From Muribaculaceae bacterium (GTDB taxonomy: Bacteria; Bacteroidota; Bacteroidia; Bacteroidales; Muribaculaceae), in contig JAIDXM010000022.1 in NCBI GenBank assembly GCA_029058745.1, positions 1 to 64,000 on the forward strand: 64,000 nucleotides of DNA. Reading direction: 5' to 3'. The notes under the pieces were generated by a model, which worked only from the letters and a program-made list of their open reading frames with translations, did not search any database and was not told the origin of the DNA. Numbering within the stretch: position 1 is the stretch's first letter; each line of letters opens with the position of its first letter. Below, in pieces: positions 1 to 64,000 of the stretch. Both the position numbers and the translations under genes were made by a program.

Positions 1-45
1 CCCTAATCCTCGCCAGCGTCAGATTTTTTTAAGATACTGATCCAG

Positions 46-1545
46 ATGAACCCGCAATTGCAACAACAAGTGCAGTCAGACCCGCAATTGCAACAGCAGA
101 TGCAGATGAACCCGCAATTGCAACAGCAAGCGCAGCCAGACCCGCAGATGCAGATGCCAACCCAACAGCAAATGTGGCAACAGCAGATGATGCAACAGCA
201 GATGCCGGGTTATCCTCCACAAATGCCCACAGGCAACAGGAGCATGTTCGGCAACAGCCAACAGCAGATGCAACAGCAAGCTCCGGCATGCCCCAACCTC
301 ATTCCCGACAATCCCTTCAGGGTGATTGATTACAAGCCAATGCGGCTTTTCTCTGACAGCGACCACAATTTCTCGCTCACGGAAGCCAATGCAGTGGCTA
401 ACTTCGTTTCACAAAAACAAGGAGACAGAGCCAAGAACCTTTATCTGTGTTTCGATATTGGCGGAAGCACCACCGACATATCCGCTCTATACAAACTCGA
501 CTCCGGATTGACAATGATTAAGCAGAACTCAATCCGTTTTGCGGCACAGAGAGTATCGGAGGCAACAAGGCATGTGGTAGGATTTGAGAAAGTACTCATG
601 CAGATATGCGAGAAATTCAATATCACAATCCTCGGTCTGAACCAAGGCGACCGTAGATTCTCATCAGAGACGGCGCCCTACTACTTCAACCAGATTGTTG
701 ACAAACTTGATGACAATCAATTGCCCGACTTCTACAAGATAATCGCAGCAGAATGCCCGCAACTTATGTGGATTAACATGTATGTCACAGGGCTTCTTCT
801 CTTCTATGCCGGACAGATTGCCAGCAAGCTTGTGGACGACATCGCCCATACGAACTGGAGCGAACTCGCCCCAATCAACAACACCTCTCCGAAAGTGACA
901 GTTGTTTTCGCAGGTAAAGGCTCGCGTCTTCTCCAATGGCTAACGACTACAAAAGGAGATGCCGGGAAGGACTACTACAACCAGCTGTTTGAGGAAGGGT
1001 ATGTTGGAGAGCGTCAGATATTCCCCCCTATTGAAAGTCTTGAGATTGAATATCCCACAATCGACAATTCTCAGGATATAAAATATGAGGTATCGAAAGG
1101 TTTGGCAAAAAGCGCCACACAATTGTGCAATCCGGCAGATGACACCCCAAGCGAGATTATCGGTGAGTCTGGATTCTCCGTAAGGTCGCTCGACGGCAAT
1201 ATATATCCAGTGGAATATGTGAATTCCATTACCCCGGAGATGATGGAATGGATTGGAAACCTCTTCAATCCGGACGATTCCGCACCTTGTGGCAAGTTCT
1301 TCCAGTTCTGCAACATATTCTATGGCGCGGCGCAACAGTTCTTCGACATGAAAGTGTCGCAGGAGGTGTTTATGGAAGGATTCAGGAAGATGAATATCGT
1401 GCAATACGTGCAGAACCTTCCCGAATTTGTGGAGGCTAAACGCGACAAGAACAAGAAAAACGGAAAGTTTGATTTCGTCGCCCCGATCATCATTCTGGAG
1501 GGGATGAAATTCTACGACGACTATCTGCTGAAATCTTTAAGATGA
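46..1545 (+). CDS. actin/Hsp70-fold ATPase-like protein, N-terminal half missing in this frame
   Basis: The first ~90 residues are Gln/Met/Pro-rich and built from imperfect NPQLQQQ repeats. The rest looks like the second half of an actin/Hsp70 fold. DIGGSTTDIS (about residues 138-147) matches the phosphate-2 motif, VVFAGKGSRL the adenosine-binding motif, and YEVSKGLA the segment after it. No phosphate-1 motif is present, so subdomain I is absent from this ORF. The frame stays open upstream to a TAA at 4-6 without a start codon, and another frame runs open into a 7-T run at 24-30. The gene may therefore be the 3' part of a longer gene broken or shifted at that run. Its end overlaps the next gene by ATGA. 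The role is unknown; context suggests an ATP-dependent component of the GTPase cassette. The start at 46 is simply the first ATG. Confidence 0.7.
   Translation: MNPQLQQQVQSDPQLQQQMQMNPQLQQQAQPDPQMQMPTQQQMWQQQMMQQQMPGYPPQMPTGNRSMFGNSQQQMQQQAPACPNLIPDNPFRVIDYKPMRLFSDSDHNFSLTEANAVANFVSQKQGDRAKNLYLCFDIGGSTTDISALYKLDSGLTMIKQNSIRFAAQRVSEATRHVVGFEKVLMQICEKFNITILGLNQGDRRFSSETAPYYFNQIVDKLDDNQLPDFYKIIAAECPQLMWINMYVTGLLLFYAGQIASKLVDDIAHTNWSELAPINNTSPKVTVVFAGKGSRLLQWLTTTKGDAGKDYYNQLFEEGYVGERQIFPPIESLEIEYPTIDNSQDIKYEVSKGLAKSATQLCNPADDTPSEIIGESGFSVRSLDGNIYPVEYVNSITPEMMEWIGNLFNPDDSAPCGKFFQFCNIFYGAAQQFFDMKVSQEVFMEGFRKMNIVQYVQNLPEFVEAKRDKNKKNGKFDFVAPIIILEGMKFYDDYLLKSLR
49..145 (+). repeat. short tandem repeat coding for NPQLQQQ units
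   Basis: The block CCCGCAATTGCAACA occurs three times near 51, 90 and 111, with related CAG/CAA-rich sequence between the copies. It encodes the Gln/Pro/Met-rich N-terminus of the first ORF. Such repeats slip easily and may vary in length between strains. Confidence 0.75.
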
Positions 1546-2954
1546 GCATACCATTTATCATAATCAACCTGTCGGGGAAATTCATTTCCCTGGAATATTT
1601 ACGCGAGGGGGGGACTGCTGTCCCCTCCCCTTTCCCTCGCGGGAACTGGCCGATGCCGCTGTCGCAGTTTTCCAGACGGCTACTCACCGGCTATGACTCC
1701 AATTTCGTGTTCGACATCACGAAAAGAATCGGGGAGCTTCTTGAGGACTCTTTCACCGAAGCCGGTGAACTCGAATCCCTGAAAGGTTCTCTCCCTATTC
1801 TCTTCATGATTGAAAACGACGTGACGGACAATGATGCCGACTCGATAAAAGAGAATTTCAACAAATTGGGGTTCGCGAATGTCAGCACCCTTCGCCGCGA
1901 CATGGCCATCGCCGATTACTATGCCCGCGACTACAGACCCGAGGGGGTGGTCACGGCAAGCTCCGACGGCAAAGACCTTTTCATATCCCTTTCTCTCCAC
2001 TCTCAGTCGGGAGCCGTGGCGCGAAAGACATTACCTGGTGAAGCCTGCGACCCGAGGGCAGAAGACCTCGCCAACAAAATATGGGAACAGGTGCGCGACT
2101 ATACCATCGACCTCCACCGGGAGAATGAGACAGCGGCTCTCACCAAAGCGGCTCTTGATTATCTGAAAAGCGGAAAATCGGAATTGGAAGGGTGCGTGAG
2201 GCTTTCAGATGGCGCGGAATATGACTATTTCGTCAACCGCTCGATGGTAAACAACGAAGGGACAAGACAGCTCCAGACAAAAATCACGGAGTTCCTGACA
2301 GAGTTCGGGCTCGCTGACAGGAGCCGCAGTGTAATAGTGCTTTGCGGAGAAGCCATCTCCAGCAACTACATCCGGCAGTCGCTGACCCCGGGATTCGGAG
2401 AGGTGGCCACTCTCGACGGACATCTGCGCGACGCAATCTTGCGTCTCGCCACAAATCTCTCCTCCTTTGCATGGAAAGAAACTGCATTAGACAAACCCGT
2501 CGCCCCTCCGGAAAAACCATCTCCCCGTAAGCCGGAATACACGCAACCGAAGCCTTACACCCGGCAACCGGCGGAACCGGAGGAAGAACCGGAGACTACT
2601 GACTCCGAGGGTCTGATGCCTATTGAACTGGAGGCTTCCGTAGAGTCGGTCAAGGCCGGGTTCATGAAGAGGAAGAAGGTTCTGAAAATAAGGGTGACAT
2701 CGCCAATGGGAGGAAAGATTCCTTGGCACAGTGTGCTGTGTGTGCAGGAAAAACCGCTATCGACTATCGACATGCAGAATGTGGTGCAGGACTACGACCG
2801 TGGCGACAGGCTACCTTTCAGCCTCGAACTCGACTTGCCCCTGAAACAGTGTCCCGACGCGAAACGGCTCAGGATTTATTTCAAACCTCATCCCGACGAA
2901 CCGGTGGGCATCAACAATGCATACGAGGTGGCTCCACTCACTGTCAACCTATGA
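1542..2954 (+). CDS. degenerate actin/Hsp70-like protein with C-terminal beta domain
   Basis: I recognise no named family. The 470-residue protein starts with IIINLSGKFISLEYL, at the place where an Hsp70 phosphate-1 strand would be. It later has GVVTASSDGKDLFISLSL, a phosphate-2-like strand without the DxGGGT signature, and VIVLCGEAISSNYIRQSL, which resembles the adenosine motif region. This suggests a pseudo-enzyme partner of the upstream actin-fold protein. A Pro/Glu-rich linker (about residues 325-355) leads to a probable beta-sandwich C-domain of about 110 residues. The start overlaps the upstream stop by ATGA, which implies translational coupling. An in-frame GC-rich nested palindrome lies near the 5' end. 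The fold is inferred from motif spacing only. Confidence 0.6.
   Translation: MSIPFIIINLSGKFISLEYLREGGTAVPSPFPRGNWPMPLSQFSRRLLTGYDSNFVFDITKRIGELLEDSFTEAGELESLKGSLPILFMIENDVTDNDADSIKENFNKLGFANVSTLRRDMAIADYYARDYRPEGVVTASSDGKDLFISLSLHSQSGAVARKTLPGEACDPRAEDLANKIWEQVRDYTIDLHRENETAALTKAALDYLKSGKSELEGCVRLSDGAEYDYFVNRSMVNNEGTRQLQTKITEFLTEFGLADRSRSVIVLCGEAISSNYIRQSLTPGFGEVATLDGHLRDAILRLATNLSSFAWKETALDKPVAPPEKPSPRKPEYTQPKPYTRQPAEPEEEPETTDSEGLMPIELEASVESVKAGFMKRKKVLKIRVTSPMGGKIPWHSVLCVQEKPLSTIDMQNVVQDYDRGDRLPFSLELDLPLKQCPDAKRLRIYFKPHPDEPVGINNAYEVAPLTVNL
1602..1641. repeat. nested GC-rich palindrome inside the second ORF
   Basis: CGCGAGGG (1602-1609) pairs with CCCTCGCG (1634-1641), and inside it GGGGAC (1610-1615) pairs with GTCCCC (1620-1625). 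A run of seven G lies at 1607-1613. The element codes in frame for an EGGTAVPSPFPRG segment and looks unlike its surroundings. Confidence 0.6.
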
Positions 2955-2965
2955 TAAATACATTC

Positions 2966-2997
2966 GCAAATCGGAGAATACATTATCTCTGATTTGC
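2966..2997. repeat. intergenic hairpin between ORF 2 and the GTPase gene
   Basis: GCAAATC/GATTTGC plus an inner GAGA/TCTC stem closes an 8-nt loop, with one mismatch between the two stems. No T-run follows, so it may be an mRNA processing or attenuation structure rather than a terminator. A REP-like palindrome lies immediately downstream. Confidence 0.55.
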
Positions 2998-3003
2998 AAC
3001 CAA

Positions 3004-3020
3004 ACATGCCGGAGGCATGT
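3004..3020 (-). repeat. REP-like palindrome ACATGCC-GGA-GGCATGT
   Basis: A perfect 7-bp stem with a 3-nt loop. On the - strand it is preceded by GTGGGG, close to the GTAGGG that precedes the copies near 40250 and 40370. A half-site, ACATGCC, follows at about 3034. Confidence 0.65.
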
Positions 3021-3071
3021 CCCCACAACCGAGACATGCCTCCATTCTAAAAACAGTTAAAACCTAACATC

Positions 3072-4331
3072 ATGGCTTCAAAAAAAATACTTTGCCCCTA
3101 CTGCTTCGAGGAGTTTGAGAACACTCAGGCCTGGTATCAGTGTGAGAGCGAGGAACGCGACAATGACGGGGACTTCCGTTGCAAACGCGTCACGAGCGAC
3201 GAGTATGACAAATATTGGAAAGGGAAAGACCTCCTGATGCGTAATGTCTGGCAACAGAAGAGCGGATTCTTCGCACGCCTTTCGGGGCCTAAACTCAATG
3301 CCCAGAAATGCCCGCAATGCGGCTATAACTCACGTCGTTTCGTGTGTCCACACTGTTTCAACTGGCTTCCAACCGAAATGATTGAGAACGGTGCGGAGAT
3401 TATCTCTGTAATAGGTAGTCCTTCGAGCGGAAAGACAAATTATATTGTCGCACTTATCCATCAGCTGCGCAAATACGGCTACAAGATGAACCTGCAAGTA
3501 ATTCCAACGCAGCTTTATCGCGATGGTCATAAGGAAGAGTCAACCCAGAACCTTTTCAAAAGAATGGAGTCGCAACTTTTCACAGAAAAAACAGTCCTAC
3601 AGAAAACATCAAAGAAAACAAATGATATTCCGTGGATTTTTCATCTCTCTCAGCCAACTACAGGGAAGAGTATTTATCTCGTATTTTACGACACAGCCGG
3701 TGAAAAATTTACGGATGATATAAAAAATAACACGAAATATCTGAAGGAGTCATCAGCTGTCATATTGATTCTCGACACCTTGTCAATTAACTATATCAAA
3801 GAAATACTTACTAAAAAGGGGCTCCAAGACCTTGGAGGAGCAAGTGCAGACTACAAAGAAATACAAACGGCTCTCAACATGTTCAGAGGCCAATCGGGCG
3901 TTAAAATTGAAAACAAACCGTTTGCTTTTGTATTCAGTAAATTCGATGCCGTCATAGATCATAAGAATGATCTTGATTTTGCTGCCGATGAGTTTGTTAT
4001 CGGTGACAAGAAATCAGATAGCAGCTATATCAAGACAGGGATTCTAAACCTGTCGAAAATCGATTCAATTAGCGAATCTATTGAAGAAGCCCTCTTTGAA
4101 CAATGGGATATGGGAGCTTTGGCAAGTTATGCAAACAACTGGAGCGCGAAGCGTGGCATGCGCGACCCCAATAACCCTGCCAATAAATACAAGTTCTTCG
4201 GTGTCTCCGCCTTCGGCACTATGCCCGATGAGAACGGAGAGCTTGAGAAAGTGGAGCCTTATCGAGTGATGGACCCTCTTGTATGGATTCTCCATAAACT
4301 CGGTCAATTTGATATTCCAACTAAAAAATAA
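3072..4331 (+). CDS. zinc-ribbon P-loop GTPase (double-GTPase system, DO-GTPase2-like)
   Basis: Two zinc-binding clusters open the protein: C8, C11, C24, C37 and then C80, C83, C92, C95 (CPQCGYNSRRFVCPHC). A P-loop GSPSSGKT follows at residues 115-122, a Walker B/G3 motif VFYDTAGE, a G4-like FVFSKFD, and a G5-like GVSAFG. This is the layout of a TRAFAC-type GTPase with an N-terminal zinc module. No transmembrane segment is visible, so it is probably cytoplasmic. It ends 8 bp before the GAP1-like gene, and a second GTPase follows two genes on. The pairing of two GTPases around a GAP1-like protein matches the double-GTPase conflict systems known from comparative genomics. GTP hydrolysis is inferred from the motifs; the biological role is unproven. 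Confidence 0.8.
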   Translation: MASKKILCPYCFEEFENTQAWYQCESEERDNDGDFRCKRVTSDEYDKYWKGKDLLMRNVWQQKSGFFARLSGPKLNAQKCPQCGYNSRRFVCPHCFNWLPTEMIENGAEIISVIGSPSSGKTNYIVALIHQLRKYGYKMNLQVIPTQLYRDGHKEESTQNLFKRMESQLFTEKTVLQKTSKKTNDIPWIFHLSQPTTGKSIYLVFYDTAGEKFTDDIKNNTKYLKESSAVILILDTLSINYIKEILTKKGLQDLGGASADYKEIQTALNMFRGQSGVKIENKPFAFVFSKFDAVIDHKNDLDFAADEFVIGDKKSDSSYIKTGILNLSKIDSISESIEEALFEQWDMGALASYANNWSAKRGMRDPNNPANKYKFFGVSAFGTMPDENGELEKVEPYRVMDPLVWILHKLGQFDIPTKK

Positions 4332-4339
4332 CCTACGCC

Positions 4340-6811
4340 ATGAGATACGCCCACGTAATTTACAACTCTTCTGAGAAGAGCCAGTCAGGAGCTGTCGGGT
4401 TCGGAGTGAGATGCACCACTGAAGGCACTCCCGTAGAACTGACAGAAGCCATGCAGGACAACGATATCTTCTCTTTCATTGAAGCAGGTCCTGCCCTGAC
4501 CCCGTCTGCACTTGCCGCCAATCCGGATGCAATCCGTCAGATTGTGCCGACATATTTCTTCAAGTCAATCCCTCTGCACGACAAAAGCCGCGCATTCGTG
4601 CTTGGCCGCAAGATTGCCGTGGGCTTCGACTACACTTTCTATCTCAACGGGAAACCGGGACGACTCGGCAACTACGTCGTGGATTCATACGTGTTCCCGC
4701 AACCTCCTACGGCCAGGGAATTCGAAATCCTGCTTGAGGACGCCGACTCCGGAAGCAACCACTTCATCCCGGTGTCACCCTCTCCCACTCCCGACAACCG
4801 TGAGATGATTGAGATTTCACTCGGCCACAAACCATATCTCCCAGTTGAGGAGAGACCTTTCACCTCTCGATCTATGGTTAGGGTGAGTCCGCAGGCTATC
4901 GAACTTCTCTTCTCATTCATACAAAGCAGGAAGGAGGGGAAACCTGTGCTCGTGAAAAGCGATGTCGCATCCCCGCCACGACTTATGGCCGAACTCGCCA
5001 AGCTTGTCCCGGAGAAACAGATTGAGAATCTGACGTTCCTGACAAACCACACGGATGAGGGGAAAAAACAGGGTATCAACATCATTTTCATCAACGAGTT
5101 TTATTCTTTCGAAGTCTTTAAAAAGCAATGGATATGGCTCGACCTTGAAAACGGGGACCGTTGCGAGAGTCCGGAGGCAACCCTGTTCCGCGATAAGGTG
5201 GCGGCATATGTGGCATCCGGGAACTTCGACGCGATACACAAACTCGTGGGGTGGTGCATGTCTGACATGTATGAGAAAGGGAAGGCCTTCCCGACTGAGA
5301 CACAGACACAGCTCTACAACTACATTTACAACTACGATGAATTCCGTCTCCCTCTCATGGCTTCCGACGCGAATCTTCGCAACACCCTCAACGATTATTT
5401 CAAGAGCAATCCGGAAGAGAAACGGAAGTTTGACAAATCGATGCAGGACTGGTTCGGAAATATAGCCGACATCAACGGACTATGGAAATGGATTGACTTT
5501 ATCCTCGCCGTAGGTCCCGTAGATTGTTCTCTCGCAATCAACACCAACCGCCCGGTTATCACCAACGAGATTTTCAAGTCGGCTGATAGCTTCAGCAATT
5601 TCCACAACCGTTTCAAGCCACGTTTCCGCGAGGTGCTGAAGTTTGTTGACAGCAACGCATTCAAGGAGCACGACTCCTTCCTTTCCGAGATGCCGAACGA
5701 CTGGGAAGCCCTCTATCCGCTTTTCTTTTCGGAAAGAGTAGCCGACCACAGGATGCTCGTGGAAAGGATGATTGCCGACAACATCGAGCCTTCGATGAGA
5801 AGCCGCATCGTTGCCAAGGAAATCAGGCCCCCGGAAGCATACATCAACACCCTGGTGGAGATTCTGAAGAATCAACCGGTCAGAAATGAATGGAAAGTGA
5901 CAAAAATTCTGGCTGAGGAACTCTCCAACCAGAACAGGGTGATTCCTGACTTCTTCATGCTTTTCCCCGGGAAAATAGAAGATGGAATCTATAACAGACT
6001 GTTCCACTGGCAACTACAGAATTTCTATCCCAAAGGTGCGGCCGATGCCAGAAAGCTTGCTGACTACCTCATCAGGTTCCAGCGCAACGACATGGCAATG
6101 ACCCTTAACGGCTCCAATGTATTCACCCGCCTCTACTCGGCCATAAAGGAAGCCGTGAAGCGCAAGGAGATGACACGCGACGATGCCGTAAGGATATGCC
6201 GCGCCATGTTCCAGTCTTCTTACGATGCGGCAACCACCAGTCCGTTCCGCCTTCTCGACAAAGTGCTGTGTCACGCCGACATTCACGGGGAGAACAGAGT
6301 GGAACAGATATGGGAAATCTCAAAAGAATTGGGCGACAGGCAGTATCTCGCCACTCTCATTCCTGCCTTCCTGGCAAGCAAAGAGGCGAGCGCTCCCAAG
6401 GAACTCGCAAAAATATGCGATTTCATACTCAAAAATTCCTTGATGTCGAGGGAAGCGCTCACCTCCCTCGCCAAGACCTCCCGAATGGGCAACGAATACT
6501 ATGTCGGGATTCTCCTGCATGACAACCTCAAGCCGCAGGAAGAGCTGGAATTTCTTGTCAACGATGCCGGGATGACCGACGAACAGGCCCTCAACTTCCT
6601 TGAACGCTATTTCCCGGACAGCCACAAGAAGATTCTGAAAAGCCGAAAACCATCGGTGTTCCAGAAAATGTCTGGAATGTTCAAAGGGATGTTCGGAAAG
6701 AAAACTGACACTCCTGAAGAAGACGACGAGGAAACGGATGACACGACAAACGATACCTCCTCTGCCAACGGCAGAAAAGGGAAGGATAATAACCGAAATA
6801 AAAAACACTGA
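4340..6811 (+). CDS. GAP1-like GTPase-associated protein
   Basis: The N-terminus reads HVIYNSS...SGAVGFGV and later RLGNYVVDSYVFPQPP. This corresponds to the Y-[TN]-S...GFG and RxGNxxxHxxV-type pattern of the GAP1 N-terminal domain (type 2) that accompanies double-GTPases. The long remainder (about residues 200-770) looks mainly alpha-helical and is probably the middle and C-terminal GAP1 regions. The last ~45 residues are acidic, then basic, and low complexity. No signal peptide or membrane segment is seen. Spacing is 8 bp from the upstream GTPase gene and 2 bp to the downstream GTPase gene, so all are co-transcribed. A scaffold or effector-coupling role for the two GTPases is inferred from family context. 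Confidence 0.7.
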   Translation: MRYAHVIYNSSEKSQSGAVGFGVRCTTEGTPVELTEAMQDNDIFSFIEAGPALTPSALAANPDAIRQIVPTYFFKSIPLHDKSRAFVLGRKIAVGFDYTFYLNGKPGRLGNYVVDSYVFPQPPTAREFEILLEDADSGSNHFIPVSPSPTPDNREMIEISLGHKPYLPVEERPFTSRSMVRVSPQAIELLFSFIQSRKEGKPVLVKSDVASPPRLMAELAKLVPEKQIENLTFLTNHTDEGKKQGINIIFINEFYSFEVFKKQWIWLDLENGDRCESPEATLFRDKVAAYVASGNFDAIHKLVGWCMSDMYEKGKAFPTETQTQLYNYIYNYDEFRLPLMASDANLRNTLNDYFKSNPEEKRKFDKSMQDWFGNIADINGLWKWIDFILAVGPVDCSLAINTNRPVITNEIFKSADSFSNFHNRFKPRFREVLKFVDSNAFKEHDSFLSEMPNDWEALYPLFFSERVADHRMLVERMIADNIEPSMRSRIVAKEIRPPEAYINTLVEILKNQPVRNEWKVTKILAEELSNQNRVIPDFFMLFPGKIEDGIYNRLFHWQLQNFYPKGAADARKLADYLIRFQRNDMAMTLNGSNVFTRLYSAIKEAVKRKEMTRDDAVRICRAMFQSSYDAATTSPFRLLDKVLCHADIHGENRVEQIWEISKELGDRQYLATLIPAFLASKEASAPKELAKICDFILKNSLMSREALTSLAKTSRMGNEYYVGILLHDNLKPQEELEFLVNDAGMTDEQALNFLERYFPDSHKKILKSRKPSVFQKMSGMFKGMFGKKTDTPEEDDEETDDTTNDTSSANGRKGKDNNRNKKH

Positions 6812-6813
6812 CC

Positions 6814-8850
6814 ATGAAACGACTTCTGAACATTCTGATGCTGTTTCTCCTGGCGCTATCATTCTCGCCGGGAATTTCAGCCGCCGAATTCGGTGAACAT
6901 CCGGAAAGGTGCAGCCAACGATATGTGGTGACTCCCGGAAAGAAACTTAACGTGCGCACAAAACCCTCCACAAAAGGGAAGCTCATCTATCAGCTCCGTC
7001 CGGGAGACGTGGTGTATATCGACTCCTTGCGTGTCACCACAGCCGGAGGGTATGACTGGATATCAATCAACGACAGATGGGGCCAGGGATTCCCGCAGAC
7101 AGGCTACGTGACAAACCTCAACCGTTTCACTGCGGAGCCGAACCCTCTCTATGACCCTCCCACTGAGGAACAGATGAAAATCGAGGATGCCGTGGAGAGT
7201 TCGCAAGCCGTGGCCAAATGGATTATGCTTGCGCTCACAATCATATTCGCCATATGGTTCATATGGGCTTATTTCGCCAACGAAGGGAAGGAAAAGCTTA
7301 TCGGCTACAGGCTGTATGGAATGAGAAAGACATTCTTCTTCAACTCGCAACCCTACAAGTCGGTAATCTACATCACCCTGTTCCTCATGGCCGCCATCGC
7401 GGCATCGGTGGTGGCGCTTATGGCCATCGGCGGAGTGGTGTTCCTCTTTCTATGGATTGTCAAGATTCTGTGCTACGCGGTGGTATGGATTGGCATAATA
7501 CTCTGCATAGCATGCGCCATCGCCACTGTGTGCGGGGCTTTCGTGGCAGTCGTGGGTGTCCTTATAGGAGGCGCCATATGGTATTACGATGATAAAATCG
7601 AGAGTTTCGCGGAAGCATGCGCCGACACAGGGCTCAGGTTTTTCAACGAGTTCAACATCTTCGGATTCACCGTTGACCTATCAATACAGTATTGGCAGCC
7701 GGCTCTCATTGCGGTGGCCACTCCTATCGCCCTTTTCCTCGCACTTGCCGTGATATGGCTCCTCGCCGCAGGAGCGTTGATTCTGTTTGAGAAAATAATG
7801 ACCAAACGCTACAGCATCAAGCATCCGTGTCCCCACTGCCAGCAACCGTCGGAACCTGCCACCTACATGTCGAAGGGAGCCAACGGATATGAATATATCC
7901 CCAACGACATTCAGTTGCGTCCCGGAATGTATGGACTATTCCATATCACGCACCCCGTCACAGGAGAGAGGATGCCCACGATGATTCTCAACGGACGCGA
8001 CAAGATGCCGCGTGAATGTGCCAACTGCGGCAAGCGCATCCAGGCCGACGAGGGCACGGAACTGCATGTGGCAATGGTCGGAACAGCACAGTCTGGCAAG
8101 AGCACTCTCACCTACAGGATGATTGCCGAGATTTTCTCTCGCGCAGGGGCCGACAAGGTGGATTTCACTGACGCACGCAACACCATCAGAGATCGTGAGA
8201 TGGAAAAGAAAATCAAGTCAATCAGTAGTAAAGGATACATTTCCGATGATGATATGCCGGCGAAAACCGCAGTACAGGACACTGCCTCAACGCAGCTCAT
8301 CATCAAGAGAAACCACCTCCCGGTGCCTTACAGACTTTTCATCAACGATGTGGGCGGAGAGCTTTTCGACCCTGAACACAAGTCGCAGAAATCGGACGCG
8401 ACACGGTTTTTCCGCAACGTCGATTCCATTCTCATGATGATCGACCCTGTGACAACCGACCTCTCTGACTGCGACCCTTCCGACGATTTCAAGGAATGGG
8501 TGGAGAAATTCGACAAGGACGTGGCCGTGAAGCTACGTGTGAAAGACATCCAGGACACAATCGACAACCAGATTGACCAGCACGGCAACAAGCACAAGAG
8601 AATACATCTCAATATCGTGTTGCCGAAGAAGGACCTCGGATATATCCCGGACCACATCAGACATGACTCGCAGGAAGACCTGAAGAGATATATGACTGAG
8701 GAGATGGGACTCGGCGACCTGCTGAATTGGAGCAACAGGTTCGCATCAGTGTCATTCCACGCCATTGGGGCAATCTCAAAAGGTAAGGAGGCAAATATCA
8801 CCCCTCTTATCGATCATGTAATCGTGGGTCAGCTTGGCATAAAAATCTGA
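6814..8850 (+). CDS. membrane protein: SH3 sensor - TM segments - zinc ribbon - GTPase
   Basis: A signal sequence (residues 1-24) is followed by a bacterial SH3 domain (about 36-103, with LNVRTKPSTKGKLIYQL). Hydrophobic segments lie at about 134-153, 182-255 (several helices) and 294-328. A zinc ribbon CPHCQQP...CANCGKR (339-406) leads into a P-loop GTAQSGKS at 423-430. A G3-like FINDVGGE and ILMMIDP follow. The expected topology places SH3 outside the membrane and zinc ribbon plus GTPase in the cytoplasm, so an envelope signal could be passed to the nucleotide switch. It is the last gene of the cassette and is followed by a strong hairpin. The GTPase is DO-GTPase1-like. The ligand and partner are unknown. 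Confidence 0.78.
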   Translation: MKRLLNILMLFLLALSFSPGISAAEFGEHPERCSQRYVVTPGKKLNVRTKPSTKGKLIYQLRPGDVVYIDSLRVTTAGGYDWISINDRWGQGFPQTGYVTNLNRFTAEPNPLYDPPTEEQMKIEDAVESSQAVAKWIMLALTIIFAIWFIWAYFANEGKEKLIGYRLYGMRKTFFFNSQPYKSVIYITLFLMAAIAASVVALMAIGGVVFLFLWIVKILCYAVVWIGIILCIACAIATVCGAFVAVVGVLIGGAIWYYDDKIESFAEACADTGLRFFNEFNIFGFTVDLSIQYWQPALIAVATPIALFLALAVIWLLAAGALILFEKIMTKRYSIKHPCPHCQQPSEPATYMSKGANGYEYIPNDIQLRPGMYGLFHITHPVTGERMPTMILNGRDKMPRECANCGKRIQADEGTELHVAMVGTAQSGKSTLTYRMIAEIFSRAGADKVDFTDARNTIRDREMEKKIKSISSKGYISDDDMPAKTAVQDTASTQLIIKRNHLPVPYRLFINDVGGELFDPEHKSQKSDATRFFRNVDSILMMIDPVTTDLSDCDPSDDFKEWVEKFDKDVAVKLRVKDIQDTIDNQIDQHGNKHKRIHLNIVLPKKDLGYIPDHIRHDSQEDLKRYMTEEMGLGDLLNWSNRFASVSFHAIGAISKGKEANITPLIDHVIVGQLGIKI

Positions 8851-8886
8851 CAGCATAACCGGTCATACCGGAAACCTTATACGGCA

Positions 8887-8921
8887 GGGGTCATATCATA
8901 ACCGGGTTATGATATGACCCC
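8887..8921 (+). terminator. terminator of the GTPase cassette
   Basis: GGGGTCATATCATAACC (8887-8903) is fully complementary to 8905-8921, giving a very long GC-closed hairpin. A pyrimidine-rich tail follows (GCTCCTTTCTCCCCCTCCC). It sits 37 bp after the last cassette stop. Confidence 0.8.
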
Positions 8922-8998
8922 GCTCCTTTCTCCCCCTCCCTTCATGCCAACCTTCGAACGCCGCTGTTTGTTCTATCTTCGAGCAAACAAGTTTTCCC

Positions 8999-10027
8999 AT
9001 GGCAGTAAACACCATATTCACCCGTTACCTCAAGGAGCTGAAGGTGCCACACACGGCATACTATTCCGATTCAATGTTCCACGGCATGACTTTCAAGTCG
9101 CTCTACGGTCTTTCGCATCTGCTGAAAACCTACGGGATAGATAACGAAGGAATGAGGTTGTCTGATAAAGACGAACTTACCAAGATGCCGGTTCCGTTTC
9201 TCGCGCAGACCAAAGACGGCATTTTCGTGATTGTAAAAGAAATCGCCCCCTCTAACAGCTCTGTAACCTACGACTCTCTGGGAGAAACTGAGACAATAGA
9301 CCTGGAGAGCTTCAAGAAAGGATGGAACGGGATAGCCCTTGTGGCCTTCCCTGATGAATCATCGCGTGAGCCTGACTATGCATCCCATCATCTCACCGAG
9401 ATTGTGTCGCGCATGTCGGGTTATCTGCTCGCGCTCTCCGCAATCGCTGTGTTCATCTACTTCTTTATCACCCGCCACGTATATTCCCACCTCTCCACAG
9501 TGCTGATAACGCTTCTCGACGGTGGCGGACTATATCTCTCATACCTTCTCCTCCAGAAATCTCTCAATATCCACACAGCCGCCTCCGACCGCGTGTGCGG
9601 TGTGCTGGAGAAAGGGGGATGCGACACGGTGATGTCGCTGAAAGTGTCGAAACTGTTCGGTGTCTTTTCCTGGAGCGAGGTAGGGTTCGGATATTTCAGT
9701 GTGTCGATGGCCACCCTCCTGCTGTTTCCGCATCTGTGGGGTTCACTCGCCCTCTGCAACCTATGCTGTCTCCCCTACACGTTCTGGAGCATATGGTACC
9801 AGAAATTCCGTGCCCGACACTGGTGCACACTGTGTGTAGGCGTACAGTCAACCCTCTGGCTACTCTTCTTCTGTTATCTTGCGGGAGGATGGTTTCACGC
9901 GGCGTTCCCGATTCATCCCGACATATGCATCCTCATCGCCGTATATGTGCTGTCGGTGCTCTTCTTAAATATGATTCTCCGAATATTCAAAAATCTCCCC
10001 ACCCATGAAAAAAATAACCATGCCTGA
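8999..10027 (+). CDS. VKOR-family membrane protein with inactive C39-like N-terminal domain
   Basis: Residues 5-118 resemble a C39 bacteriocin-type peptidase domain (YLKELKVPHT, SLYGLSHLLKTYGI). The catalytic Cys is absent, and the position of the family GHF motif reads DGIFVIV, so it should be non-catalytic and perhaps peptide-binding. Residues 140-335 form a VKOR-type helical bundle with C200/C208 and the redox motif WCTLC (C276, C279). VKOR proteins re-oxidise disulfide-forming partners in the envelope. C39-like/VKOR fusions occur in Bacteroidota next to Gly-Gly peptides. A small ORF with a Gly-Gly leader-like sequence overlaps the 3' end here. The start ATG at 8999 begins the C39-like domain directly, and no Shine-Dalgarno sequence is evident. 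Confidence 0.82.
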   Translation: MAVNTIFTRYLKELKVPHTAYYSDSMFHGMTFKSLYGLSHLLKTYGIDNEGMRLSDKDELTKMPVPFLAQTKDGIFVIVKEIAPSNSSVTYDSLGETETIDLESFKKGWNGIALVAFPDESSREPDYASHHLTEIVSRMSGYLLALSAIAVFIYFFITRHVYSHLSTVLITLLDGGGLYLSYLLLQKSLNIHTAASDRVCGVLEKGGCDTVMSLKVSKLFGVFSWSEVGFGYFSVSMATLLLFPHLWGSLALCNLCCLPYTFWSIWYQKFRARHWCTLCVGVQSTLWLLFFCYLAGGWFHAAFPIHPDICILIAVYVLSVLFLNMILRIFKNLPTHEKNNHA

Positions 10028-10145
10028 ACTTAAAAGCGCGACTATACTGAAAGCCGCCGAAATGAATATGATCCACTTCGGCGGCAACCATTCCCCTCTC
10101 ACTCCAGACCGTCTGAAAGCCATCGCGACTTCCGGGAAGTCCTGA
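10005..10145 (+). CDS. putative Gly-Gly leader peptide precursor (46 aa)
   Basis: This ORF is too short for the ORF track. It starts with MKKITMPELKSATILKAAEM, contains EMNMIHFGG, and after the GG leaves a 19-residue tail NHSPLTPDRLKAIATSGKS. The leader recalls the GG-Bacteroidales natural-product precursor type (EMxxIxGG), but has one extra residue between Glu and GG. The tail has no Cys. It overlaps the VKOR-family gene by 23 bp in another frame, which suggests coupled translation; an alternative start lies at 10020. No export ABC transporter or radical SAM enzyme is in the window. A role as a modified or secreted peptide is inference from leader and neighbour. Confidence 0.5.
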   Translation: MKKITMPELKSATILKAAEMNMIHFGGNHSPLTPDRLKAIATSGKS

Positions 10146-10192
10146 ATTCCGGCTTACTCAGAATTAAAAGAGAAACGGGATATATGTGATTT

Positions 10193-11428
10193 CTATACTT
10201 CCTTGGATTCGGCGTTCAGTTCAGCGAGCCTGTTCAATGCCTCCATGTAATAATAGTCGGCATAGATAATCGACGCGTCAATTTCCGAGCCTGCCGGATG
10301 ATGACCTGTGGAATGCAACAGGAACGATGAATGGTCATCATCCGAACGATATGCCGGAGAGGAAAGCGACGCAAGCATCTTACGCGAGAGTCCGACATAC
10401 CTGTCAGCCTGCTCCTTCCCTACATATTTGGAGAGTTCGAGAAGAGCAGAGGCCACCACGCATGCCGCCGAGGCATCGCGGGGCGCGTCTGGAATCGAGG
10501 GGTCGTCGAAATCCCAATATGGCACATAATCCTCCGGAAGACGAGAAAGGTAAGCGTCTGTCACCTTCTGCGCGAACTCCAGGAACCTCGGGTCGCGGGT
10601 CTCCCTATACACCACCGTATATCCGTATATCGCCCACGACTGTCCACGTGCCCACGTGCTGTTGTCGGCATATCCCTGATGGGTGCATCCTTTGATAAAC
10701 TCACCTGACTCCGGGTCATAAACAGCCACATGATAGCATGTGCCGTCGGGACGGAAATGATGCTCCATAGTGGTTTCCGCATGTCTCACCGCCATGTCAT
10801 ACAGTCCCTTGTCTCCCCCGTTGCGCGCTGCCCAGAAAAGCATCTCCAGATTTATCATGGTGTCCATGATGGTGTTGTGCCCGCCAAACATCTCCACATT
10901 CCTTGGCCATGCCATAAGCGTGCCGACCTTTGGATTGAATAGCGTGGCCAAAGAATCGGCCGCCGCTATAATCGTTGACTTATAGCTCTCGTCGCCTGTC
11001 ACCTCATAACCCTTCCCATAGCTGCAGAAAAACAGGAATCCAAGATCATGGTCGAATACAGGGCGGTCGAGGATGGGGCCTATTTGCGCGGTGAATAATT
11101 CCGCCTGCCGCCTTATCTCCGGGTCTTTTGTCTTCGCATAGTCCATCCAGAGGATTCCGGGCCAAAAACCGCTGCACCATTCCTCGGCACAAGACTTGCG
11201 GCAATGCCACTCCTTGGAATCACCCTCCACATTACGCGGCATCATCGTATAGTCGATGGAATCGCCATCACCCCCGAGACGCGACAACGCGAGACTCACC
11301 TTGTCGTGGCAACGTCCAAGCTCCCTGTCCGTATCCACAACCCCCTCAGCGGAGGCCTCGGCACAGGAATGAATCATAACACCTGCCACTACGCTTAAAA
11401 ATCCTACTGCTATATGTTTTATATTCAT
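10193..11428 (-). CDS. GH88 unsaturated glucuronyl hydrolase
   Basis: GH88 enzymes remove the 4,5-unsaturated uronic acid that polysaccharide lyases leave at oligosaccharide ends. Family blocks seen: FDHDLGF (about 125-131) and HNTIMDTMINL (D189), which hold the two conserved aspartates, then HQGYADNSTWARGQSWAIYG and PYWDFDDPSIPDAPRDASAA. Length (411 residues) is normal. An N-terminal hydrophobic segment ends in IHSC22, so it may be a lipoprotein, although His before the Cys pair is unusual. It is the last gene of utilisation locus 1, behind GH43 and a 162-bp gap with heptamer repeats. It converges on the small peptide gene. GH105 is the alternative, but the HQGYADxSxWARGQ block favours GH88. 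Confidence 0.85.
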   Translation of the reverse strand: MNIKHIAVGFLSVVAGVMIHSCAEASAEGVVDTDRELGRCHDKVSLALSRLGGDGDSIDYTMMPRNVEGDSKEWHCRKSCAEEWCSGFWPGILWMDYAKTKDPEIRRQAELFTAQIGPILDRPVFDHDLGFLFFCSYGKGYEVTGDESYKSTIIAAADSLATLFNPKVGTLMAWPRNVEMFGGHNTIMDTMINLEMLFWAARNGGDKGLYDMAVRHAETTMEHHFRPDGTCYHVAVYDPESGEFIKGCTHQGYADNSTWARGQSWAIYGYTVVYRETRDPRFLEFAQKVTDAYLSRLPEDYVPYWDFDDPSIPDAPRDASAACVVASALLELSKYVGKEQADRYVGLSRKMLASLSSPAYRSDDDHSSFLLHSTGHHPAGSEIDASIIYADYYYMEALNRLAELNAESKEV

Positions 11429-11550
11429 TATGATATTGGTTAATTATTTTCGAGTACCGTTCTCCGTCATAAGTTTATGCATTAGAAAATGCCCAAAATC
11501 TAAAGCCCAATGACTGACGACTAATGTCTAAAAAGCAATGTCTAAAGACT

Positions 11551-11599
11551 AATGACTATTGACTAATGACTATTGACTAATGACTAATGACTAACGACT
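11551..11599. repeat. tandem heptamer array, AAYGACT-type, 7 copies
   Basis: Seven contiguous 7-mers (AATGACT, ATTGACT, AATGACT, ATTGACT, AATGACT, AATGACT, AACGACT). Looser copies extend back to about 11505. The array runs into the stop codon of the GH43 gene at 11591-11593. Confidence 0.85.
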
Positions 11600-13237
11600 A
11601 ATCGCGAAATCATCGACATCAATCCATCCCCTGTCAGGACAATCGGAAGGCTGCACGCTGAAAAAGCCAACCTTAGCGCCTACCCACTTCCCTTCGCGGG
11701 CTTTGAAAGGCTCCTTGATTTTCTCAAATCTCTTACCATCCGTACTGTAGGAAAAATGGCATATACCATTTTCAACCTTCACTCTTAGCCATAAATCGCG
11801 CTCATAGTTGGGATGAAGTCCGGCCTTATACATCCGGCAATCCACCTCTCCGACGGGAATTACGGTTTCCTTACCCCCCTTTTCGGCATCCTTACAGGTG
11901 ATTAGTTTAATCTCGAACTTGTCGCCAACCTTCTCCACGGCAAGGCGCGCATAATCCCAACCCATCACAATCAAGCCGGACTGCTGACCATCTTTCCGGG
12001 CCGAAACCTTCACCTTGGCTGTGGCAGTAAACGAATCAGAAGGGAATTTCTGTGTCAACAGATTCGGCACCTCCCAGAAGTTCACAAACTCAGGGCTCAG
12101 GAAATGACCATACACCCTCATAAACCCATCGGACGAGGGGAACCCGAACAACGGCTGATAATTAGCGCTCCAACTCCACTGTGGCGAGAGACGAGGTGCA
12201 TTGAAATCGTCCGACTCCTGAGGGGTCATCACAAGTTTCGACTTCACGGGTTTCTCTCCTGTTTTCACCGGCTCGCCACATCCGTCGCCATCCTTGTCAG
12301 TTCCCATCACAGGCCACCCGTCAACCCAGTTGACAGGATTGAGATGTATCACGCGTCCCAGGAATCCCTTGTCCTGGAAATTGATAAACCAGGACTTCCC
12401 GTCGGGAGTATCAACGAGTCCACCCTGATGTGGCCCATTGATGTCGGTGGTTCCCTGCGCCATAACAATCTTGCTTTCATAAGGCCCGAAAGGACTCTTT
12501 GAACGCATAGCGAGCTGCCAGCCCTTGTCAACGCCACCGGCAGGCGCGAGTATGTAATACCATCCATCGCGCTTATAGAATTTAGGGCCCTCTACAGTAT
12601 GGTTCACCCCGTCGTTGCCGTCAAACACAATCACAGGGTCGCCTATTAATTCCGTTCCTTCAGGATTCATCTCCGTCACGGTCAATATACTGTTCATCCC
12701 GCTGCGACTGGCAGCCCAGGCGTTCACCATGTAAGCACGCCCGTCATCATCCCAGAGTGGAGTAGTGTCGATTATCCCCTTGTAACCTTTCACAAGCACC
12801 GGCTTCTCCCACTCCCCTCGCGGATTCCTGGTCTTTACCATGTATATCCCGAAATCAGGGTCGCCATAATATATATAGAACTCTCCGTTGTGATACCTTA
12901 TCGAGGGAGCCCAAACCCCTTTCCCATGACGGGGCACGGCATAAAAGTCGGCAGGCTCAAGCACAGGAAGCGCGTTGTTTACTATCTCCCAGTTCACAAG
13001 GTCGGTGGAATACAGAATCGGGAGTCCCGGCGACTGCGAGAAACTTGACGCGGTCATATAATACTCACCATCCACCTCCACCACATCCGGGTCGCTGTAG
13101 TCGGCGTTGATAATTGGGTTGACATATCGTCCGTTTCCCTTATCGGCCACCCACACCTCCGACACATAGGCCTCGGCTCCGGATGCCATCCCGGCAAAAA
13201 TCATGAGGAGAGCGGTCTTTATTACAGTCTTCTTCAT
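11591..13237 (-). CDS. GH43 beta-xylosidase/alpha-L-arabinofuranosidase family enzyme
   Basis: A signal peptide (1-23) precedes a five-bladed GH43 catalytic domain. The general base Asp lies in NADYSDPDVV (D49), the pKa-modulating Asp in GIIDTTPLWDDDG, and the acid Glu in NHTVEGPKFY. The C-terminal ~190 residues (from about 350, DFNAPRLSPQWSW) form the beta-sandwich common in two-domain GH43 enzymes. Such enzymes release xylose or arabinose from side chains; linkage cannot be read from sequence. It lies 4 bp after GH97 and its stop lies within the heptamer array. The protein should be periplasmic or exported. Confidence 0.88.
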   Translation of the reverse strand: MKKTVIKTALLMIFAGMASGAEAYVSEVWVADKGNGRYVNPIINADYSDPDVVEVDGEYYMTASSFSQSPGLPILYSTDLVNWEIVNNALPVLEPADFYAVPRHGKGVWAPSIRYHNGEFYIYYGDPDFGIYMVKTRNPRGEWEKPVLVKGYKGIIDTTPLWDDDGRAYMVNAWAASRSGMNSILTVTEMNPEGTELIGDPVIVFDGNDGVNHTVEGPKFYKRDGWYYILAPAGGVDKGWQLAMRSKSPFGPYESKIVMAQGTTDINGPHQGGLVDTPDGKSWFINFQDKGFLGRVIHLNPVNWVDGWPVMGTDKDGDGCGEPVKTGEKPVKSKLVMTPQESDDFNAPRLSPQWSWSANYQPLFGFPSSDGFMRVYGHFLSPEFVNFWEVPNLLTQKFPSDSFTATAKVKVSARKDGQQSGLIVMGWDYARLAVEKVGDKFEIKLITCKDAEKGGKETVIPVGEVDCRMYKAGLHPNYERDLWLRVKVENGICHFSYSTDGKRFEKIKEPFKAREGKWVGAKVGFFSVQPSDCPDRGWIDVDDFAISR

Positions 13238-13241
13238 CTTA

Positions 13242-15104
13242 TCATTTTTTTGGAGTCAGGTAAATAGCCACCCCGCCCTTAGGCTGGAGTTTGAATGAAA
13301 TAGCATCTTTCGAAGTTACAGTACGTGTGGTGCAACCAACTTTCGTGGCGGTGGCCGCTTTCGGGTCGTCGGAATATATACGAGCGGTAAACTTCCTGCC
13401 CTCCGGGAGGAAACTGAAATCCACTTTGGCAGTGCGTGCATCGTTGTTGGTCATAGCCCCCACCCACCATCTGTCGCCTTTATTCCTGGCTATGGTGATG
13501 TTCTCACCCGGAAAGCCGTCAAGCACCTTCGTGTCGTCGAACGTGGTCTCCAGATTCTCAAACCATTCAATCTCCGGTTCCCCGTGGTAACGGTCGGGGG
13601 TATCATACCAAAGGATTGTCTGCAACGGACTGTAGAACACAATAGAAGCAGCCAGCTGATGGGCATGTGTATTCTTGAGGCGGGGGTCAAAATAACAGAT
13701 TGTATAGTCGGCGGCCCCACATAGCATTCTGGTGAACGGCAGCGTCACGTTATGCGTGGCGTCGGGCCATTCCTCGTTGCCGCAAATGCCTTCCTGCGTC
13801 AGAAGATTCGGATATGTGCGTGAGAATCCGGAAGGGCGGAACTCGTCATGTATGTTCATGAGAAGCTTATTGTCGGCGGCCGCTCTCACGAGGTTGTGGA
13901 GCCATGTGGCCCACCGGTGGGAGGCATATTGCACGAAACCGCTCTTCACACCCACTATACCCCACTCCCTAAGCAATGGCAACAGCTCGTCTTGCTGCTT
14001 CATAAGCGCATGTTGGTTGACGTATAGCCATACGCCCACCCCTTTCTCCTTGCCGTAGTCAACCACCCGCTTCATATCGAGGTTGTCAACCACCTTCGTC
14101 GCATCGCCGTCATGGCTCGTGCATGGAAGATACCATAGCCAGTCGAAAAGCATATAAGGAATCTTATGCTCTGCGCAGAAGTCTATATTGCGCAGTCCGG
14201 CTTCGGTGTCTATTTTTGTGCAACGCATAATCGTGCCGGGCTTTACCCACTCTTCCGCATCGGCAATCTCGCATCCGGGGTTCAGGTTCAGAATCACGTC
14301 GTTGCCTTCAAGAAGCGATGTCGGCGAATCGGCAATCATAATCACTTTCCACGGTGTAGAGGCATATGTCACGACATCCACAGGAGAATACATCACCGAT
14401 TTCAACGTGTCGGAACCTGCCGACGCGGCCTGAAGGCGGGTAAGACACCAGTCGTCAACATCTGCGTCGGTGATTGCCAGCCATGTGCCGTCGGGATACT
14501 GCACAGTAAGCGGACGCTCCACCGGTTCGTCAATATCCCCTATCGGCAACTTATCCACAGGAGCCTGGGCCCATCTCTGCGCCCATGCCGTCACTCCTGC
14601 CGGGAAATGATACTCCGTCAGGTCATCAACAACCTTATGGAACACTGCCGTCGGATGCTCCGGGAAGAAATAGCGGAACGCGACCGCATTGTCATAGACA
14701 CGGAATTCTACATCGAGACGATAGTTGGAACCATCGGTTTTCGACATATGGACTGTGCCTCCGTTATAATTATCCCTAACTGCCGACCGTTCCCCGTAAA
14801 GCGGATGCCATGTCTCGTCGTGGGTATTATAGCTTACCGAATCCACTTTCAATCCCTCCATCCATGGCTTCGTGGAGTCAAGCTTCCGTCCGGCAAGGGC
14901 AATTGCCCTCTCCCACGTCTTGTTGTCAAGTTCAAGGCCAAGCCTGGAGTCAAGAATCACCGGCCGCCCGTTATAGTCGATACAGTAACTTTTGCCGTCA
15001 GCCTCCACCTTGACGTTTCCGCCGGGCGACTGCAAACTCATCACCTGCGCGTTCATGCCGAACGCGCAGAGTGACGAGAGCAAGGTTATATAGGTTAACT
15101 TCAT
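13242..15104 (-). CDS. GH97 alpha-glycosidase (SusB-like family)
   Basis: A signal peptide (about 1-19) is followed by the GH97 N-terminal beta-supersandwich, a TIM barrel (about 290-510) and a C-terminal beta domain. In the barrel, LFDWLWYLPC, GVWLYVNQHALMKQQDELLPL and VKSGFVQ occur. The last has no Asp where retaining GH97 alpha-galactosidases carry their nucleophile. IHDEFRPSG and NLLTQEGICGNEEWPD supply the Glu positions used as base in inverting members such as SusB. An inverting alpha-glucosidase-type mechanism is therefore more likely. The gene is 4 bp from each neighbour, so it is firmly co-transcribed with the heparinase-like lyase and GH43. Confidence 0.88.
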   Translation of the reverse strand: MKLTYITLLSSLCAFGMNAQVMSLQSPGGNVKVEADGKSYCIDYNGRPVILDSRLGLELDNKTWERAIALAGRKLDSTKPWMEGLKVDSVSYNTHDETWHPLYGERSAVRDNYNGGTVHMSKTDGSNYRLDVEFRVYDNAVAFRYFFPEHPTAVFHKVVDDLTEYHFPAGVTAWAQRWAQAPVDKLPIGDIDEPVERPLTVQYPDGTWLAITDADVDDWCLTRLQAASAGSDTLKSVMYSPVDVVTYASTPWKVIMIADSPTSLLEGNDVILNLNPGCEIADAEEWVKPGTIMRCTKIDTEAGLRNIDFCAEHKIPYMLFDWLWYLPCTSHDGDATKVVDNLDMKRVVDYGKEKGVGVWLYVNQHALMKQQDELLPLLREWGIVGVKSGFVQYASHRWATWLHNLVRAAADNKLLMNIHDEFRPSGFSRTYPNLLTQEGICGNEEWPDATHNVTLPFTRMLCGAADYTICYFDPRLKNTHAHQLAASIVFYSPLQTILWYDTPDRYHGEPEIEWFENLETTFDDTKVLDGFPGENITIARNKGDRWWVGAMTNNDARTAKVDFSFLPEGRKFTARIYSDDPKAATATKVGCTTRTVTSKDAISFKLQPKGGVAIYLTPKK

Positions 15105-15108
15105 ATCT

Positions 15109-17370
15109 TCAGTTCTTGCTTCTTATGCTTATTATTCCCGTTTTCGGTCGAACTGCCATCTCCCTTCCGTTTACTTTCAACTTATTCACTGAAGACTTGA
15201 GCGAAAGGTTGACACGTGGCTGTCCCGTCACCTCAAGGTTGTCGCCATCGAAAATGTAGCTGAGTTTCGCAAGCGACGAAGAATAGATGTCGTCGCCTCT
15301 CTTCAGCGAACTCCCATTGGAAACAAACACCCTTGAAGGTTTCTCCGGCTTGCCGTTCTTAGGATATGTCACGGCAAACATATAGGCGTCGGTAGTCCAT
15401 CCGTCGGCGTCAATCCACGAATTGAGATGCATGAGCCGTCCGTCGGCAAGCTGGTTGATATAGACATCGGTCACGTTCTTCCCGTCGTCGATGGTCAGGC
15501 CAATCCAGTTCTTGCCGTCCTTGCGGGTTATCACAGGAAGTTCCTTCTGGTCGGGGGAATCCTTCAATATTATGGCTGTGACTCCCTTCACCCTGTCGGT
15601 TGTGGCGGGAAGATGGAGACTCCAATACTGTTCGGTTCCGTCCATACTCTCCTTCGGGGCATCAATTATCTCCCAATACAGCATGTCGGGATAGTCGTGC
15701 ACGAAATTGCTCGGCGCGAGTGTCTGAGGATAAAGGGGACGTATCACCACTGCCGACTCACCATTGGTGACTTCAAGATCGCCGCCACGCTTTTTAACCT
15801 CCCCACCGGGATGCCAGAGCCATTCGAACTTTCCGGGTTCATGGCTCTCGATATCGTCAATCACAAGAATCACACTGTCAAGCCACAGGAAATGGCGTAA
15901 GTTCCGGGAAAAGAGATGCGACATCGGCCCGGTGCCGTTTGCAAGCACATATCTTACCCCGCTTCCGTCAATAAGCCCTGACATCGAACCGGGCAGCATG
16001 GTGCCCTGGTACTGCTGACGGCGAGGCTGTCCCTCTCCATTGAATTTCACTACATTATGGGCATCCGTTTGGAAGAAGTAGTTGCGGTATTCCGGCTTGC
16101 CGTAACTGCAATTGCCGGCATCCTTTATTATATCCACACCCTTGTGGAAGAGTATCAGCGAATTGGCATCGGCATGGGAGTGATTCCAGGTCATACCGCT
16201 TTTCACGGCGAGCATCGTGGCGTCTTTATCCCAGGAATCACGCATCGTGGCCCATCCGAAATCCTTCCATATATGCGACTTCGAAAGGGATGGTGACGCC
16301 GGAGCATTCGAAAGATCGGGAGTGTAAAGGAATCCCATCGGGAAATGACGGGGAAAGCCCTCCCTATGCTGACCGGGTTCCAACTGATTGATATACCATA
16401 GTGTCGCGGGGTCTTTTTCACCCATCTCATATGCCAGAATCATGGAACTCTCGCCGGTCACATTCTTATGGCTGTCGCCAAAGTTGATGCTATAAAGCAT
16501 ACCCTCCCGAGGATAGCTCACATGACTGAAGAAGTCGGCGAGTTTCCCCATCTGCGGAATCTTCTCAAGCGACGCTCCAGGATGAGAGTTCAGCCAGGCA
16601 AGACGAAGGAGCAAAGCCTCGGTGGTCCCGAAACTCGCATAGTTGATGCTCTCATACATCCCTCCGGCATCATCAAAGGTCTTCGGCTTATGCTGAATCT
16701 CATCTCCCGCGAAATCAAACCATTCAGGAAGCGACTCCACCGCCATCCGGGCATACTCTCCCGCCTGCGGCACCTCGTTGGAGATTGCGAGTCCGAGCAA
16801 CGCTCCCATACCCACGCATGAAGTCCACCAGTTATGACCCATAGAGTTAAGCGAGTGTATGCGGGTCTGGGGCACGAGCCAGTCTCCTAAAAGCGGCTCC
16901 ACGGCAAGGCGGTAAAGGCCGTCGGCTATCTCCTTCCTCTCCTTTTTCGAAAGAAGGCCATAAACGGCATCATATGCCACGGCAAGCTGGAAAGAGCGAT
17001 GTGCCATCTGCAACTCGCTGCGCCACGCCGGGTTGCGCTGCATCATCTCCGCGTCAGCCCACGATTTGGTCTTGGACACATTCAGGAGCATATCCTTAAT
17101 CTTGTCGGCATATTTCTTATCTCCTGTCAGCTGATAGGCCAACGCCAGATACTCCAGCTTCATCACATCATTGCGCTGAAGCTGCGCATCGGCCGTAGCC
17201 ATTATACTCTTATATGCATTCGCCTGGACAGAGTCTGTCGAAATCCTCTGCCTGGCCGCCGCCACCTTCTCCGGAGTGAAAAGAAGCGACGGATGTTTTA
17301 TATCTGCGCTCCCGGAAGCCGCGAAAGCCAACGAAAGCAATATCGGGAAATATATCTTTTTCATTACCAT
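15109..17370 (-). CDS. heparinase II/III-like polysaccharide lyase
   Basis: A signal peptide is followed by an (alpha/alpha) toroid N-domain, with RIHSLNSMGHNWW and an FDDAGGMYESINY segment supplying likely catalytic Asn/His/Tyr. A beta-sandwich domain with TWNHSHADANSLILF follows; this is the HxHxDxxS-type motif of Hepar_II_III proteins. The 753-residue length is typical. The family beta-eliminates uronic-acid-containing polysaccharides and creates the unsaturated ends that GH88 removes. The exact substrate is not readable. The annotated start MVMKK could equally be the second Met (17364). The gene is in the PUL 1 operon, 4 bp before GH97 and 81 bp after the beta-helix gene. Confidence 0.82.
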   Translation of the reverse strand: MVMKKIYFPILLSLAFAASGSADIKHPSLLFTPEKVAAARQRISTDSVQANAYKSIMATADAQLQRNDVMKLEYLALAYQLTGDKKYADKIKDMLLNVSKTKSWADAEMMQRNPAWRSELQMAHRSFQLAVAYDAVYGLLSKKERKEIADGLYRLAVEPLLGDWLVPQTRIHSLNSMGHNWWTSCVGMGALLGLAISNEVPQAGEYARMAVESLPEWFDFAGDEIQHKPKTFDDAGGMYESINYASFGTTEALLLRLAWLNSHPGASLEKIPQMGKLADFFSHVSYPREGMLYSINFGDSHKNVTGESSMILAYEMGEKDPATLWYINQLEPGQHREGFPRHFPMGFLYTPDLSNAPASPSLSKSHIWKDFGWATMRDSWDKDATMLAVKSGMTWNHSHADANSLILFHKGVDIIKDAGNCSYGKPEYRNYFFQTDAHNVVKFNGEGQPRRQQYQGTMLPGSMSGLIDGSGVRYVLANGTGPMSHLFSRNLRHFLWLDSVILVIDDIESHEPGKFEWLWHPGGEVKKRGGDLEVTNGESAVVIRPLYPQTLAPSNFVHDYPDMLYWEIIDAPKESMDGTEQYWSLHLPATTDRVKGVTAIILKDSPDQKELPVITRKDGKNWIGLTIDDGKNVTDVYINQLADGRLMHLNSWIDADGWTTDAYMFAVTYPKNGKPEKPSRVFVSNGSSLKRGDDIYSSSLAKLSYIFDGDNLEVTGQPRVNLSLKSSVNKLKVNGREMAVRPKTGIISIRSKN

Positions 17371-17425
17371 GTATTATCTCTCCTACCTGCTAAACTCATA
17401 GACTGACATCCAATCTCCAACAACT

Positions 17426-17460
17426 AATCTCTAACGACTAACGACTAATCTCTAATGACT
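17426..17460. repeat. tandem heptamer array, 5 copies
   Basis: AATCTCT, AACGACT, AACGACT, AATCTCT, AATGACT run without gaps. This is the same family and orientation as the array at 11551-11599. It includes the stop codon of the beta-helix gene at 17452-17454. Confidence 0.8.
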
Positions 17461-18909
17461 AACATCAAAAGTCACATCCTCGACATGCTCTCCGATATAC
17501 ATACGGCACATGTCGGATGTCTTATACCATCCCGGTTTTCCCGGCATCGTGTCATAGATAAGCTCGCCGTTAATCTTCAGATTAGTGAAATGCACACCCT
17601 TCACCTTATGGTCCTCATCATATCCTACGACAAGGGAAAGCTCGGAACGGTCACCGTTATACGTGATGTCCTTGAATTCGATGTTCTCTATGCATGCACC
17701 GGGAGCCGCGCAATATTTCTTGTTGAAAGGTATGCGGATATCAAAAAGCTTACCCTGGCGGAAATTCTCGACACGGATATCCTCAAACCTGATGTCTCGC
17801 ACTATGTTGTTGTCGCCGGCAAGAATCGCGAACACACCCTGATAATCTATCTGAAGCTCCTTCATGTCGAGCACGTCGATGTTGCGGTAAACAACATTCT
17901 GAATAGTGTCGGCAGGAGCCTCCACCCCAAGCTCGGCGGCGCTCCCGTGCAGCCCTATCATAAAGGGATGTGCCACATCTGCCCAAAGCACAGCATTCTC
18001 GGTCTGGATATTGCGGCATCCACCGTTGAATCCCTTGCGGGTGGCATAGACCGTGGTGCAGTCATCACTTGTTCTCGCAAAGATATTGCTGTAGCTTACG
18101 TCATTGCTCGCGAAGACGTTGAACCCGTCGCCCCAGCCATAGCTGCTCATCACCTTTACATTGTCAACCTTCACACGATTGCTTCCTCCGATGGGACACT
18201 GTGTGGTGAAAATGCCCTCTATCTCGACATCGTTCGAACGCATCACATATATCCCCTCGCCTCTCTTTTCCGGCATGATGATGCCGCGTCCGCATACCTT
18301 GACTCCATCCCCTTTCACATGGATATACCCATCGACATAGGCCCCGCCTGCGATATACACAGTCTTTCCGGAACCCACAACCATTATCGTGTCAAGCTTG
18401 TGATAGCCGGGACCGATGTATATGTTCTCTTTTTTCCTCGCCCATTTCTTCAGATTGGCCGGAGCGTTGGTGTCAAGCGGGTTCGCGAACAGCTGAAGAT
18501 TATTGAAACGGTCGCCGTTAACCTCCACGCTCACCTGACGCGGACGGTCGAGTGTGAACGTAATCGTATCTCCACTAACTGCCGGAGCTATGGCATAACT
18601 CTGAGGACGGACATCGCACGACTTAACTTCCTGTCGGTTGCTAACCACCCTAACCTCTGCCGTTCCGTCGAAATCAAAAGTAGCCACTGATGTAAGCACC
18701 ACATTGTGCTTCCCTCCTTCTGTCTTGTCAACCTTTATGGCATAGACGTCAACAGGTTGCCATTTCCCAGCATCCTGCCTCACCTCAACACTGAACGCGT
18801 CATTGCGGGGAGCCTCAGAAGGAGCCGGATATGCCACCACCTTCGCGGATACAGAGACTGCCATAGTCATCATTGCCGCTGAAAGCAATATGCTGGATAT
18901 ATTCACCAT
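17452..18909 (-). CDS. secreted right-handed beta-helix protein (GH28/GH49-superfamily-like)
   Basis: A signal peptide (1-22) is followed by a ~100-residue N-terminal beta domain, then parallel beta-helix rungs (IYIGPGYHKLDTIMVVGSGKTVYIAGGAYVDG, NDVEIEGIFTTQ, DNVKVMSSYGWGDGFNVFASNDVSYSN). The rung WGDGFN...RTSDDCTTVY resembles the GH28 pair NTDGxx...DDC. The GH28 GHG and RIK motifs are not seen. It is probably a glycosidase or lyase of the pectin-lyase-like fold, with family uncertain (GH49 and GH110 also use this fold). PUL 1 context supports glycan cleavage. Its 3' end lies in a heptamer array. Confidence 0.7.
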   Translation of the reverse strand: MVNISSILLSAAMMTMAVSVSAKVVAYPAPSEAPRNDAFSVEVRQDAGKWQPVDVYAIKVDKTEGGKHNVVLTSVATFDFDGTAEVRVVSNRQEVKSCDVRPQSYAIAPAVSGDTITFTLDRPRQVSVEVNGDRFNNLQLFANPLDTNAPANLKKWARKKENIYIGPGYHKLDTIMVVGSGKTVYIAGGAYVDGYIHVKGDGVKVCGRGIIMPEKRGEGIYVMRSNDVEIEGIFTTQCPIGGSNRVKVDNVKVMSSYGWGDGFNVFASNDVSYSNIFARTSDDCTTVYATRKGFNGGCRNIQTENAVLWADVAHPFMIGLHGSAAELGVEAPADTIQNVVYRNIDVLDMKELQIDYQGVFAILAGDNNIVRDIRFEDIRVENFRQGKLFDIRIPFNKKYCAAPGACIENIEFKDITYNGDRSELSLVVGYDEDHKVKGVHFTNLKINGELIYDTMPGKPGWYKTSDMCRMYIGEHVEDVTFDVSH

Positions 18910-19102
18910 CTATTTTTAATTTAACTCTGTTTTATCGCATGTCCTATAATCACGGATTAGTCGTATCCCATAATTCCAATTCCGTGCAACACATGCTTTG
19001 TAAAATTACATATATAAATCCGTATAAGTCCTCCCGAATACTCAGTCCCCTATCTTTTTTATTTTCCACAGAGATATCATAGACCTCATTTCCTGCACAA
19101 TA

Positions 19103-19141
19103 AGATAAAAGAAATCGGACTGTGTCACAACAACCCGATTT
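19103..19141 (-). terminator. probable terminator after the alginate-lyase-family gene
   Basis: On the - strand AAATCGG pairs with CCGATTT (16-nt loop) and is followed by CTTTTATCTT. A second AGTCCGATTT copy at 19199-19208 could pair instead with 19112-19121, so two structures are possible. Confidence 0.5.
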
Positions 19142-19206
19142 TCTAAAAACAATCTTTTTACCTTATAAATTTATACCGGCGCCATTTCTGAAGCTAATAG
19201 TCCGAT

Positions 19207-22029
19207 TTATTTAATGAGAACTTTCTTACCCCTTCTGACATACAGTCCTTTCGGAAGCCTGTTTATGTCTTTTCCGCAATAAATCCCTGTAAGAGTGAAG
19301 ATGCCGGCATCTGAATCCTGTCCGCACGTGTCGGGAGCAATCCCCTCCACTTCCGAGAATGGAGAATCCTCGTCATTGACAGCAGCCTGAAGTTCCTCTA
19401 CCGAACGGAATGTTGCCACCCAATAAATTCCGGCCTGAGACATTGCCGGGCCAGCAAAGCGAAGTTGGAGAGGAAGAGGAGTGACGCCATCTTCTGAAAC
19501 GGTAAGCTTGGTAACTCCCTTGCTGTTCTGAAAAGAGCCCTTCGTAAAATCATAATAATATACATCATCGCCGATTTTGCCGTCAAACGTATCATAACCG
19601 TTGTTCCATGAATTGCTTCCGGAATACAAAGCCATGGTCATACCTTCCGCCCTTTCCATACGGAATGCGAGAATAGGGAAATTGCCGGCATGGAAAGGAT
19701 ATGACCAACCACGTCCCAAACGTGCCGCCCCGGCCGAAGTACAAGTGATGTCATACCGTTCTCCGGAATATACACCTGTACCATTATTTCCGGGAATCGA
19801 CCACTCCGATTCCTCCTCGCTTCTGAACCAGTCGGAAAGTGCTCCCCACTCAAACATGACAGGATCACTCAATCGAGTCTCATTGCCTGTGGTATATCTC
19901 AGTCTATAAACATAGCCCGACACTGAGTCTGACAAGGTATCATCCACATAATACCCGAATGTATTGCCTGCTGACACAACCTCTGCCGTGGACTCGTCGC
20001 CAATGATATTCCTCACCACATCCACGTCAGAGACAAGCATTCCCGAGAATTTCCAATCCATGTGAAACTGTCGGCTTCTCGCATCAAGCACGCCGTTAAA
20101 TTCCACAGACTCCTCTTCCTCCGGATTATATTCCACGCGTATCTCTGCTATATGCAGCCCTTCGCAAGACCCTTTCGCCGACAAACGGAGCACTGATGCC
20201 CCAGCCGGAAACAGCAATCCGCCAATCTTATGTTCAGTATAAGTCTGAGAAACCGGGAGTTCTGCATATATCGCTTCTGACCCGGAAACAGCCACTCCAA
20301 GTGACGACAGACCGGATGAACGGTATGTAACATACACGTCATAATTATCTGACACAGGACATGACAACGTATAATTCATCCATTCGCCGTCAACCATGTC
20401 CGCAATCACCCACTTATCCTCGTCAGATATGATGGAGACACCTCCGTCAGGACGATAATCAGATGTCGGGGAAGGCGTGATTTTATGGTAAGTATGTCCT
20501 TCTCCATTCTCGCTTATATTGTAATAGTCATAATCTGCGGCAGATATTACACCCGGCATTACATGGATACCTGATATTCTTTCTCCATTGACAAACCTAA
20601 CCGGATCGCCCGCCATCCATGTGTGCAAAGTCTTGGTGAGGGTTCCCCATCCGTTCCACTCATAAAACCAGCTCGGAGCGGTGCCGGAGGTCTCAAAGCC
20701 ATATTTGTCCAACACATAGTCATGCGCGCGACGCAACCATGTTGTATTGCCGTCGCTCTCTCCGGCTCGCACTACATAATGCGCGTATGCCGATTCTCTC
20801 GACCCCACGTTGCTAATGCCGCCACGTCCGTCCGGACTCGGTTTCACCGACTCCCAACGTCCGCTGCGGGTACGTGTCTGGAGATACATGCCATTGTCGA
20901 GAGTCACTGCATCCCAGTCAGTGGTGTAGCCTGACGGCTCCCAAGGTTCCGGTTGGTCGGGATACTGCTTGAAGAACGAAAGGTTGTAACGGAGATTGAA
21001 CTCTATCCCCTTCAGCAGACGATTGTCAAGCAAGGAATAGAACCGGTCGCCTTGGTTCCAGGCAATCTCTGCAAACTCTATATATTTGTGCATCCCGGCA
21101 AGCACATGCCCCTGGTCGCGGGAAGACTCCTGACACTGGCCGTTGGGATAGAAATAGTATTGCAACAGCTCATCATAGCCGTAATCCTCAATATCATTCT
21201 TACGTCCGTTCAGGTTGTAAGTCTTCATATATTCGTTTGAAGATGTCGGCTTCGCGCTCGTCACCGGAGGCCCTGACACATAGGGGAGGTCATCCTCTCT
21301 GTGCGGAAGTCCTGACACATAACGCAATGCTCGGTCGTACATTATCTCGTTGTCGAGATATACCCCCATCGAGAGCATCGCAAGCATGCCGAACATACCT
21401 TGGTTGCCATGACGGCCTGCATCGCCGTTGAAGATGTTCCAATAGAATGTTATGCCGTTGGCTGAATCGTCAGTCCAGTTTACATATTTCGCACACACGT
21501 CTTCTGTATTGGAATAATATGGATATGTGAGCATATCCTTAAATTTCTGTTGCTCATCGGCATCCCATCCATCATAATCACGCATCAACTCAGCCGCCTC
21601 TATCAGGAGGTTGATTTTGCCGTTGTCGAGAGGGCCTGTGCCTCGTGCTGACGTGTTGGTGTAATGATTGTTGGCATTCAGATACTCCACTGCCTTGTCT
21701 GCGTAGCGGCGGTCGCCCGTCAGCTTCCAGAGCAACGCAAGGTCATGGGCGCAACGCCCATCTATTCCGATGGTGCCGTTAAACTGCCCCTCCCGTATTT
21801 GTGTACCCCGGTCAACCACATTTCTTGACAATGAGGCATGTTCTGAATTCTTAAGATTTAGAAAGGTGGTATAATACGGTTCCACCTTAGCCTCCACCAT
21901 CGCTTTCATACGGTCGAGTTGTCCCTGCGTGTAAGACAAGCCGGGATGCACGAACTTACGCTCCGCACTCGCACTGAACGTCACGAGCAACATAAGCAGT
22001 GGCAAAATAATCGATGTCTTGTGTGTCAT
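19207..22029 (-). CDS. alginate-lyase-family polysaccharide lyase with CBM6-like module and type IX-like tail
   Basis: The ORF opens at 22059, but the second Met (22029) begins a clean signal peptide, so I prefer that start. The catalytic domain is an alpha-toroid with KINLLIEAAELM, ITFYWNIFNGDAGRHGNQGMF and CQESSRDQGHVLAGMHKYIE, typical of PL5/PL38-related lyases. PL38 members cut glucuronan. A CBM6/35-like beta domain follows (VIADMVDGEWMNYTLSC...LRLSAKG), then another beta domain. The C-terminus GLYVRRGKKVLIK resembles type IX or surface-sorting tails. It should act outside the cell on a uronic-acid polymer, upstream of GH88. A terminator separates it from the preceding gene. Confidence 0.8.
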   Translation of the reverse strand: MTHKTSIILPLLMLLVTFSASAERKFVHPGLSYTQGQLDRMKAMVEAKVEPYYTTFLNLKNSEHASLSRNVVDRGTQIREGQFNGTIGIDGRCAHDLALLWKLTGDRRYADKAVEYLNANNHYTNTSARGTGPLDNGKINLLIEAAELMRDYDGWDADEQQKFKDMLTYPYYSNTEDVCAKYVNWTDDSANGITFYWNIFNGDAGRHGNQGMFGMLAMLSMGVYLDNEIMYDRALRYVSGLPHREDDLPYVSGPPVTSAKPTSSNEYMKTYNLNGRKNDIEDYGYDELLQYYFYPNGQCQESSRDQGHVLAGMHKYIEFAEIAWNQGDRFYSLLDNRLLKGIEFNLRYNLSFFKQYPDQPEPWEPSGYTTDWDAVTLDNGMYLQTRTRSGRWESVKPSPDGRGGISNVGSRESAYAHYVVRAGESDGNTTWLRRAHDYVLDKYGFETSGTAPSWFYEWNGWGTLTKTLHTWMAGDPVRFVNGERISGIHVMPGVISAADYDYYNISENGEGHTYHKITPSPTSDYRPDGGVSIISDEDKWVIADMVDGEWMNYTLSCPVSDNYDVYVTYRSSGLSSLGVAVSGSEAIYAELPVSQTYTEHKIGGLLFPAGASVLRLSAKGSCEGLHIAEIRVEYNPEEEESVEFNGVLDARSRQFHMDWKFSGMLVSDVDVVRNIIGDESTAEVVSAGNTFGYYVDDTLSDSVSGYVYRLRYTTGNETRLSDPVMFEWGALSDWFRSEEESEWSIPGNNGTGVYSGERYDITCTSAGAARLGRGWSYPFHAGNFPILAFRMERAEGMTMALYSGSNSWNNGYDTFDGKIGDDVYYYDFTKGSFQNSKGVTKLTVSEDGVTPLPLQLRFAGPAMSQAGIYWVATFRSVEELQAAVNDEDSPFSEVEGIAPDTCGQDSDAGIFTLTGIYCGKDINRLPKGLYVRRGKKVLIK

Positions 22030-22087
22030 ATTAGTTCGTTTTCTGATATATTCGTCCATAATCCCCCGATTACTTAGATTCCTTACA

Positions 22088-22132
22088 TAAAAAAGATAAC
22101 GGAAGGCAAGAATTATATTCCACGCCTTCCGT
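22088..22132 (-). terminator. rho-independent terminator after the secreted PUL 1 protein
   Basis: ACGGAAGGC (22099-22107) pairs with GCCTTCCGT (22124-22132). In - strand direction the stem is followed by TATCTTTTTT. Confidence 0.8.
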
Positions 22133-22165
22133 CATCTGTTGTTATGGATTCGCTTTGGGCGAAAA

Positions 22166-23206
22166 TCAACGAACGATAGCCTTCACTGTCGAAACAGCAC
22201 CGTTCTTCTCTGCCATTATAACATAGATGCCATTTTCAAGCTCTACACTGTCAACGCCTGTAGCAACGAGTTTTCCATCAATTCCATAAGCCTTGATGGT
22301 GTCAGCCCCAGGAGCGACTGCAGTGCGGCCGTTCTTAAGATAAATCTTCACACTCTCCTCAGCGCTGATGCCGGCAACAGAAGATTCAACATCATCGTCG
22401 TCGCGCACTTCCTGGCCTCCCTCTCCGTTGGCATAGTCCTCGCAGACCATGAGAGCGTCGCTTGAATCAGCTACCGTACCTGTATAGTGGATAGTGAATG
22501 TGGGCTGGTCGCTTGTAACAGTCGCGTTCTTGGCAATGCAGACAAAACCCATCCAGGAACGCTGCTGAACACCACCCTCTCCGTTTGCATCCGGCTCTAC
22601 AACTGTCTCGAACGCGTTTAGATTGGGCATATATACGTCACCGGCACTGAAAAGAAGACCTTCTGTCTTATCATCGTCGGTAGCGCGAACCTTGTTGAGG
22701 TCGATTACGATGACATCCTCTGTATATACATCTTCGGTGCCGTTGTTGATGCGAGAGCCGAGGAGCTGGTATAGATCCGCGCCATACTCGTCAACCACCT
22801 TCAGCTTGTCGCCACGGAATGACGGGTACGTTTCATGGAATGAGTCGGTATTGCCACCCCACTTAACAGAACCGTCTTCATTAAGACCCTCTGAGCATTT
22901 GCGCTGGAGCATATACTCAAACTTGAAGTCATTGAGATTCCATGCACACCCTTCGGTAGTGATCTGCACTACCAGATACGGCTCTTCCTCCTTGAGGTTG
23001 GCGGTTGCCGCATAACGGATGTCTGCACGCCACTGGCCATCACCCTTTCCGAGTTTGTTCACAGCGCATTTGCCGTCCTCGCTTACCGGAAGAATGGTCT
23101 TGCCATTGTCGGTTGCCCATGAATTTGCAGGGTTCCAACGTACCTGCGCACTTGCTGTGCCTGCGAAGGCGATTGCCGCGATAGCGGCCAAAGTAAATTT
23201 GTTCAT
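22166..23206 (-). CDS. secreted PUL 1 protein with type IX-like C-terminal tail
   Basis: A signal peptide (1-20, ending ASA) is followed by about 240 residues of probable beta structure with no family I can name. The C-terminal ~75 residues read like a type A sorting domain: SVKIYLKNGRTAV..., IKAYGIDGKLVATG and LENGIYVIMAEKNG. Its place directly after SusC/SusD is that usually held by a surface glycan-binding protein, so a binding role is inferred. A hairpin precedes it and another follows, so its mRNA level may differ from both neighbours. Confidence 0.7.
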   Translation of the reverse strand: MNKFTLAAIAAIAFAGTASAQVRWNPANSWATDNGKTILPVSEDGKCAVNKLGKGDGQWRADIRYAATANLKEEEPYLVVQITTEGCAWNLNDFKFEYMLQRKCSEGLNEDGSVKWGGNTDSFHETYPSFRGDKLKVVDEYGADLYQLLGSRINNGTEDVYTEDVIVIDLNKVRATDDDKTEGLLFSAGDVYMPNLNAFETVVEPDANGEGGVQQRSWMGFVCIAKNATVTSDQPTFTIHYTGTVADSSDALMVCEDYANGEGGQEVRDDDDVESSVAGISAEESVKIYLKNGRTAVAPGADTIKAYGIDGKLVATGVDSVELENGIYVIMAEKNGAVSTVKAIVR

Positions 23207-23260
23207 AATAGATTGGGTTAATTGTGATTTATGATGATGGATTCACATGAATCAAAAAGG

Positions 23261-23299
23261 AAAGAGGCGGGAGTCGGGAAATCCTTGTCCCGCCTCTTT
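23261..23299. terminator. strong hairpin between SusD and the secreted protein gene
   Basis: AAAGAGGCGGGA (23261-23272) pairs with TCCCGCCTCTTT (23288-23299). On the - strand it lies 63 bp after the SusD stop and has A-rich and T-rich flanks. It probably reduces read-through from SusC/SusD. Confidence 0.75.
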
Positions 23300-23361
23300 T
23301 TAATCTATATTCGTATCAGGAGGGAAGATTACTCTGTCTCCCCCCCTTTTTTTGATTTTTT

Positions 23362-25305
23362 TTAGTTCCAGAAAGGATTCTGTACAAGATTGGGATTTAG
23401 TATCATCTGGTCGAGCGGCAAAGGCATCATGTAGGTACGGATCTCAAACTTGCGGTTCTCTTTCGGTTCGATGAGATAATGTCCGTCATCGCTGACCGGC
23501 GCACCGTCTGAAAGAGTCTTTGTCGGATCGGCCCCTACGAAGAATGTCTTGCCATCGGGTCCTTTCTTACTTGAAGCCTGGTCATAGGTGGGCATGTTGG
23601 CGGGGTCACAGAACACATAGAGCCACTTGTCCCCCTTTTCAAGTCTTGTCCATCTATAGTTGTTAAGAATATCCCATGTAAGGCTTTTGACCTGTACCGT
23701 ATAACAAGGTGATGCCACAAAGATATCCTTCCGTTCAGCAGTGCTCTTGCCGATATAGAGACCCTCTAAGTCATCCCCGAAAAGCTCGTCTCCCTTAGCC
23801 CATCTACGCACATCATCGACACGATAACCTTCAAGATAAAGCTCGCATGCGCGTTCATCACGTATATCTTGAAGCGTCCAGCTCTGCTTCACTGGCATAT
23901 GGGCTCGCTTGCGCAGGAGATTGATATGCTCGTTTTCGCCCACTGTTATCGCCCCTCCGCCATTCAGCTCACTAAGAATCTCTGCATAGTCAAGATATAC
24001 ACCTCCAAGGCGTATTACAGGAACATCATACGATGCGTCGTTGGCTCCGCAGGTAGTCTCCACACTCCACTTTCCAACTGCAGGAAGGAACGATATGTTG
24101 GAGTTCACAGTCGGCCTACCCACTTCATCGTAACTGTCCCGGTTAGAACTGTAGGCCCATATGTAGTCCATGAAATGCACACCTACTTCGGAAAGACGAG
24201 GATCGGTGTTTGAATCAAACCAATAGTCTGGCTTACTATAATCTGTTGAACGGGGAGAACCGTCTTTTGTGCCGAACGACTCCAACAGATGACGTGATAT
24301 GCCTGAGCTACGGTAGGTGTGTACCCAGTTCTGACCGGCAAGTTTCGTGGTGTTGTCGAAACGGTTGGCGAGGATATACTCGTGGTTGGCGGCTTTCAAT
24401 ATCCCTGCCGGATTCCTTGCCACGGAACTCTCTAAGATGAACATATATTTATATGAAGCCTGTCCGAGAGCCTCGCTATAGAAAAGCTCATAGCTATTGT
24501 CGGAAATCACCTTCTCAAGGGCAGCCTTACCCTTCTCAAGAAGATACTTGCTACGCTCTGCACGCGATGCGGCGGTGGTGGGATTGTTGGCCTCAGGATA
24601 ATTGTCCATCTCGGTGTGATATTTCTGCCATGTGCCTTCGAAAAGGCAGATGTGTCCCAAGAGGGCATTGGCGGCTCCGGCTGTGATACGTCCCTCGTTG
24701 GCAGTACGGCGTATGTCGGCCTCCTTGGGAAGCTTGCCGGAAGCGATAGCCCATTCAAGATCTTCAATCATGAAATCCACGAACTCATCGCGTGTGTTGC
24801 GTGCTTGCATAACTTCCGGAGAAGAGGGGTCGAGCACTCCTTTTACTATCGTACCCGGTCCGAAGTCGCGGAAGAATATCCAGCTCTGATAGGCACGGAA
24901 GAAACGGGCCTGCGCACGATGCCAGTCAAGGTCTGACTGGTCGCCATTATAATATTTTGCGGCGTAATAGTCCAGATAGTTGAAGGAACGCACATACTCA
25001 TAATATTTTGTATATCGTCTGTTGCTCTCTGGCTGGCTCATCTTGGATGCAGATATCGCACCCGACATGCCGGTGCTGAAGTCACAGTCGCCATCACGTG
25101 CCGCAAGACCCTGAATGTCTCCTGAGTCCATAAGCTTCGGGAGCCAAGAATACCAATTGTTGACCTCGGCATCGTAATATGCGATTTTGTCCATGGTGTT
25201 GGACTCGTTGGTAGTGATTTCCGGATAGAAATCAAGCGCGTCGTCGCATCCGGTCAGGGCGATGCTTGCGAGAGCGGCCAATGTCAGGATTTTTATTGTT
25301 TTCAT
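23362..25305 (-). CDS. SusD-like glycan-binding lipoprotein (PUL 1)
   Basis: A lipoprotein signal ends at LTGC (C20), followed by acidic residues DD as in Bacteroidota surface lipoproteins. TPR-like helical repeats of the SusD/RagB fold follow, e.g. YYAKYYNGDQSDLDWHRAQARFFRAYQSWIFFRDFG and the family block LRKRAHMPVKQSWTLQDIRDERACELYLEGYRVDDVRRW. It caps the partner SusC on the cell surface and passes glycan to it. The 18-bp gap to SusC and the 647-residue length are normal for a pair. Ligand specificity is not readable. Confidence 0.93.
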   Translation of the reverse strand: MKTIKILTLAALASIALTGCDDALDFYPEITTNESNTMDKIAYYDAEVNNWYSWLPKLMDSGDIQGLAARDGDCDFSTGMSGAISASKMSQPESNRRYTKYYEYVRSFNYLDYYAAKYYNGDQSDLDWHRAQARFFRAYQSWIFFRDFGPGTIVKGVLDPSSPEVMQARNTRDEFVDFMIEDLEWAIASGKLPKEADIRRTANEGRITAGAANALLGHICLFEGTWQKYHTEMDNYPEANNPTTAASRAERSKYLLEKGKAALEKVISDNSYELFYSEALGQASYKYMFILESSVARNPAGILKAANHEYILANRFDNTTKLAGQNWVHTYRSSGISRHLLESFGTKDGSPRSTDYSKPDYWFDSNTDPRLSEVGVHFMDYIWAYSSNRDSYDEVGRPTVNSNISFLPAVGKWSVETTCGANDASYDVPVIRLGGVYLDYAEILSELNGGGAITVGENEHINLLRKRAHMPVKQSWTLQDIRDERACELYLEGYRVDDVRRWAKGDELFGDDLEGLYIGKSTAERKDIFVASPCYTVQVKSLTWDILNNYRWTRLEKGDKWLYVFCDPANMPTYDQASSKKGPDGKTFFVGADPTKTLSDGAPVSDDGHYLIEPKENRKFEIRTYMMPLPLDQMILNPNLVQNPFWN

Positions 25306-25323
25306 TCTCTTATTGTCTTGAGG

Positions 25324-28300
25324 TTAGAATGTGAGGTTTAGGCCGACGGTGTAAGAGCGATAGAATGGATAGGCATTCGCACCTGATGTGCCGCCGAGCG
25401 GATTTGTACCCGTATTTTCGGGGTCGGTTTTGTCTTTATTGAATTTGATTGTGAAGAGGTCAGTACCGGTGAAATAGATACGCACTTTCTGAATGCCGAC
25501 CTTTGATGTGAGGTTAGCGGGGAGAGTATAGCCCACTGTAAGGTTCTTAAGTCGGCAATATGCCATGTTCTGAAGCCTGTACCATGCGTCGCTGTAGAGA
25601 TAATTGTAGCCGCATGTCGAACGGTTCCAGCGCGGAGCGGCGTCATAGGGATTGTTGTAGGGTGTACGGTAGTCGCCCGCAGTTGTAGTGACGGTGGTAG
25701 GAACGAGATTCCCGGTCGCATCCACGGTATAATAGTCGATTGTCTGACCAACCATTCGAGGGTCGCTGCCAAGGTCGTATCCCCAGGTCTTGTCATACCA
25801 CTGTCCACCCTGAATCTGATATATGTTACGTCCGGGTGAAGTGAGAGCCGTGACATCGCGAATCAGCTTGTTCTGACCCACACCCTGGAATATGGCGTTG
25901 ATGTCTATGCCTTTCCAATTGGCGCCGAGATTGAACGAGAAGGAATATCTCGGATTGTTAGAGCCAAGGAGCTTAACGTCATCATAGTCGATATTGCCGT
26001 CGCCATCAAGGTCTGCATACATCGCGTCTCCGATTCCGAGCAATGAAGTGTCAACGCCGAGCGATTGGCCGTCGGATGCATCAAGCATAGCCTTATAGGA
26101 AGCGAGTTCCTGTTCGTTTTCGATGAGTTTCACGAATTCAAGGCCAAACATGGAGTTGAGCTCATATCCTTCGCGACGCCTTGTGATGCCGTTTTGAGTA
26201 TAGCCAAGCGTATTGGGCATGGACACGAGTTTGTTGCGGGCATCTGAGAGATTGAACCCTACGTTATATGTCACCTCTCCTATTCTGTCGCGCCAGTCAA
26301 CCTGGAGTTCCCAACCTTTCACAGTGAGCTTGCCGCTGTTGGTGGAAGGAGCTGTAGCACCGAACACACCGGGATAGGTCACGCCCACAAGCATATTGTC
26401 GTTAGTCTTCCAGAAATACTCGAATGTGCCGCTGAGACGTCCGTTGAGCACGGCGAAATCAAAACCGACATTTGTGTTCTTTACCACCTCCCAAGTACGG
26501 TCGAGGGCTATCACATTGCCCTGCCAGAGAGTCTGTAGCGGAGAAGCAGAACCTGTGGGGCCGAAGAGTCCTGCAGATGTGGTGTTAGAGCCATTGACAC
26601 TGGTGTTTATATTACCCACGAAGTCATAGTTGCCGATTCCGTTCTGGTTACCGGTCTCACCGTACGACCCACGGATTTTGAGGTTGGACAGCCATGTTAT
26701 GTCGCGCATGAATTTCTCCTCGCTGATGCGCCATCCGGCAGAGGCACCGAAGAATCCCTTCCATTTCTTACCGCGCACAAACTTTGATGAGCCGTCATAA
26801 CGTCCTATGAGTTCCACAAGGTAACGTCCCTTGTAGTCGTAGTTGATACGCCCGAAATAGGATGCGATTGCAGTAGTGTACTTATCGTCGGAGAACTCAA
26901 CTTTCGATGTCTCGGGATTGTAGGAAGATGAAAGCGACTCCAGGAATCCATCGGCAAGATTGAGAAGCTTTGACTGAGTGGATTCACTGTCATCGCGCTC
27001 ATAGCTGGCTCCGAGCATAACATTTATATTATGCGTGTCATCCGTGCCAAAATCAGTGAGATAGTTGAGATAGCCCTGGTAAATCTGATATTTGGCAGAG
27101 CGGTTGTAGCGAGTGAAACGGTTGTCGGTCGGACGCATCATGGTCTCGATTTTCTCATTGTCCCAGTTATACATGTAGTTCTTGAACTGAGTCTCCTGAC
27201 GTGTCCAGTCTTTGATCGTGTAACCCACGGTTCCCACGAAGTCAAGTCCGGGAAGTATATGGAATGTGGGGCGAAGGTTCACGACAGTCTCGTTGTAGGT
27301 CTCTTTCCATGTTCCTCCGAGTTTGGCTACAGCCACGTCTGAATAGTTGTTCAGCCATCCGAAAGCGTGCTGACCGTCAGAACTGAATATCGGGGAACCC
27401 GGAGGGTTGCCGTTTACTCCGGATGGATTGTTGAGAGGACGGGTATTCTCTCTACGTGCGAATGCTACGGTAGTAGAGAGGTCAAACCAACTCGCTATCT
27501 TAAAGTCATTGTTGGCGCGTGCGTTGTAGCGGCGTGATTTCTCCTCAATGTCGAATTTCAATGGCGTGCCGTCATACATGTATCCGAGACTCACGTTATA
27601 GCGTGCCGCGTCAGAACCTCCGCTTACAGAGAGGGTATGCGACTGTGAGAATGCGTTGCCGAATGTATCACTGTACTGGTCGGAGTCTATGAATCCTATG
27701 TCGGCAATTGCATCCGCGTTGCCGCCAAGAGCGGAATAGCTCTGGACTGTGCCGATAAAATTAGGGTCCATTGTCTTCATTGCGTAAATCGCGGCATAAG
27801 GCATCGCGCCTACGGGAGTGAACGTAGAAAGGGTTCCGCTGGAAATGCCCTCGTTATAAAGCACCTCCTCCACACAACGTGCCCACTGCTGGAGAGTCAT
27901 CCACTGCACCTGCGGGTCAGACACTTTCCAAGTGACATTGCCGCTATATGTGACTACTGGTTTTTTCCCGGAGTGTGAGCCTCGTTTGGTGGTCACAAGC
28001 ACTACGCCGCCGGCCGCACGCGCACCGTAAATAGCCGCCGACGCGTCCTTAAGCACTGACACATTCTCGATGTCATCGGGGTTTAGGTCGGTGATGCTGC
28101 CAGGCACACCGTCAACAATCACAAGAGCACTCGTATTGTTGACTGAAGATTCACCTCGGATTTTGAAATCCCAGCCCTCACGTCCGGGAGCTGACGAGCT
28201 TCTTGTGACAGTCATTCCGGGAATCTGACCCTGCAGGTCAGCAAGAGGGTTGGTGGTGGTGGCCTTGTCGGCAAAAGCCTTCTCTCCTACCTGGGACACA

Positions 28301-28713
28301 GCCCCGGTGAGCGACGCTTTCTTCTGGACACCATATCCGACAACTACCACCTCGTCAAGAAGTGCCGTGTCTTCTGTCATTGTCACTTTCATATCTTTCC
28401 CGGCGGCAATCTCTATGGTCTTGTAGCCGATATAAGAGAATACGAGGGTCTTGCCAGTCACATTCTTCAGGCTGAACGCTCCGTCGATATCTGTGGTGGT
28501 TCCGTTGGAGGTTCCTTTCACCATCACGGTCACCCCTATCAGCGGTTCTCCCTGCTCGTCGGTGACAACTCCGGATGCCGTGACAGTGGCATTCCGGGTC
28601 ACTGCGGCCTCTGCCGCCGGCAATGACATGGACTCGGCATACATACTGCCGCTTCCAAGAATCGCCATGACAGTCATACCTACAGCCTGTCGTTTTGAAA
28701 ATGATAATTTCAT
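25324..28713 (-). CDS. SusC-like TonB-dependent outer membrane transporter (PUL 1)
   Basis: A signal peptide is followed by a carboxypeptidase-D regulatory-like domain (about 43-118, [23 protein letters not shown]), then the conserved [13 protein letters not shown] stretch. The plug follows, with [10 protein letters not shown]...[31 protein letters not shown], and a 22-strand barrel ends in Phe (YTVGLNLTF). It imports oligosaccharides with SusD using TonB energy. It lies 45 bp after the ECF sigma factor gene on the same strand; no separate Bacteroidales-type promoter is visible in that gap. Confidence 0.95.
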   Translation of the reverse strand: [1129 protein letters not shown]

Positions 28714-28758
28714 AGATGATAAAGTTATGTTGAGTTTTTATAGTTTTTTATAATAGAA

Positions 28759-29262
28759 TCATATGCATAATCTCAAGCTGACCCTCATCTGGCGGGTACC
28801 GGTCAGCAGATGGTTTTCCACGGTGCGGCTCGATAGCCCCAGGCGTGCGGCAATATCCTTTGCACTCATGTCGCCGAAACGACGCATGGCATATATTTTC
28901 CTTCTTTGTGAGGAGAACGTCATCAGGAACTTTTTCTCAAGGCGTGCTACATCACGTGCGACAATTCCGCTTTCGGTATCATTGCTCGATGTCTGTGCGT
29001 ATAATGCGATATAGGCGTCTGCCTCGGTCTTCACATAATGATGCCGCAACCAGTCGATGACGACATTGCGGGCAATTCTGAACACCATGGCCTCACCGGC
29101 TTTCCTGCTAAGAATGACAGTGCGCGACTCCAACAGACGCATAAACACGTCTTGAGCCAGGTCGCGGGCGCTCTCTGTGTCATTTATCCTGTAGGCTATA
29201 TAGCTTACAAGTTTCGGGAGCAGCGTTGTGTAAATCTGTGTGATCTGGATGTCGCTTTGCAT
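28759..29262 (-). CDS. ECF sigma factor, no anti-sigma partner nearby
   Basis: Region 2 is seen in NDTESARDLAQDVFMRLLES and FRIARNVVIDWLRHH, and region 4 in RRFGDMSAKDIAARLGLSSRTVENHL, giving a short two-domain sigma-70 family protein of 167 residues. In Bacteroidales such sigma factors are usually followed by a FecR-like anti-sigma gene that senses a SusC state. Here SusC follows directly and no FecR-like gene is in the window. The SusC has no obvious STN signalling domain before its carboxypeptidase-D-like domain. It may activate the PUL 1 operon without trans-envelope signalling, or take its anti-sigma from elsewhere. A good promoter lies upstream. Confidence 0.9.
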   Translation of the reverse strand: MQSDIQITQIYTTLLPKLVSYIAYRINDTESARDLAQDVFMRLLESRTVILSRKAGEAMVFRIARNVVIDWLRHHYVKTEADAYIALYAQTSSNDTESGIVARDVARLEKKFLMTFSSQRRKIYAMRRFGDMSAKDIAARLGLSSRTVENHLLTGTRQMRVSLRLCI

Positions 29263-29327
29263 GATGCTATAGATTTTTATGGTTTGCCACTAAAGACTCT
29301 CCCGGCTGTCCGGAAGCCTTACGGATA

Positions 29328-29359
29328 CAAAATTACACCGCAGGCAGGCTTGTGTCAAG
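29328..29359 (-). promoter_or_regulatory. promoter of the ECF sigma / PUL 1 transport genes
   Basis: In - strand reading, CTTG, a 20-nt spacer and TAATTTTG match the Bacteroidales -33/-7 pattern (TTTG...TAnnTTTG). The predicted start is near 29321, about 60 nt before the sigma factor ATG. Confidence 0.65.
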
Positions 29360-29384
29360 TGTTGCTGACATTAATATAGCCCAC

Positions 29385-29471
29385 AAAACTTGAAACCAGT
29401 ATCAATCTTTTTAAATAATTATCTTAAAGCGATTTACCAACTAATAAAATGAGTACCAAAAAACTTGAAAC
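29385..29471. promoter_or_regulatory. two direct copies of AAAACTTGAAAC upstream of the sigma promoter
   Basis: Copies lie at 29385-29396 and 29460-29471, 75 nt apart, upstream of the -33 box in - strand direction. The reverse complement core GTTTCAA also occurs three times in the divergent 32259-32680 region. This is a candidate operator for the AraC-type regulator encoded next door. Confidence 0.4.
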
Positions 29472-29489
29472 TCTTATTTTGGACGCAAA

Positions 29490-32258
29490 TCATTCACGGT
29501 TCCACTCGGAATCCGTCACCTGGAAGCCCTTCTGCTGGCAATACTCCAGGGGGGTCATCCCGGCGATTCCCTTGAAGGCCCGGTAGAAGGTGGTCTTGCT
29601 TCCGAACCCGCATTTCTCGGAGAGGGCCTTGAGCGTGATGCGCGACAGCTGCCCATCCTTGATGCACCGTTTCACCTCGTTCACCCTATAGGTGTTGACA
29701 AACTTGTTCCAGTTCACATCCATCCTCGTGTTGAGGAGCCTTGACAATTCGGTGTCGGTGGTCTCGAGGTCTTTCGCCACCTCCTTTATGGTCAGTCTGG
29801 AATTAGTGTATGGCTTGTTCTCGTCCATATAGAGGAGGAGCTTGTCCATCAACAGCTCATGCCCGCTATCCTCCTGCGACGGTTTCCGTGAGTTTTCCTT
29901 CACCTCGCTCACCGATGTCAGAATCTGCCGTTCTTTCCTCATCCTGAGCTTCAGCTTCCATATCCTATAGGAGAAGTAGGCCATCAGCGCCAACACAATA
30001 AGGCAAATGCCGGCAATCACACTCATCCACAGATAGGATATCCTTACCTTCACAGGTATCGACGTGGATTTCCCGGTGTCGCCGTTGCGCACATGAAACA
30101 CATAGTCGCCCGACGGAAGGTTACGGTAGGAAATCCGGCTTCTCCCTCCGAGCCGCCGCCAGTCGGAGTCATATCCCTCAAGCCTGTATTCATATGAATT
30201 GGAATAAGGGAGGGTATAGTCCATCGACGACACCCTGAACGTCGCAACCGCAGTCCCGGAGGGGAGTTCGAAACCATCCTTCCAGTTGATGTCCATGATA
30301 TCTGTGGAGACGCCGTCGGCGATACATTCCACCACCATCGGGGCAATCTCACCCATCAGAGGGTTCTCGACATTAGATGTGGAGGCATACACGAGCCCAC
30401 CCTCGTTTGTGAAATATATGACGCTGTCGGATGCAATAAAGCTGTTGAAGTTGAACGGCAGAGAAGGGAGTCCGTCCTGACGCTCGAATTTCTGCAACAC
30501 ACTGTCCTTTATGGAATACTTCACAATCTCGCGGTCGGTGGCTATCCAATATGTGTCGTTGCCAACTTCCTTGACACTGCGGGGTTTGTTGCCGTTGAGC
30601 CAGCTGTCGAGACCGAACCGCCTCACAACCTTCAAGGAGGAATCCACCACCGAAAGCCCTGACATCCCACACACGAAAGTGTTACCCCTTTTGTCGTGAT
30701 AAAGGTAATGGACATGGTCGCGGGCCGGGATGTCGATATTGTCGAGGGTGGCGCTTCCTGTCTTAGTGTCAATCAGTACAAGCCCGAATTTGGTGCCCAC
30801 CCACAGACGGCGGTGTGAGTCGAGACAGACCCTGCGCACAATCGACGTGGGAAGCGATGAATTCTGACGCGTGTAATGCGCCAGGACATCCCCCTTTACC
30901 GTAGCGTGGAAGAGACCCTCTTGGGTGGCCACCCACATGTTCTCGTCATGGTCGGGGATAAACTGGAAGACACATCCATAACGGAACAGGTTGTTGTCTG
31001 CCACGTCTTCAAGACACTGTGTCTGGCGGTTAAAGCGCGAGATGCCGCCGCCATATGTGCCAACAAGCACTTCCTCCCCGATCTTCCCGATATATGTGAT
31101 TATGTCGGAGCGCACTCCCGGCGTGCCGCCCCATATGGAATAGTGCTTTCTGGTCCCTCCTTTCTCATCGATGAAATAGAGTCCCTCTCTTGTGCCTATA
31201 AGCTTCGCCCCGTCGGGGTAGATATAGAACGAGGCCACCCTATGCTCGGCTGAATTGAAATCCCCGCTACTGTAGATCATAAACTTGTCTTTCGAACGGG
31301 GTGAATAGCTCACCCCTCCGAACTGGGTGCCTGTCCAGAGAAGCCCGTCATCGTAAAGAAACGACGCCACGGTGTTCGACATCAGGCCGCTGTTGTGGCG
31401 CTGGCGTGCCGTGAGTGTCCCGAGGTCTTTGCCAGAGGTGGAGACTATGCGGAGTCCGCGTCCGTTGGTACCTACGTAAAGACGGTCGCCGCTGACTCCG
31501 ATGCATTGTATGAGGTTGTGCTCAAAACCCTCTATCTCACTGAATTCACGCGACCTGACATTATATCTGAACAATCCTTTGTTGAATCCACCCACAAAAA
31601 GGGTGTCTCCTTTTACCGCGAGACAGGTGAAATGATTCCCTTTCCCCATCTTGTCAGGCATCCTGTGGAGAAGGGGATATCTCGACTTGAGATCGAGATA
31701 TACGAGTCCGTCTGCCGTGGAACACCATATATTGAGGGAATCCTGCATTGCAATCCCTGTGATGTCGTTCGACGAGGAGAGACCGCTCTCTATCGGAATC
31801 CTCTCCACCTTCCCGTTCTCATACAGATAGAGACCAACGTCCGTGCCTATGGCATAGCATGTAGGCGACACCTTCTTCACAACCCTCACATGCGACTGTG
31901 GAAATTCCACCTCTTTCAGAATGCCTCCATAGCGGTCGAAGGTCATGAGCCGCGACACGGTCCCAATCAGCAGATTCCGCGAATCCATCTCCTCGATGGC
32001 CCAGACCTCCTCACTCTCTGTGGAAGGATAGCTTTTCACCTGGTTGCCGTCGAATCGGGCAAGGCCCTTCTCCGTGCCGAACCACATGAACCCGTGGCGG
32101 TCCTTATGGATAGCCAATACTGCGTTCGACGGCAGGCCGTCTTCTATTGAAAGAGTGTGAAGGAAGGATGGCATGACTCCGCTCTCTTCTCCTGACACAG
32201 TTTGGGGAAGAAAAGCCGCCATCAGGCCTATGAGTATGCATGATATCAGGTTGTTCAT
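29490..32258 (-). CDS. membrane-tethered sensor with AraC output, lacking kinase and receiver
   Basis: A signal peptide (1-23) precedes a periplasmic two-component-type beta-propeller (e.g. DRHGFMWFGTEKGLARFDG and later WVGTKFGLVLID-type blades) and a Y_Y_Y domain (YEYRLEGYDSDWRRLGG). A transmembrane helix lies at about 743-765, a linker, and then an AraC HTH at about 805-915 (LKALSEKCGFGSKTTFYRAFKGIAGMTPLEYCQQ). Histidine kinase, ATPase and receiver domains of the usual hybrid are absent, so signal transfer must be direct through the membrane. It probably regulates PUL 1, which starts just downstream. The HTH second helix region is intact. Confidence 0.9.
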   Translation of the reverse strand: MNNLISCILIGLMAAFLPQTVSGEESGVMPSFLHTLSIEDGLPSNAVLAIHKDRHGFMWFGTEKGLARFDGNQVKSYPSTESEEVWAIEEMDSRNLLIGTVSRLMTFDRYGGILKEVEFPQSHVRVVKKVSPTCYAIGTDVGLYLYENGKVERIPIESGLSSSNDITGIAMQDSLNIWCSTADGLVYLDLKSRYPLLHRMPDKMGKGNHFTCLAVKGDTLFVGGFNKGLFRYNVRSREFSEIEGFEHNLIQCIGVSGDRLYVGTNGRGLRIVSTSGKDLGTLTARQRHNSGLMSNTVASFLYDDGLLWTGTQFGGVSYSPRSKDKFMIYSSGDFNSAEHRVASFYIYPDGAKLIGTREGLYFIDEKGGTRKHYSIWGGTPGVRSDIITYIGKIGEEVLVGTYGGGISRFNRQTQCLEDVADNNLFRYGCVFQFIPDHDENMWVATQEGLFHATVKGDVLAHYTRQNSSLPTSIVRRVCLDSHRRLWVGTKFGLVLIDTKTGSATLDNIDIPARDHVHYLYHDKRGNTFVCGMSGLSVVDSSLKVVRRFGLDSWLNGNKPRSVKEVGNDTYWIATDREIVKYSIKDSVLQKFERQDGLPSLPFNFNSFIASDSVIYFTNEGGLVYASTSNVENPLMGEIAPMVVECIADGVSTDIMDINWKDGFELPSGTAVATFRVSSMDYTLPYSNSYEYRLEGYDSDWRRLGGRSRISYRNLPSGDYVFHVRNGDTGKSTSIPVKVRISYLWMSVIAGICLIVLALMAYFSYRIWKLKLRMRKERQILTSVSEVKENSRKPSQEDSGHELLMDKLLLYMDENKPYTNSRLTIKEVAKDLETTDTELSRLLNTRMDVNWNKFVNTYRVNEVKRCIKDGQLSRITLKALSEKCGFGSKTTFYRAFKGIAGMTPLEYCQQKGFQVTDSEWNRE

Positions 32259-32680
32259 CTTCTTTTGCTAATGATAATGATATTAATAAAAACTTTTGTC
32301 TGCCTGCAATCGTATTAAACACATTCCGTTTCAAGCATCCACTCTCTTCAGGACACAATGTGGATAAAAAATTACTTGAACGACATCCGTTGCAGTTGAA
32401 AATATTTTGTAAAGTTATATAAAAAAACATTAAAAAAGGGACACTCACGTTTCAAAGTTTATCCATCCCGATTTTTTTGGCAGAGCCTCAATGACGGCGG
32501 AATTGAATGGGAAATGAGTGGCACAGAACAGTTTCAAATAAATTGGCACTCATTTTCAGATTCCATATATATCTATGTCACAGCAATATCCGCCAGTTCG
32601 CGACATTCCCATTTTATTCGGGACACATATGTCCCCCTTTTCTTTCCCCACATCCGGCATTAGTGATAATTTTGCATTTG
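32259..32680. other. divergent intergenic region between two AraC-type regulators
   Basis: No gene is seen in these 422 bp. The region is AT-rich in the middle and contains GTTTCAA-type motifs at 32328-32335, 32449-32460 and 32531-32538. A TAATTTTG box lies directly before the + strand gene. No convincing promoter for the - strand gene was found. Confidence 0.6.
32643..32674 (+). promoter_or_regulatory. promoter adjoining the orphan AraC gene start
   Basis: TTTC, a 20-nt spacer and TAATTTTG. Only six nucleotides separate the -7 box from the ATG at 32681, so the transcript would be leaderless or nearly so. Confidence 0.45.
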
Positions 32681-33109
32681 ATGGAAAAGAATCACCACAC
32701 ATTTGACCTTGTCTCATATGCCGTCACGCACGCTGCCGTGGATGAACCGGACAAGAGGTTTCTCGAGCGTTTCCTCTCCATTCTCGACACCCACACCTCA
32801 TCCCCCGACATCAACGTCACGATGATTGAATCGATGATGAACACGAGCCATTCCACCCTGTTCCGGAAAATGAAACGGCTGACAGGACGTTCTCCACAGG
32901 ATATTGTGGCAGACTACCGTGTCACCCGAGGCATGCACTTCCTCAGGGAAGGGTTCAACGTCTCTGAATCCGCCTACAAAAGCGGATTCTCGAATCCCAA
33001 ATACTTCAAGACATGTTTCCTGAAGAAGTATGGAATCCTGCCCTCAAAATATAAAAAGATGATTGCGGATGGCCTGTCAAATGTCGAGCTGGCTGGAGAG
33101 AGTAAGTGA
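32681..33109 (+). CDS. orphan AraC-family DNA-binding protein resembling an HTCS output domain
   Basis: The ORF track begins at 32507, but similarity and base content support the later ATG at 32681 (MEKNHHTFDL). The 142-residue product matches the C-terminal part of hybrid two-component systems: FLERFLSILDTHTSSPDINV, HSTLFRKMKRLTGRSPQDIV, then FNVSESAYKSGFSNPKYFKTCFLKKYGILPSKYKK. No sensor, kinase or receiver is attached. It is either a stand-alone activator or a remnant of an HTCS that lost its 5' part. It diverges from the membrane-tethered regulator and its 3' end overlaps the MgtC-like gene by 33 bp tail to tail. Confidence 0.75.
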   Translation: MEKNHHTFDLVSYAVTHAAVDEPDKRFLERFLSILDTHTSSPDINVTMIESMMNTSHSTLFRKMKRLTGRSPQDIVADYRVTRGMHFLREGFNVSESAYKSGFSNPKYFKTCFLKKYGILPSKYKKMIADGLSNVELAGESK

Positions 33110-33802
33110 TTTCGTGGGATACACCTTGCTCACCTGCGACATCACCGAGAGAAGGTCTGTATAGGCGTGCGCGAGTATCACGAAGTTGATTTCTGTCTCC
33201 CCTTTCTCATAGTCATATTCCACATAGAAGGTAGATAGATGCACGCGATTGTCGCGGAACACCTCACGGTATCGCTCTATGTTCTCCACCACACTCCCCA
33301 CAGTGACGCTCACCACCTTCGACTCCTGCCCCAACTTGCGCCGCTTCTCATAATGCTCGAATGCCACAAGGGTGAGAAGAATAAGTATTGTGGCCCCTAT
33401 CGAGCACATATACATCCCCACCCCGACGGCCATCCCTATTATGGCTGTCATCCAGATTCCGGCGGCCGTGGTGAGTCCCCTCACAGCCCCTTTCATATGT
33501 ATCATGGCCCCGCCGCCTATGAAACCGATGCCGGTGATTACCTGCGCCGCTATCCTCCCCGGGTCGCCGTTCTTCAGCCCCATATACACCTGCGGCACAT
33601 AAATCGACAGCAGCATGGCGAGGCATGCCCCCATGGAGATGAGTGCGAATGTCCTGATTCCGGCTATCTGCCCCTTCCTCTTGCGCTCCGCGCCCACCAC
33701 CATTCCGAGAACCATGCTCAACACAAGACGGAAGATGCTGTTGAGCATATTTACCTCAAGGGAATTTATACTGTCTGCGACAATCTGAAAATACTGATTC
33801 AT
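33077..33802 (-). CDS. MgtC/SapB-family membrane protein
   Basis: About five transmembrane helices are followed by a C-terminal cytoplasmic ACT-like domain. Family blocks: FRLVLSMVLGMVVGAERKRKGQIAGIRTFALI and ITGIGFIGGGAMIHMKGAVRGLTTAAGIWMTAIIGMAVG. Related proteins modulate membrane ATPases or Mg2+ homeostasis. The promoter box ends only five nucleotides before this ATG, so Met19 (33748), at the usual family start, may be the true start. The gene does not look linked to glycan use. Its 3' end overlaps the convergent AraC gene. Confidence 0.88.
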   Translation of the reverse strand: MNQYFQIVADSINSLEVNMLNSIFRLVLSMVLGMVVGAERKRKGQIAGIRTFALISMGACLAMLLSIYVPQVYMGLKNGDPGRIAAQVITGIGFIGGGAMIHMKGAVRGLTTAAGIWMTAIIGMAVGVGMYMCSIGATILILLTLVAFEHYEKRRKLGQESKVVSVTVGSVVENIERYREVFRDNRVHLSTFYVEYDYEKGETEINFVILAHAYTDLLSVMSQVSKVYPTKSLTLSSQLDI

Positions 33803-33807
33803 ATCGG

Positions 33808-33838
33808 CAAAATTAATAAATATCCGCCATAATACAAC
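33808..33838 (-). promoter_or_regulatory. promoter of the MgtC-family gene
   Basis: GTTG, a 19-nt spacer and TAATTTTG in - strand reading. The box abuts the annotated ATG and implies a leaderless mRNA or a start at Met19. Confidence 0.6.
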
Positions 33839-33973
33839 CTCACATCCCTATTCCGGCAATTTTTTTCAAAAAAATTTCGCGTCTGACATGAACCTTTCCC
33901 CTCCCCGGTTTGTATTATATACAGAAAATCGTTTCATGATGTTAGGTTAGTTTGAAAAAGTATTATGGAAAAC

Positions 33974-34005
33974 AAAAGGCGGCCGATGTGAATCGGTCGC
34001 CTTTT
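33974..34005. terminator. bidirectional terminator at the end of PUL 2
   Basis: AAAAGGCGGCCGAT (33974-33987) pairs with ATCGGTCGCCTTTT (33992-34005), with one G-T pair and a GTGA loop. It lies 20 bp past the GH2 stop in - strand direction. Confidence 0.85.
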
Positions 34006-34024
34006 ACTTTCAGAATCCGGCACG

Positions 34025-37000
34025 TCAGAGCACCTTCAGGAAATCAGCCTCTATGATTCGGAGCTCGTTGTTAACCTTGTCGCCTCCCTCTGCCTTGAAG
34101 AGGTCGAGGTCGTTGGCCACAGGAGCCACAAGCTCTGTAATCTGGCCGAATCCCTCGCTTTCTGTCGCGCTCCCTTTCAGGCGTATGGTGAGCGAACCCG
34201 TCTTGACCGGTTTCAGCTTCAGATTGCAGTAGCCGAGTGAGGTCGGGGTGTTGCCTTCCCACACCATCTCGCCATTGTCGGCGGTTATCTCTATGGGATA
34301 GCTGCGGCGGCGCCAGCCGGTGAGCTTGATGTCGAGTTCATCCACCACCGTGGGTTCGGCAAACGAATACTTTATCCAGGCATTCTTGAGCGACCCGTCG
34401 TTTCTCCACTCCGACGACTCGTTGTCATCGACACTGGCGGCGGCGAGTTCCTGGTTGCATCCGGCGGTGACACTCGCCACGCGGACTGTCTTCTTCAAAT
34501 CCTTATACGACGGTGTGTCCGGGGTCTCTCCCCTCTCCAGGCTCAACGGAAGTGTGGCACGCTGCTCATAAGTGGTGAGTCCGTCTTTCACCTTCACGGC
34601 TTTCGACTTCAGTTCTATCTTCTCCTCCGGAAGCCCCTCGGCCTGCGCATATACCTTTATCACGCCGGGCTTGTCAAGACTGCGCACGAAGACTCTGTTG
34701 ACTCCACATTCCACGGGGAGTGTGGTGGAGAAGGCCATATTGTCGTCGCCCTTGGCGATGCCGCCACGCCATTCCGCAGGTCCTTCCACCCGGAAAGAGA
34801 CATTGCGGTTGTCGAGCGGACAGCGGCGTCCCTCGGAATCGACCACCTCATATTCTATCAAGGCCAAGTCGGCCCCGTCGGCCATAAGTCCGCCGGGGGC
34901 TGTCATCACCGTCATGTTAAGTCGTGCCGGGGCTCCGGCGGTGGTTAGGGTGTATTCCGAGAGGGTGTTGCCCTTCTCGTCGAGAGAGACAGCCTTCAGT
35001 GTCCCTGGCTCGTAAGCTATGGAATCGAACGTGTGGAGGAAATGGTAATCCACCTTCTCGCGCCCCACCGGCTTCCCGTTGAGAAGAAGCTCGACACGCG
35101 GAGCGTCGGAAACCACATACACCGGTTTCACAGTGCCCTTGTCGTAGTTCCAGTGACCCATGATATAAGTGCGGCTCTTTTCGGGAGTCACCCAGCCGTC
35201 CCACATCACCTGATGTGCATAATAGGAGTCTTTCGGAAGACGCATGGCGTCGCTGACGCCGCTCGTGCGGTAGTTTGACTCTCCACGGCAGTGTGTCTGC
35301 GTGTCGGAGAATATAATCTTCACGCCACCCGAGCTCACGCGGTCGCCCATACCGGGACGCTCCTGCCAATAGTCGTGCCAGCGGCGCACATGCTCCACGG
35401 CGAGCTGGTCCTGGTTGCGGTTGTAGTCGGAAGCGTCGGCGTTGCGGTAGAGGGGGCCGTCGCCACTCTTGTGATATGGGAAACTCCAGTCGTCCCAGTA
35501 ACGGCGCAGACCCTCGTCGCGGCTATATTCCATGGCCCAGACAGGCTGTCCGGCGCTCTTGTTGATATAGAGCATCTCGCCGCCATATTCCGACACCTTG
35601 CTGGCAAGCATCTCGCGGCTTCCGGCCGCGCGCCCGCCGTGGGGGTCATATTTGTCGCGTATCGCCTTCAGCTCCTGCATATGCTCGTCGGAGATTCCCT
35701 TGTTGCCCCCTTCGTAGAATATGATGCTCGGATTGTTGCGGTTGTAGATGATGGCGTCGCGCATCACCTCCGTGCGGTGTTCCCAGCGGCGTCCCGTCAC
35801 GTCTCTCTCGGAGTCGCCGGCGGGCATGGCCTGGATGAGTCCGACGCGGTCGCACGATTCCACATCCTGCTTCCAGGGGGCCACATGCATCCATCTCACG
35901 ACATTGCCTCCCGAACGCACCATCTCAAGATTTGAATAGTCGCTGAGCCATGCCGGGACACTCATCCCCACTCCGGGCCATTCATTGCTCGTGCGCTGGG
36001 CATAACCGTGCACCATCATCGTGCGGTCGTTGAGCTTGAACTGCCCGTCCTTGAACTCGGTCTTGCGGAAGCCGGTGCGGGTATCCACCGTGTCCCCCTT
36101 TTTACCATCCACCACGAGGGTTGTCTTCACGTTGTAGAGATAGCCGTAGCCCCAGCTCCAGAAATGGAGGTCGCTGAGTGGCTTGGAAGCCTTAAGCACC
36201 GTCATACCGCCGGGCTGCACAGTGGCCGACGGGGAGCTGTAGGACGCCACAACCTTTCCGTCGGCATCCGTAATCTCTACGTCGAGCGACACCTTGGCGG
36301 CTTTCTTGCTGTCGTTTTTCACTTCCGACTCCACATACACTTTCGCGCTTCTCTTCTTGATGTCGATATCCTTGGCATAGACATACACACCCGTAGTGCC
36401 AAGCGAGGAATAGAGAGGGAGTGTCTGATACACCTCTCCGGTTATATGCAGACGCACATTCTTGGGCAGTCCGCCGTAGTTGGCGTTAAAGTTCTTGTCG
36501 TTCCACTGATATACGCTTCCTGACGAACGTTCGTGATAACGCCAGTTGTTGTCTGTGCGCACGGCCACCACGTTCTCCTTGCCGGGTTTCACGTAGGGGG
36601 TGATGTCAAAGCCGAATGCCATCACACCGTTCTCGTTGAGGCCCACGTGCTCTCCGTTGACATACACGTCGGCGCCCTGACGTGCCCCCTCGAACTCTAT
36701 GAACACCTTCTTCCCTTTGGCCGATGAGGGCACCTTGAAATGCTTGCGATACCACGCTACTGTGTCGGTGAGCTGTGCAATCGGTATCTTGTATGCCTCA
36801 TCCTCGTTGAAAGCCCGGGGAAGCGTCACCTTCTTCCAGTCGCTGTCGTTGAAGGAGGGATTCTCGGCTCCTGAGGAGTCGCCGATATGGAGAAGCCAGC
36901 CTGGATTGAAGTTATACACCTCGGAAGCCTCTGCCGTCACCCACGGCGACATAGCGGCCGCGAGGGCGAGGGCGTAAATCATTCTCTCTGTTTTTTTCAT
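34025..37000 (-). CDS. GH2-family glycoside hydrolase with C-terminal F5/8-type module
   Basis: A signal peptide is followed by the GH2 sugar-binding domain (about 30-190, VWYRKHFKVP-type region and FIEFEGARQGADVYVNGEHVG), an Ig-like domain, and a TIM barrel (about 310-600). In the barrel the acid/base region reads SIIFYEGGNKGIS in place of the usual NE dipeptide, and a likely nucleophile Glu is in PVWAMEYSRDEG. Further beta domains (DUF4982-like) and a discoidin-type module (VASVTAGCNQELAAASVDDN...) follow. It is probably an exo-beta-galactosidase or related enzyme trimming rhamnogalacturonan I side chains. It is the last gene of PUL 2. The altered acid/base block marks a divergent subgroup. 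Confidence 0.85.
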   Translation of the reverse strand: MKKTERMIYALALAAAMSPWVTAEASEVYNFNPGWLLHIGDSSGAENPSFNDSDWKKVTLPRAFNEDEAYKIPIAQLTDTVAWYRKHFKVPSSAKGKKVFIEFEGARQGADVYVNGEHVGLNENGVMAFGFDITPYVKPGKENVVAVRTDNNWRYHERSSGSVYQWNDKNFNANYGGLPKNVRLHITGEVYQTLPLYSSLGTTGVYVYAKDIDIKKRSAKVYVESEVKNDSKKAAKVSLDVEITDADGKVVASYSSPSATVQPGGMTVLKASKPLSDLHFWSWGYGYLYNVKTTLVVDGKKGDTVDTRTGFRKTEFKDGQFKLNDRTMMVHGYAQRTSNEWPGVGMSVPAWLSDYSNLEMVRSGGNVVRWMHVAPWKQDVESCDRVGLIQAMPAGDSERDVTGRRWEHRTEVMRDAIIYNRNNPSIIFYEGGNKGISDEHMQELKAIRDKYDPHGGRAAGSREMLASKVSEYGGEMLYINKSAGQPVWAMEYSRDEGLRRYWDDWSFPYHKSGDGPLYRNADASDYNRNQDQLAVEHVRRWHDYWQERPGMGDRVSSGGVKIIFSDTQTHCRGESNYRTSGVSDAMRLPKDSYYAHQVMWDGWVTPEKSRTYIMGHWNYDKGTVKPVYVVSDAPRVELLLNGKPVGREKVDYHFLHTFDSIAYEPGTLKAVSLDEKGNTLSEYTLTTAGAPARLNMTVMTAPGGLMADGADLALIEYEVVDSEGRRCPLDNRNVSFRVEGPAEWRGGIAKGDDNMAFSTTLPVECGVNRVFVRSLDKPGVIKVYAQAEGLPEEKIELKSKAVKVKDGLTTYEQRATLPLSLERGETPDTPSYKDLKKTVRVASVTAGCNQELAAASVDDNESSEWRNDGSLKNAWIKYSFAEPTVVDELDIKLTGWRRRSYPIEITADNGEMVWEGNTPTSLGYCNLKLKPVKTGSLTIRLKGSATESEGFGQITELVAPVANDLDLFKAEGGDKVNNELRIIEADFLKVL

Positions 37001-37037
37001 CGCTTTGGTGTTGGTTTTATTTATGGTCTGTTTTGTT

Positions 37038-37074
37038 GAAAAGCGGATGATGTCTGTGTCATCGTCCGCTTTTC
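37038..37074. terminator. hairpin before GH2, possible attenuator
   Basis: GAAAAGCGGATGAT (37038-37051) pairs with ATCGTCCGCTTTTC (37061-37074), with one T-G pair. It lies 38 nt before the GH2 ATG and far from the esterase stop, and the T-run after it is weak. Confidence 0.5.
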
Positions 37075-37082
37075 AGTAAGTG

Positions 37083-37101
37083 CCTGTGCCGGCGGCACAG
37101 G
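37083..37101. repeat. palindrome CCTGTGCC-GGC-GGCACAGG
   Basis: An 8-bp perfect stem with a 3-nt loop, the same geometry as the REP copies elsewhere but a different stem sequence. Confidence 0.55.
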
Positions 37102-37310
37102 GAGGAAGTCGTGATAAGGAAGTTGTCGGGGAGAAAGGTATTTCTTTAGTTATGGATTAACAGTTAAAAGTTATGGATTAATTTAAACTCGGACTAAGGT
37201 CTTTCAAATCATGAAAACTAACTTCCACTATAACAACTAATTCATTATCTTTATCAGCATCAGGGACTGACGGGATATTCCTGCCTCCCCGGATGCCTTG
37301 AACCTAAAAA

Positions 37311-40121
37311 TCAGTTTCCGTAGGGTTTTTGGAAATCAATCACCGCCGAATCCCTCCAGTAGAAACTCTCGGGAGAATCGGGGGTGGAGGGTGAATAACC
37401 GGAGAAATTCACCACATGTCCCCATAGTTCCGGCACCTGCGTCCTGATTCCCTCCAGCACACACTTGGCCACCTGGGATGCCCCGAAGGTATTGAAGTGG
37501 GTGTTGTCGGCAAGGGCCTTCTCCTGGCCGGGATATGTCCCGGCGGGATAGTGCACGAATGCCTTCTTCGACCCTTCCACGCCCATGGCTCCGTAGAGTG
37601 TGCGTGTCATCGCGTCAAGGTCAATGAGGGGCACATTCTCGCGGCGGGCCACTTCCTTCATGGCGGCGGGATAGTCGCCGTGGGTGTCGCGCAGGGTGCC
37701 GTCTTTCTCGAAATGACGGCGGGCCGTAGGTGTGAGCAACACCGGGTTGAGTCCGGCGGCGCGGGCACGGTCAATCATTGTCTTCAGGTTGTGGGTATAG
37801 TTATACCATGCTCCCGAACCCGGGGCCTTGTCTTTCTCGTCGTTGTGGCCGAACTCTATGAACACCCAGTCACCGGGCTTCGCCATCGACATCACCTTGT
37901 CGAATCTCTTCGTGGCCAGGAATGAGGAGGTGCGTTCTCCGCTCTCGGCATTGTTGGCCACGGAGATTGTCTCGTCGAAATATGCCGGGATAATCTGTCC
38001 CCAGCTTGCCCAGGGCTCGCCGGTCTGGTCCACCACCGTGCTGTCGCCGCAGAAGAAGAGTGTGGTGACACTGTCGTTCTCCTCCACCGGAACGATGGTG
38101 ACGCTTTCCACTGCCGGAGCCTCTCCGGTGAATTCAAACGTCAGCTTGTCATCCCAGGTAGGGGTACCCACCTCGCGGGGATTGATTCTCACGGAGTCCT
38201 TGAGGTTGATGCCCCGGCTGCGCTTGTTGACAATGAAGGAACGCTCTTCGAACTTCCCTTTCTTCGTGTCAACGCGGTCGAGCATGAGACGGCGGCTCTC
38301 CGCCCTCACCACTGTAGAGCCTTTACGCTTCTTGTCGCCGAACCTGACAGTAACCTTATAGTTGCCGTCGGGCACCCTAACGGAGAAGAAATAAGGTTTG
38401 GAGCCGTCCTTCGAGGGCGCGGTCTTGTAGTCGTAGCCATAACCGTCAAACTCATTGTAGGCCGGCACAGTCGCGTCGAGCTTGTAGCTGTATTCCACAG
38501 GCTTAAGATAATCCTTGAGCTTGCAGTCGGTGCCCCGGAGTCCCTCGGCGATGCTTGCCGCGTTGAGACGCGCACCCTTCAGTGAAGTGTGGGTATGGTC
38601 GTTCTTATAATATTCGGGAGTCTTCTCAGGGCCGATGGCCTGGAATTTCTTCCCGGAGATGGCGTTGAGGTCGATATAGTAGGCCCCGGCCTGCTGCGCG
38701 GCCTGGCGAGCCCAGAGTCCGTAGCTGTTGGCGTTGCTCTCTATCTTCCCCTTCTCCCATTTGTTGCGGGGAGTGTGGCTGAGCACGATTGGAATGGCCC
38801 CTTTCTCCTTGCAGTCCATGATGAACTTGCGGATATACCATCCGTAGGTGTAGATTACCTGGTTCTTCCCTGTGGCCTCCATCTTGAACACCTTGCTTTC
38901 CGGGCCGGCCCCGTGGAGCTCGCCGCGTGCCTTCCCGGTGTTGATGTCGCCTCCGTCGTTGTGGCCGAACTGCATGATTACGTAGTCGCCGGGCTGGAGC
39001 GCGTTATATACCTTGTCCCAACGCCCTTCGTCGAGGAATGTGCGTGCGCTTCTTCCGGCCATGGCATGATTCTCCACGGAGATGCTGTCGAGATTGAAGA
39101 GTTCGGCAATCACGCTGCCCCATCCCCACATGCTGTCGCCGTTGTCCTTGTTCTTGACGGTGCTGTCGCCGATTGTGAAGAGCACTGGCTGTCCCGGCTT
39201 ACGCGATGAACCGGTCTCGGTATCCACCGGGGCGGGGAGGAGATAGTCTTTCAGCTCCACACCCTCAAGGCCGCGCAGTCCCTCCACAGCCGATTCCGCG
39301 TTGACACGGGCGCCAAATGCAGAAGTGTGTATGCGGTCGATATAGAACATCGTCTTGACTTTCTCTTTGCCGAATTTCTCAAACTTGGTGGCGGTGATGT
39401 CGTTCAGGTCAACAAACGGCACGTTCTCGGCCTCTGCCACCTGCTTTGCCCAAAGTCCGAAAGTCTTGTTGACGCGGGTCACTATGGTGCTGTCCTTATC
39501 CACCCAAGCGTTTCTCGGAGTCAGGGAGAAGAGGATTGGCTTGCCGCCACGGGCTTTCACCTCGCGCACGTAACGGCGCATGTATTCCCCGTAGGTATAT
39601 ACGGTGTCGGGTTTTCCGGTCTCCTTGATGGTTACGGCCAGGGTCTCCTTGCCGATTCCGGGTATAGAGGCGCGTGCGCGTCCGCTGTCGTATGGGCCGT
39701 TGTCGTTGTGGCCAAGCTCGATTATCACCCAGTCGCCGGGACGGATACCCTCGAGGACATCCTTCCAGAGCACGTTGTAGAACGTGCGGCTGCTCATCCC
39801 TCCGAGGGCATGGTTCTCAACCGTGATTTTATCCTGGTCAAAGTATTCGGGCATGAAGTACCCCCACCCCCATTGACCGTTGTCGCCGTTGCCGAGAGTG
39901 CCGGTTCTCATCGTGGAATTACCCACAAGGAAAAGCACAGGGTTGTTACCCTTACGTGTGGAACCCGAAATCGGGCGCACGGTACGTGCCTTGTTGAGGC
40001 TGTCAAGCGTATTGTCAATCACGCCGTTGACATCCTCCATCGGAGAAGCGATTTTCTCCTGGCTCCACGCCGCCGGCATTGAGATGGCCATGGAAGCCAA
40101 TAGTATGGAGATTTTTTTCAT
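37311..40121 (-). CDS. triple-SGNH rhamnogalacturonan acetylesterase-type protein (CE12-like)
   Basis: A signal peptide (1-20) is followed by three SGNH hydrolase domains. Domain 1 (about 60-290) has VGNSTMRTG, ELGHND and DRIHTS; domain 2 (about 310-540) has IGDSTVKN, FGHND and DHTHTS; domain 3 (about 690-900) has CGDSTVVDQ, FGHND and DNTHFN. A beta-sandwich (about 550-680, GNYKVTVRFGD) separates domains 2 and 3. Each keeps the catalytic Ser and the DxxH dyad; domain 1 has GNS where GDS is usual. Such enzymes remove acetyl groups from rhamnogalacturonan so the lyases can act. Three active-looking domains in one 936-residue chain are unusual. Heptamer repeats directly precede the ATG. Confidence 0.88.
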   Translation of the reverse strand: MKKISILLASMAISMPAAWSQEKIASPMEDVNGVIDNTLDSLNKARTVRPISGSTRKGNNPVLFLVGNSTMRTGTLGNGDNGQWGWGYFMPEYFDQDKITVENHALGGMSSRTFYNVLWKDVLEGIRPGDWVIIELGHNDNGPYDSGRARASIPGIGKETLAVTIKETGKPDTVYTYGEYMRRYVREVKARGGKPILFSLTPRNAWVDKDSTIVTRVNKTFGLWAKQVAEAENVPFVDLNDITATKFEKFGKEKVKTMFYIDRIHTSAFGARVNAESAVEGLRGLEGVELKDYLLPAPVDTETGSSRKPGQPVLFTIGDSTVKNKDNGDSMWGWGSVIAELFNLDSISVENHAMAGRSARTFLDEGRWDKVYNALQPGDYVIMQFGHNDGGDINTGKARGELHGAGPESKVFKMEATGKNQVIYTYGWYIRKFIMDCKEKGAIPIVLSHTPRNKWEKGKIESNANSYGLWARQAAQQAGAYYIDLNAISGKKFQAIGPEKTPEYYKNDHTHTSLKGARLNAASIAEGLRGTDCKLKDYLKPVEYSYKLDATVPAYNEFDGYGYDYKTAPSKDGSKPYFFSVRVPDGNYKVTVRFGDKKRKGSTVVRAESRRLMLDRVDTKKGKFEERSFIVNKRSRGINLKDSVRINPREVGTPTWDDKLTFEFTGEAPAVESVTIVPVEENDSVTTLFFCGDSTVVDQTGEPWASWGQIIPAYFDETISVANNAESGERTSSFLATKRFDKVMSMAKPGDWVFIEFGHNDEKDKAPGSGAWYNYTHNLKTMIDRARAAGLNPVLLTPTARRHFEKDGTLRDTHGDYPAAMKEVARRENVPLIDLDAMTRTLYGAMGVEGSKKAFVHYPAGTYPGQEKALADNTHFNTFGASQVAKCVLEGIRTQVPELWGHVVNFSGYSPSTPDSPESFYWRDSAVIDFQKPYGN

Positions 40122-40160
40122 TAGTTGTTAGTTGTTAGTTAGTTGTTAGCCGTTAGTTGG
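40122..40160. repeat. heptamer repeats directly upstream of the esterase start
   Basis: TAGTTGT units on the + strand (AACAACT-type on the - strand) occur in tandem from the base next to the ATG. They are related to the arrays at 11551 and 17426 but lie in the opposite orientation. Confidence 0.75.
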
Positions 40161-40168
40161 ATATAGGG

Positions 40169-40185
40169 ACATGCCTTTGGCATGT
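40169..40185 (+). repeat. REP palindrome copy, ACATGCC-TTT-GGCATGT
   Basis: Preceded by ATAGGG and followed by TGAATCG, the same context as the next copy. Confidence 0.8.
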
Positions 40186-40244
40186 TGAATCGCATTCTGT
40201 AGAATCGCTCAGATTTCCTACGTGCTTTCTATAAATGCTCTCCT

Positions 40245-40274
40245 GTAGGGACATGCCTTTGGCATGTTGAATCG
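40245..40274 (+). repeat. REP palindrome copy with 5' GTAG
   Basis: GTAGGG is followed by ACATGCC-TTT-GGCATGT (40251-40267) and TGAATCG. The 5' GTAG tetranucleotide is a hallmark of REPs mobilised by RAYT transposases. Confidence 0.85.
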
Positions 40275-40355
40275 GGCCTACTGTGGGATTTCCTATATGC
40301 TCTTCAATCTGTATTCAAGCAGAAGAAGACTGTAATCATTCGGCAACCCACTCCT

Positions 40356-40378
40356 ACATGCCAAAGGCATGTCCCTAC
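40356..40378 (-). repeat. REP palindrome copy, inverted
   Basis: ACATGCC-AAA-GGCATGT followed by CCCTAC is the reverse complement of GTAGGG-ACATGCC-TTT-GGCATGT. With the two direct copies it forms a mosaic pair. Confidence 0.85.
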
Positions 40379-40465
40379 ATTTATAGTCTGTAAACGCTTT
40401 CGTGATTCATCATGTCATGGCATCGGTTCTATCCTGACGCGCCACTGATGACCAATCCAAAAACC

Positions 40466-42361
40466 TTATTTAATCACTGTACCACGGAACTTGGTACCCT
40501 TCTTGAGGTCGGGACCGAAATAGAACCCGGCCTCGGCAGGCTGGTTGTAACCGATATTCTCATTGGCTACGCTCGTGCGATAGACGGGATCCTCCATGAA
40601 TGTGTGGAACCTGTAGTCTGTCGGGGCAGTAGTCACATAAATACGGAGATTGTTGCTGTCGTTGGTGCGCATCAGAACTTCCTCGCGCCAGTCGCCCAGG
40701 ATGTCGGCATGCAGACAGGGATTGGCTTTTGTGCCGTTGTTCCACATCGTGCCCTCGAATTCGGCGATTACGTCGCAGCCGCCGGTCTCGGGATTATACT
40801 TGAACACCTTGTTCTTGTCGAGAAGTTCACGGAGAAGGTCGCCGTCCCACCACACGGCCATGTTGACAGGCACTCCGGCGGCAACCTCGCTCTTGAATTC
40901 CATCTTCGGGGAAATCAGATTACCCTTGAAGTCCCTTACGCCTCCGGAATTGGGCGACCATACCTCCACACCCTCATGATTGGGATCGATGTCGGCGGCC
41001 ATGCAGCGGCCTATGTCCTTGTTGCTCTTGAACTGGAAGAGAACCTCTCCTGTGGCGGCGTCGCGCATTGAGGAACCGTCAATCTTATTCTCATGGCAGC
41101 ACCACACATAATATTTCTCATTGTTGACATCGGAGATGAGATGTATGGCGTCGCCATGATACATCCCGGTAGAGTAGAGACCCTTTCCGTCATGGTCAAC
41201 GGTCATCTGCCCGTAGATAATCTCGTCGCATCCGTCGCCATCGACATCGGCCACGCGCAGGTTATGGTTCCCCTGTCCGGCATATTTCCCATTGCCGGGG
41301 TCATTGCTGTCGAACACCCAACGCACCTTCAGGTCTTTGCCGTCCCAGTCGTAGGCGGCGAGCACGCTGCGGGTGTAGTAGCCACGACACATCACCGCAG
41401 AAGGTTTCACCCCGTCGAGATATGCGACGGCAGCCAAGAAGCGATCGGAACGGTTGGCATAGCTGTCGCCCCAATCCTTGAGTTCCCCTCGCGGAGGGAT
41501 ATAGTCGGCAGTGGCCATCGCGGCTCCTGTCTTGCCATTGAAGACGGTGACATACTCCGGCCCGGAAACCACACGACCCTTCATGTTGCGGAAGTCGGCA
41601 CGACGGTCGCCGATTATCTTCCCGGTGCCGTCCTGAGTGCCGTCGGCGGTCTTGCAAATCAGCTCCGCGCATCCGTCGCCGTCGAAGTCAGCCACGAGGA
41701 ACTGTGTGTAGTGCGCCCCGGAACGGATGTTCTCACCGAGGTCTATTCTCCACAGGCGTGTGCCGTCGAGCTTGTAGCAATCGATAAGAGTGGGTCCGGT
41801 GAATCCGTCATGAGCGTTGTCGTGAGAGTTCGTGGGATCCCATTTCAGGAATATCTCATACTGGCCGTCGCCATCCACGTCTCCCACCGACGCGTCGTTG
41901 GCCGTATAGAAATACTCCTTGCCGAACGGGTCAACACCGAGAGCCGGCTTGTCGAGAGGGATATTGACATATCCGAGAGGCGCGTTCTCCGGGAGTGTGA
42001 ACTCGCCCGACGATTTCCCCTTGGATGCCTTCACCTCATATTTCGCGGCCTTGGAGCCCTTATAATTGTCTTTGAAGAAAGTGACGTCCTTGATTGGTGA
42101 CTTGTTGACCTTCTTGCCATCACGATAAACGTCGAACGTCTGGTTTTCCGGATCGGATGAGAGGTAGCGCCACGACACCATCACTGTCTCCGGATTCTCT
42201 CTGAGAGCCACAACTCCCCTGTCGAGTTTCTCCATCTGAATCTTGGAGAAATCATACTTACCCTGCGAATACACGGGCGCTGACGCGAGGGCCATCATCG
42301 ACACCGCCGCGCAGAGTCCGCGCACGGAGAAAAGCCCCTTTATCACTCTTGAATCTGTCAT
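40466..42361 (-). CDS. PL11 rhamnogalacturonan lyase
   Basis: An N-terminal signal region ends near residue 33 (SAPVYSQ). A fibronectin-like N-domain starts at MEKLDRGVVALRENPETVMVSWR. An eight-bladed beta-propeller follows with calcium-binding loops DVDGDGQYE, DFDGDGCAE and DVDGDGCDE, plus blocks SHDNAHDGFTGPTLIDCYKLDG and LGDWREEVLMRTNDSNNLRIY. PL11 enzymes cleave the alternating GalA-Rha backbone of rhamnogalacturonan I by beta-elimination. The 631-residue length is typical. Its own promoter and a 5' UTR hairpin lie upstream. It is the compact counterpart of the larger neighbouring PL11 protein. Confidence 0.93.
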   Translation of the reverse strand: MTDSRVIKGLFSVRGLCAAVSMMALASAPVYSQGKYDFSKIQMEKLDRGVVALRENPETVMVSWRYLSSDPENQTFDVYRDGKKVNKSPIKDVTFFKDNYKGSKAAKYEVKASKGKSSGEFTLPENAPLGYVNIPLDKPALGVDPFGKEYFYTANDASVGDVDGDGQYEIFLKWDPTNSHDNAHDGFTGPTLIDCYKLDGTRLWRIDLGENIRSGAHYTQFLVADFDGDGCAELICKTADGTQDGTGKIIGDRRADFRNMKGRVVSGPEYVTVFNGKTGAAMATADYIPPRGELKDWGDSYANRSDRFLAAVAYLDGVKPSAVMCRGYYTRSVLAAYDWDGKDLKVRWVFDSNDPGNGKYAGQGNHNLRVADVDGDGCDEIIYGQMTVDHDGKGLYSTGMYHGDAIHLISDVNNEKYYVWCCHENKIDGSSMRDAATGEVLFQFKSNKDIGRCMAADIDPNHEGVEVWSPNSGGVRDFKGNLISPKMEFKSEVAAGVPVNMAVWWDGDLLRELLDKNKVFKYNPETGGCDVIAEFEGTMWNNGTKANPCLHADILGDWREEVLMRTNDSNNLRIYVTTAPTDYRFHTFMEDPVYRTSVANENIGYNQPAEAGFYFGPDLKKGTKFRGTVIK

Positions 42362-42410
42362 CTTATGTATAAGGTTGGTTTGATTTTCGGTTTTGTGAGT
42401 TTTATGGAAT

Positions 42411-42435
42411 CGGCATGTCGGAATCTCACATGCCG
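42411..42435 (-). repeat. hairpin in the PL11 5' UTR
   Basis: CGGCATGT (42411-42418) pairs with ACATGCCG (42428-42435) across a 9-nt loop, about 50 nt before the ATG. The stem is the REP stem read inside out, so it may be a degenerate REP or a translational control element. Confidence 0.5.
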
Positions 42436-42455
42436 CGTTGATTTCGTTCCGAACG

Positions 42456-42488
42456 CAAAATTATAAAAAACTCTCCTTTTATTCCAAA
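42456..42488 (-). promoter_or_regulatory. promoter of the compact PL11 gene
   Basis: In - strand reading TTTG, a 21-nt spacer and TAATTTTG match the Bacteroidales consensus exactly in both boxes. The predicted 5' UTR is about 88 nt. Confidence 0.75.
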
Positions 42489-42647
42489 GATTTTCATTCA
42501 TAAATAATTGAACATATGTCAAATTTCTTCATTTTTCTGTCATGGTATCTGATATGCAATATCTCTCCATACTTTTTGACAGATTTGGCAGGAGAATGAC
42601 TGATTTCTCCACGTCCTGGCATCATGCGACGACATGCCTGAATGAAA

Positions 42648-42679
42648 GGGGCGGCATCCCACATGTGGAATGCCGCCCC
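42648..42679. terminator. terminator of the PL11-repeat fusion gene
   Basis: GGGGCGGCAT (42648-42657) pairs with ATGCCGCCCC (42670-42679), with further CC/GG pairing inside. In - strand direction CTTTCATTC follows. It lies 23 bp after the stop. Confidence 0.85.
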
Positions 42680-42701
42680 AAGCATGACATATTGCGTAAC
42701 G

Positions 42702-45700
42702 TCAGAATTGAATCTTCATAGTCTCCGACTGTTTTCCTGTCTCAAGCGTGATGACATAGATTCCCTGACGGAGATTTAGTTCGCGGCGTGCCGCCTCTGA
42801 CACATCGGATTTGGTGGACTCGAATGTGCCAAGCAATACACCCGTGATGTCAAACACCTTGCATGTCACCACAGCGGAATCCTCAATCATGCCCACTCCT
42901 GAAGACGCCGCCACTCTGAGCACGCCGGAGGCGTCCTGGAGTCCGGTGATGTCCCATTCAAGACCCTCCGGGAGTTCGGGGAGCTCGAAGGTTGGCTCGC
43001 CCTTGAAGTTTTCGGTAATCCAGAGACGGAACTCATCTCCCACTGCAGGGACATAATCGGGATTCATCTCAATCGCCACCGTACCGTTCAAGGAAAGGGT
43101 GCCCTTGACACTTATATAGGAGCAGTCATTGCTCTTTCCGGCCACTCGGAGATACAGGCTCAACGTGGCGCCCTGGTTGACGGTCACATTCCCGGTAGAG
43201 AAAACTGGTCCGTAACGATATGGATTGCTGTCTGAATACGAACCGGGTTCGAGCACACCGCCACTTGAAACCGTTATGTCAGCGACAGAGCCGCGACCGC
43301 GAAGTTTTCCGTTCCCGCCAATGGTGAGCGGTCTGTCAAGGAAGACAGTGTTATACGGAGTCTTTGAGGCCATCAGGCTGAGAGTCCCGTCGTTTACGGT
43401 GAATGTGGATATCCCGCTCATAAGCTTCGTCAGCCTCATGTCGCATTTACCCGTCTTCACCACCTTGGGATTCCCGGAGAAAGTTCCGGTAAAGCCTACT
43501 GTCGTGTCATCGTTGCCTATAGTCAGGGTTCCGGTGCCGTTGTATGCTCCCGATCCCTTGAGGTTGGCAACCTTCATATCGTATGTCTGAGCGTTGAAGG
43601 TTGCGCCCGAAGCGATATTGAGGGTAGCGTATGGCATCCCATACGTGTTGTCCCACTTGAAATCCGGGTCATAGCTGCTTCCGCGTTTGAAATGGGCCGC
43701 GATAAGCTCTCCTTTGAAATCCGACCAGTTCCCTTTGAGGTCACATCTTGGACCTGCCGCATATACGCTCAACGTCCCTTCTCCTGTCAGTTTTCCGGTA
43801 TATGTGCATCGTGTGTCAAGATAAAGCGACCCGCTGTTGCCGGCGCCGACATAATAATTTGTGGCGTTGTTGCTGTAGGTATAAATATCCGCTGGATCGT
43901 AAAGGGAACCCTTCACGAATTCCACCGTATTCGCGATTGAAATTGCCGATGAAGATGTCTCCGAAGCATTCACCACACCATCCTCAATCACAAGACGGGT
44001 CATTGTATTGCCTGCGGCAAGATTGAGTGTACCTTTGCCTCGTTTGTAAAGGAACTGGCCGATGTCGGCTGTCTGTATGGCTGACGTGGTGGTAAGTTCA
44101 ACGCCATCCGGCACTTCAAGCGCGGAATTTCCCATTCTCATGGTGATGCGCTGTCCGAGTGTGCCTGAGGTGTTCACTGCCAATGTCGCGTCACGGCCAA
44201 GATAGATGCGTGAGTTTATGTCAGAGAGCGCGCCTACATCCGTGCCTATATTATTGGCAAACACTCCGGCCACAAGCTTGCCGCCGTTGATGTATGTTCC
44301 ACCCGTGTAGCTGTTGATGTTGTTGACAGTAAGCGTTCCTGTCCCTTCTTTCACAAGAGACCCGGCACCCACAATCTGTCCGTCGCCGGAGAGTGTATAG
44401 TCTTTCTCGTTGTTGCTGAAAGTCACACTTGCCGGTTTGAGGCGTCCGGAAATGACCACATCCGTATTCTCCGCAGAGTCGTCGAATGTCACGGCGTCAC
44501 CGGGCACAAAAACATCAGCCTCCCCTGTCTCTGTGTCTTTGAATGTCAGTGAGTGGTCGAGGTCCCACAGTGCTGTCTCGCCGCCGGCCCAGGTCTTCAC
44601 TCCTGCGTCATATGCCGAAAGCTCCACATAAAGCTTGCCGTCCTCATAGAGGAGAGACTTCTTCATGTCGTCGATTCCGAGAATCACCAGGTCAGACAGA
44701 TTGCCGTCAATCTCCCCTACCTCACCAATCAGGTATTTTCCCATAGGCACTGTCTCGCTCCCTTCTGCAGGATGGTCGGTGAACCTGATGATGGGCTGGA
44801 GATATTCCGGGCCGTTGGTCCAGTCTTTTGTCTCTATGGTGAGCTTGGACGCATTCACCTTGTCGATTGTCTCATCTGCGAAAATGTCGAGTTCCACGAT
44901 GGCCCCGAATCCGAGAGTAAGGTCACCTACGGTGACAGTCCCCGCCTTGGTGTCGTCGCCAAGTCTGAGCACAGACGCATACTCCATGTCGAGACCTTTC
45001 GGAAGGTTGAGCGACGATGTCTCGAGCACGCCGAAACGGTTCAGCCATACCGGACTGTTGGTGAGTTCGCCGTCCAGGGCGACTGTACCTGCCCATACGT
45101 CGGTATTTCCGCTGTAAGTGTGTGTCCCGGCGGGCATCACAAGCTTGCCGTCACCCTGCTTTATGAGTTTCATATCTCCGGTGAAGAGTCCGGAAGAAAT
45201 GGTATGGGTGAAAGTCTGCTTCGTGATGTTGCTATTGGAGTTGTGACCCTCAATCCATATGGGGGCATTGACAGTCAGCACGGATGGAGAGACTCCGTCG
45301 GCGGCGGATATTGTCATGTCGCCTGTCTCGCACACAATCACATGCTTACCGTTGAGGGAAGCGTCGATGGTGCCGTTGTTGGCCACCTCAGTGCGTCCGG
45401 TCATCGTGAGAGGAGCCGGAGGAACGGTGATGTCCTCAAACTGGCTGAGCGCGAAGCTCACGTGGGGCGGCTGGTTGTAGCCGCACATCTGCCACACCAT
45501 CGCGTTGCGGTACTGATGGTCATACCATAGTGAATAGATGCGGTACTCTGTCGGGATATCGGTGGAATAGATGCGGATGTTGTTGTCGGCGTCGCGCATA
45601 ATATACTCCTCGCGCCAGTCGCCGAGGATATCACCCTGGAAGCATGGTGTTCCCTTCGTGTCGTTGTTGGTCTTGCTTCCTTCAAGGAGGGCGATCCTTC

Positions 45701-47285
45701 CCTCTCTCGGCTTATATATCGCGCCTGCGGTATTCTTTCCGTTGTCATAGTCAAACGACTCGTCGCAGAGGTCGCCATCCCAGAACACCCTGAAATTCTG
45801 TGTGATTGATACTGATGATTTGCTGTCGCCGACAACTGATTTATGGGATGCCCCGCCGATCAGATTGTCATCGTGGGCTGACACTCCCTCTGAACCCGGA
45901 TATTCATCTATGAAGTTACCCATGTTGGCACGACCGTCGTCACTTCCGCTTACTGTGCGGTAATATATTTTCGATGTCGTCGCGTCACGGTAGTTGTTGT
46001 TGGGAAGATCCTCGTTGCAGGCAAAAATCTCCTGACCCCAGGTGTAAGGGTCGAAGTCTCCGCAATGCTGCGCGTCGCCATGTCCGAGTCCTGTGGTGGA
46101 GAGGCCGAACCCATTGTCGTCAATCACCATTGAACCATAGACAATCTCGTCACGTCCATCCCAATCGACATCCGCAATTCCCATGTTGTGGTACCCTTGT
46201 CCATACCATGCGCCACCTATGTCGTTCCATCTCCAACGTTCCACAAGCTTATGGCTCGCAGGGTCTATATCATAGGTAATGAATTTGTGTTTCGTATAGA
46301 TTCCTCGTCCGAGGAAAAGACTCGGCTTGCGCCCGTCAAGATAGGGAGCGGCGAAGAAATACTTGCTGCTACGGTGGCCATAGCCGTCGCCCCATTCATT
46401 GTTCACGAGAGCATCGTAGGCGCTTCCGCTCAGAATCCCGTTGGGATTGTTGGCTTCCTCCACTCTCACAAGCGGGAAGTCTATACATTCATACGGTTCA
46501 CAGGTAAGACCGTCGGCATATACGAGATATTCCTTCCCCCAGTGCATGAACCATTGGCCGTCGGGCCAAGTGTTGCCACGATAGTTGATGGACGCGTCGC
46601 CTACGGTGTAGGTGGTGCCGTCGGCCTTGTGTATCACAGTGCCGTCGGCTGCGCGGAACACAACCTCGGCCCTTCCGTCGCCATCCCAGTCATAAGCGAT
46701 GATATTGATTTCGTTGTTCTGGAAATCACCCATGTTCGGACCGAAATTAATCCACCATTTCACCGTGCCATCCATCTCCAGACACTCCACCACTGTGAAT
46801 ATTCCGTCATCGCCATTGTGGAAGTCAGTGCTTGTATTGTCATACTTCATGATGATTTCAAGCTCGCCATCGCCATCCACGTCCGCCACAGTAGCATCAT
46901 TTGGCACAAGGGCGGTCTTGATTTCTGCCGGGTGTTTCGGGGTGATGATAGTGTAGTTCTTCTCCCACACCTTCACAGGGTCGCAGGCGGCTGACTCCAC
47001 ACCATCCACCACGGCCCTCACCGTATATGTAGCGTCGAGTGAGCCGGACGGGTCTGTGAAATTGGATACTTTCAGCGGTGTGCTGTTTAGTTTTGTGGAG
47101 CCACGGTATATGTTATACTCCGTGCCCTCCCACTCTTCGGCTGTGATACGCCACGAGCAATAAACGCCGCCATCGGTCTTCATGGCCACCAGTCCGCGGC
47201 CAAGCACGTCGGTGACACGCTGAGCCATAATCCCCGGTGCGATAGCCATTGAAGCCGCCATGGCGAGCAGAATCTTTCTTCTCAT
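42702..47285 (-). CDS. PL11 rhamnogalacturonan lyase fused to autotransporter-type repeats
   Basis: A signal peptide (1-21) is followed by a PL11 lyase domain (about 22-620) with DVDGDGELE, DWDGDGRAE, DVDWDGRDE and LGDWREEYIMRDADNNIRIY. Next come about 800 residues of passenger-associated repeats, e.g. LIKQGDGKLVMPAGTHTYSG and LVKEGTGTLTVNNINSYTGG, which usually form a long beta-helix stalk in autotransporters. No outer-membrane barrel follows. Instead the C-terminus (LNLRQGIYVITLETGKQSETMKIQF) looks like a type IX-like sorting tail. At 1527 residues it is far longer than normal PL11. It should display a lyase on the cell surface. It has its own promoter and a strong terminator. Confidence 0.88.
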   Translation of the reverse strand: MRRKILLAMAASMAIAPGIMAQRVTDVLGRGLVAMKTDGGVYCSWRITAEEWEGTEYNIYRGSTKLNSTPLKVSNFTDPSGSLDATYTVRAVVDGVESAACDPVKVWEKNYTIITPKHPAEIKTALVPNDATVADVDGDGELEIIMKYDNTSTDFHNGDDGIFTVVECLEMDGTVKWWINFGPNMGDFQNNEINIIAYDWDGDGRAEVVFRAADGTVIHKADGTTYTVGDASINYRGNTWPDGQWFMHWGKEYLVYADGLTCEPYECIDFPLVRVEEANNPNGILSGSAYDALVNNEWGDGYGHRSSKYFFAAPYLDGRKPSLFLGRGIYTKHKFITYDIDPASHKLVERWRWNDIGGAWYGQGYHNMGIADVDWDGRDEIVYGSMVIDDNGFGLSTTGLGHGDAQHCGDFDPYTWGQEIFACNEDLPNNNYRDATTSKIYYRTVSGSDDGRANMGNFIDEYPGSEGVSAHDDNLIGGASHKSVVGDSKSSVSITQNFRVFWDGDLCDESFDYDNGKNTAGAIYKPREGRIALLEGSKTNNDTKGTPCFQGDILGDWREEYIMRDADNNIRIYSTDIPTEYRIYSLWYDHQYRNAMVWQMCGYNQPPHVSFALSQFEDITVPPAPLTMTGRTEVANNGTIDASLNGKHVIVCETGDMTISAADGVSPSVLTVNAPIWIEGHNSNSNITKQTFTHTISSGLFTGDMKLIKQGDGKLVMPAGTHTYSGNTDVWAGTVALDGELTNSPVWLNRFGVLETSSLNLPKGLDMEYASVLRLGDDTKAGTVTVGDLTLGFGAIVELDIFADETIDKVNASKLTIETKDWTNGPEYLQPIIRFTDHPAEGSETVPMGKYLIGEVGEIDGNLSDLVILGIDDMKKSLLYEDGKLYVELSAYDAGVKTWAGGETALWDLDHSLTFKDTETGEADVFVPGDAVTFDDSAENTDVVISGRLKPASVTFSNNEKDYTLSGDGQIVGAGSLVKEGTGTLTVNNINSYTGGTYINGGKLVAGVFANNIGTDVGALSDINSRIYLGRDATLAVNTSGTLGQRITMRMGNSALEVPDGVELTTTSAIQTADIGQFLYKRGKGTLNLAAGNTMTRLVIEDGVVNASETSSSAISIANTVEFVKGSLYDPADIYTYSNNATNYYVGAGNSGSLYLDTRCTYTGKLTGEGTLSVYAAGPRCDLKGNWSDFKGELIAAHFKRGSSYDPDFKWDNTYGMPYATLNIASGATFNAQTYDMKVANLKGSGAYNGTGTLTIGNDDTTVGFTGTFSGNPKVVKTGKCDMRLTKLMSGISTFTVNDGTLSLMASKTPYNTVFLDRPLTIGGNGKLRGRGSVADITVSSGGVLEPGSYSDSNPYRYGPVFSTGNVTVNQGATLSLYLRVAGKSNDCSYISVKGTLSLNGTVAIEMNPDYVPAVGDEFRLWITENFKGEPTFELPELPEGLEWDITGLQDASGVLRVAASSGVGMIEDSAVVTCKVFDITGVLLGTFESTKSDVSEAARRELNLRQGIYVITLETGKQSETMKIQF

Positions 47286-47378
47286 AATGTAAGATTGCTA
47301 TAGAAAAAATAAATAATTGTCAATAATAGTTATAGAAAACCCTCAATCGGTTTGTGTATCCGTTATTTATGTATCCCA

Positions 47379-47395
47379 ACATGCCGGAGGCACGT
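47379..47395 (-). repeat. REP palindrome copy, one stem mismatch
   Basis: ACATGCC-GGA-GGCACGT. On the - strand GTAGAG precedes it, matching the GTAGGG of other copies. Confidence 0.7.
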
Positions 47396-47495
47396 CTCTA
47401 CACACCGGAACGCACAAATACTTTCTGTTTTATCTATAAAATAACCTGTTAGGACGCACGAAAAGTTCAAATTGCGTATTAGAAAGGCTTATCCG

Positions 47496-47527
47496 CAAAT
47501 TTACAATAATTTACCGACACCCACAAC
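47496..47527 (-). promoter_or_regulatory. promoter of the PL11-repeat fusion gene
   Basis: GTTG, a 20-nt spacer and TAAATTTG in - strand reading. The predicted 5' UTR is about 200 nt and includes the REP copy at 47379. Confidence 0.65.
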
Positions 47528-47608
47528 ATTAACCATTTTTTTTTGATAAATTTGACATAATAAATGATATAATGCCAAACAGCTCGATGATAAGACGAAG
47601 CAACAACC

Positions 47609-47625
47609 ACGTTTCAAAGAAACGT
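47609..47625. repeat. palindrome ACGTTTC-AAA-GAAACGT
   Basis: A perfect 7-bp stem with a 3-nt loop, related to the copy at 47790 (GCGTTTC-TTT-GAAACGC). Confidence 0.75.
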
Positions 47626-47681
47626 TATACTCAACACGAGAACACTTATCAATCAAGAGCGAATTTATCAAGAGGCATCAA

Positions 47682-47749
47682 TTCTTCATCAGAATGCATT
47701 CCATCAAAGGGAAATTATTTTCTTCATCAGAATGCATTCCATCAAAGGG
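47682..47749 (+). repeat. 30-bp direct repeat, two copies at 38-bp period
   Basis: The unit starting TTCTTCATCAGAATGCATTC is identical at 47682-47711 and 47720-47749, with an 8-bp spacer. Confidence 0.9.
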
Positions 47750-47786
47750 GCATACTTGAGGATTTAAGAGAATCCGACTGTCCGGT

Positions 47787-47806
47787 GGAGCGTTTCTTTG
47801 AAACGC
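47787..47806 (+). repeat. REP-like palindrome with 5' GGAG
   Basis: GGAG runs into GCGTTTC-TTT-GAAACGC (stem 47790-47806). GGAG is the alternative REP 5' tetranucleotide. It lies 84 bp before the RAYT start. Confidence 0.75.
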
Positions 47807-47889
47807 TTGCATAGAATAAGATTATTTGCTATTTTTGCATATCATCGATTCTCGTAAAATCAGGATTCCAAATACCAAATCATCAACCT

Positions 47890-48927
47890 ATGCCCATCAT
47901 GGAAAACTCCTTCGAAATCTCATATCAGAATATCAACTGGAATCCTGCCTGCCAGGACATCATCACTCATTCGCAGAACCGCAGGGCTTTCTGGAACGAC
48001 TATAAATCGCGACGCATATATATGGTGACAATCACACGCAACAGTCGGCTCAACACGCCGTTTTCGCGCGTGACATATGCCGGGCATGACAACGACGGAA
48101 GAATAAAAGCCATCACACAACCGTCTGATTATGGCAAAATTATCAGTGAGGAATTATATCGGATGGAAAGATTCTTCAATGAGATAAAATTACTGAAAAA
48201 TGAAATCATGCCCGACCATCTGCATTTCATCATCTTTGTAAAGGAAAGGCTGGATATAGGTCTTGGAGGTGTGGTGAAGTTCTTCAAAGGGAACTGCACC
48301 AAGCGTCTCAGGGAAGTATTCCCCAAGTTTGAAGAGATGGGCATCTCTGTATTCGGCAGTGGTTATAACGACAGGATTGTATATCGTGAAGGAGCGCTTG
48401 ACATAATGATGAATTATGTCACCGACAATCCGCGACGTCTGCTACTCAGACAAATGTATCCTTCATATTTTAGAAAAGCATGCAGACTGAAAATCGGAGG
48501 AAGGGTATTTGACGCATACGGCAATCTTGATTTGCTTTACGAGCCAATCAAAAGTCCTTTGATTGTAAGCAGCAGATTTACAGTTCAGGAAAAAAAAGAA
48601 TATGAAAATGAATGGCATGAGACTGCACGATGCGGAGGAGCACTGGTGTCGCCATTCATCAGCGAATCAGAAAAAGAGAAAAGAAATACGCTTCTGAGAG
48701 AAGGAGCCAGCGCGATTCATATAGTTGATTACAGATTCGGGGAAAGGTACAAGCCGTCCGGGAAAATGTTTGACCTGTGTGCGGCGGGAAGACTGCTTCT
48801 GCTTTCCGAGATATGCACGCAAACCGAAGAAAAGGAGATGAGCAGACTACGAGCCCTACACATGAACGACACCGCAAGATGGCTTGTCTCTGCCACCACA
48901 TCCCAATCAATAAAGATTTCCCGATAA
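47890..48927 (+). CDS. REP-associated tyrosine transposase (Y1/IS200-like) with extra C-terminal domain
   Basis: The Y1-type HUH nuclease domain covers about residues 30-195. The metal-binding His pair is MPDHLHFIIF (H110, H112) and the catalytic Tyr is Y176 in MMNYVTDNPRRLLLR. Unlike standard single-domain RAYTs of about 150-220 residues, it has a further ~100 residues. These include GGALVSPFISESEKEKRNTLLREGAS and FDLCAAGRLLLLSE, which resemble a SLOG/DprA-like Rossmann module. RAYTs act on REP hairpins, and several GTAG-REPs occur in this window. The gene lies on the opposite strand to the surrounding PUL and is probably domesticated. Start 47890 or 47899 are both possible. Confidence 0.85.
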   Translation: MPIMENSFEISYQNINWNPACQDIITHSQNRRAFWNDYKSRRIYMVTITRNSRLNTPFSRVTYAGHDNDGRIKAITQPSDYGKIISEELYRMERFFNEIKLLKNEIMPDHLHFIIFVKERLDIGLGGVVKFFKGNCTKRLREVFPKFEEMGISVFGSGYNDRIVYREGALDIMMNYVTDNPRRLLLRQMYPSYFRKACRLKIGGRVFDAYGNLDLLYEPIKSPLIVSSRFTVQEKKEYENEWHETARCGGALVSPFISESEKEKRNTLLREGASAIHIVDYRFGERYKPSGKMFDLCAAGRLLLLSEICTQTEEKEMSRLRALHMNDTARWLVSATTSQSIKISR

Positions 48928-48975
48928 CCTCGACATGGGAGCGAATGCACAATAGAAGATTGTGGATGGAAAAAG

Positions 48976-49003
48976 AGAGGGGAAGCCGGATGGCTTCCCC
49001 TCT
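48976..49003. terminator. terminator of the PUL 2 surface protein gene
   Basis: AGAGGGGAAGCC (48976-48987) pairs with GGCTTCCCCTCT (48992-49003) around a GGAT loop. The - strand continues CTTTTT. It may also stop the RAYT transcript. Confidence 0.88.
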
Positions 49004-49024
49004 TGGATTTATGACTATGAAAGA

Positions 49025-51187
49025 TTATTTTACGATAACCTTCTTGCCATTGTGGATGTAGATGCCGGGACGAGTAGGCTGTGCCATGCGTACACCGTCG
49101 ATTGAGTAGTACCAGTTGTCACCCTCAACCTCTGCCTCTACACCGGCAACACCGCTCTGAGAGCCAGCCTGCTGGAAGACAGTAATCTTGGTGCAGGCAG
49201 TGTCGATACGATAGAGAGGATGAGTAACGTCATAAAGACCGGTCTCCTCGTTGAGCACGCCGTCAGCAGCTACGCTATAAACTGTATTGTCACCACCGAG
49301 AAGAGCGTAGTAATCTTCAGCAGTTGCGCATACAGGATGTACAGAGTTGCTACCGTAATCGTTGATATAGTTAACAACAACGAAATCATCCTTGTCAAGA
49401 TCCTTAACGATGATGTTCTTGTAGTTACCGCCTGCTGTAGCGTTGTTGTAGATACCGATACGGTACATTGCGCTCACATTCTGGCCTGCGAATACAGTAA
49501 GACCCTCGAACAGACCCTCACCGGTCTCGTTGGCATCCTTCTCGATATAATTGATTACGTTAACCGTGTTGTCCTCTGAGAGGAAGCCGAAAGGATAAGC
49601 AACCTCAAGAACAGCATTGCCATTGTCATCAACAACCGGAGTGCCGTCCTCACCTACCTGCTGGGTGCCTTCAACATTGTAATAGAGACGCTTGCGGGCA
49701 GTCCAGTTATTGAAACCGGAAGTAGTGGCAGAATTAAGAACCTTCCATTCAGATACACCAAGTGCAGCTGCAAGTTCTTCCTGAGTCATGCGTGCGAAAT
49801 CGTAAAGCTTCTTAGTCTCGAACTCGATATCATTCTCAACTGTCACAGACTTAGACTCGAAACCGAATGCCTCTGAAGTGACGGTAAGTGTACCGGCCTC
49901 CTCTACAGAAAGTTTGAAACCGGAAGCCTCGTCAGAACCTGAGATGCTCTGGCCGCTCACACCGTCAAATTTGTAGCTGATGAAGATAGTCGGACGCAAA
50001 GGAACTGACTCATTGCTTACAGTGAAGGTATAAGTCTTGGCATAGCCTTCAGACACTGCAGAGATGGTAGACACAACTTCGGGAAGCACTATAGGTGTGC
50101 AGTCAACCTCTACCTCAACAACCTGTGAAGTAGCGCCATCGCAAGTTGTCCAAGCCTTGAGAGTACCGCTTGTTGTAGTATTGTATTTGTACTCGCCGTC
50201 ACAGTCAGCATAATCAACCTCTACAGTCTGGCCGTCAGTGCCGGTTACGTGGAGAGTCTCACCGTCAATGAATGTGATTGTGTACTGACGGAAGTTGAGG
50301 TCAAGTTCCTCTTCAGGAGTCTTGCCGACACCTGTGAGAGCCACTGTCGGGTCGTTTGCATAGCCCTCGGAAGTCTCATAGGAAATCTTGATGTTGTCAA
50401 TACGGATAGTTGTCTGATAACGGGCAAGCATCAGGAACATACCCTCTGCATACATGCTGACGGGGAGCTCGCTTGTTGTGAGGCCGTCTTCACCGTTCTC
50501 ATATACCACCTGAGTCTCAGGTACAGTTCTTACGCCGGTCTTAACGATGTTGTAGTTAACGTCAAGTACGGTGTACTCTACCTCACGGTTCTCAACATCT
50601 ACATTGAGTTCTACAGTGTACCAAGCGCCATCAGCGAATGTGGTGGGCTCGGAGGTATCGATACTCCAGGCAACAGGAGTCTCAGCTGTCGGGTCGCCAC
50701 CGATAGCGGGAGCGTCAACTGCATACTGGAGGGACTGACCGTTAACCTGCGACATGTCGAAGAGATATGTCTCCCAAGAGTTGATGGGAGTCGCCCATGG
50801 GTTACGGTAGGGCTGGTTGTCGATACCGGTGTGGTTAGTGAAGATTGTGAACGCACCGTTGTACTGGTTGTTAGAACCGGTTGCGATGCAGAAGTCATAA
50901 GAGAGGGTGTATGTGCCATCCTCAAGCATTGACTGACCTTCGTCATTTAAGAAGATATCCTGTCCCCAGGTTACCTTACCTGAACGGCCGTTGTTCTGGC
51001 CGAGAGCGAGCTCGAGGAACTTACCGAACTCGTCGGAAGCGATAGTCTGCGATGCTCCGCCGAACGACCAGCCTGCCTCGGCGGCATCAGCTACGTTCTC
51101 GAAGTTCTGCTGATACAGTATTCGCGTGGTGGCGAATGAAGAAAGGGCCAGGGAGCCGACCCCAAGAGTTAATAAAAATTTTTTCAT
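49025..51187 (-). CDS. large secreted PUL 2 surface protein with type IX-like tail
   Basis: A signal peptide (1-19) is followed by a lectin-like N-domain (LYQQNFENVADAAEAGWSFGG, then VDVENREVEYTVLDVNYN), typical of concanavalin-like folds. Ig-like beta domains (VVSTISAVSEGYAKTYTFTVSN) and a C-terminal beta region come next. The C-terminus YYSIDGVRMAQPTRPGIYIHNGKKVIVK is a type IX-like sorting tail. Its place at the end of the tandem SusC/SusD operon suggests a surface glycan-binding protein. No catalytic motif was recognised. Lectin fold is a tentative reading. Confidence 0.72.
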   Translation of the reverse strand: MKKFLLTLGVGSLALSSFATTRILYQQNFENVADAAEAGWSFGGASQTIASDEFGKFLELALGQNNGRSGKVTWGQDIFLNDEGQSMLEDGTYTLSYDFCIATGSNNQYNGAFTIFTNHTGIDNQPYRNPWATPINSWETYLFDMSQVNGQSLQYAVDAPAIGGDPTAETPVAWSIDTSEPTTFADGAWYTVELNVDVENREVEYTVLDVNYNIVKTGVRTVPETQVVYENGEDGLTTSELPVSMYAEGMFLMLARYQTTIRIDNIKISYETSEGYANDPTVALTGVGKTPEEELDLNFRQYTITFIDGETLHVTGTDGQTVEVDYADCDGEYKYNTTTSGTLKAWTTCDGATSQVVEVEVDCTPIVLPEVVSTISAVSEGYAKTYTFTVSNESVPLRPTIFISYKFDGVSGQSISGSDEASGFKLSVEEAGTLTVTSEAFGFESKSVTVENDIEFETKKLYDFARMTQEELAAALGVSEWKVLNSATTSGFNNWTARKRLYYNVEGTQQVGEDGTPVVDDNGNAVLEVAYPFGFLSEDNTVNVINYIEKDANETGEGLFEGLTVFAGQNVSAMYRIGIYNNATAGGNYKNIIVKDLDKDDFVVVNYINDYGSNSVHPVCATAEDYYALLGGDNTVYSVAADGVLNEETGLYDVTHPLYRIDTACTKITVFQQAGSQSGVAGVEAEVEGDNWYYSIDGVRMAQPTRPGIYIHNGKKVIVK

Positions 51188-51314
51188 GGAAAAAATGTTA
51201 GTTAATAAAAAAATTTGGAAAAGGTTAGTTGAATAAACTTCTCTTAAATAATAAGACTTAATATTTCATAAAAAGTTTAAACAAGCCTCTTTGTTTTTGT
51301 CTGATTGTTTTGTC

Positions 51315-51349
51315 CTTGCGGACAGGATTGATTGAATCCTGCCCGCAAG
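51315..51349. terminator. hairpin between SusD and the surface protein gene
   Basis: CTTGCGGACAGGAT (51315-51328) pairs with ATCCTGCCCGCAAG (51336-51349) with one mismatch. No T-run follows on the - strand, so it may be an mRNA stability or partial-termination element. Confidence 0.6.
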
Positions 51350-51358
51350 AATCAATAA

Positions 51359-53095
51359 TTACCAGCCGGGATTCTGGTTGAGCGCCCCACCTGACTTGAG
51401 CACATCAGCCTGCGGAAGCGGCCAGAGATACTGGTGGTCGCCACCCCATGTGCGCTTGGTGATATAAGCGGGATTCTCCTTTGGTGTGAAAAGGAGGTTG
51501 TCGCCGTTCTTGGTTATCTCCATAACCTTTATATTCACGAAATACTGCGGAGCCTTCATCCAGCGACGCACGTCGAAGATACGGTGTCCCTCAAATGCGA
51601 GCTCCACGAAACGCTCGTTCTCATATCTCTTGGTGAAGGCATCGAAATCAAGACCGACAGGGAGTTCAGGCTGCCCAGCACGCTTGCGAATCATATTCAC
51701 AGCATCAGCCGCAGACCTGGTGAACCCTTCCGGCATATCATAACCGCTTCCGGTGTAATTGAGCAACGCCTCGGCATAGTCGAGATAAACCTGCCCGACA
51801 CGGAAGAGAATCCAGGTGTGGTTGGTGGTAGTAGTACTGTTGCCGGATATCTTCTGCTCCCCATTCAGATATTTCTTGAGGTAATAACCGGTGGGGGTAC
51901 CGTAAGTGACACTGCGGGAGTTGGCACCGCCTACCCACGTCTCAAGGGCGTCGATGTTAAGGGTGGTTGGCCACTTCTCACCATTCACAGCTACCGTAGC
52001 AGCAAGACGTGCGTCTCTGTTGGCATACGGATTCTGCGGATCATAGATGGAATTCGGGTCATCAATCGACAGACCGTCTGTCGTCTCATATGCAGACACG
52101 AGATTCTCGGTCGGGCAGTTGCCGCCATTTCCTCCGGGCATACCAATCGGGAAGTTGCGGTTCTCAAGATTCCTGTCGGCCGCCACGCGACGAGCGAAGA
52201 TAATCTCCTTCACAGACTGTGTGTTCTGCCAGTTGTCAGTGCCGAACAATACCGAATAGTTGTTGGCAAGGCCATAACCGAACTTCGACAAAGAGTCGAG
52301 ACACTCCTTGTTGCGGAGCGCAGCCTGATGCCAAAGCTCCTTCTTCTCACCGTCTGTCTTGTCTTTGGAGAACAAGGGGGACGCGTGATAAAGGGCGGCA
52401 CGCGCACGGAGGGCGATTACTCCGAGTTTGTTGACACGGCCGGACTCATTCTCGATTGAGTTGTATGCTCCGGAATAGTTGGCGATGATGCTGTCGCGGA
52501 TAGCATAGCACTCGCTGTCGATAAACTCGAAAATCTCGTCGGCGGTTGCACGCGGCTGGGCGTTTGCCTCATCCGCGTTCAGATTGGAAGTAATCAAAGG
52601 CACCCCGCCATACTGACGAAGGAGAAGGAAATAGTAGTAAGCACGCATGAAGCGAACCTCCCACTGATAGTTCCTATACTTTATCATCTGGTCCTGGTAG
52701 TCTTTCTCCAACTCATGGTCAGGGAAAGTCAGATCGGTGAAACGGTCGAGGTATAGATTGCAATACGCGATTGCATCCCAACAGGTACCCCAGATGCTGG
52801 AGTTCGCATTGGTGGGACTCCAGGCGCCGTTGTAGTATGACTCGATGGCATTACCCTGGTGGCTATACACAGCCTCATCGGTTGCAGAGCAAAGTGAGGC
52901 CCCGCCATACATCTGGCCATGGTCATAGTCAAGAGCCTTGTATATATGGGTGGTTATCTTGCCCACCTTGTCGAAGTCTCTCTTTATGATGTCCTCACCG
53001 TCAATCTTGAACTCCTTGTAGTCCATCTGGTCAGAACAAGCCGAAAGACAAAGCGACAGGAGAGCCGCACCGCTTATTAAATATTTCAGTTTCAT
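51359..53095 (-). CDS. SusD-like lipoprotein, second pair of PUL 2
   Basis: The lipoprotein signal ends at LSAC (C20), followed by acidic residues. SusD/RagB helices include YYFLLLRQYGGVPLITSNLN and the block NMIRKRAGQPELPVGLDFDAFTKRYENERFVELAFEGHRIFDVRRWM. It partners the short SusC 27 bp upstream in the operon. In rhamnogalacturonan I loci of Bacteroides thetaiotaomicron, tandem SusC/SusD pairs also occur; this supports the substrate assignment given by the PL11 genes. Confidence 0.93.
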   Translation of the reverse strand: MKLKYLISGAALLSLCLSACSDQMDYKEFKIDGEDIIKRDFDKVGKITTHIYKALDYDHGQMYGGASLCSATDEAVYSHQGNAIESYYNGAWSPTNANSSIWGTCWDAIAYCNLYLDRFTDLTFPDHELEKDYQDQMIKYRNYQWEVRFMRAYYYFLLLRQYGGVPLITSNLNADEANAQPRATADEIFEFIDSECYAIRDSIIANYSGAYNSIENESGRVNKLGVIALRARAALYHASPLFSKDKTDGEKKELWHQAALRNKECLDSLSKFGYGLANNYSVLFGTDNWQNTQSVKEIIFARRVAADRNLENRNFPIGMPGGNGGNCPTENLVSAYETTDGLSIDDPNSIYDPQNPYANRDARLAATVAVNGEKWPTTLNIDALETWVGGANSRSVTYGTPTGYYLKKYLNGEQKISGNSTTTTNHTWILFRVGQVYLDYAEALLNYTGSGYDMPEGFTRSAADAVNMIRKRAGQPELPVGLDFDAFTKRYENERFVELAFEGHRIFDVRRWMKAPQYFVNIKVMEITKNGDNLLFTPKENPAYITKRTWGGDHQYLWPLPQADVLKSGGALNQNPGW

Positions 53096-53123
53096 TAATC
53101 TTAATGTTTATAAGGATGAAAGG

Positions 53124-55964
53124 TTAGAAAGTGAGTTTCACACCGACCACAACCTGACGGCTGAGAGGAGACACGATGCCGGTGGCTTCCTGGTCAAGAC
53201 CGGTGAGCTTGTCGTCACCGCCGGTAGCGATGTTGAAGAGATCCACGCCACGCACAAACACCTTGGCCCCGTTGATGAACTTGGTCTTGGCGAGAAGTGA
53301 CTTGCTGAAGTTGTAGTAAAGCTCGATGTTGCGGAGCTTCAGATATGAGCGGTCACGCTGCCAGAAAGTACTTGTACGGTAGTTGTTGGCGTTTGTAGAA
53401 GAGCTCAGACGGGGATAGAGCGCGTTGGCGTCGTTGTTTTCAGGACTCCAGCGGTTGTCATATACCTCCTGTGCGAGTGAGCTGTTGTTGATGAGACCCC
53501 AGTAGTAACCCTGTGAGCTGAGGTTGCAGGTGTAGTTGCCGACTCCCTGGAAGTGAGCCACAAGACCGAAACCCTTGTATTCAGCGCCAAGATTGAAGGT
53601 GTAGAATATCTCGGGACATACGGCATTGTTGCCAATCTTGGTCACGTCGTTCTCATCAATCTTGCCGTCGTTGTTGAGGTCGCGGTATTTGATATCACCG
53701 ACACGCACTGTAGAGAATGTCTGTGTCGGGGATTTGGCGATTTCCTCCTCCGAAGTGAAGAGACCCTCAGCGATAAGGCCATAGGTTGAACTCAGGGGAT
53801 TCCCGGTGTTCTTGAGGTTGTCAAAAGCCTTGGGTTCCTCCGCCATGTCGATAATCTTGCTCTTGGAGAGGAGGAATGAACCGCCGGCCATCACGTTCCA
53901 GTCGCCGAAGCTCTTGTTGAAATCAAGTTCGATGTCGATACCCTTGTTATCAACCTTACCCTGGTTCTTGAAAGGTGCGGTGAATCCGATAACGCTCGAA
54001 TATGCGCCTGCGCCATCCACGAAGATGTCATAATGACGGTTGTAGAAGACATCGGCGGTGAGGTTGATGCAGTTCAGGAAGCTTGCATCGATACCGATAT
54101 CATACTTGGCTACCTTCTCATGAGAAGGGTTGATCATCGGAAGCTGAAGCAACGTGGTCTCGCCATAGGTGGCGCCACCGTCATACTTGTCAGACCAGGG
54201 ATAGCCCGCGCCACTCACCTGATATGCCTGCAGATAGTAGTTCCAGACATTGTCGCCGGGGAGGCGGTCAAGATTCTGGATACCCCACGAACCGCGTGCC
54301 TTGAGGAAATTCACGGGAAGTGACTCGTTGTTGAGGATGACAGCGCCGAGCGACACGTTGGGAGAGAAGCTCCACTTGGTGCCGGGAGCGAGACGGGAAG
54401 AACCCATCTCCGAGATTGAGAATCCGAGTGAATACCTGTTGGCGAATGAGTACTGGCCCCACAATGAGATATTGTGGCGATAGACATTGTTGTTGGTGCC
54501 CATCGGGTCCTCATAGTCGTAATAATACTTCAACTGGCCCATCACGCGGTGGTCATCGCCGAATGTATTGTCGTAATTGAACGAGAGCCAAGCATTGAGA
54601 CGGCGTGCAAATGCCTTTGTGGCGGCGCCGGTACCCATCTCTGTGGCCTGGTCATCAATCTGCCAGTAAGAACCAACAGGAGCACCGTTTTCCCAACCGG
54701 TAACATTGGTCATACCGTAATTATACTTCTTTGAGTGGTCCTCTATGATATTAGCGACAACGTCGTAGCTTGCGCCGACATTGAACTTCAGACCATTTGT
54801 CACCATGCAAAGATCCTGGACAATCTCAGCGTTGAAGAAGAGCTGGCGGTCGAAAATCTTGTAGTAGGCCGCACCCATCGACTGTGCGACAGGGTTGTTG
54901 TCGCCAGACCAGGTTGCGTTACCTCCCCACACACCATACTCGTTCTTAACAGGGAATGCCGCAGCCGGTGTGCTGTAGATCATACTCCAAAGATTCGAGG
55001 CGGAGCCTGGCATTTGCATCTCACTCAAAGAGGTGAAGATGTTGGAGCGGAGCTGGGTATGTTTCCACAAATCAACGTCAAGATTGATGCGGATATTGGC
55101 ACGGTTGAACTTGTCCTGGGTGGAATAACCGGCGTTGCTGTTCGGATTCTTGATGAATCCGTCGCTGTAGGTGAAGTTCACCATTGAGAAATAGCGGAAC
55201 TTCTCGCCACCACCGGAAAACTCAACTGATGCGCGGTCGCCGTTGGCGTGATTGCGGAATGTCTCGTTCACCCAGTTCACATTGGGATAAAGGAAGGAAT
55301 AGCCTCCGCTCTTGAAAGCGTCGATATCCTGCTGGCTGTATCTCGCGTATGTCCCGTGTCCCTCATTGTAGAGAGCCTCGTTCATGGCCATGGCATAGGT
55401 GGCGCCATCCACGAACACAGGTTTGTTCTTGAAATTTGAGAAGATATGCTCATAGTTCACACGAATCACCTGCGAATTGTATTCGCCGCGTTTCGTGATG
55501 ATGTTGATGACACCGTCGGCGCCCTTGTAGCCGTAGAGCGCGGTGGCGGCGGCATCCTTGAGTATCTGAACCTCCTCAACCTCCTCCGGGTCAATCATGG
55601 TGATGTCGCGCTCGATACCATCCACGAGAATCAGCGGGGTGCTACCCGAAAGGCTCTGAAGGCCGCGGACATAGAACGTAGGATTCTGTTCGTAGTATGT
55701 TCCGCTGCTGGGGATGGTGATCAGGCCCTTGCCATGACCGATGAGCGAATTGCCGATATTCTTGGCAGAACGCTGGTTGACGGCGTCATTCTTGATTACA
55801 CTCACGGAGGCTGTGGAGTTCTCGCGGGTGATGCCCAGGTCAACACCGATGTTGTATTCCTGCGACAGCCACTGCTTCACCACGGTATCCTCCTTTTCCT
55901 GAGCCGTAACCGGCAGGACGATGCCTGCTGCGAGTGACATTAGAAATATATTTCTGGATTTCAT
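53124..55964 (-). CDS. SusC-like transporter, short form without carboxypeptidase-D-like domain
   Basis: At 946 residues it is shorter than typical SusC. After the signal peptide it goes almost directly into the plug (FYVRGLQSLSGSTPLILVDGIERDITMIDPEEVEEVQILKDAAATALYGYKGADGVINIITKRGEY). The carboxypeptidase-D-like domain and the DEVVVVGYG stretch are missing. The beta-barrel ends in the expected aromatic C-terminus (VVVGVKLTF). It should transport glycan with the SusD encoded 28 bp downstream. How it contacts TonB without the usual N-terminal extension is unclear; VVKQWLSQEYNIG may serve. Confidence 0.93.
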   Translation of the reverse strand: MKSRNIFLMSLAAGIVLPVTAQEKEDTVVKQWLSQEYNIGVDLGITRENSTASVSVIKNDAVNQRSAKNIGNSLIGHGKGLITIPSSGTYYEQNPTFYVRGLQSLSGSTPLILVDGIERDITMIDPEEVEEVQILKDAAATALYGYKGADGVINIITKRGEYNSQVIRVNYEHIFSNFKNKPVFVDGATYAMAMNEALYNEGHGTYARYSQQDIDAFKSGGYSFLYPNVNWVNETFRNHANGDRASVEFSGGGEKFRYFSMVNFTYSDGFIKNPNSNAGYSTQDKFNRANIRINLDVDLWKHTQLRSNIFTSLSEMQMPGSASNLWSMIYSTPAAAFPVKNEYGVWGGNATWSGDNNPVAQSMGAAYYKIFDRQLFFNAEIVQDLCMVTNGLKFNVGASYDVVANIIEDHSKKYNYGMTNVTGWENGAPVGSYWQIDDQATEMGTGAATKAFARRLNAWLSFNYDNTFGDDHRVMGQLKYYYDYEDPMGTNNNVYRHNISLWGQYSFANRYSLGFSISEMGSSRLAPGTKWSFSPNVSLGAVILNNESLPVNFLKARGSWGIQNLDRLPGDNVWNYYLQAYQVSGAGYPWSDKYDGGATYGETTLLQLPMINPSHEKVAKYDIGIDASFLNCINLTADVFYNRHYDIFVDGAGAYSSVIGFTAPFKNQGKVDNKGIDIELDFNKSFGDWNVMAGGSFLLSKSKIIDMAEEPKAFDNLKNTGNPLSSTYGLIAEGLFTSEEEIAKSPTQTFSTVRVGDIKYRDLNNDGKIDENDVTKIGNNAVCPEIFYTFNLGAEYKGFGLVAHFQGVGNYTCNLSSQGYYWGLINNSSLAQEVYDNRWSPENNDANALYPRLSSSTNANNYRTSTFWQRDRSYLKLRNIELYYNFSKSLLAKTKFINGAKVFVRGVDLFNIATGGDDKLTGLDQEATGIVSPLSRQVVVGVKLTF

Positions 55965-56023
55965 ATTTGTCGTTTAAAGTCTCGTTTGAGATGTTAGTTG
56001 AAACATTATGGGAGGACTCGGAA

Positions 56024-58111
56024 TCACCATCCCGGATTCTGGATAAGACCATAACCCTTGTTGATCTCATCCTGCGGGAAGGGGAACATAAGCCACTTCT
56101 TTACCTCGTCGGAGTTCGGATCCTTACCCCAGAGTGCACGCTTGCCCTGCTGGAGCTCGAACACCTCATACTCGAAACGTGCAGGCTCGGTCATACCGCT
56201 GTTCTTGTCGTCACCGAAATAGGGTGAGTTACGACGAATCCACTGGTTCTGTGAGTTCTGAATCATACGGAAAGTAGCCATACCGTGGAGAGGCTTAACC
56301 ATCCAGTCGGTGCGGCGGCGACGGACCATGTCGATGTAACGGGCATTGGTCATACCAAGCTCACACGCACGCTCACGAAGAATCTCCTCGATAAGATTCT
56401 CCTTGTTGGTAGAAAGCTGCTTGCTGGAGTTGTAGCTTGAGTTGATGCTCTTCATACCCACACGCGCCCTGACAAGGTCAACTTGCGCGATAGCATCAGA
56501 GAGACGATTATTCTCAGCAAGACACTCGGCATACATGAGAATCATGTCAGGAATTGTCAACACATTCCAGTGCATATTGGGGTCACGGTGCCACTCAATC
56601 TGGTTAAGCACATACTTGTATGCCGCGAAACCGGTGGGGCAATAAGATGTAAGAGACTCAACAAGAGTATTATCGGTGGGATGCTTCACACATTGGCCGG
56701 CATTCTGACCGCCAACCCAAAGCTCCATGATGTTGCCGGCGGCTACACCGTCGGGCGACTGGAGCGCGAGGTTCTCGAGAGTTCCGGATACGGTAGCGTT
56801 CTCATATAGACGCGGGTCACGTGAGTATGTCTTGCGGAAACCGCCACGCACCGCAGTATATGTATAGAACAACTTGTCATATGTGCCGGAGAGACATGTC
56901 AGGACATTCCATACTGAGCCGTCCTTGCCGGTAGAGGTTCCTGCGGCTTTCATATCTTTCTCACGATCGAACGGTGAGCCGTCGCTCCACGGGAACATCT
57001 CGATGTATTCGAGGGTAGGATGGTTGTTCGAACGGTTAACCGACCATGTGTTCCAGTTAAGCCAGCTGTAGGCGCCCTGTGTACCATAGATGCCGGCCAC
57101 CTTTGTCCAATGGATATTCTCGGGGCTGTCGTCAAACATATAGCCGCGACGGTAGGCGAGACGATATCCGTCGAGGGTCTTCGCAGTTGCCTGATAGAGG
57201 TGGTAATATTCACCGTTCTTGCGGTTCTCCTCCCAGAAATCCTCAAATGCGTCAAGTGCACGCTTCCAACGGCTCTGGTCGAAGTTTCCATACCACACAA
57301 GATTTTTTTCGATGGCCTCGGAAGCCCCGCTCATATAAGGCGTATTGGTGTTGTAATGGGGAGAAGCTGCAAGCCAGAGCACCTGTGCCTTGAGAGCCAT
57401 AACACCGGCCTTTGTCCAACGTCCGGTCTGGAGTGAACTTGACTCGGCGTCATTGCCGTTATAAGCCCAATAGAGGTCATCTTTCGCTTCGTCACACCAC
57501 CTTACGATGGCATTGACAGTCTCCTCGAAAGTAGCACGCTCCCCTACTCCGTTGCCTGCATCGCTGAGGGTGTTCTCTATGATCGGGAGACCACCGTAAT
57601 GAGGGAGAAGGAGTGAGTAAGCGTATGCCTGAAGAGCCTTGGCCTGAGCCACGATATAACGCTTCCTCTTGTCGGTCATGTTGGGAACCCTGTCAATGTT
57701 CTCCTTAATCAGCGAAACAAGGTGAACTGTCTCCCACACATAATCATTGGTGAAAGAGAGCAGTGGATCCTCTTTCGACGAGAATGTGCCGGAATAATAG
57801 GAAGTCCATACCTTGCAGTTCGACCAATGCATCTGGTAGAGGTCGGTCAAAGCGTCGAGTTTGCCGTTATAGGGACTCGCTGCCTGGTTCTTTTCCGTAT
57901 TGTTGTATGGAAGTCCGTAGTATTGTTTGTTGTAGATACCGGTCAGCAACTGGTTCACGTAATCCGGATTTGCGAAAATACTGTCCAGATTGATGGTGCC
58001 GCCGGGAGCCTTGTTCAGGAAGTCATCGCCGAACTGCACCTCATCCGTACAGCCGGTTACGGCCATACCTGCCAATATCATTGCGAATATGCTGTGAAAT
58101 GCTTTCTTCAT
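56024..58111 (-). CDS. SusD-like lipoprotein, first pair of PUL 2
   Basis: The lipoprotein signal ends at VTGC (C21). SusD/RagB features include AQAKALQAYAYSLLLPHYGGLPIIENTLSD and the block LVRARVGMKSINSSYNSSKQLSTNKENLIEEILRERACELGMTNARYIDMVRRR. It lies 32 bp after the long SusC and 59 bp before the short SusC in one operon. It should deliver rhamnogalacturonan I oligosaccharides to its SusC partner; substrate is inferred from neighbours. Confidence 0.93.
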   Translation of the reverse strand: MKKAFHSIFAMILAGMAVTGCTDEVQFGDDFLNKAPGGTINLDSIFANPDYVNQLLTGIYNKQYYGLPYNNTEKNQAASPYNGKLDALTDLYQMHWSNCKVWTSYYSGTFSSKEDPLLSFTNDYVWETVHLVSLIKENIDRVPNMTDKRKRYIVAQAKALQAYAYSLLLPHYGGLPIIENTLSDAGNGVGERATFEETVNAIVRWCDEAKDDLYWAYNGNDAESSSLQTGRWTKAGVMALKAQVLWLAASPHYNTNTPYMSGASEAIEKNLVWYGNFDQSRWKRALDAFEDFWEENRKNGEYYHLYQATAKTLDGYRLAYRRGYMFDDSPENIHWTKVAGIYGTQGAYSWLNWNTWSVNRSNNHPTLEYIEMFPWSDGSPFDREKDMKAAGTSTGKDGSVWNVLTCLSGTYDKLFYTYTAVRGGFRKTYSRDPRLYENATVSGTLENLALQSPDGVAAGNIMELWVGGQNAGQCVKHPTDNTLVESLTSYCPTGFAAYKYVLNQIEWHRDPNMHWNVLTIPDMILMYAECLAENNRLSDAIAQVDLVRARVGMKSINSSYNSSKQLSTNKENLIEEILRERACELGMTNARYIDMVRRRRTDWMVKPLHGMATFRMIQNSQNQWIRRNSPYFGDDKNSGMTEPARFEYEVFELQQGKRALWGKDPNSDEVKKWLMFPFPQDEINKGYGLIQNPGW

Positions 58112-58143
58112 GATTGATTTTTTTCTTTTTTCGATAATACAAA

Positions 58144-61100
58144 TTAGAAACCTACCTTAAGACCGATAGTATAAGTGCGGGTCAAAGGATAGTCCGGCGA
58201 GCTGGACGCACGGTTCTCCGGGTCGCCCCATTTGTACTTCGAGAATGTGAAAAGGTTATAACCGCTCAACGAGAGCTGGAGATTCTTGATGCCGATAGTC
58301 TTCATCCAAGGCATATCGAAATCATAGGCAACCTGGAGCGACTTGCATCGGATATAGCTTGCATCCTTCTCCCAGAGGGTAGAGTTCGCATATGTGTGCG
58401 AAGTGTAGGCGAGAGTCGGACGTGGATATTCCGCGTTGCGGTTCTCGTTGGACCAGCTGTCGTAGAGGTGAGTCTTCAGAAGTCCACCCTGGCCGTCGCC
58501 GGTAGCGTTATAGAATGGGGTGCGGAATGCTCCGGAGATGCTGCGGGTAACGTCCCAAGCGCCTGTGAACTGAGCCGCGAGGCTGATGCCTCTCCAACCG
58601 AAACCGAAGTTGAGACCGGCGATGAAACGCGGGTCATCGGTCTTGCCGAGTTCAAGGCTATAGTCATTGCTGTCAATCTTGCCGTCGCCGTTAAGGTCAA
58701 CATAGATGGGGTCACCATAGTTAAGCTGGCTATTTGACTTGAGCTGTGCCGGAATCGGCTCGCCATACTGCGCGAGATACCTCTCGTCGGCAGTCTCGTC
58801 ATAATAACCCCAGAACTGGAGCTGCGAACGTGAGCCGATACGGTGGCCGGCAGTCTTCATATAGTCGTAGCTTTGGGGTGCCTGTCCGTCCTGTATAATC
58901 TTATTGTCATTGTACGATAGGTTGAAACGAGCCCAGTAGCTGAAATCCTTGCCAATCATGTCATTCCAGCCGATACTGAGTTCCCATCCCCAGCTGTCAA
59001 CGATACCATAGTTGGTCATAGCGGGGGTATATCCGAGAATTGCGGGAGCCGCGTAGTTCTGGAGCAAAATGTCGGTACGGTGCTCACGATAGTAGTCGAA
59101 GCTACCTTTGAGGCGGTCGTTGAAGAACTGGATATCTATACCATAATTCTGCTTGACAGCCTTCTCCCAAGTCACATCCGGATTGTTTTTCTGCATCTCC
59201 CAAGCGCCAAGCTGGGTAGCGTAGCCACCGTTGCCGGTACCGAAATTATAGCCATAAGGATTCTCGCTCGTGGGACGTTCGAGAAGCGCGCCGCCATTCA
59301 CACCGAACGGGTCGGCGAGATACATAAATCGGCTACCGCCCACCTTGTCGTTACCTACCTTACCGAGAGTGGCACGGAGCTTAAGGAACGAGAGATAAGG
59401 ATTGAGGCCCTCCATGAATTTCTCGTTGGAGACAACCCACCCGATTGAACCTGCCGGGAATGCGCCGAAACGCTTGCCGGGTGCGAAGTTCTCGGAACCG
59501 TTGTAACCGAAGTTGACCTCAGCGAGGTAACGGTTGTCATAAGAATATGTGACACGGCCAACGAAACCTACATAGCCACGGGCAATATCGGAATAGGTGG
59601 AAGGATAATAGTTCTTGCTCTGGTTGTAGAGGGCAAGGGCGGTAAGGCTGTTCAAGCCGAAGTCGCGGTTCCAGCTGAGACCGGCCTCCATATACCAATC
59701 ACGCCATTTGCTTGTAGCGTCAGACTTCTCTGAATAAGTGGGAGCATCCTCGAACGTCTCAGTGATGAATGCAAGAGTGCCGTCGGGCATCATACGGGGA
59801 GTCACAGTACCTGCAGATGAGGTAAGTGTCTTCTGCTGTGAGAAACCACTGTTGTAGGATCCCTTCACGGTAAGCAAGAGGTTCTTGGTGATGATGTCAA
59901 GTTTCTGCTTAACAATAAGGTCGGTGTTGATAGTATTTGCCGTAGTATGGTAAGCACCCGGCTGATAGGTGACATAGGTCATCGGGTGTGAACCGGTGAA
60001 CGGAAGCGTCACTGAATGGGGATTACCCTCCGCGTCATACTCGATGTTATAGTCAGCATCGGTATTGGTACGGATGAAACGGCCCTGCTCGTCAAAACCG
60101 GGAGAAGAGAACGGAGTCGCGGCATACACAGCCTTCACCATACCGCTCGCGCCCTGACCTGTGCGAGGCTTCGCGGAGTTGTCAATCTTACCTGCCACAT
60201 TCACGCTGATGGTGGTGGTGGGGGTGGCGCTGATGTCGAGGTTCGAACGGTAGTTGAAACGGTTGTAACGGTAGTCGAACGCGAAATCATCGCGGCCATA
60301 CTGGTCGAAGATACCGTCCTGGCTGAAGAAACCGGCCGAGATAAAGTAGCGAACCTTGTTGTTACCGCCGGAGATGTTGACGTTGTGCTGTTGCTGGAGT
60401 GTCACCTTCTTAAAGATATAGTCTGTCCAACGGATATTCGGGAAACGAATCTTGTCAATCGGGTTATCAGAAGAGAATCTGGAGATGATATCATCCGAGA
60501 ACAGGGCACTACCACCGTCACTTTCGCTCATATAATTATAGAACCTGGCATACTCTATTGAGTTGGCCATTTCAATGAGCTTTGTGGGAGACTGGCCTGA
60601 GAAGTTGAGCGAAACGTCGATTTTCGCCTTACCCTCCTGGCCACGCTTGGTAGTCACAAGTATGACACCGTTGGCACCGCGCACACCGAACACGGCTGTC
60701 GCGGATGCGTCCTTAAGAACGGAGATAGACTCGATTTCATTGGGGTCGATGTCCCACATGTCGCGCTCCACGCCATCCACCTGGATAAGAGGCTTGGAGT
60801 CAACCCAGGTGGCCTTACCACGCACGAAAATGTCAGCGGCGTCAGAACCCGGCTCACCGGAATACTGCACGGTTGACACACCTGAGAGCTGACCGGCGAG
60901 GACGTTGGTGACGGAGCTGACCGGAGTGCGGGTGATGTCTTCATTCTTGATTGAAGAAACCGCACCTGTCATAGTCACTTTCTTCTGCACGCCGTAGGCC
61001 ACAACCTCAACGGCTTCGAGCGAGGTCGCTCCCGATTTCATGGTGATGGTCATGCCGTTTTCGGCAGTCACCGTCATGGGGTCGTAACCTACATAAGAAA

Positions 61101-61359
61101 CCCTAAGCTTTGCGCCGGGCTTGCACTTGATTGAGAAGTTACCATCGATGTCGGTGGCGGTGCCTATGGTGGTGCCTTCCACAAGTACGGTGGCGCCAAT
61201 CAGTGCTTCGCCCGTGTCATCGATAACGGTACCCTTCAGAACTGTGTCTTGCGCACTGGCCGATACAACTGCAAACAGACACAGAAGACTTGCAAGAAGC
61301 CACCTGCATCCACGCAGCCGGACCAATGCCGACATAAATAGACTGCGATCGTCTTTCAT
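58144..61359 (-). CDS. SusC-like TonB-dependent transporter, first pair of PUL 2
   Basis: A signal peptide ending near SASAQ is followed by a carboxypeptidase-D-like domain (VLKGTVIDDTGEALIGATVLVEGTT...), the conserved VEVVAYGVQKKVTMTG stretch, a plug (LIQVDGVERDMWDIDPNEIESISVLKDASATAVFGVRGANGVILVTTKRG) and a barrel ending YTIGLKVGF. It has standard length (1071). It is the first gene of the operon, behind a strong promoter and an unusually repeated leader. The adjacent hybrid two-component system is its likely activator. Confidence 0.95.
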   Translation of the reverse strand: MKDDRSLFMSALVRLRGCRWLLASLLCLFAVVSASAQDTVLKGTVIDDTGEALIGATVLVEGTTIGTATDIDGNFSIKCKPGAKLRVSYVGYDPMTVTAENGMTITMKSGATSLEAVEVVAYGVQKKVTMTGAVSSIKNEDITRTPVSSVTNVLAGQLSGVSTVQYSGEPGSDAADIFVRGKATWVDSKPLIQVDGVERDMWDIDPNEIESISVLKDASATAVFGVRGANGVILVTTKRGQEGKAKIDVSLNFSGQSPTKLIEMANSIEYARFYNYMSESDGGSALFSDDIISRFSSDNPIDKIRFPNIRWTDYIFKKVTLQQQHNVNISGGNNKVRYFISAGFFSQDGIFDQYGRDDFAFDYRYNRFNYRSNLDISATPTTTISVNVAGKIDNSAKPRTGQGASGMVKAVYAATPFSSPGFDEQGRFIRTNTDADYNIEYDAEGNPHSVTLPFTGSHPMTYVTYQPGAYHTTANTINTDLIVKQKLDIITKNLLLTVKGSYNSGFSQQKTLTSSAGTVTPRMMPDGTLAFITETFEDAPTYSEKSDATSKWRDWYMEAGLSWNRDFGLNSLTALALYNQSKNYYPSTYSDIARGYVGFVGRVTYSYDNRYLAEVNFGYNGSENFAPGKRFGAFPAGSIGWVVSNEKFMEGLNPYLSFLKLRATLGKVGNDKVGGSRFMYLADPFGVNGGALLERPTSENPYGYNFGTGNGGYATQLGAWEMQKNNPDVTWEKAVKQNYGIDIQFFNDRLKGSFDYYREHRTDILLQNYAAPAILGYTPAMTNYGIVDSWGWELSIGWNDMIGKDFSYWARFNLSYNDNKIIQDGQAPQSYDYMKTAGHRIGSRSQLQFWGYYDETADERYLAQYGEPIPAQLKSNSQLNYGDPIYVDLNGDGKIDSNDYSLELGKTDDPRFIAGLNFGFGWRGISLAAQFTGAWDVTRSISGAFRTPFYNATGDGQGGLLKTHLYDSWSNENRNAEYPRPTLAYTSHTYANSTLWEKDASYIRCKSLQVAYDFDMPWMKTIGIKNLQLSLSGYNLFTFSKYKWGDPENRASSSPDYPLTRTYTIGLKVGF

Positions 61360-61530
61360 GATGAGTTGTTTAATTTAAGTATAGAAATTATTTATGGAGT
61401 TTTTGATTCGTTGGTTGTTTGCCACACACGCGGCACCGCAGACACCGTCTCCGACAGGCGGCTACGATTCACGACACTAACCGGGCATCGCTGAGAGAGG
61501 GAGGTTTGAGACTTTTCATGTCGCTTCGAC

Positions 61531-61565
61531 TTTAAGTTGTTTGTTGTTTTAAGTTGTTTGTTGTT
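61531..61565 (-). repeat. 18-bp direct repeat in the operon leader
   Basis: TTTAAGTTGTTTGTTGTT occurs at 61531-61548 and again at 61548-61565, at 17-bp period. It lies downstream of the predicted start, so it is part of the mRNA. Confidence 0.75.
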
Positions 61566-61628
61566 TTTATGATTATTTGATACCAACAGGGGGGTAACCC
61601 GGCTGTGCATTCAATTCTTTTAACATGG

Positions 61629-61660
61629 CAAAATTACATTATCTCGTCCAAAAGAACAAA
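61629..61660 (-). promoter_or_regulatory. promoter of the PUL 2 tandem SusC/SusD operon
   Basis: TTTG, a 20-nt spacer and TAATTTTG on the - strand match the Bacteroidales consensus perfectly. Confidence 0.8.
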
Positions 61661-61758
61661 TGTTTTTATTTCATTTAACATCGTTTTTCTGTCAATCCAT
61701 TCTAAAAAGCGGTGAAACAGACTATTTCATCGGTCCAATTAGCATCTCCGGAGGCCTT

Positions 61759-64000
61759 TCAATGCCCTTCCCTATGCTTTTTGAAATACTGGGTCGGCGA
61801 CATCCCATACTCATCCTTGAACGCTCCGCGATAGTGTTCCGGGCTGTTGAAACCTGTCTTGAACGCTATTTCCGTGACATTGTAATCACGCGACAGCAGC
61901 AGCTCCACGCTCTTCCGCAATTTGAATTTCTTAACATAGTCGGCCGGCGGCATCCCGGTCAGCACTTTCACCTTCCGGTAGAGGGTGGAATGGCTCATGT
62001 TCATGTTGTCGGTCAGGAATGCCATGTCGAGCTTTACTATGCTCAGGTTCTCACCTATGATGTGGTCGAGTTTCTCCAGGAACTCCCTGTCGAGTCGGCT
62101 GAGCCTCGGCACACCCACGGCGGCTTCGGCAACCTCAGGAACTGACCCTCCTTCCACGGTGACGACTTCCCCGCATCCCGATTCAGCCGCGTCCGCACTC
62201 GCAACGACGGGTAGCGACTCCGGGGCTGTAGCCGGAGCCTCCGCGACTACGGGCGCGGCGACACTGCACATTATCAGGCGAGACAGCCGTTTGCGCCCTT
62301 CAAGGAGATTCACCACCCTCGCCTTCAGCAGGCGCGCGCTGAAGGGCTTGGTGATATACGAGTCGGCCCCGCTCTCATATCCCTCCTCCTTGTCGTTGAT
62401 GGTGTCCTTGGCTGTGAGGAGTATCACGGGGATATGGGATGTGCGGATATCCTCCTTGAGGCTCCGGCATAGCTGGATGCCGTCCATGCCGGGCATCATG
62501 ATATCGCTTATGACGATGTCGGGCATATTGCCGAGCGCAAGCTCAAGGCCCTCATTGCCGTCGGCCGCGCACAACACGGTGAAATCATCCTTGAATGACT
62601 CACTTATGTAATTGCGAATCTCGGCATTATCCTCAACGACAAGAATCACCTGCCGGTTGCCGTCCTTTCCGGCACCTTCATCTATCAGCAGGTCTTCTGC
62701 CACCGACTTGTCCGGCTCCTTGTGTTCTGCCTCCGGATAAATCTCGTTGACCCTTATAAGGAAACTGAATGTAGAACCGACCCCGAGACGGCTCTCCACC
62801 TTGAGCAGACCCTTGTGGAGGTCGGAAAGCGATTTAACCAGGGCGAGCCCGATTCCGGTGCCCGAGGCCTGATGTTTCCCTTTCGCTTGGAAATAGCGGT
62901 CGTAGATGCGGGGAAGCATCTCCGCGTCTATGCCATAGCCTGTGTCTTCCACCGAGATGCGGGCATATTGCTCGTCTCCTTCCATCACTGCGTCGAGCGA
63001 CAGACGTATATGGCCGTTGGCCGTGTATTTTATCGCGTTGGAGATAAAGTTGTTGACTATCGTGGTGATTATCTCCCTGTCGAAATAGACAGGCGTGTTC
63101 AGTTTCTCCACCGAGAGCTGGAATTCCACCTTGTCGTTCTTATAGAGTTCCTTATATCTCAGGCCAATCTCCGTGATGAGGTCCGGAAGGCTCCCTTTCA
63201 TCACCATCAGTTCCTTGTTCTGCGTCTCCGTCTTGCGGAATTCCATTATCTGGTTGATGAGATTCAGAAGACGTATCGAGCTTCCATGAATACCTTTCAC
63301 CTTCGATATCACTGACTCCGGAAGGGTGTCATCGTGGCAGAGGTCTTCAAGGGGGCCTATGATGAGAGTGAGGGGAGTGCGCAGTTCATGGGCGATATTC
63401 GTGTAGAAGCGCATCCGCTCGTTGTTGAGGTCCTGCTCGTCCTGACGCTGTTTGCGTTCAAGTTCGAGCGTGCGGCCCTGTATCTCCATACGGTTGTGGA
63501 GGTGGAGACGGCGGCGATACATATACATCGCGAAAATCACAACCCCCACGGCCACCACTCCATATATAAGGAGCGCATACCACGACAGCCATATGGGCGA
63601 GCCCACCTGGATGCGCACAACGAGGATGTCTTCATCGTTCCACTCCCCGTTTTTCATTCGGGCACGCAGCCTGAGCTTATATTTATGACCTCCCGGAAGA
63701 CTCTTGAAGTTGAGTTCATCGGTGTTGCCGATAAACTGCCAGTCCTTGTCGAGGTTCTCAAGCATATAGGAATATTCTATTTTCGAAGCCTCCGCATAAT
63801 TATCGACCGTGAAACGGATTCTGACCGAGTTCTTGTCGTAAGGGACATAATATACCCCCTTGTTTTTCGCTACAAGATTAATCTTATCGTCGGAATCGAC
63901 ACTCTCGAAGCTCACGAGCTGAAGCCGGGGATAGAAATGCGACTCATTGACCGACTGGCGGTTGAACTGGCTGAGACCTCCTATTGAACCCCAGTATATC
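61759..64000 (-). CDS. hybrid two-component system regulator (5' end outside the window)
   Basis: The track start (63915) is an internal GTG. The frame stays open to the window edge and encodes IYWGSIGGLSQFNRQ, a propeller blade, so the gene is cut. Order seen: last propeller blade, Y_Y_Y domain (YSYMLENLDKDWQFIG), TM helix, HisKA (FYTNIAHELRTPLTLIIGPLEDL), HATPase (NFISNAIKYTANGH, EDTGYGID, GTGIGLALVKSL), receiver (ILVVEDNAEIR, SDIMMPGMDG, SYITKPF) and AraC HTH (STLYRKVKVLTGMPPADYVKK, FNSPEHYRGAFKDEYGMSPTQYF). An Ala/Pro/Glu-rich linker of about 50 residues lies between receiver and HTH. It senses a rhamnogalacturonan fragment and activates PUL 2 (family knowledge plus context). Confidence 0.93.
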   Translation of the reverse strand, partial: IYWGSIGGLSQFNRQSVNESHFYPRLQLVSFESVDSDDKINLVAKNKGVYYVPYDKNSVRIRFTVDNYAEASKIEYSYMLENLDKDWQFIGNTDELNFKSLPGGHKYKLRLRARMKNGEWNDEDILVVRIQVGSPIWLSWYALLIYGVVAVGVVIFAMYMYRRRLHLHNRMEIQGRTLELERKQRQDEQDLNNERMRFYTNIAHELRTPLTLIIGPLEDLCHDDTLPESVISKVKGIHGSSIRLLNLINQIMEFRKTETQNKELMVMKGSLPDLITEIGLRYKELYKNDKVEFQLSVEKLNTPVYFDREIITTIVNNFISNAIKYTANGHIRLSLDAVMEGDEQYARISVEDTGYGIDAEMLPRIYDRYFQAKGKHQASGTGIGLALVKSLSDLHKGLLKVESRLGVGSTFSFLIRVNEIYPEAEHKEPDKSVAEDLLIDEGAGKDGNRQVILVVEDNAEIRNYISESFKDDFTVLCAADGNEGLELALGNMPDIVISDIMMPGMDGIQLCRSLKEDIRTSHIPVILLTAKDTINDKEEGYESGADSYITKPFSARLLKARVVNLLEGRKRLSRLIMCSVAAPVVAEAPATAPESLPVVASADAAESGCGEVVTVEGGSVPEVAEAAVGVPRLSRLDREFLEKLDHIIGENLSIVKLDMAFLTDNMNMSHSTLYRKVKVLTGMPPADYVKKFKLRKSVELLLSRDYNVTEIAFKTGFNSPEHYRGAFKDEYGMSPTQYFKKHREGH

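What the first reader, a model, noticed from the sequence alone, without database searches (positions are those of the whole stretch)
8999..10145. Unannotated Gly-Gly peptide overlapping a C39-like/VKOR gene
A 46-residue ORF absent from the track overlaps the VKOR-family gene and carries EMNMIHFGG. The C39-like domain has lost catalysis and could bind the leader, while VKOR could set disulfides in a partner. The core has no Cys, so the peptide may instead be modified or act as a signal.
Basis: partly seen in the sequence, partly recalled or inferred. Interest (0 to 1): 0.62.

Follow-up and report, generated by a model that had tools for sequence, protein, structure and literature searches.

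The report
Pseudo-leader peptide paired with C39-VKOR oxidase
A tiny unannotated gene in a gut bacterium is a real, conserved partner of a membrane thiol-oxidizing enzyme: it looks like the targeting half of a bacteriocin precursor that lost its cutting site and its payload, apparently to become a permanent docking part of the enzyme.

Summary
The 46-residue ORF (10005-10145) is a real gene. A profile built without it finds it at E=7e-17 among all window reading frames. I found 87 distinct homologues, under purifying selection. In 247 sampled genomes of the family, 108 of 113 with a short C39-like/VKOR gene also carry the peptide. The order beyond this family gave no match. The conserved unit is Trx (WCxHC), C39-VKOR, peptide. 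The window's genome keeps the Trx at a distant locus.

The Gly-Gly reading fails. All 87 peptides have the C39 leader recognition knobs (hydrophobic at -12, -7 and -4). Position -2, which should be Gly for cleavage, is bulky (98% hydrophobic, mostly Phe), and none has GG in register. The window's GG is one residue late and occurs in 5 of 87.

The C39-like domain has lost its protease residues, while VKOR keeps its four Cys. AlphaFold2 of a read-through fusion docks the leader-like segment (pLDDT 94-97). Deleting the C39-like domain drops it to 72-79.

Best explanation: a core-less pseudo-leader retained as a subunit or adaptor of a probably cytoplasm-facing thiol oxidase, derived from long C39-VKOR-Trx proteins, several of which lie beside GG, Cys-rich peptides. 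Docking is supported by prediction; function is inferred. New variant of a known kind.

The parts
8999..10027 (+). C39-like/VKOR membrane protein, 342 aa (short form, no fused thioredoxin)
   Evidence: Pfam VKOR 7e-11 and Peptidase_C39 8.5e-8; PDB profile match to PCAT1; Foldseek of a close orthologue's model to PCAT1, ComA and HlyB C39(-like) domains and to Synechococcus VKOR
8999..9358 (+). C39-like domain, protease-dead (no conserved Cys or catalytic His)
   Evidence: Alignment A2: 19 of 32 orthologues have no Cys at all here and no Cys column is conserved
9503..9874 (+). VKOR domain; four invariant Cys: C200 and C208 (loop), C276 and C279 (CxxC)
   Evidence: Invariant columns of A2; also invariant in the long C39-VKOR-Trx proteins
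10005..10145 (+). small gene for the 46-aa pseudo-leader peptide, overlapping the C39-VKOR gene by 23 nt
   Evidence: Profile match E=7e-17 without the window row; 87 distinct homologues; purifying selection
10029..10079 (+). leader-like docking segment L9-F25 (LKSATILKAAEMNMIHF): knobs L15 (-12), M20 (-7), I23 (-4), bulky F25 at -2
   Evidence: Column statistics over 87 peptides; AF2 docking of this segment in orthologue L053
10080..10085 (+). the reported GG (G26-G27); one residue out of register, present in 5 of 87 peptides, not a conserved feature
10086..10118 (+). second conserved segment NHSPLTPDRLK (family consensus KHTVLTPExL)
   Evidence: H, T, L, T, P majority columns
8887..8921 (+). 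perfect 16-bp hairpin followed by a T-rich tail: terminator-like site that separates the upstream GTPase genes from this unit

Best explanation
The small gene makes a core-less, uncleavable pseudo-leader. Its helix docks in the leader groove of the protease-dead C39-like domain of the C39-VKOR membrane protein and stays there as a small subunit or adaptor. With a stand-alone WCxHC thioredoxin it forms a three-part thiol oxidase (Trx passes electrons to VKOR, VKOR to quinone). The oxidase evolved from the long C39-VKOR-Trx proteins, several of which lie beside GG-leader, Cys-rich peptides. Charge distribution, an even number of membrane helices, and the lack of signal peptides on Trx and peptide suggest that all active parts face the cytoplasm. 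Shown: gene reality, linkage, selection, leader code without cleavage site, loss of protease residues, kept VKOR Cys. Predicted: docking on the C39-like domain. Inferred: topology, permanence of binding, adaptor role, and direction of evolution. Most likely role: the peptide keeps the Trx or client next to the VKOR active site, replacing the covalent C-terminal Trx of the long form.
For: Peptide found next to short C39-VKOR in 108 of 113 genomes of the family sample (my count from the lists; order outside the family: none). Trx gene just upstream in nearly all loci, motif WCPHC 68, WCGHC 5, WCSHC 4, WCQHC 1, no signal peptide. The four relatives without peptide (L170-L173) also lack the Trx gene. 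Leader code complete, -2 blocked. AF2: linker pLDDT 44-48, then peptide segment 361-380 at 94-97 with a beta bridge; with the C39-like domain removed the same segment is 72-79 and the bridge is gone. Peptide and C39-VKOR distances correlate, r=0.63, 0 of 2000 permutations. K+R per sequence: 5.3 and 2.8 in the loops on the C39/CxxC side against 0.2, 0.1 and 1.0 on the other side. Long forms carry a C-terminal Trx, and nine of 29 such loci have a GG-type small ORF with 2-6 Cys.
Against: No experiment. AF2 was run on an artificial read-through fusion and no coordinates were available, so the docking site rests on the deletion control; 72-79 without the C39-like domain is lower but not disordered. 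In the window's own genome the Trx is unlinked (L168), and in one genome Trx and a divergent peptide lie together without VKOR (L175). 28 of 87 peptides lack the HTxLTP segment, so an effector role for it is not general. Correlated distances may only reflect shared descent.
Confidence: 0.5

Rival explanations
1. The peptide is a RiPP or bacteriocin-like precursor: the C39-like domain recruits it, it is modified, cut and exported by machinery encoded elsewhere.
For: Leader recognition code is intact. Long-form relatives do sit beside GG, Cys-rich peptides, and in bacteroidetocin loci a thiol oxidoreductase gene is needed for full toxin activity (PMC6671954).
Against: No GG in register in 87 of 87, hydrophobic -2 in 98%. 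64 of 87 have no Cys and 22 have a single one. No conserved transporter or protease gene nearby. One copy per genome, conserved through the family, unlike bacteriocins.
Confidence: 0.12
2. The peptide is an inhibitor or plug: it occupies the C39-like groove and keeps the oxidase off until a real leader-bearing substrate or a signal displaces it.
For: Same docking and conservation evidence as the best explanation; translational coupling by overlap in about half of the loci (49 of 86) would keep it stoichiometric.
Against: No candidate displacing substrate was found next to the short form. The second conserved segment (KHTVLTPExL) is not needed for a simple plug.
Confidence: 0.2
3. The peptide works in trans as a leader or chaperone that brings other substrates encoded elsewhere to the oxidase.
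For: Leader without core plus a second conserved segment is what an adaptor for free substrates would look like.
Against: No partner identified; not distinguishable here from the subunit model.
Confidence: 0.13
4. The ORF is a chance reading frame or a by-product of the overlapping VKOR coding region.
For: It is short and overlaps the VKOR gene by 23 nt.
Against: Variable spacing and frame, an inverted copy, pN/pS 0.34 outside the overlap, profile E=7e-17.
Confidence: 0.02

Closest known systems
Bacteroidetocin loci (class IIf bacteriocins; PMC6671954)
   Same: Bacteroidales; a small peptide gene, often unannotated, beside a thiol oxidoreductase; leader recognised by a C39 domain
   Different: Bacteroidetocins have a cleaved GG leader, at least two Cys, a peptidase-containing ABC transporter and a TM protein; here no GG in register, no conserved Cys, no conserved transporter, and the C39 domain is inactive and sits on the VKOR. 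Whether the bacteroidetocin oxidoreductase is a C39-VKOR-Trx protein was not checked
C39 leader recognition by LahT/PCAT transporters (PMC6363468; PDB 6mpz, 6v9z)
   Same: Hydrophobic knobs at -12, -7 and -4, acidic -8; same C39 fold
   Different: Bulky -2 blocks cleavage; domain lacks catalytic Cys and His; no ABC transporter
C39-like domain of HlyB (type I secretion; PDB 3zua)
   Same: Protease-dead C39 domain used for substrate binding
   Different: Attached to VKOR, not to an ABC exporter; partner is a 36-76-aa peptide
Bacterial VKOR-Trx fusions (Synechococcus VKOR, PDB 3kp9, 4nv5)
   Same: VKOR fold with two Cys pairs, Trx partner
   Different: Extra N-terminal helix and C39-like domain, Trx as a separate gene without signal peptide, probably opposite membrane orientation (the Synechococcus orientation is from my own knowledge)
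Long C39-VKOR-Trx proteins of Bacteroidota (L002, L067-L079)
   Same: Same C39-like and VKOR domains, about 28-35% identity
   Different: Trx fused; several lie next to GG, Cys-rich peptides instead of the pseudo-leader

Membership tests
Double-glycine leader precursor (RiPP / class II bacteriocin) | GG (or GA/AG) at -2/-1 in register with the knobs | tested here: not met
   0 of 87 GG in register; -2 is F, C, L, I, M or W in nearly all
Double-glycine leader precursor (RiPP / class II bacteriocin) | Hydrophobic knobs at -12, -7, -4 and acidic -8 | tested here: met
   100%, 100% and 100% hydrophobic; E/D 84%, Q 14% at -8 (the anchor itself required -12 and -7, but no peptide failed it)
Double-glycine leader precursor (RiPP / class II bacteriocin) | Core peptide with modifiable residues (for disulfides: 2 or more Cys) | tested here: not met
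   64 with none, 22 with one, 1 with two Cys
Double-glycine leader precursor (RiPP / class II bacteriocin) | Linked active C39 protease / ABC exporter | tested here: not met
   No conserved neighbour other than Trx within 9 kb; C39-like domain without conserved Cys
Peptidase C39 (PF03412) | Catalytic Cys and His | tested here: not met
   only the C-terminal part of the Pfam model aligns
C39-like domain (leader or substrate binding) | C39 fold without catalysis, binds a substrate peptide | tested here: inconclusive
   Fold met; binding predicted only
VKOR (PF07884) | Two redox Cys pairs and quinone-binding membrane helices | tested here: met
   Pfam 7e-11; C200, C208, C276, C279 invariant; Foldseek to VKOR structures; quinone binding itself not tested
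VKOR (PF07884) | Thiol oxidase activity and membrane orientation | not testable with these tools
   Only the positive-inside statistic is available
Bacteroidetocin system | Four-gene set: TM protein, GG peptide, thiol oxidoreductase, PCAT | tested here: not met
   Conserved set here is Trx, C39-VKOR, peptide

The most novel reading that the evidence does not exclude
A bacteriocin-type leader peptide was stripped of cleavage site and core and domesticated as a permanent subunit of a cytoplasm-facing quinone-linked disulfide-forming system (Trx, VKOR), a Muribaculaceae-specific thiol oxidation pathway on the inner face of the membrane.
Probability: 0.35. Interest if true: 0.78.

Novelty: new variant of a known kind. 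Interest (0 to 1): 0.6.

Why it matters
It defines an unnamed small-protein family carried by 112 of 247 sampled genomes of one family of gut bacteria. It pairs a recognisable leader code with a binding-only C39 domain, so leader recognition can be studied separately from cleavage. If the orientation is right, these anaerobes have a dedicated machine that makes disulfides (or senses thiols) on the cytoplasmic side. It also shows how a precursor peptide may turn into a structural protein.

Tried and rejected
GG peptide reading: rejected by register and lack of conservation. Shared operon with the upstream GTPase genes or the downstream glycoside hydrolases: none of these window proteins has a match in the other loci and a hairpin terminator lies between GTPase and C39-VKOR. 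Known family: no Pfam or NCBIfam match for any of 31 peptides beyond chance. RNA element: no Rfam match. A first multiple alignment with free peptides misplaced them, so in-frame read-through fusions were used instead. A first regular expression for GG peptides was wrong and was corrected. A first dN/dS script timed out and a second crashed; both were replaced. Literature searches for C39 with VKOR found nothing. The idea that the HTxLTP segment goes with Trx is only suggestive: two loci without Trx (L126, L169) also lack the segment, but others lacking it have Trx.

Full report
What was checked. The ORF at 10005-10145 (+) is as described: 46 codons, ATG start, first 23 nt overlapping the end of the C39-like/VKOR gene 8999-10027. 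The genus is probably Duncaniella (Muribaculaceae): related records in the same genus carry that name, including the Duncaniella muris type strain.

It is a gene. Of 61 relatives, 24 (including the window's own genome) have a C39-VKOR match, nearly all of them in the same genus. A small ORF of the same pattern follows almost every short-form orthologue. A profile built from 28 of them found the rest, including six that were not in it. Jackknifed, it still picks the window ORF at 7e-17. The start lies from -35 to +97 nt relative to the VKOR stop and in all three frames; in L033 the peptide gene is on the opposite strand. So it is not a shadow of the VKOR frame. Codons outside the overlap show pN/pS 0.34, with every one of 33 pairs below 1.

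It is one part of a three-gene unit. A thioredoxin-like gene of about 98 codons lies directly upstream of C39-VKOR in 36 of the 38 short-form loci of the first set and in nearly all of the second set. Its motif is WCxHC in 78 of 78, mostly WCPHC, and no signal peptide is seen. The window is an exception: its Trx homologue (60% identity) sits next to clp genes on another contig. No other neighbour is widely conserved; other shared flanking genes are found in small groups of loci only. In 247 genomes of the family, 112 match the peptide profile and 119 the C39-VKOR profile. Sorting the lists by hand, I count 113 genomes with the short C39-VKOR, of which 108 have the peptide. The five without are one with a truncated peptide-like ORF (L169) and four of a diverged subfamily that also lacks the Trx gene (L170-L173). 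Of four genomes with a peptide match but no short C39-VKOR, two are weak matches, one has Trx and peptide side by side (L175), and one has a peptide next to a partial Trx match (L174). A scan of 393 genomes of the order found the peptide only in this family.

It is not a Gly-Gly peptide. In the LahT leader complex the residues at -12, -7 and -4 fill hydrophobic pockets and -2/-1 are the glycines (PMC6363468). Lining up 87 distinct peptides on that code gives L/M at -12, M/L/F at -7 and a hydrophobic residue at -4 in all, and E, D or Q at -8 in 85. But -2 is hydrophobic in 98% (F in 53, C in 12, L in 11), and GG never falls at -2/-1. The anchor used to line them up required the residues at -12 and -7, so those two are only a test in the sense that no peptide failed; -4, -8 and -2 are independent. 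The window's GG is at -1/+1 and is shared by 5 of 87, the window among them; three of the four peptides with the nearest C39-VKOR relatives also have it. In contrast, eight peptides beside long C39-VKOR-Trx proteins have the same knobs with GG or AG in place and mostly 4-6 Cys in the core. Nine of 29 long-form loci carry such an ORF, against 4 of 36 short-form loci in twice as much DNA.

The enzyme. The C39-like domain has no conserved Cys or catalytic His, and its nearest solved folds are PCAT1, ComA and the HlyB C39-like domain. The VKOR part keeps four invariant Cys (C200, C208, C276, C279). The model of L053 shows six membrane helices, so the N-terminal domain, both Cys pairs and the C-terminus fall on one side. 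Loops on that side are rich in Lys and Arg, those on the other side are not. By the positive-inside rule this side is the cytoplasm, the reverse of what I know of Synechococcus VKOR. This is an inference.

Docking. In L053 the peptide is in frame with the VKOR gene after one stop codon and a short spacer, so a read-through translation gives a single-chain model. With 35 rows (14 of them fused), the linker has pLDDT 44-48, while peptide residues 361-380 reach 94-97, with a beta bridge at 371-372 and a helix at 375-379. Removing residues 1-121 (the C39-like domain) with the matching alignment drops the same segment to 72-79 and removes the bridge.

Mechanism. I commit to a pseudo-leader that serves as a permanently bound subunit or adaptor (0.5). 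The long form carries its Trx covalently; the short form has Trx as a free protein plus this peptide, and relatives without Trx lack the peptide. A tether that keeps Trx (or a client) at the VKOR is therefore the simplest role. An inhibitor or plug (0.2), an in-trans adaptor for unknown clients (0.13) and an exported precursor (0.12) remain.

Known or new. The domains are known: Bevans et al. noted extra N-terminal domains on Bacteroidetes VKORs (PMC4555120), and bacteroidetocin loci have a thiol oxidoreductase needed for full activity (PMC6671954). No Pfam or NCBIfam model matches the peptide, and ten literature searches found no description of the unit, though only open-licence papers were searched. 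I file it as a new variant of a known kind: it uses the leader-C39 recognition code, but it is not a double-glycine precursor and not a bacteroidetocin system.

Noticed in passing
window 46-8850: Run of genes with double-GTPase domains (DO-GTPase1/2) and a GTPase-associated GAP1-M protein upstream of the unit; not found around the other C39-VKOR loci.
   Followed up: partly
L002 / L180 (G000:C36): The window's genome has a second, long C39-VKOR-Trx protein (512 aa) near a contig end; no GG peptide was found within the stretch held.
   Followed up: partly
L170, L171, L172, L173: A diverged short C39-VKOR subfamily (YPSK/YPRH in place of the MPFKSLFG motif) with neither Trx nor peptide beside it.
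   Followed up: partly
L175:4044-4541: Trx and a divergent pseudo-leader lie side by side with the C39-VKOR gene missing between them, in a 99% complete genome.
   Followed up: no
L184:5850, L185:3399, L068:7600, L069:4569 and 7237, L073:7640, L080:7371: Unannotated-looking GG or AG leader peptides with 4-6 Cys next to long C39-VKOR-Trx genes: candidate disulfide-bonded bacteriocins.
   Followed up: partly
L168:3478-3771: The window genome's detached Trx (WCPHC, 97 aa) beside clpS/clpA-like genes, showing that the unit can split.
   Followed up: yes
L033:9401-9568: Pseudo-leader gene inverted relative to C39-VKOR, tail to tail and overlapping it, yet the peptide sequence is well kept.
   Followed up: yes
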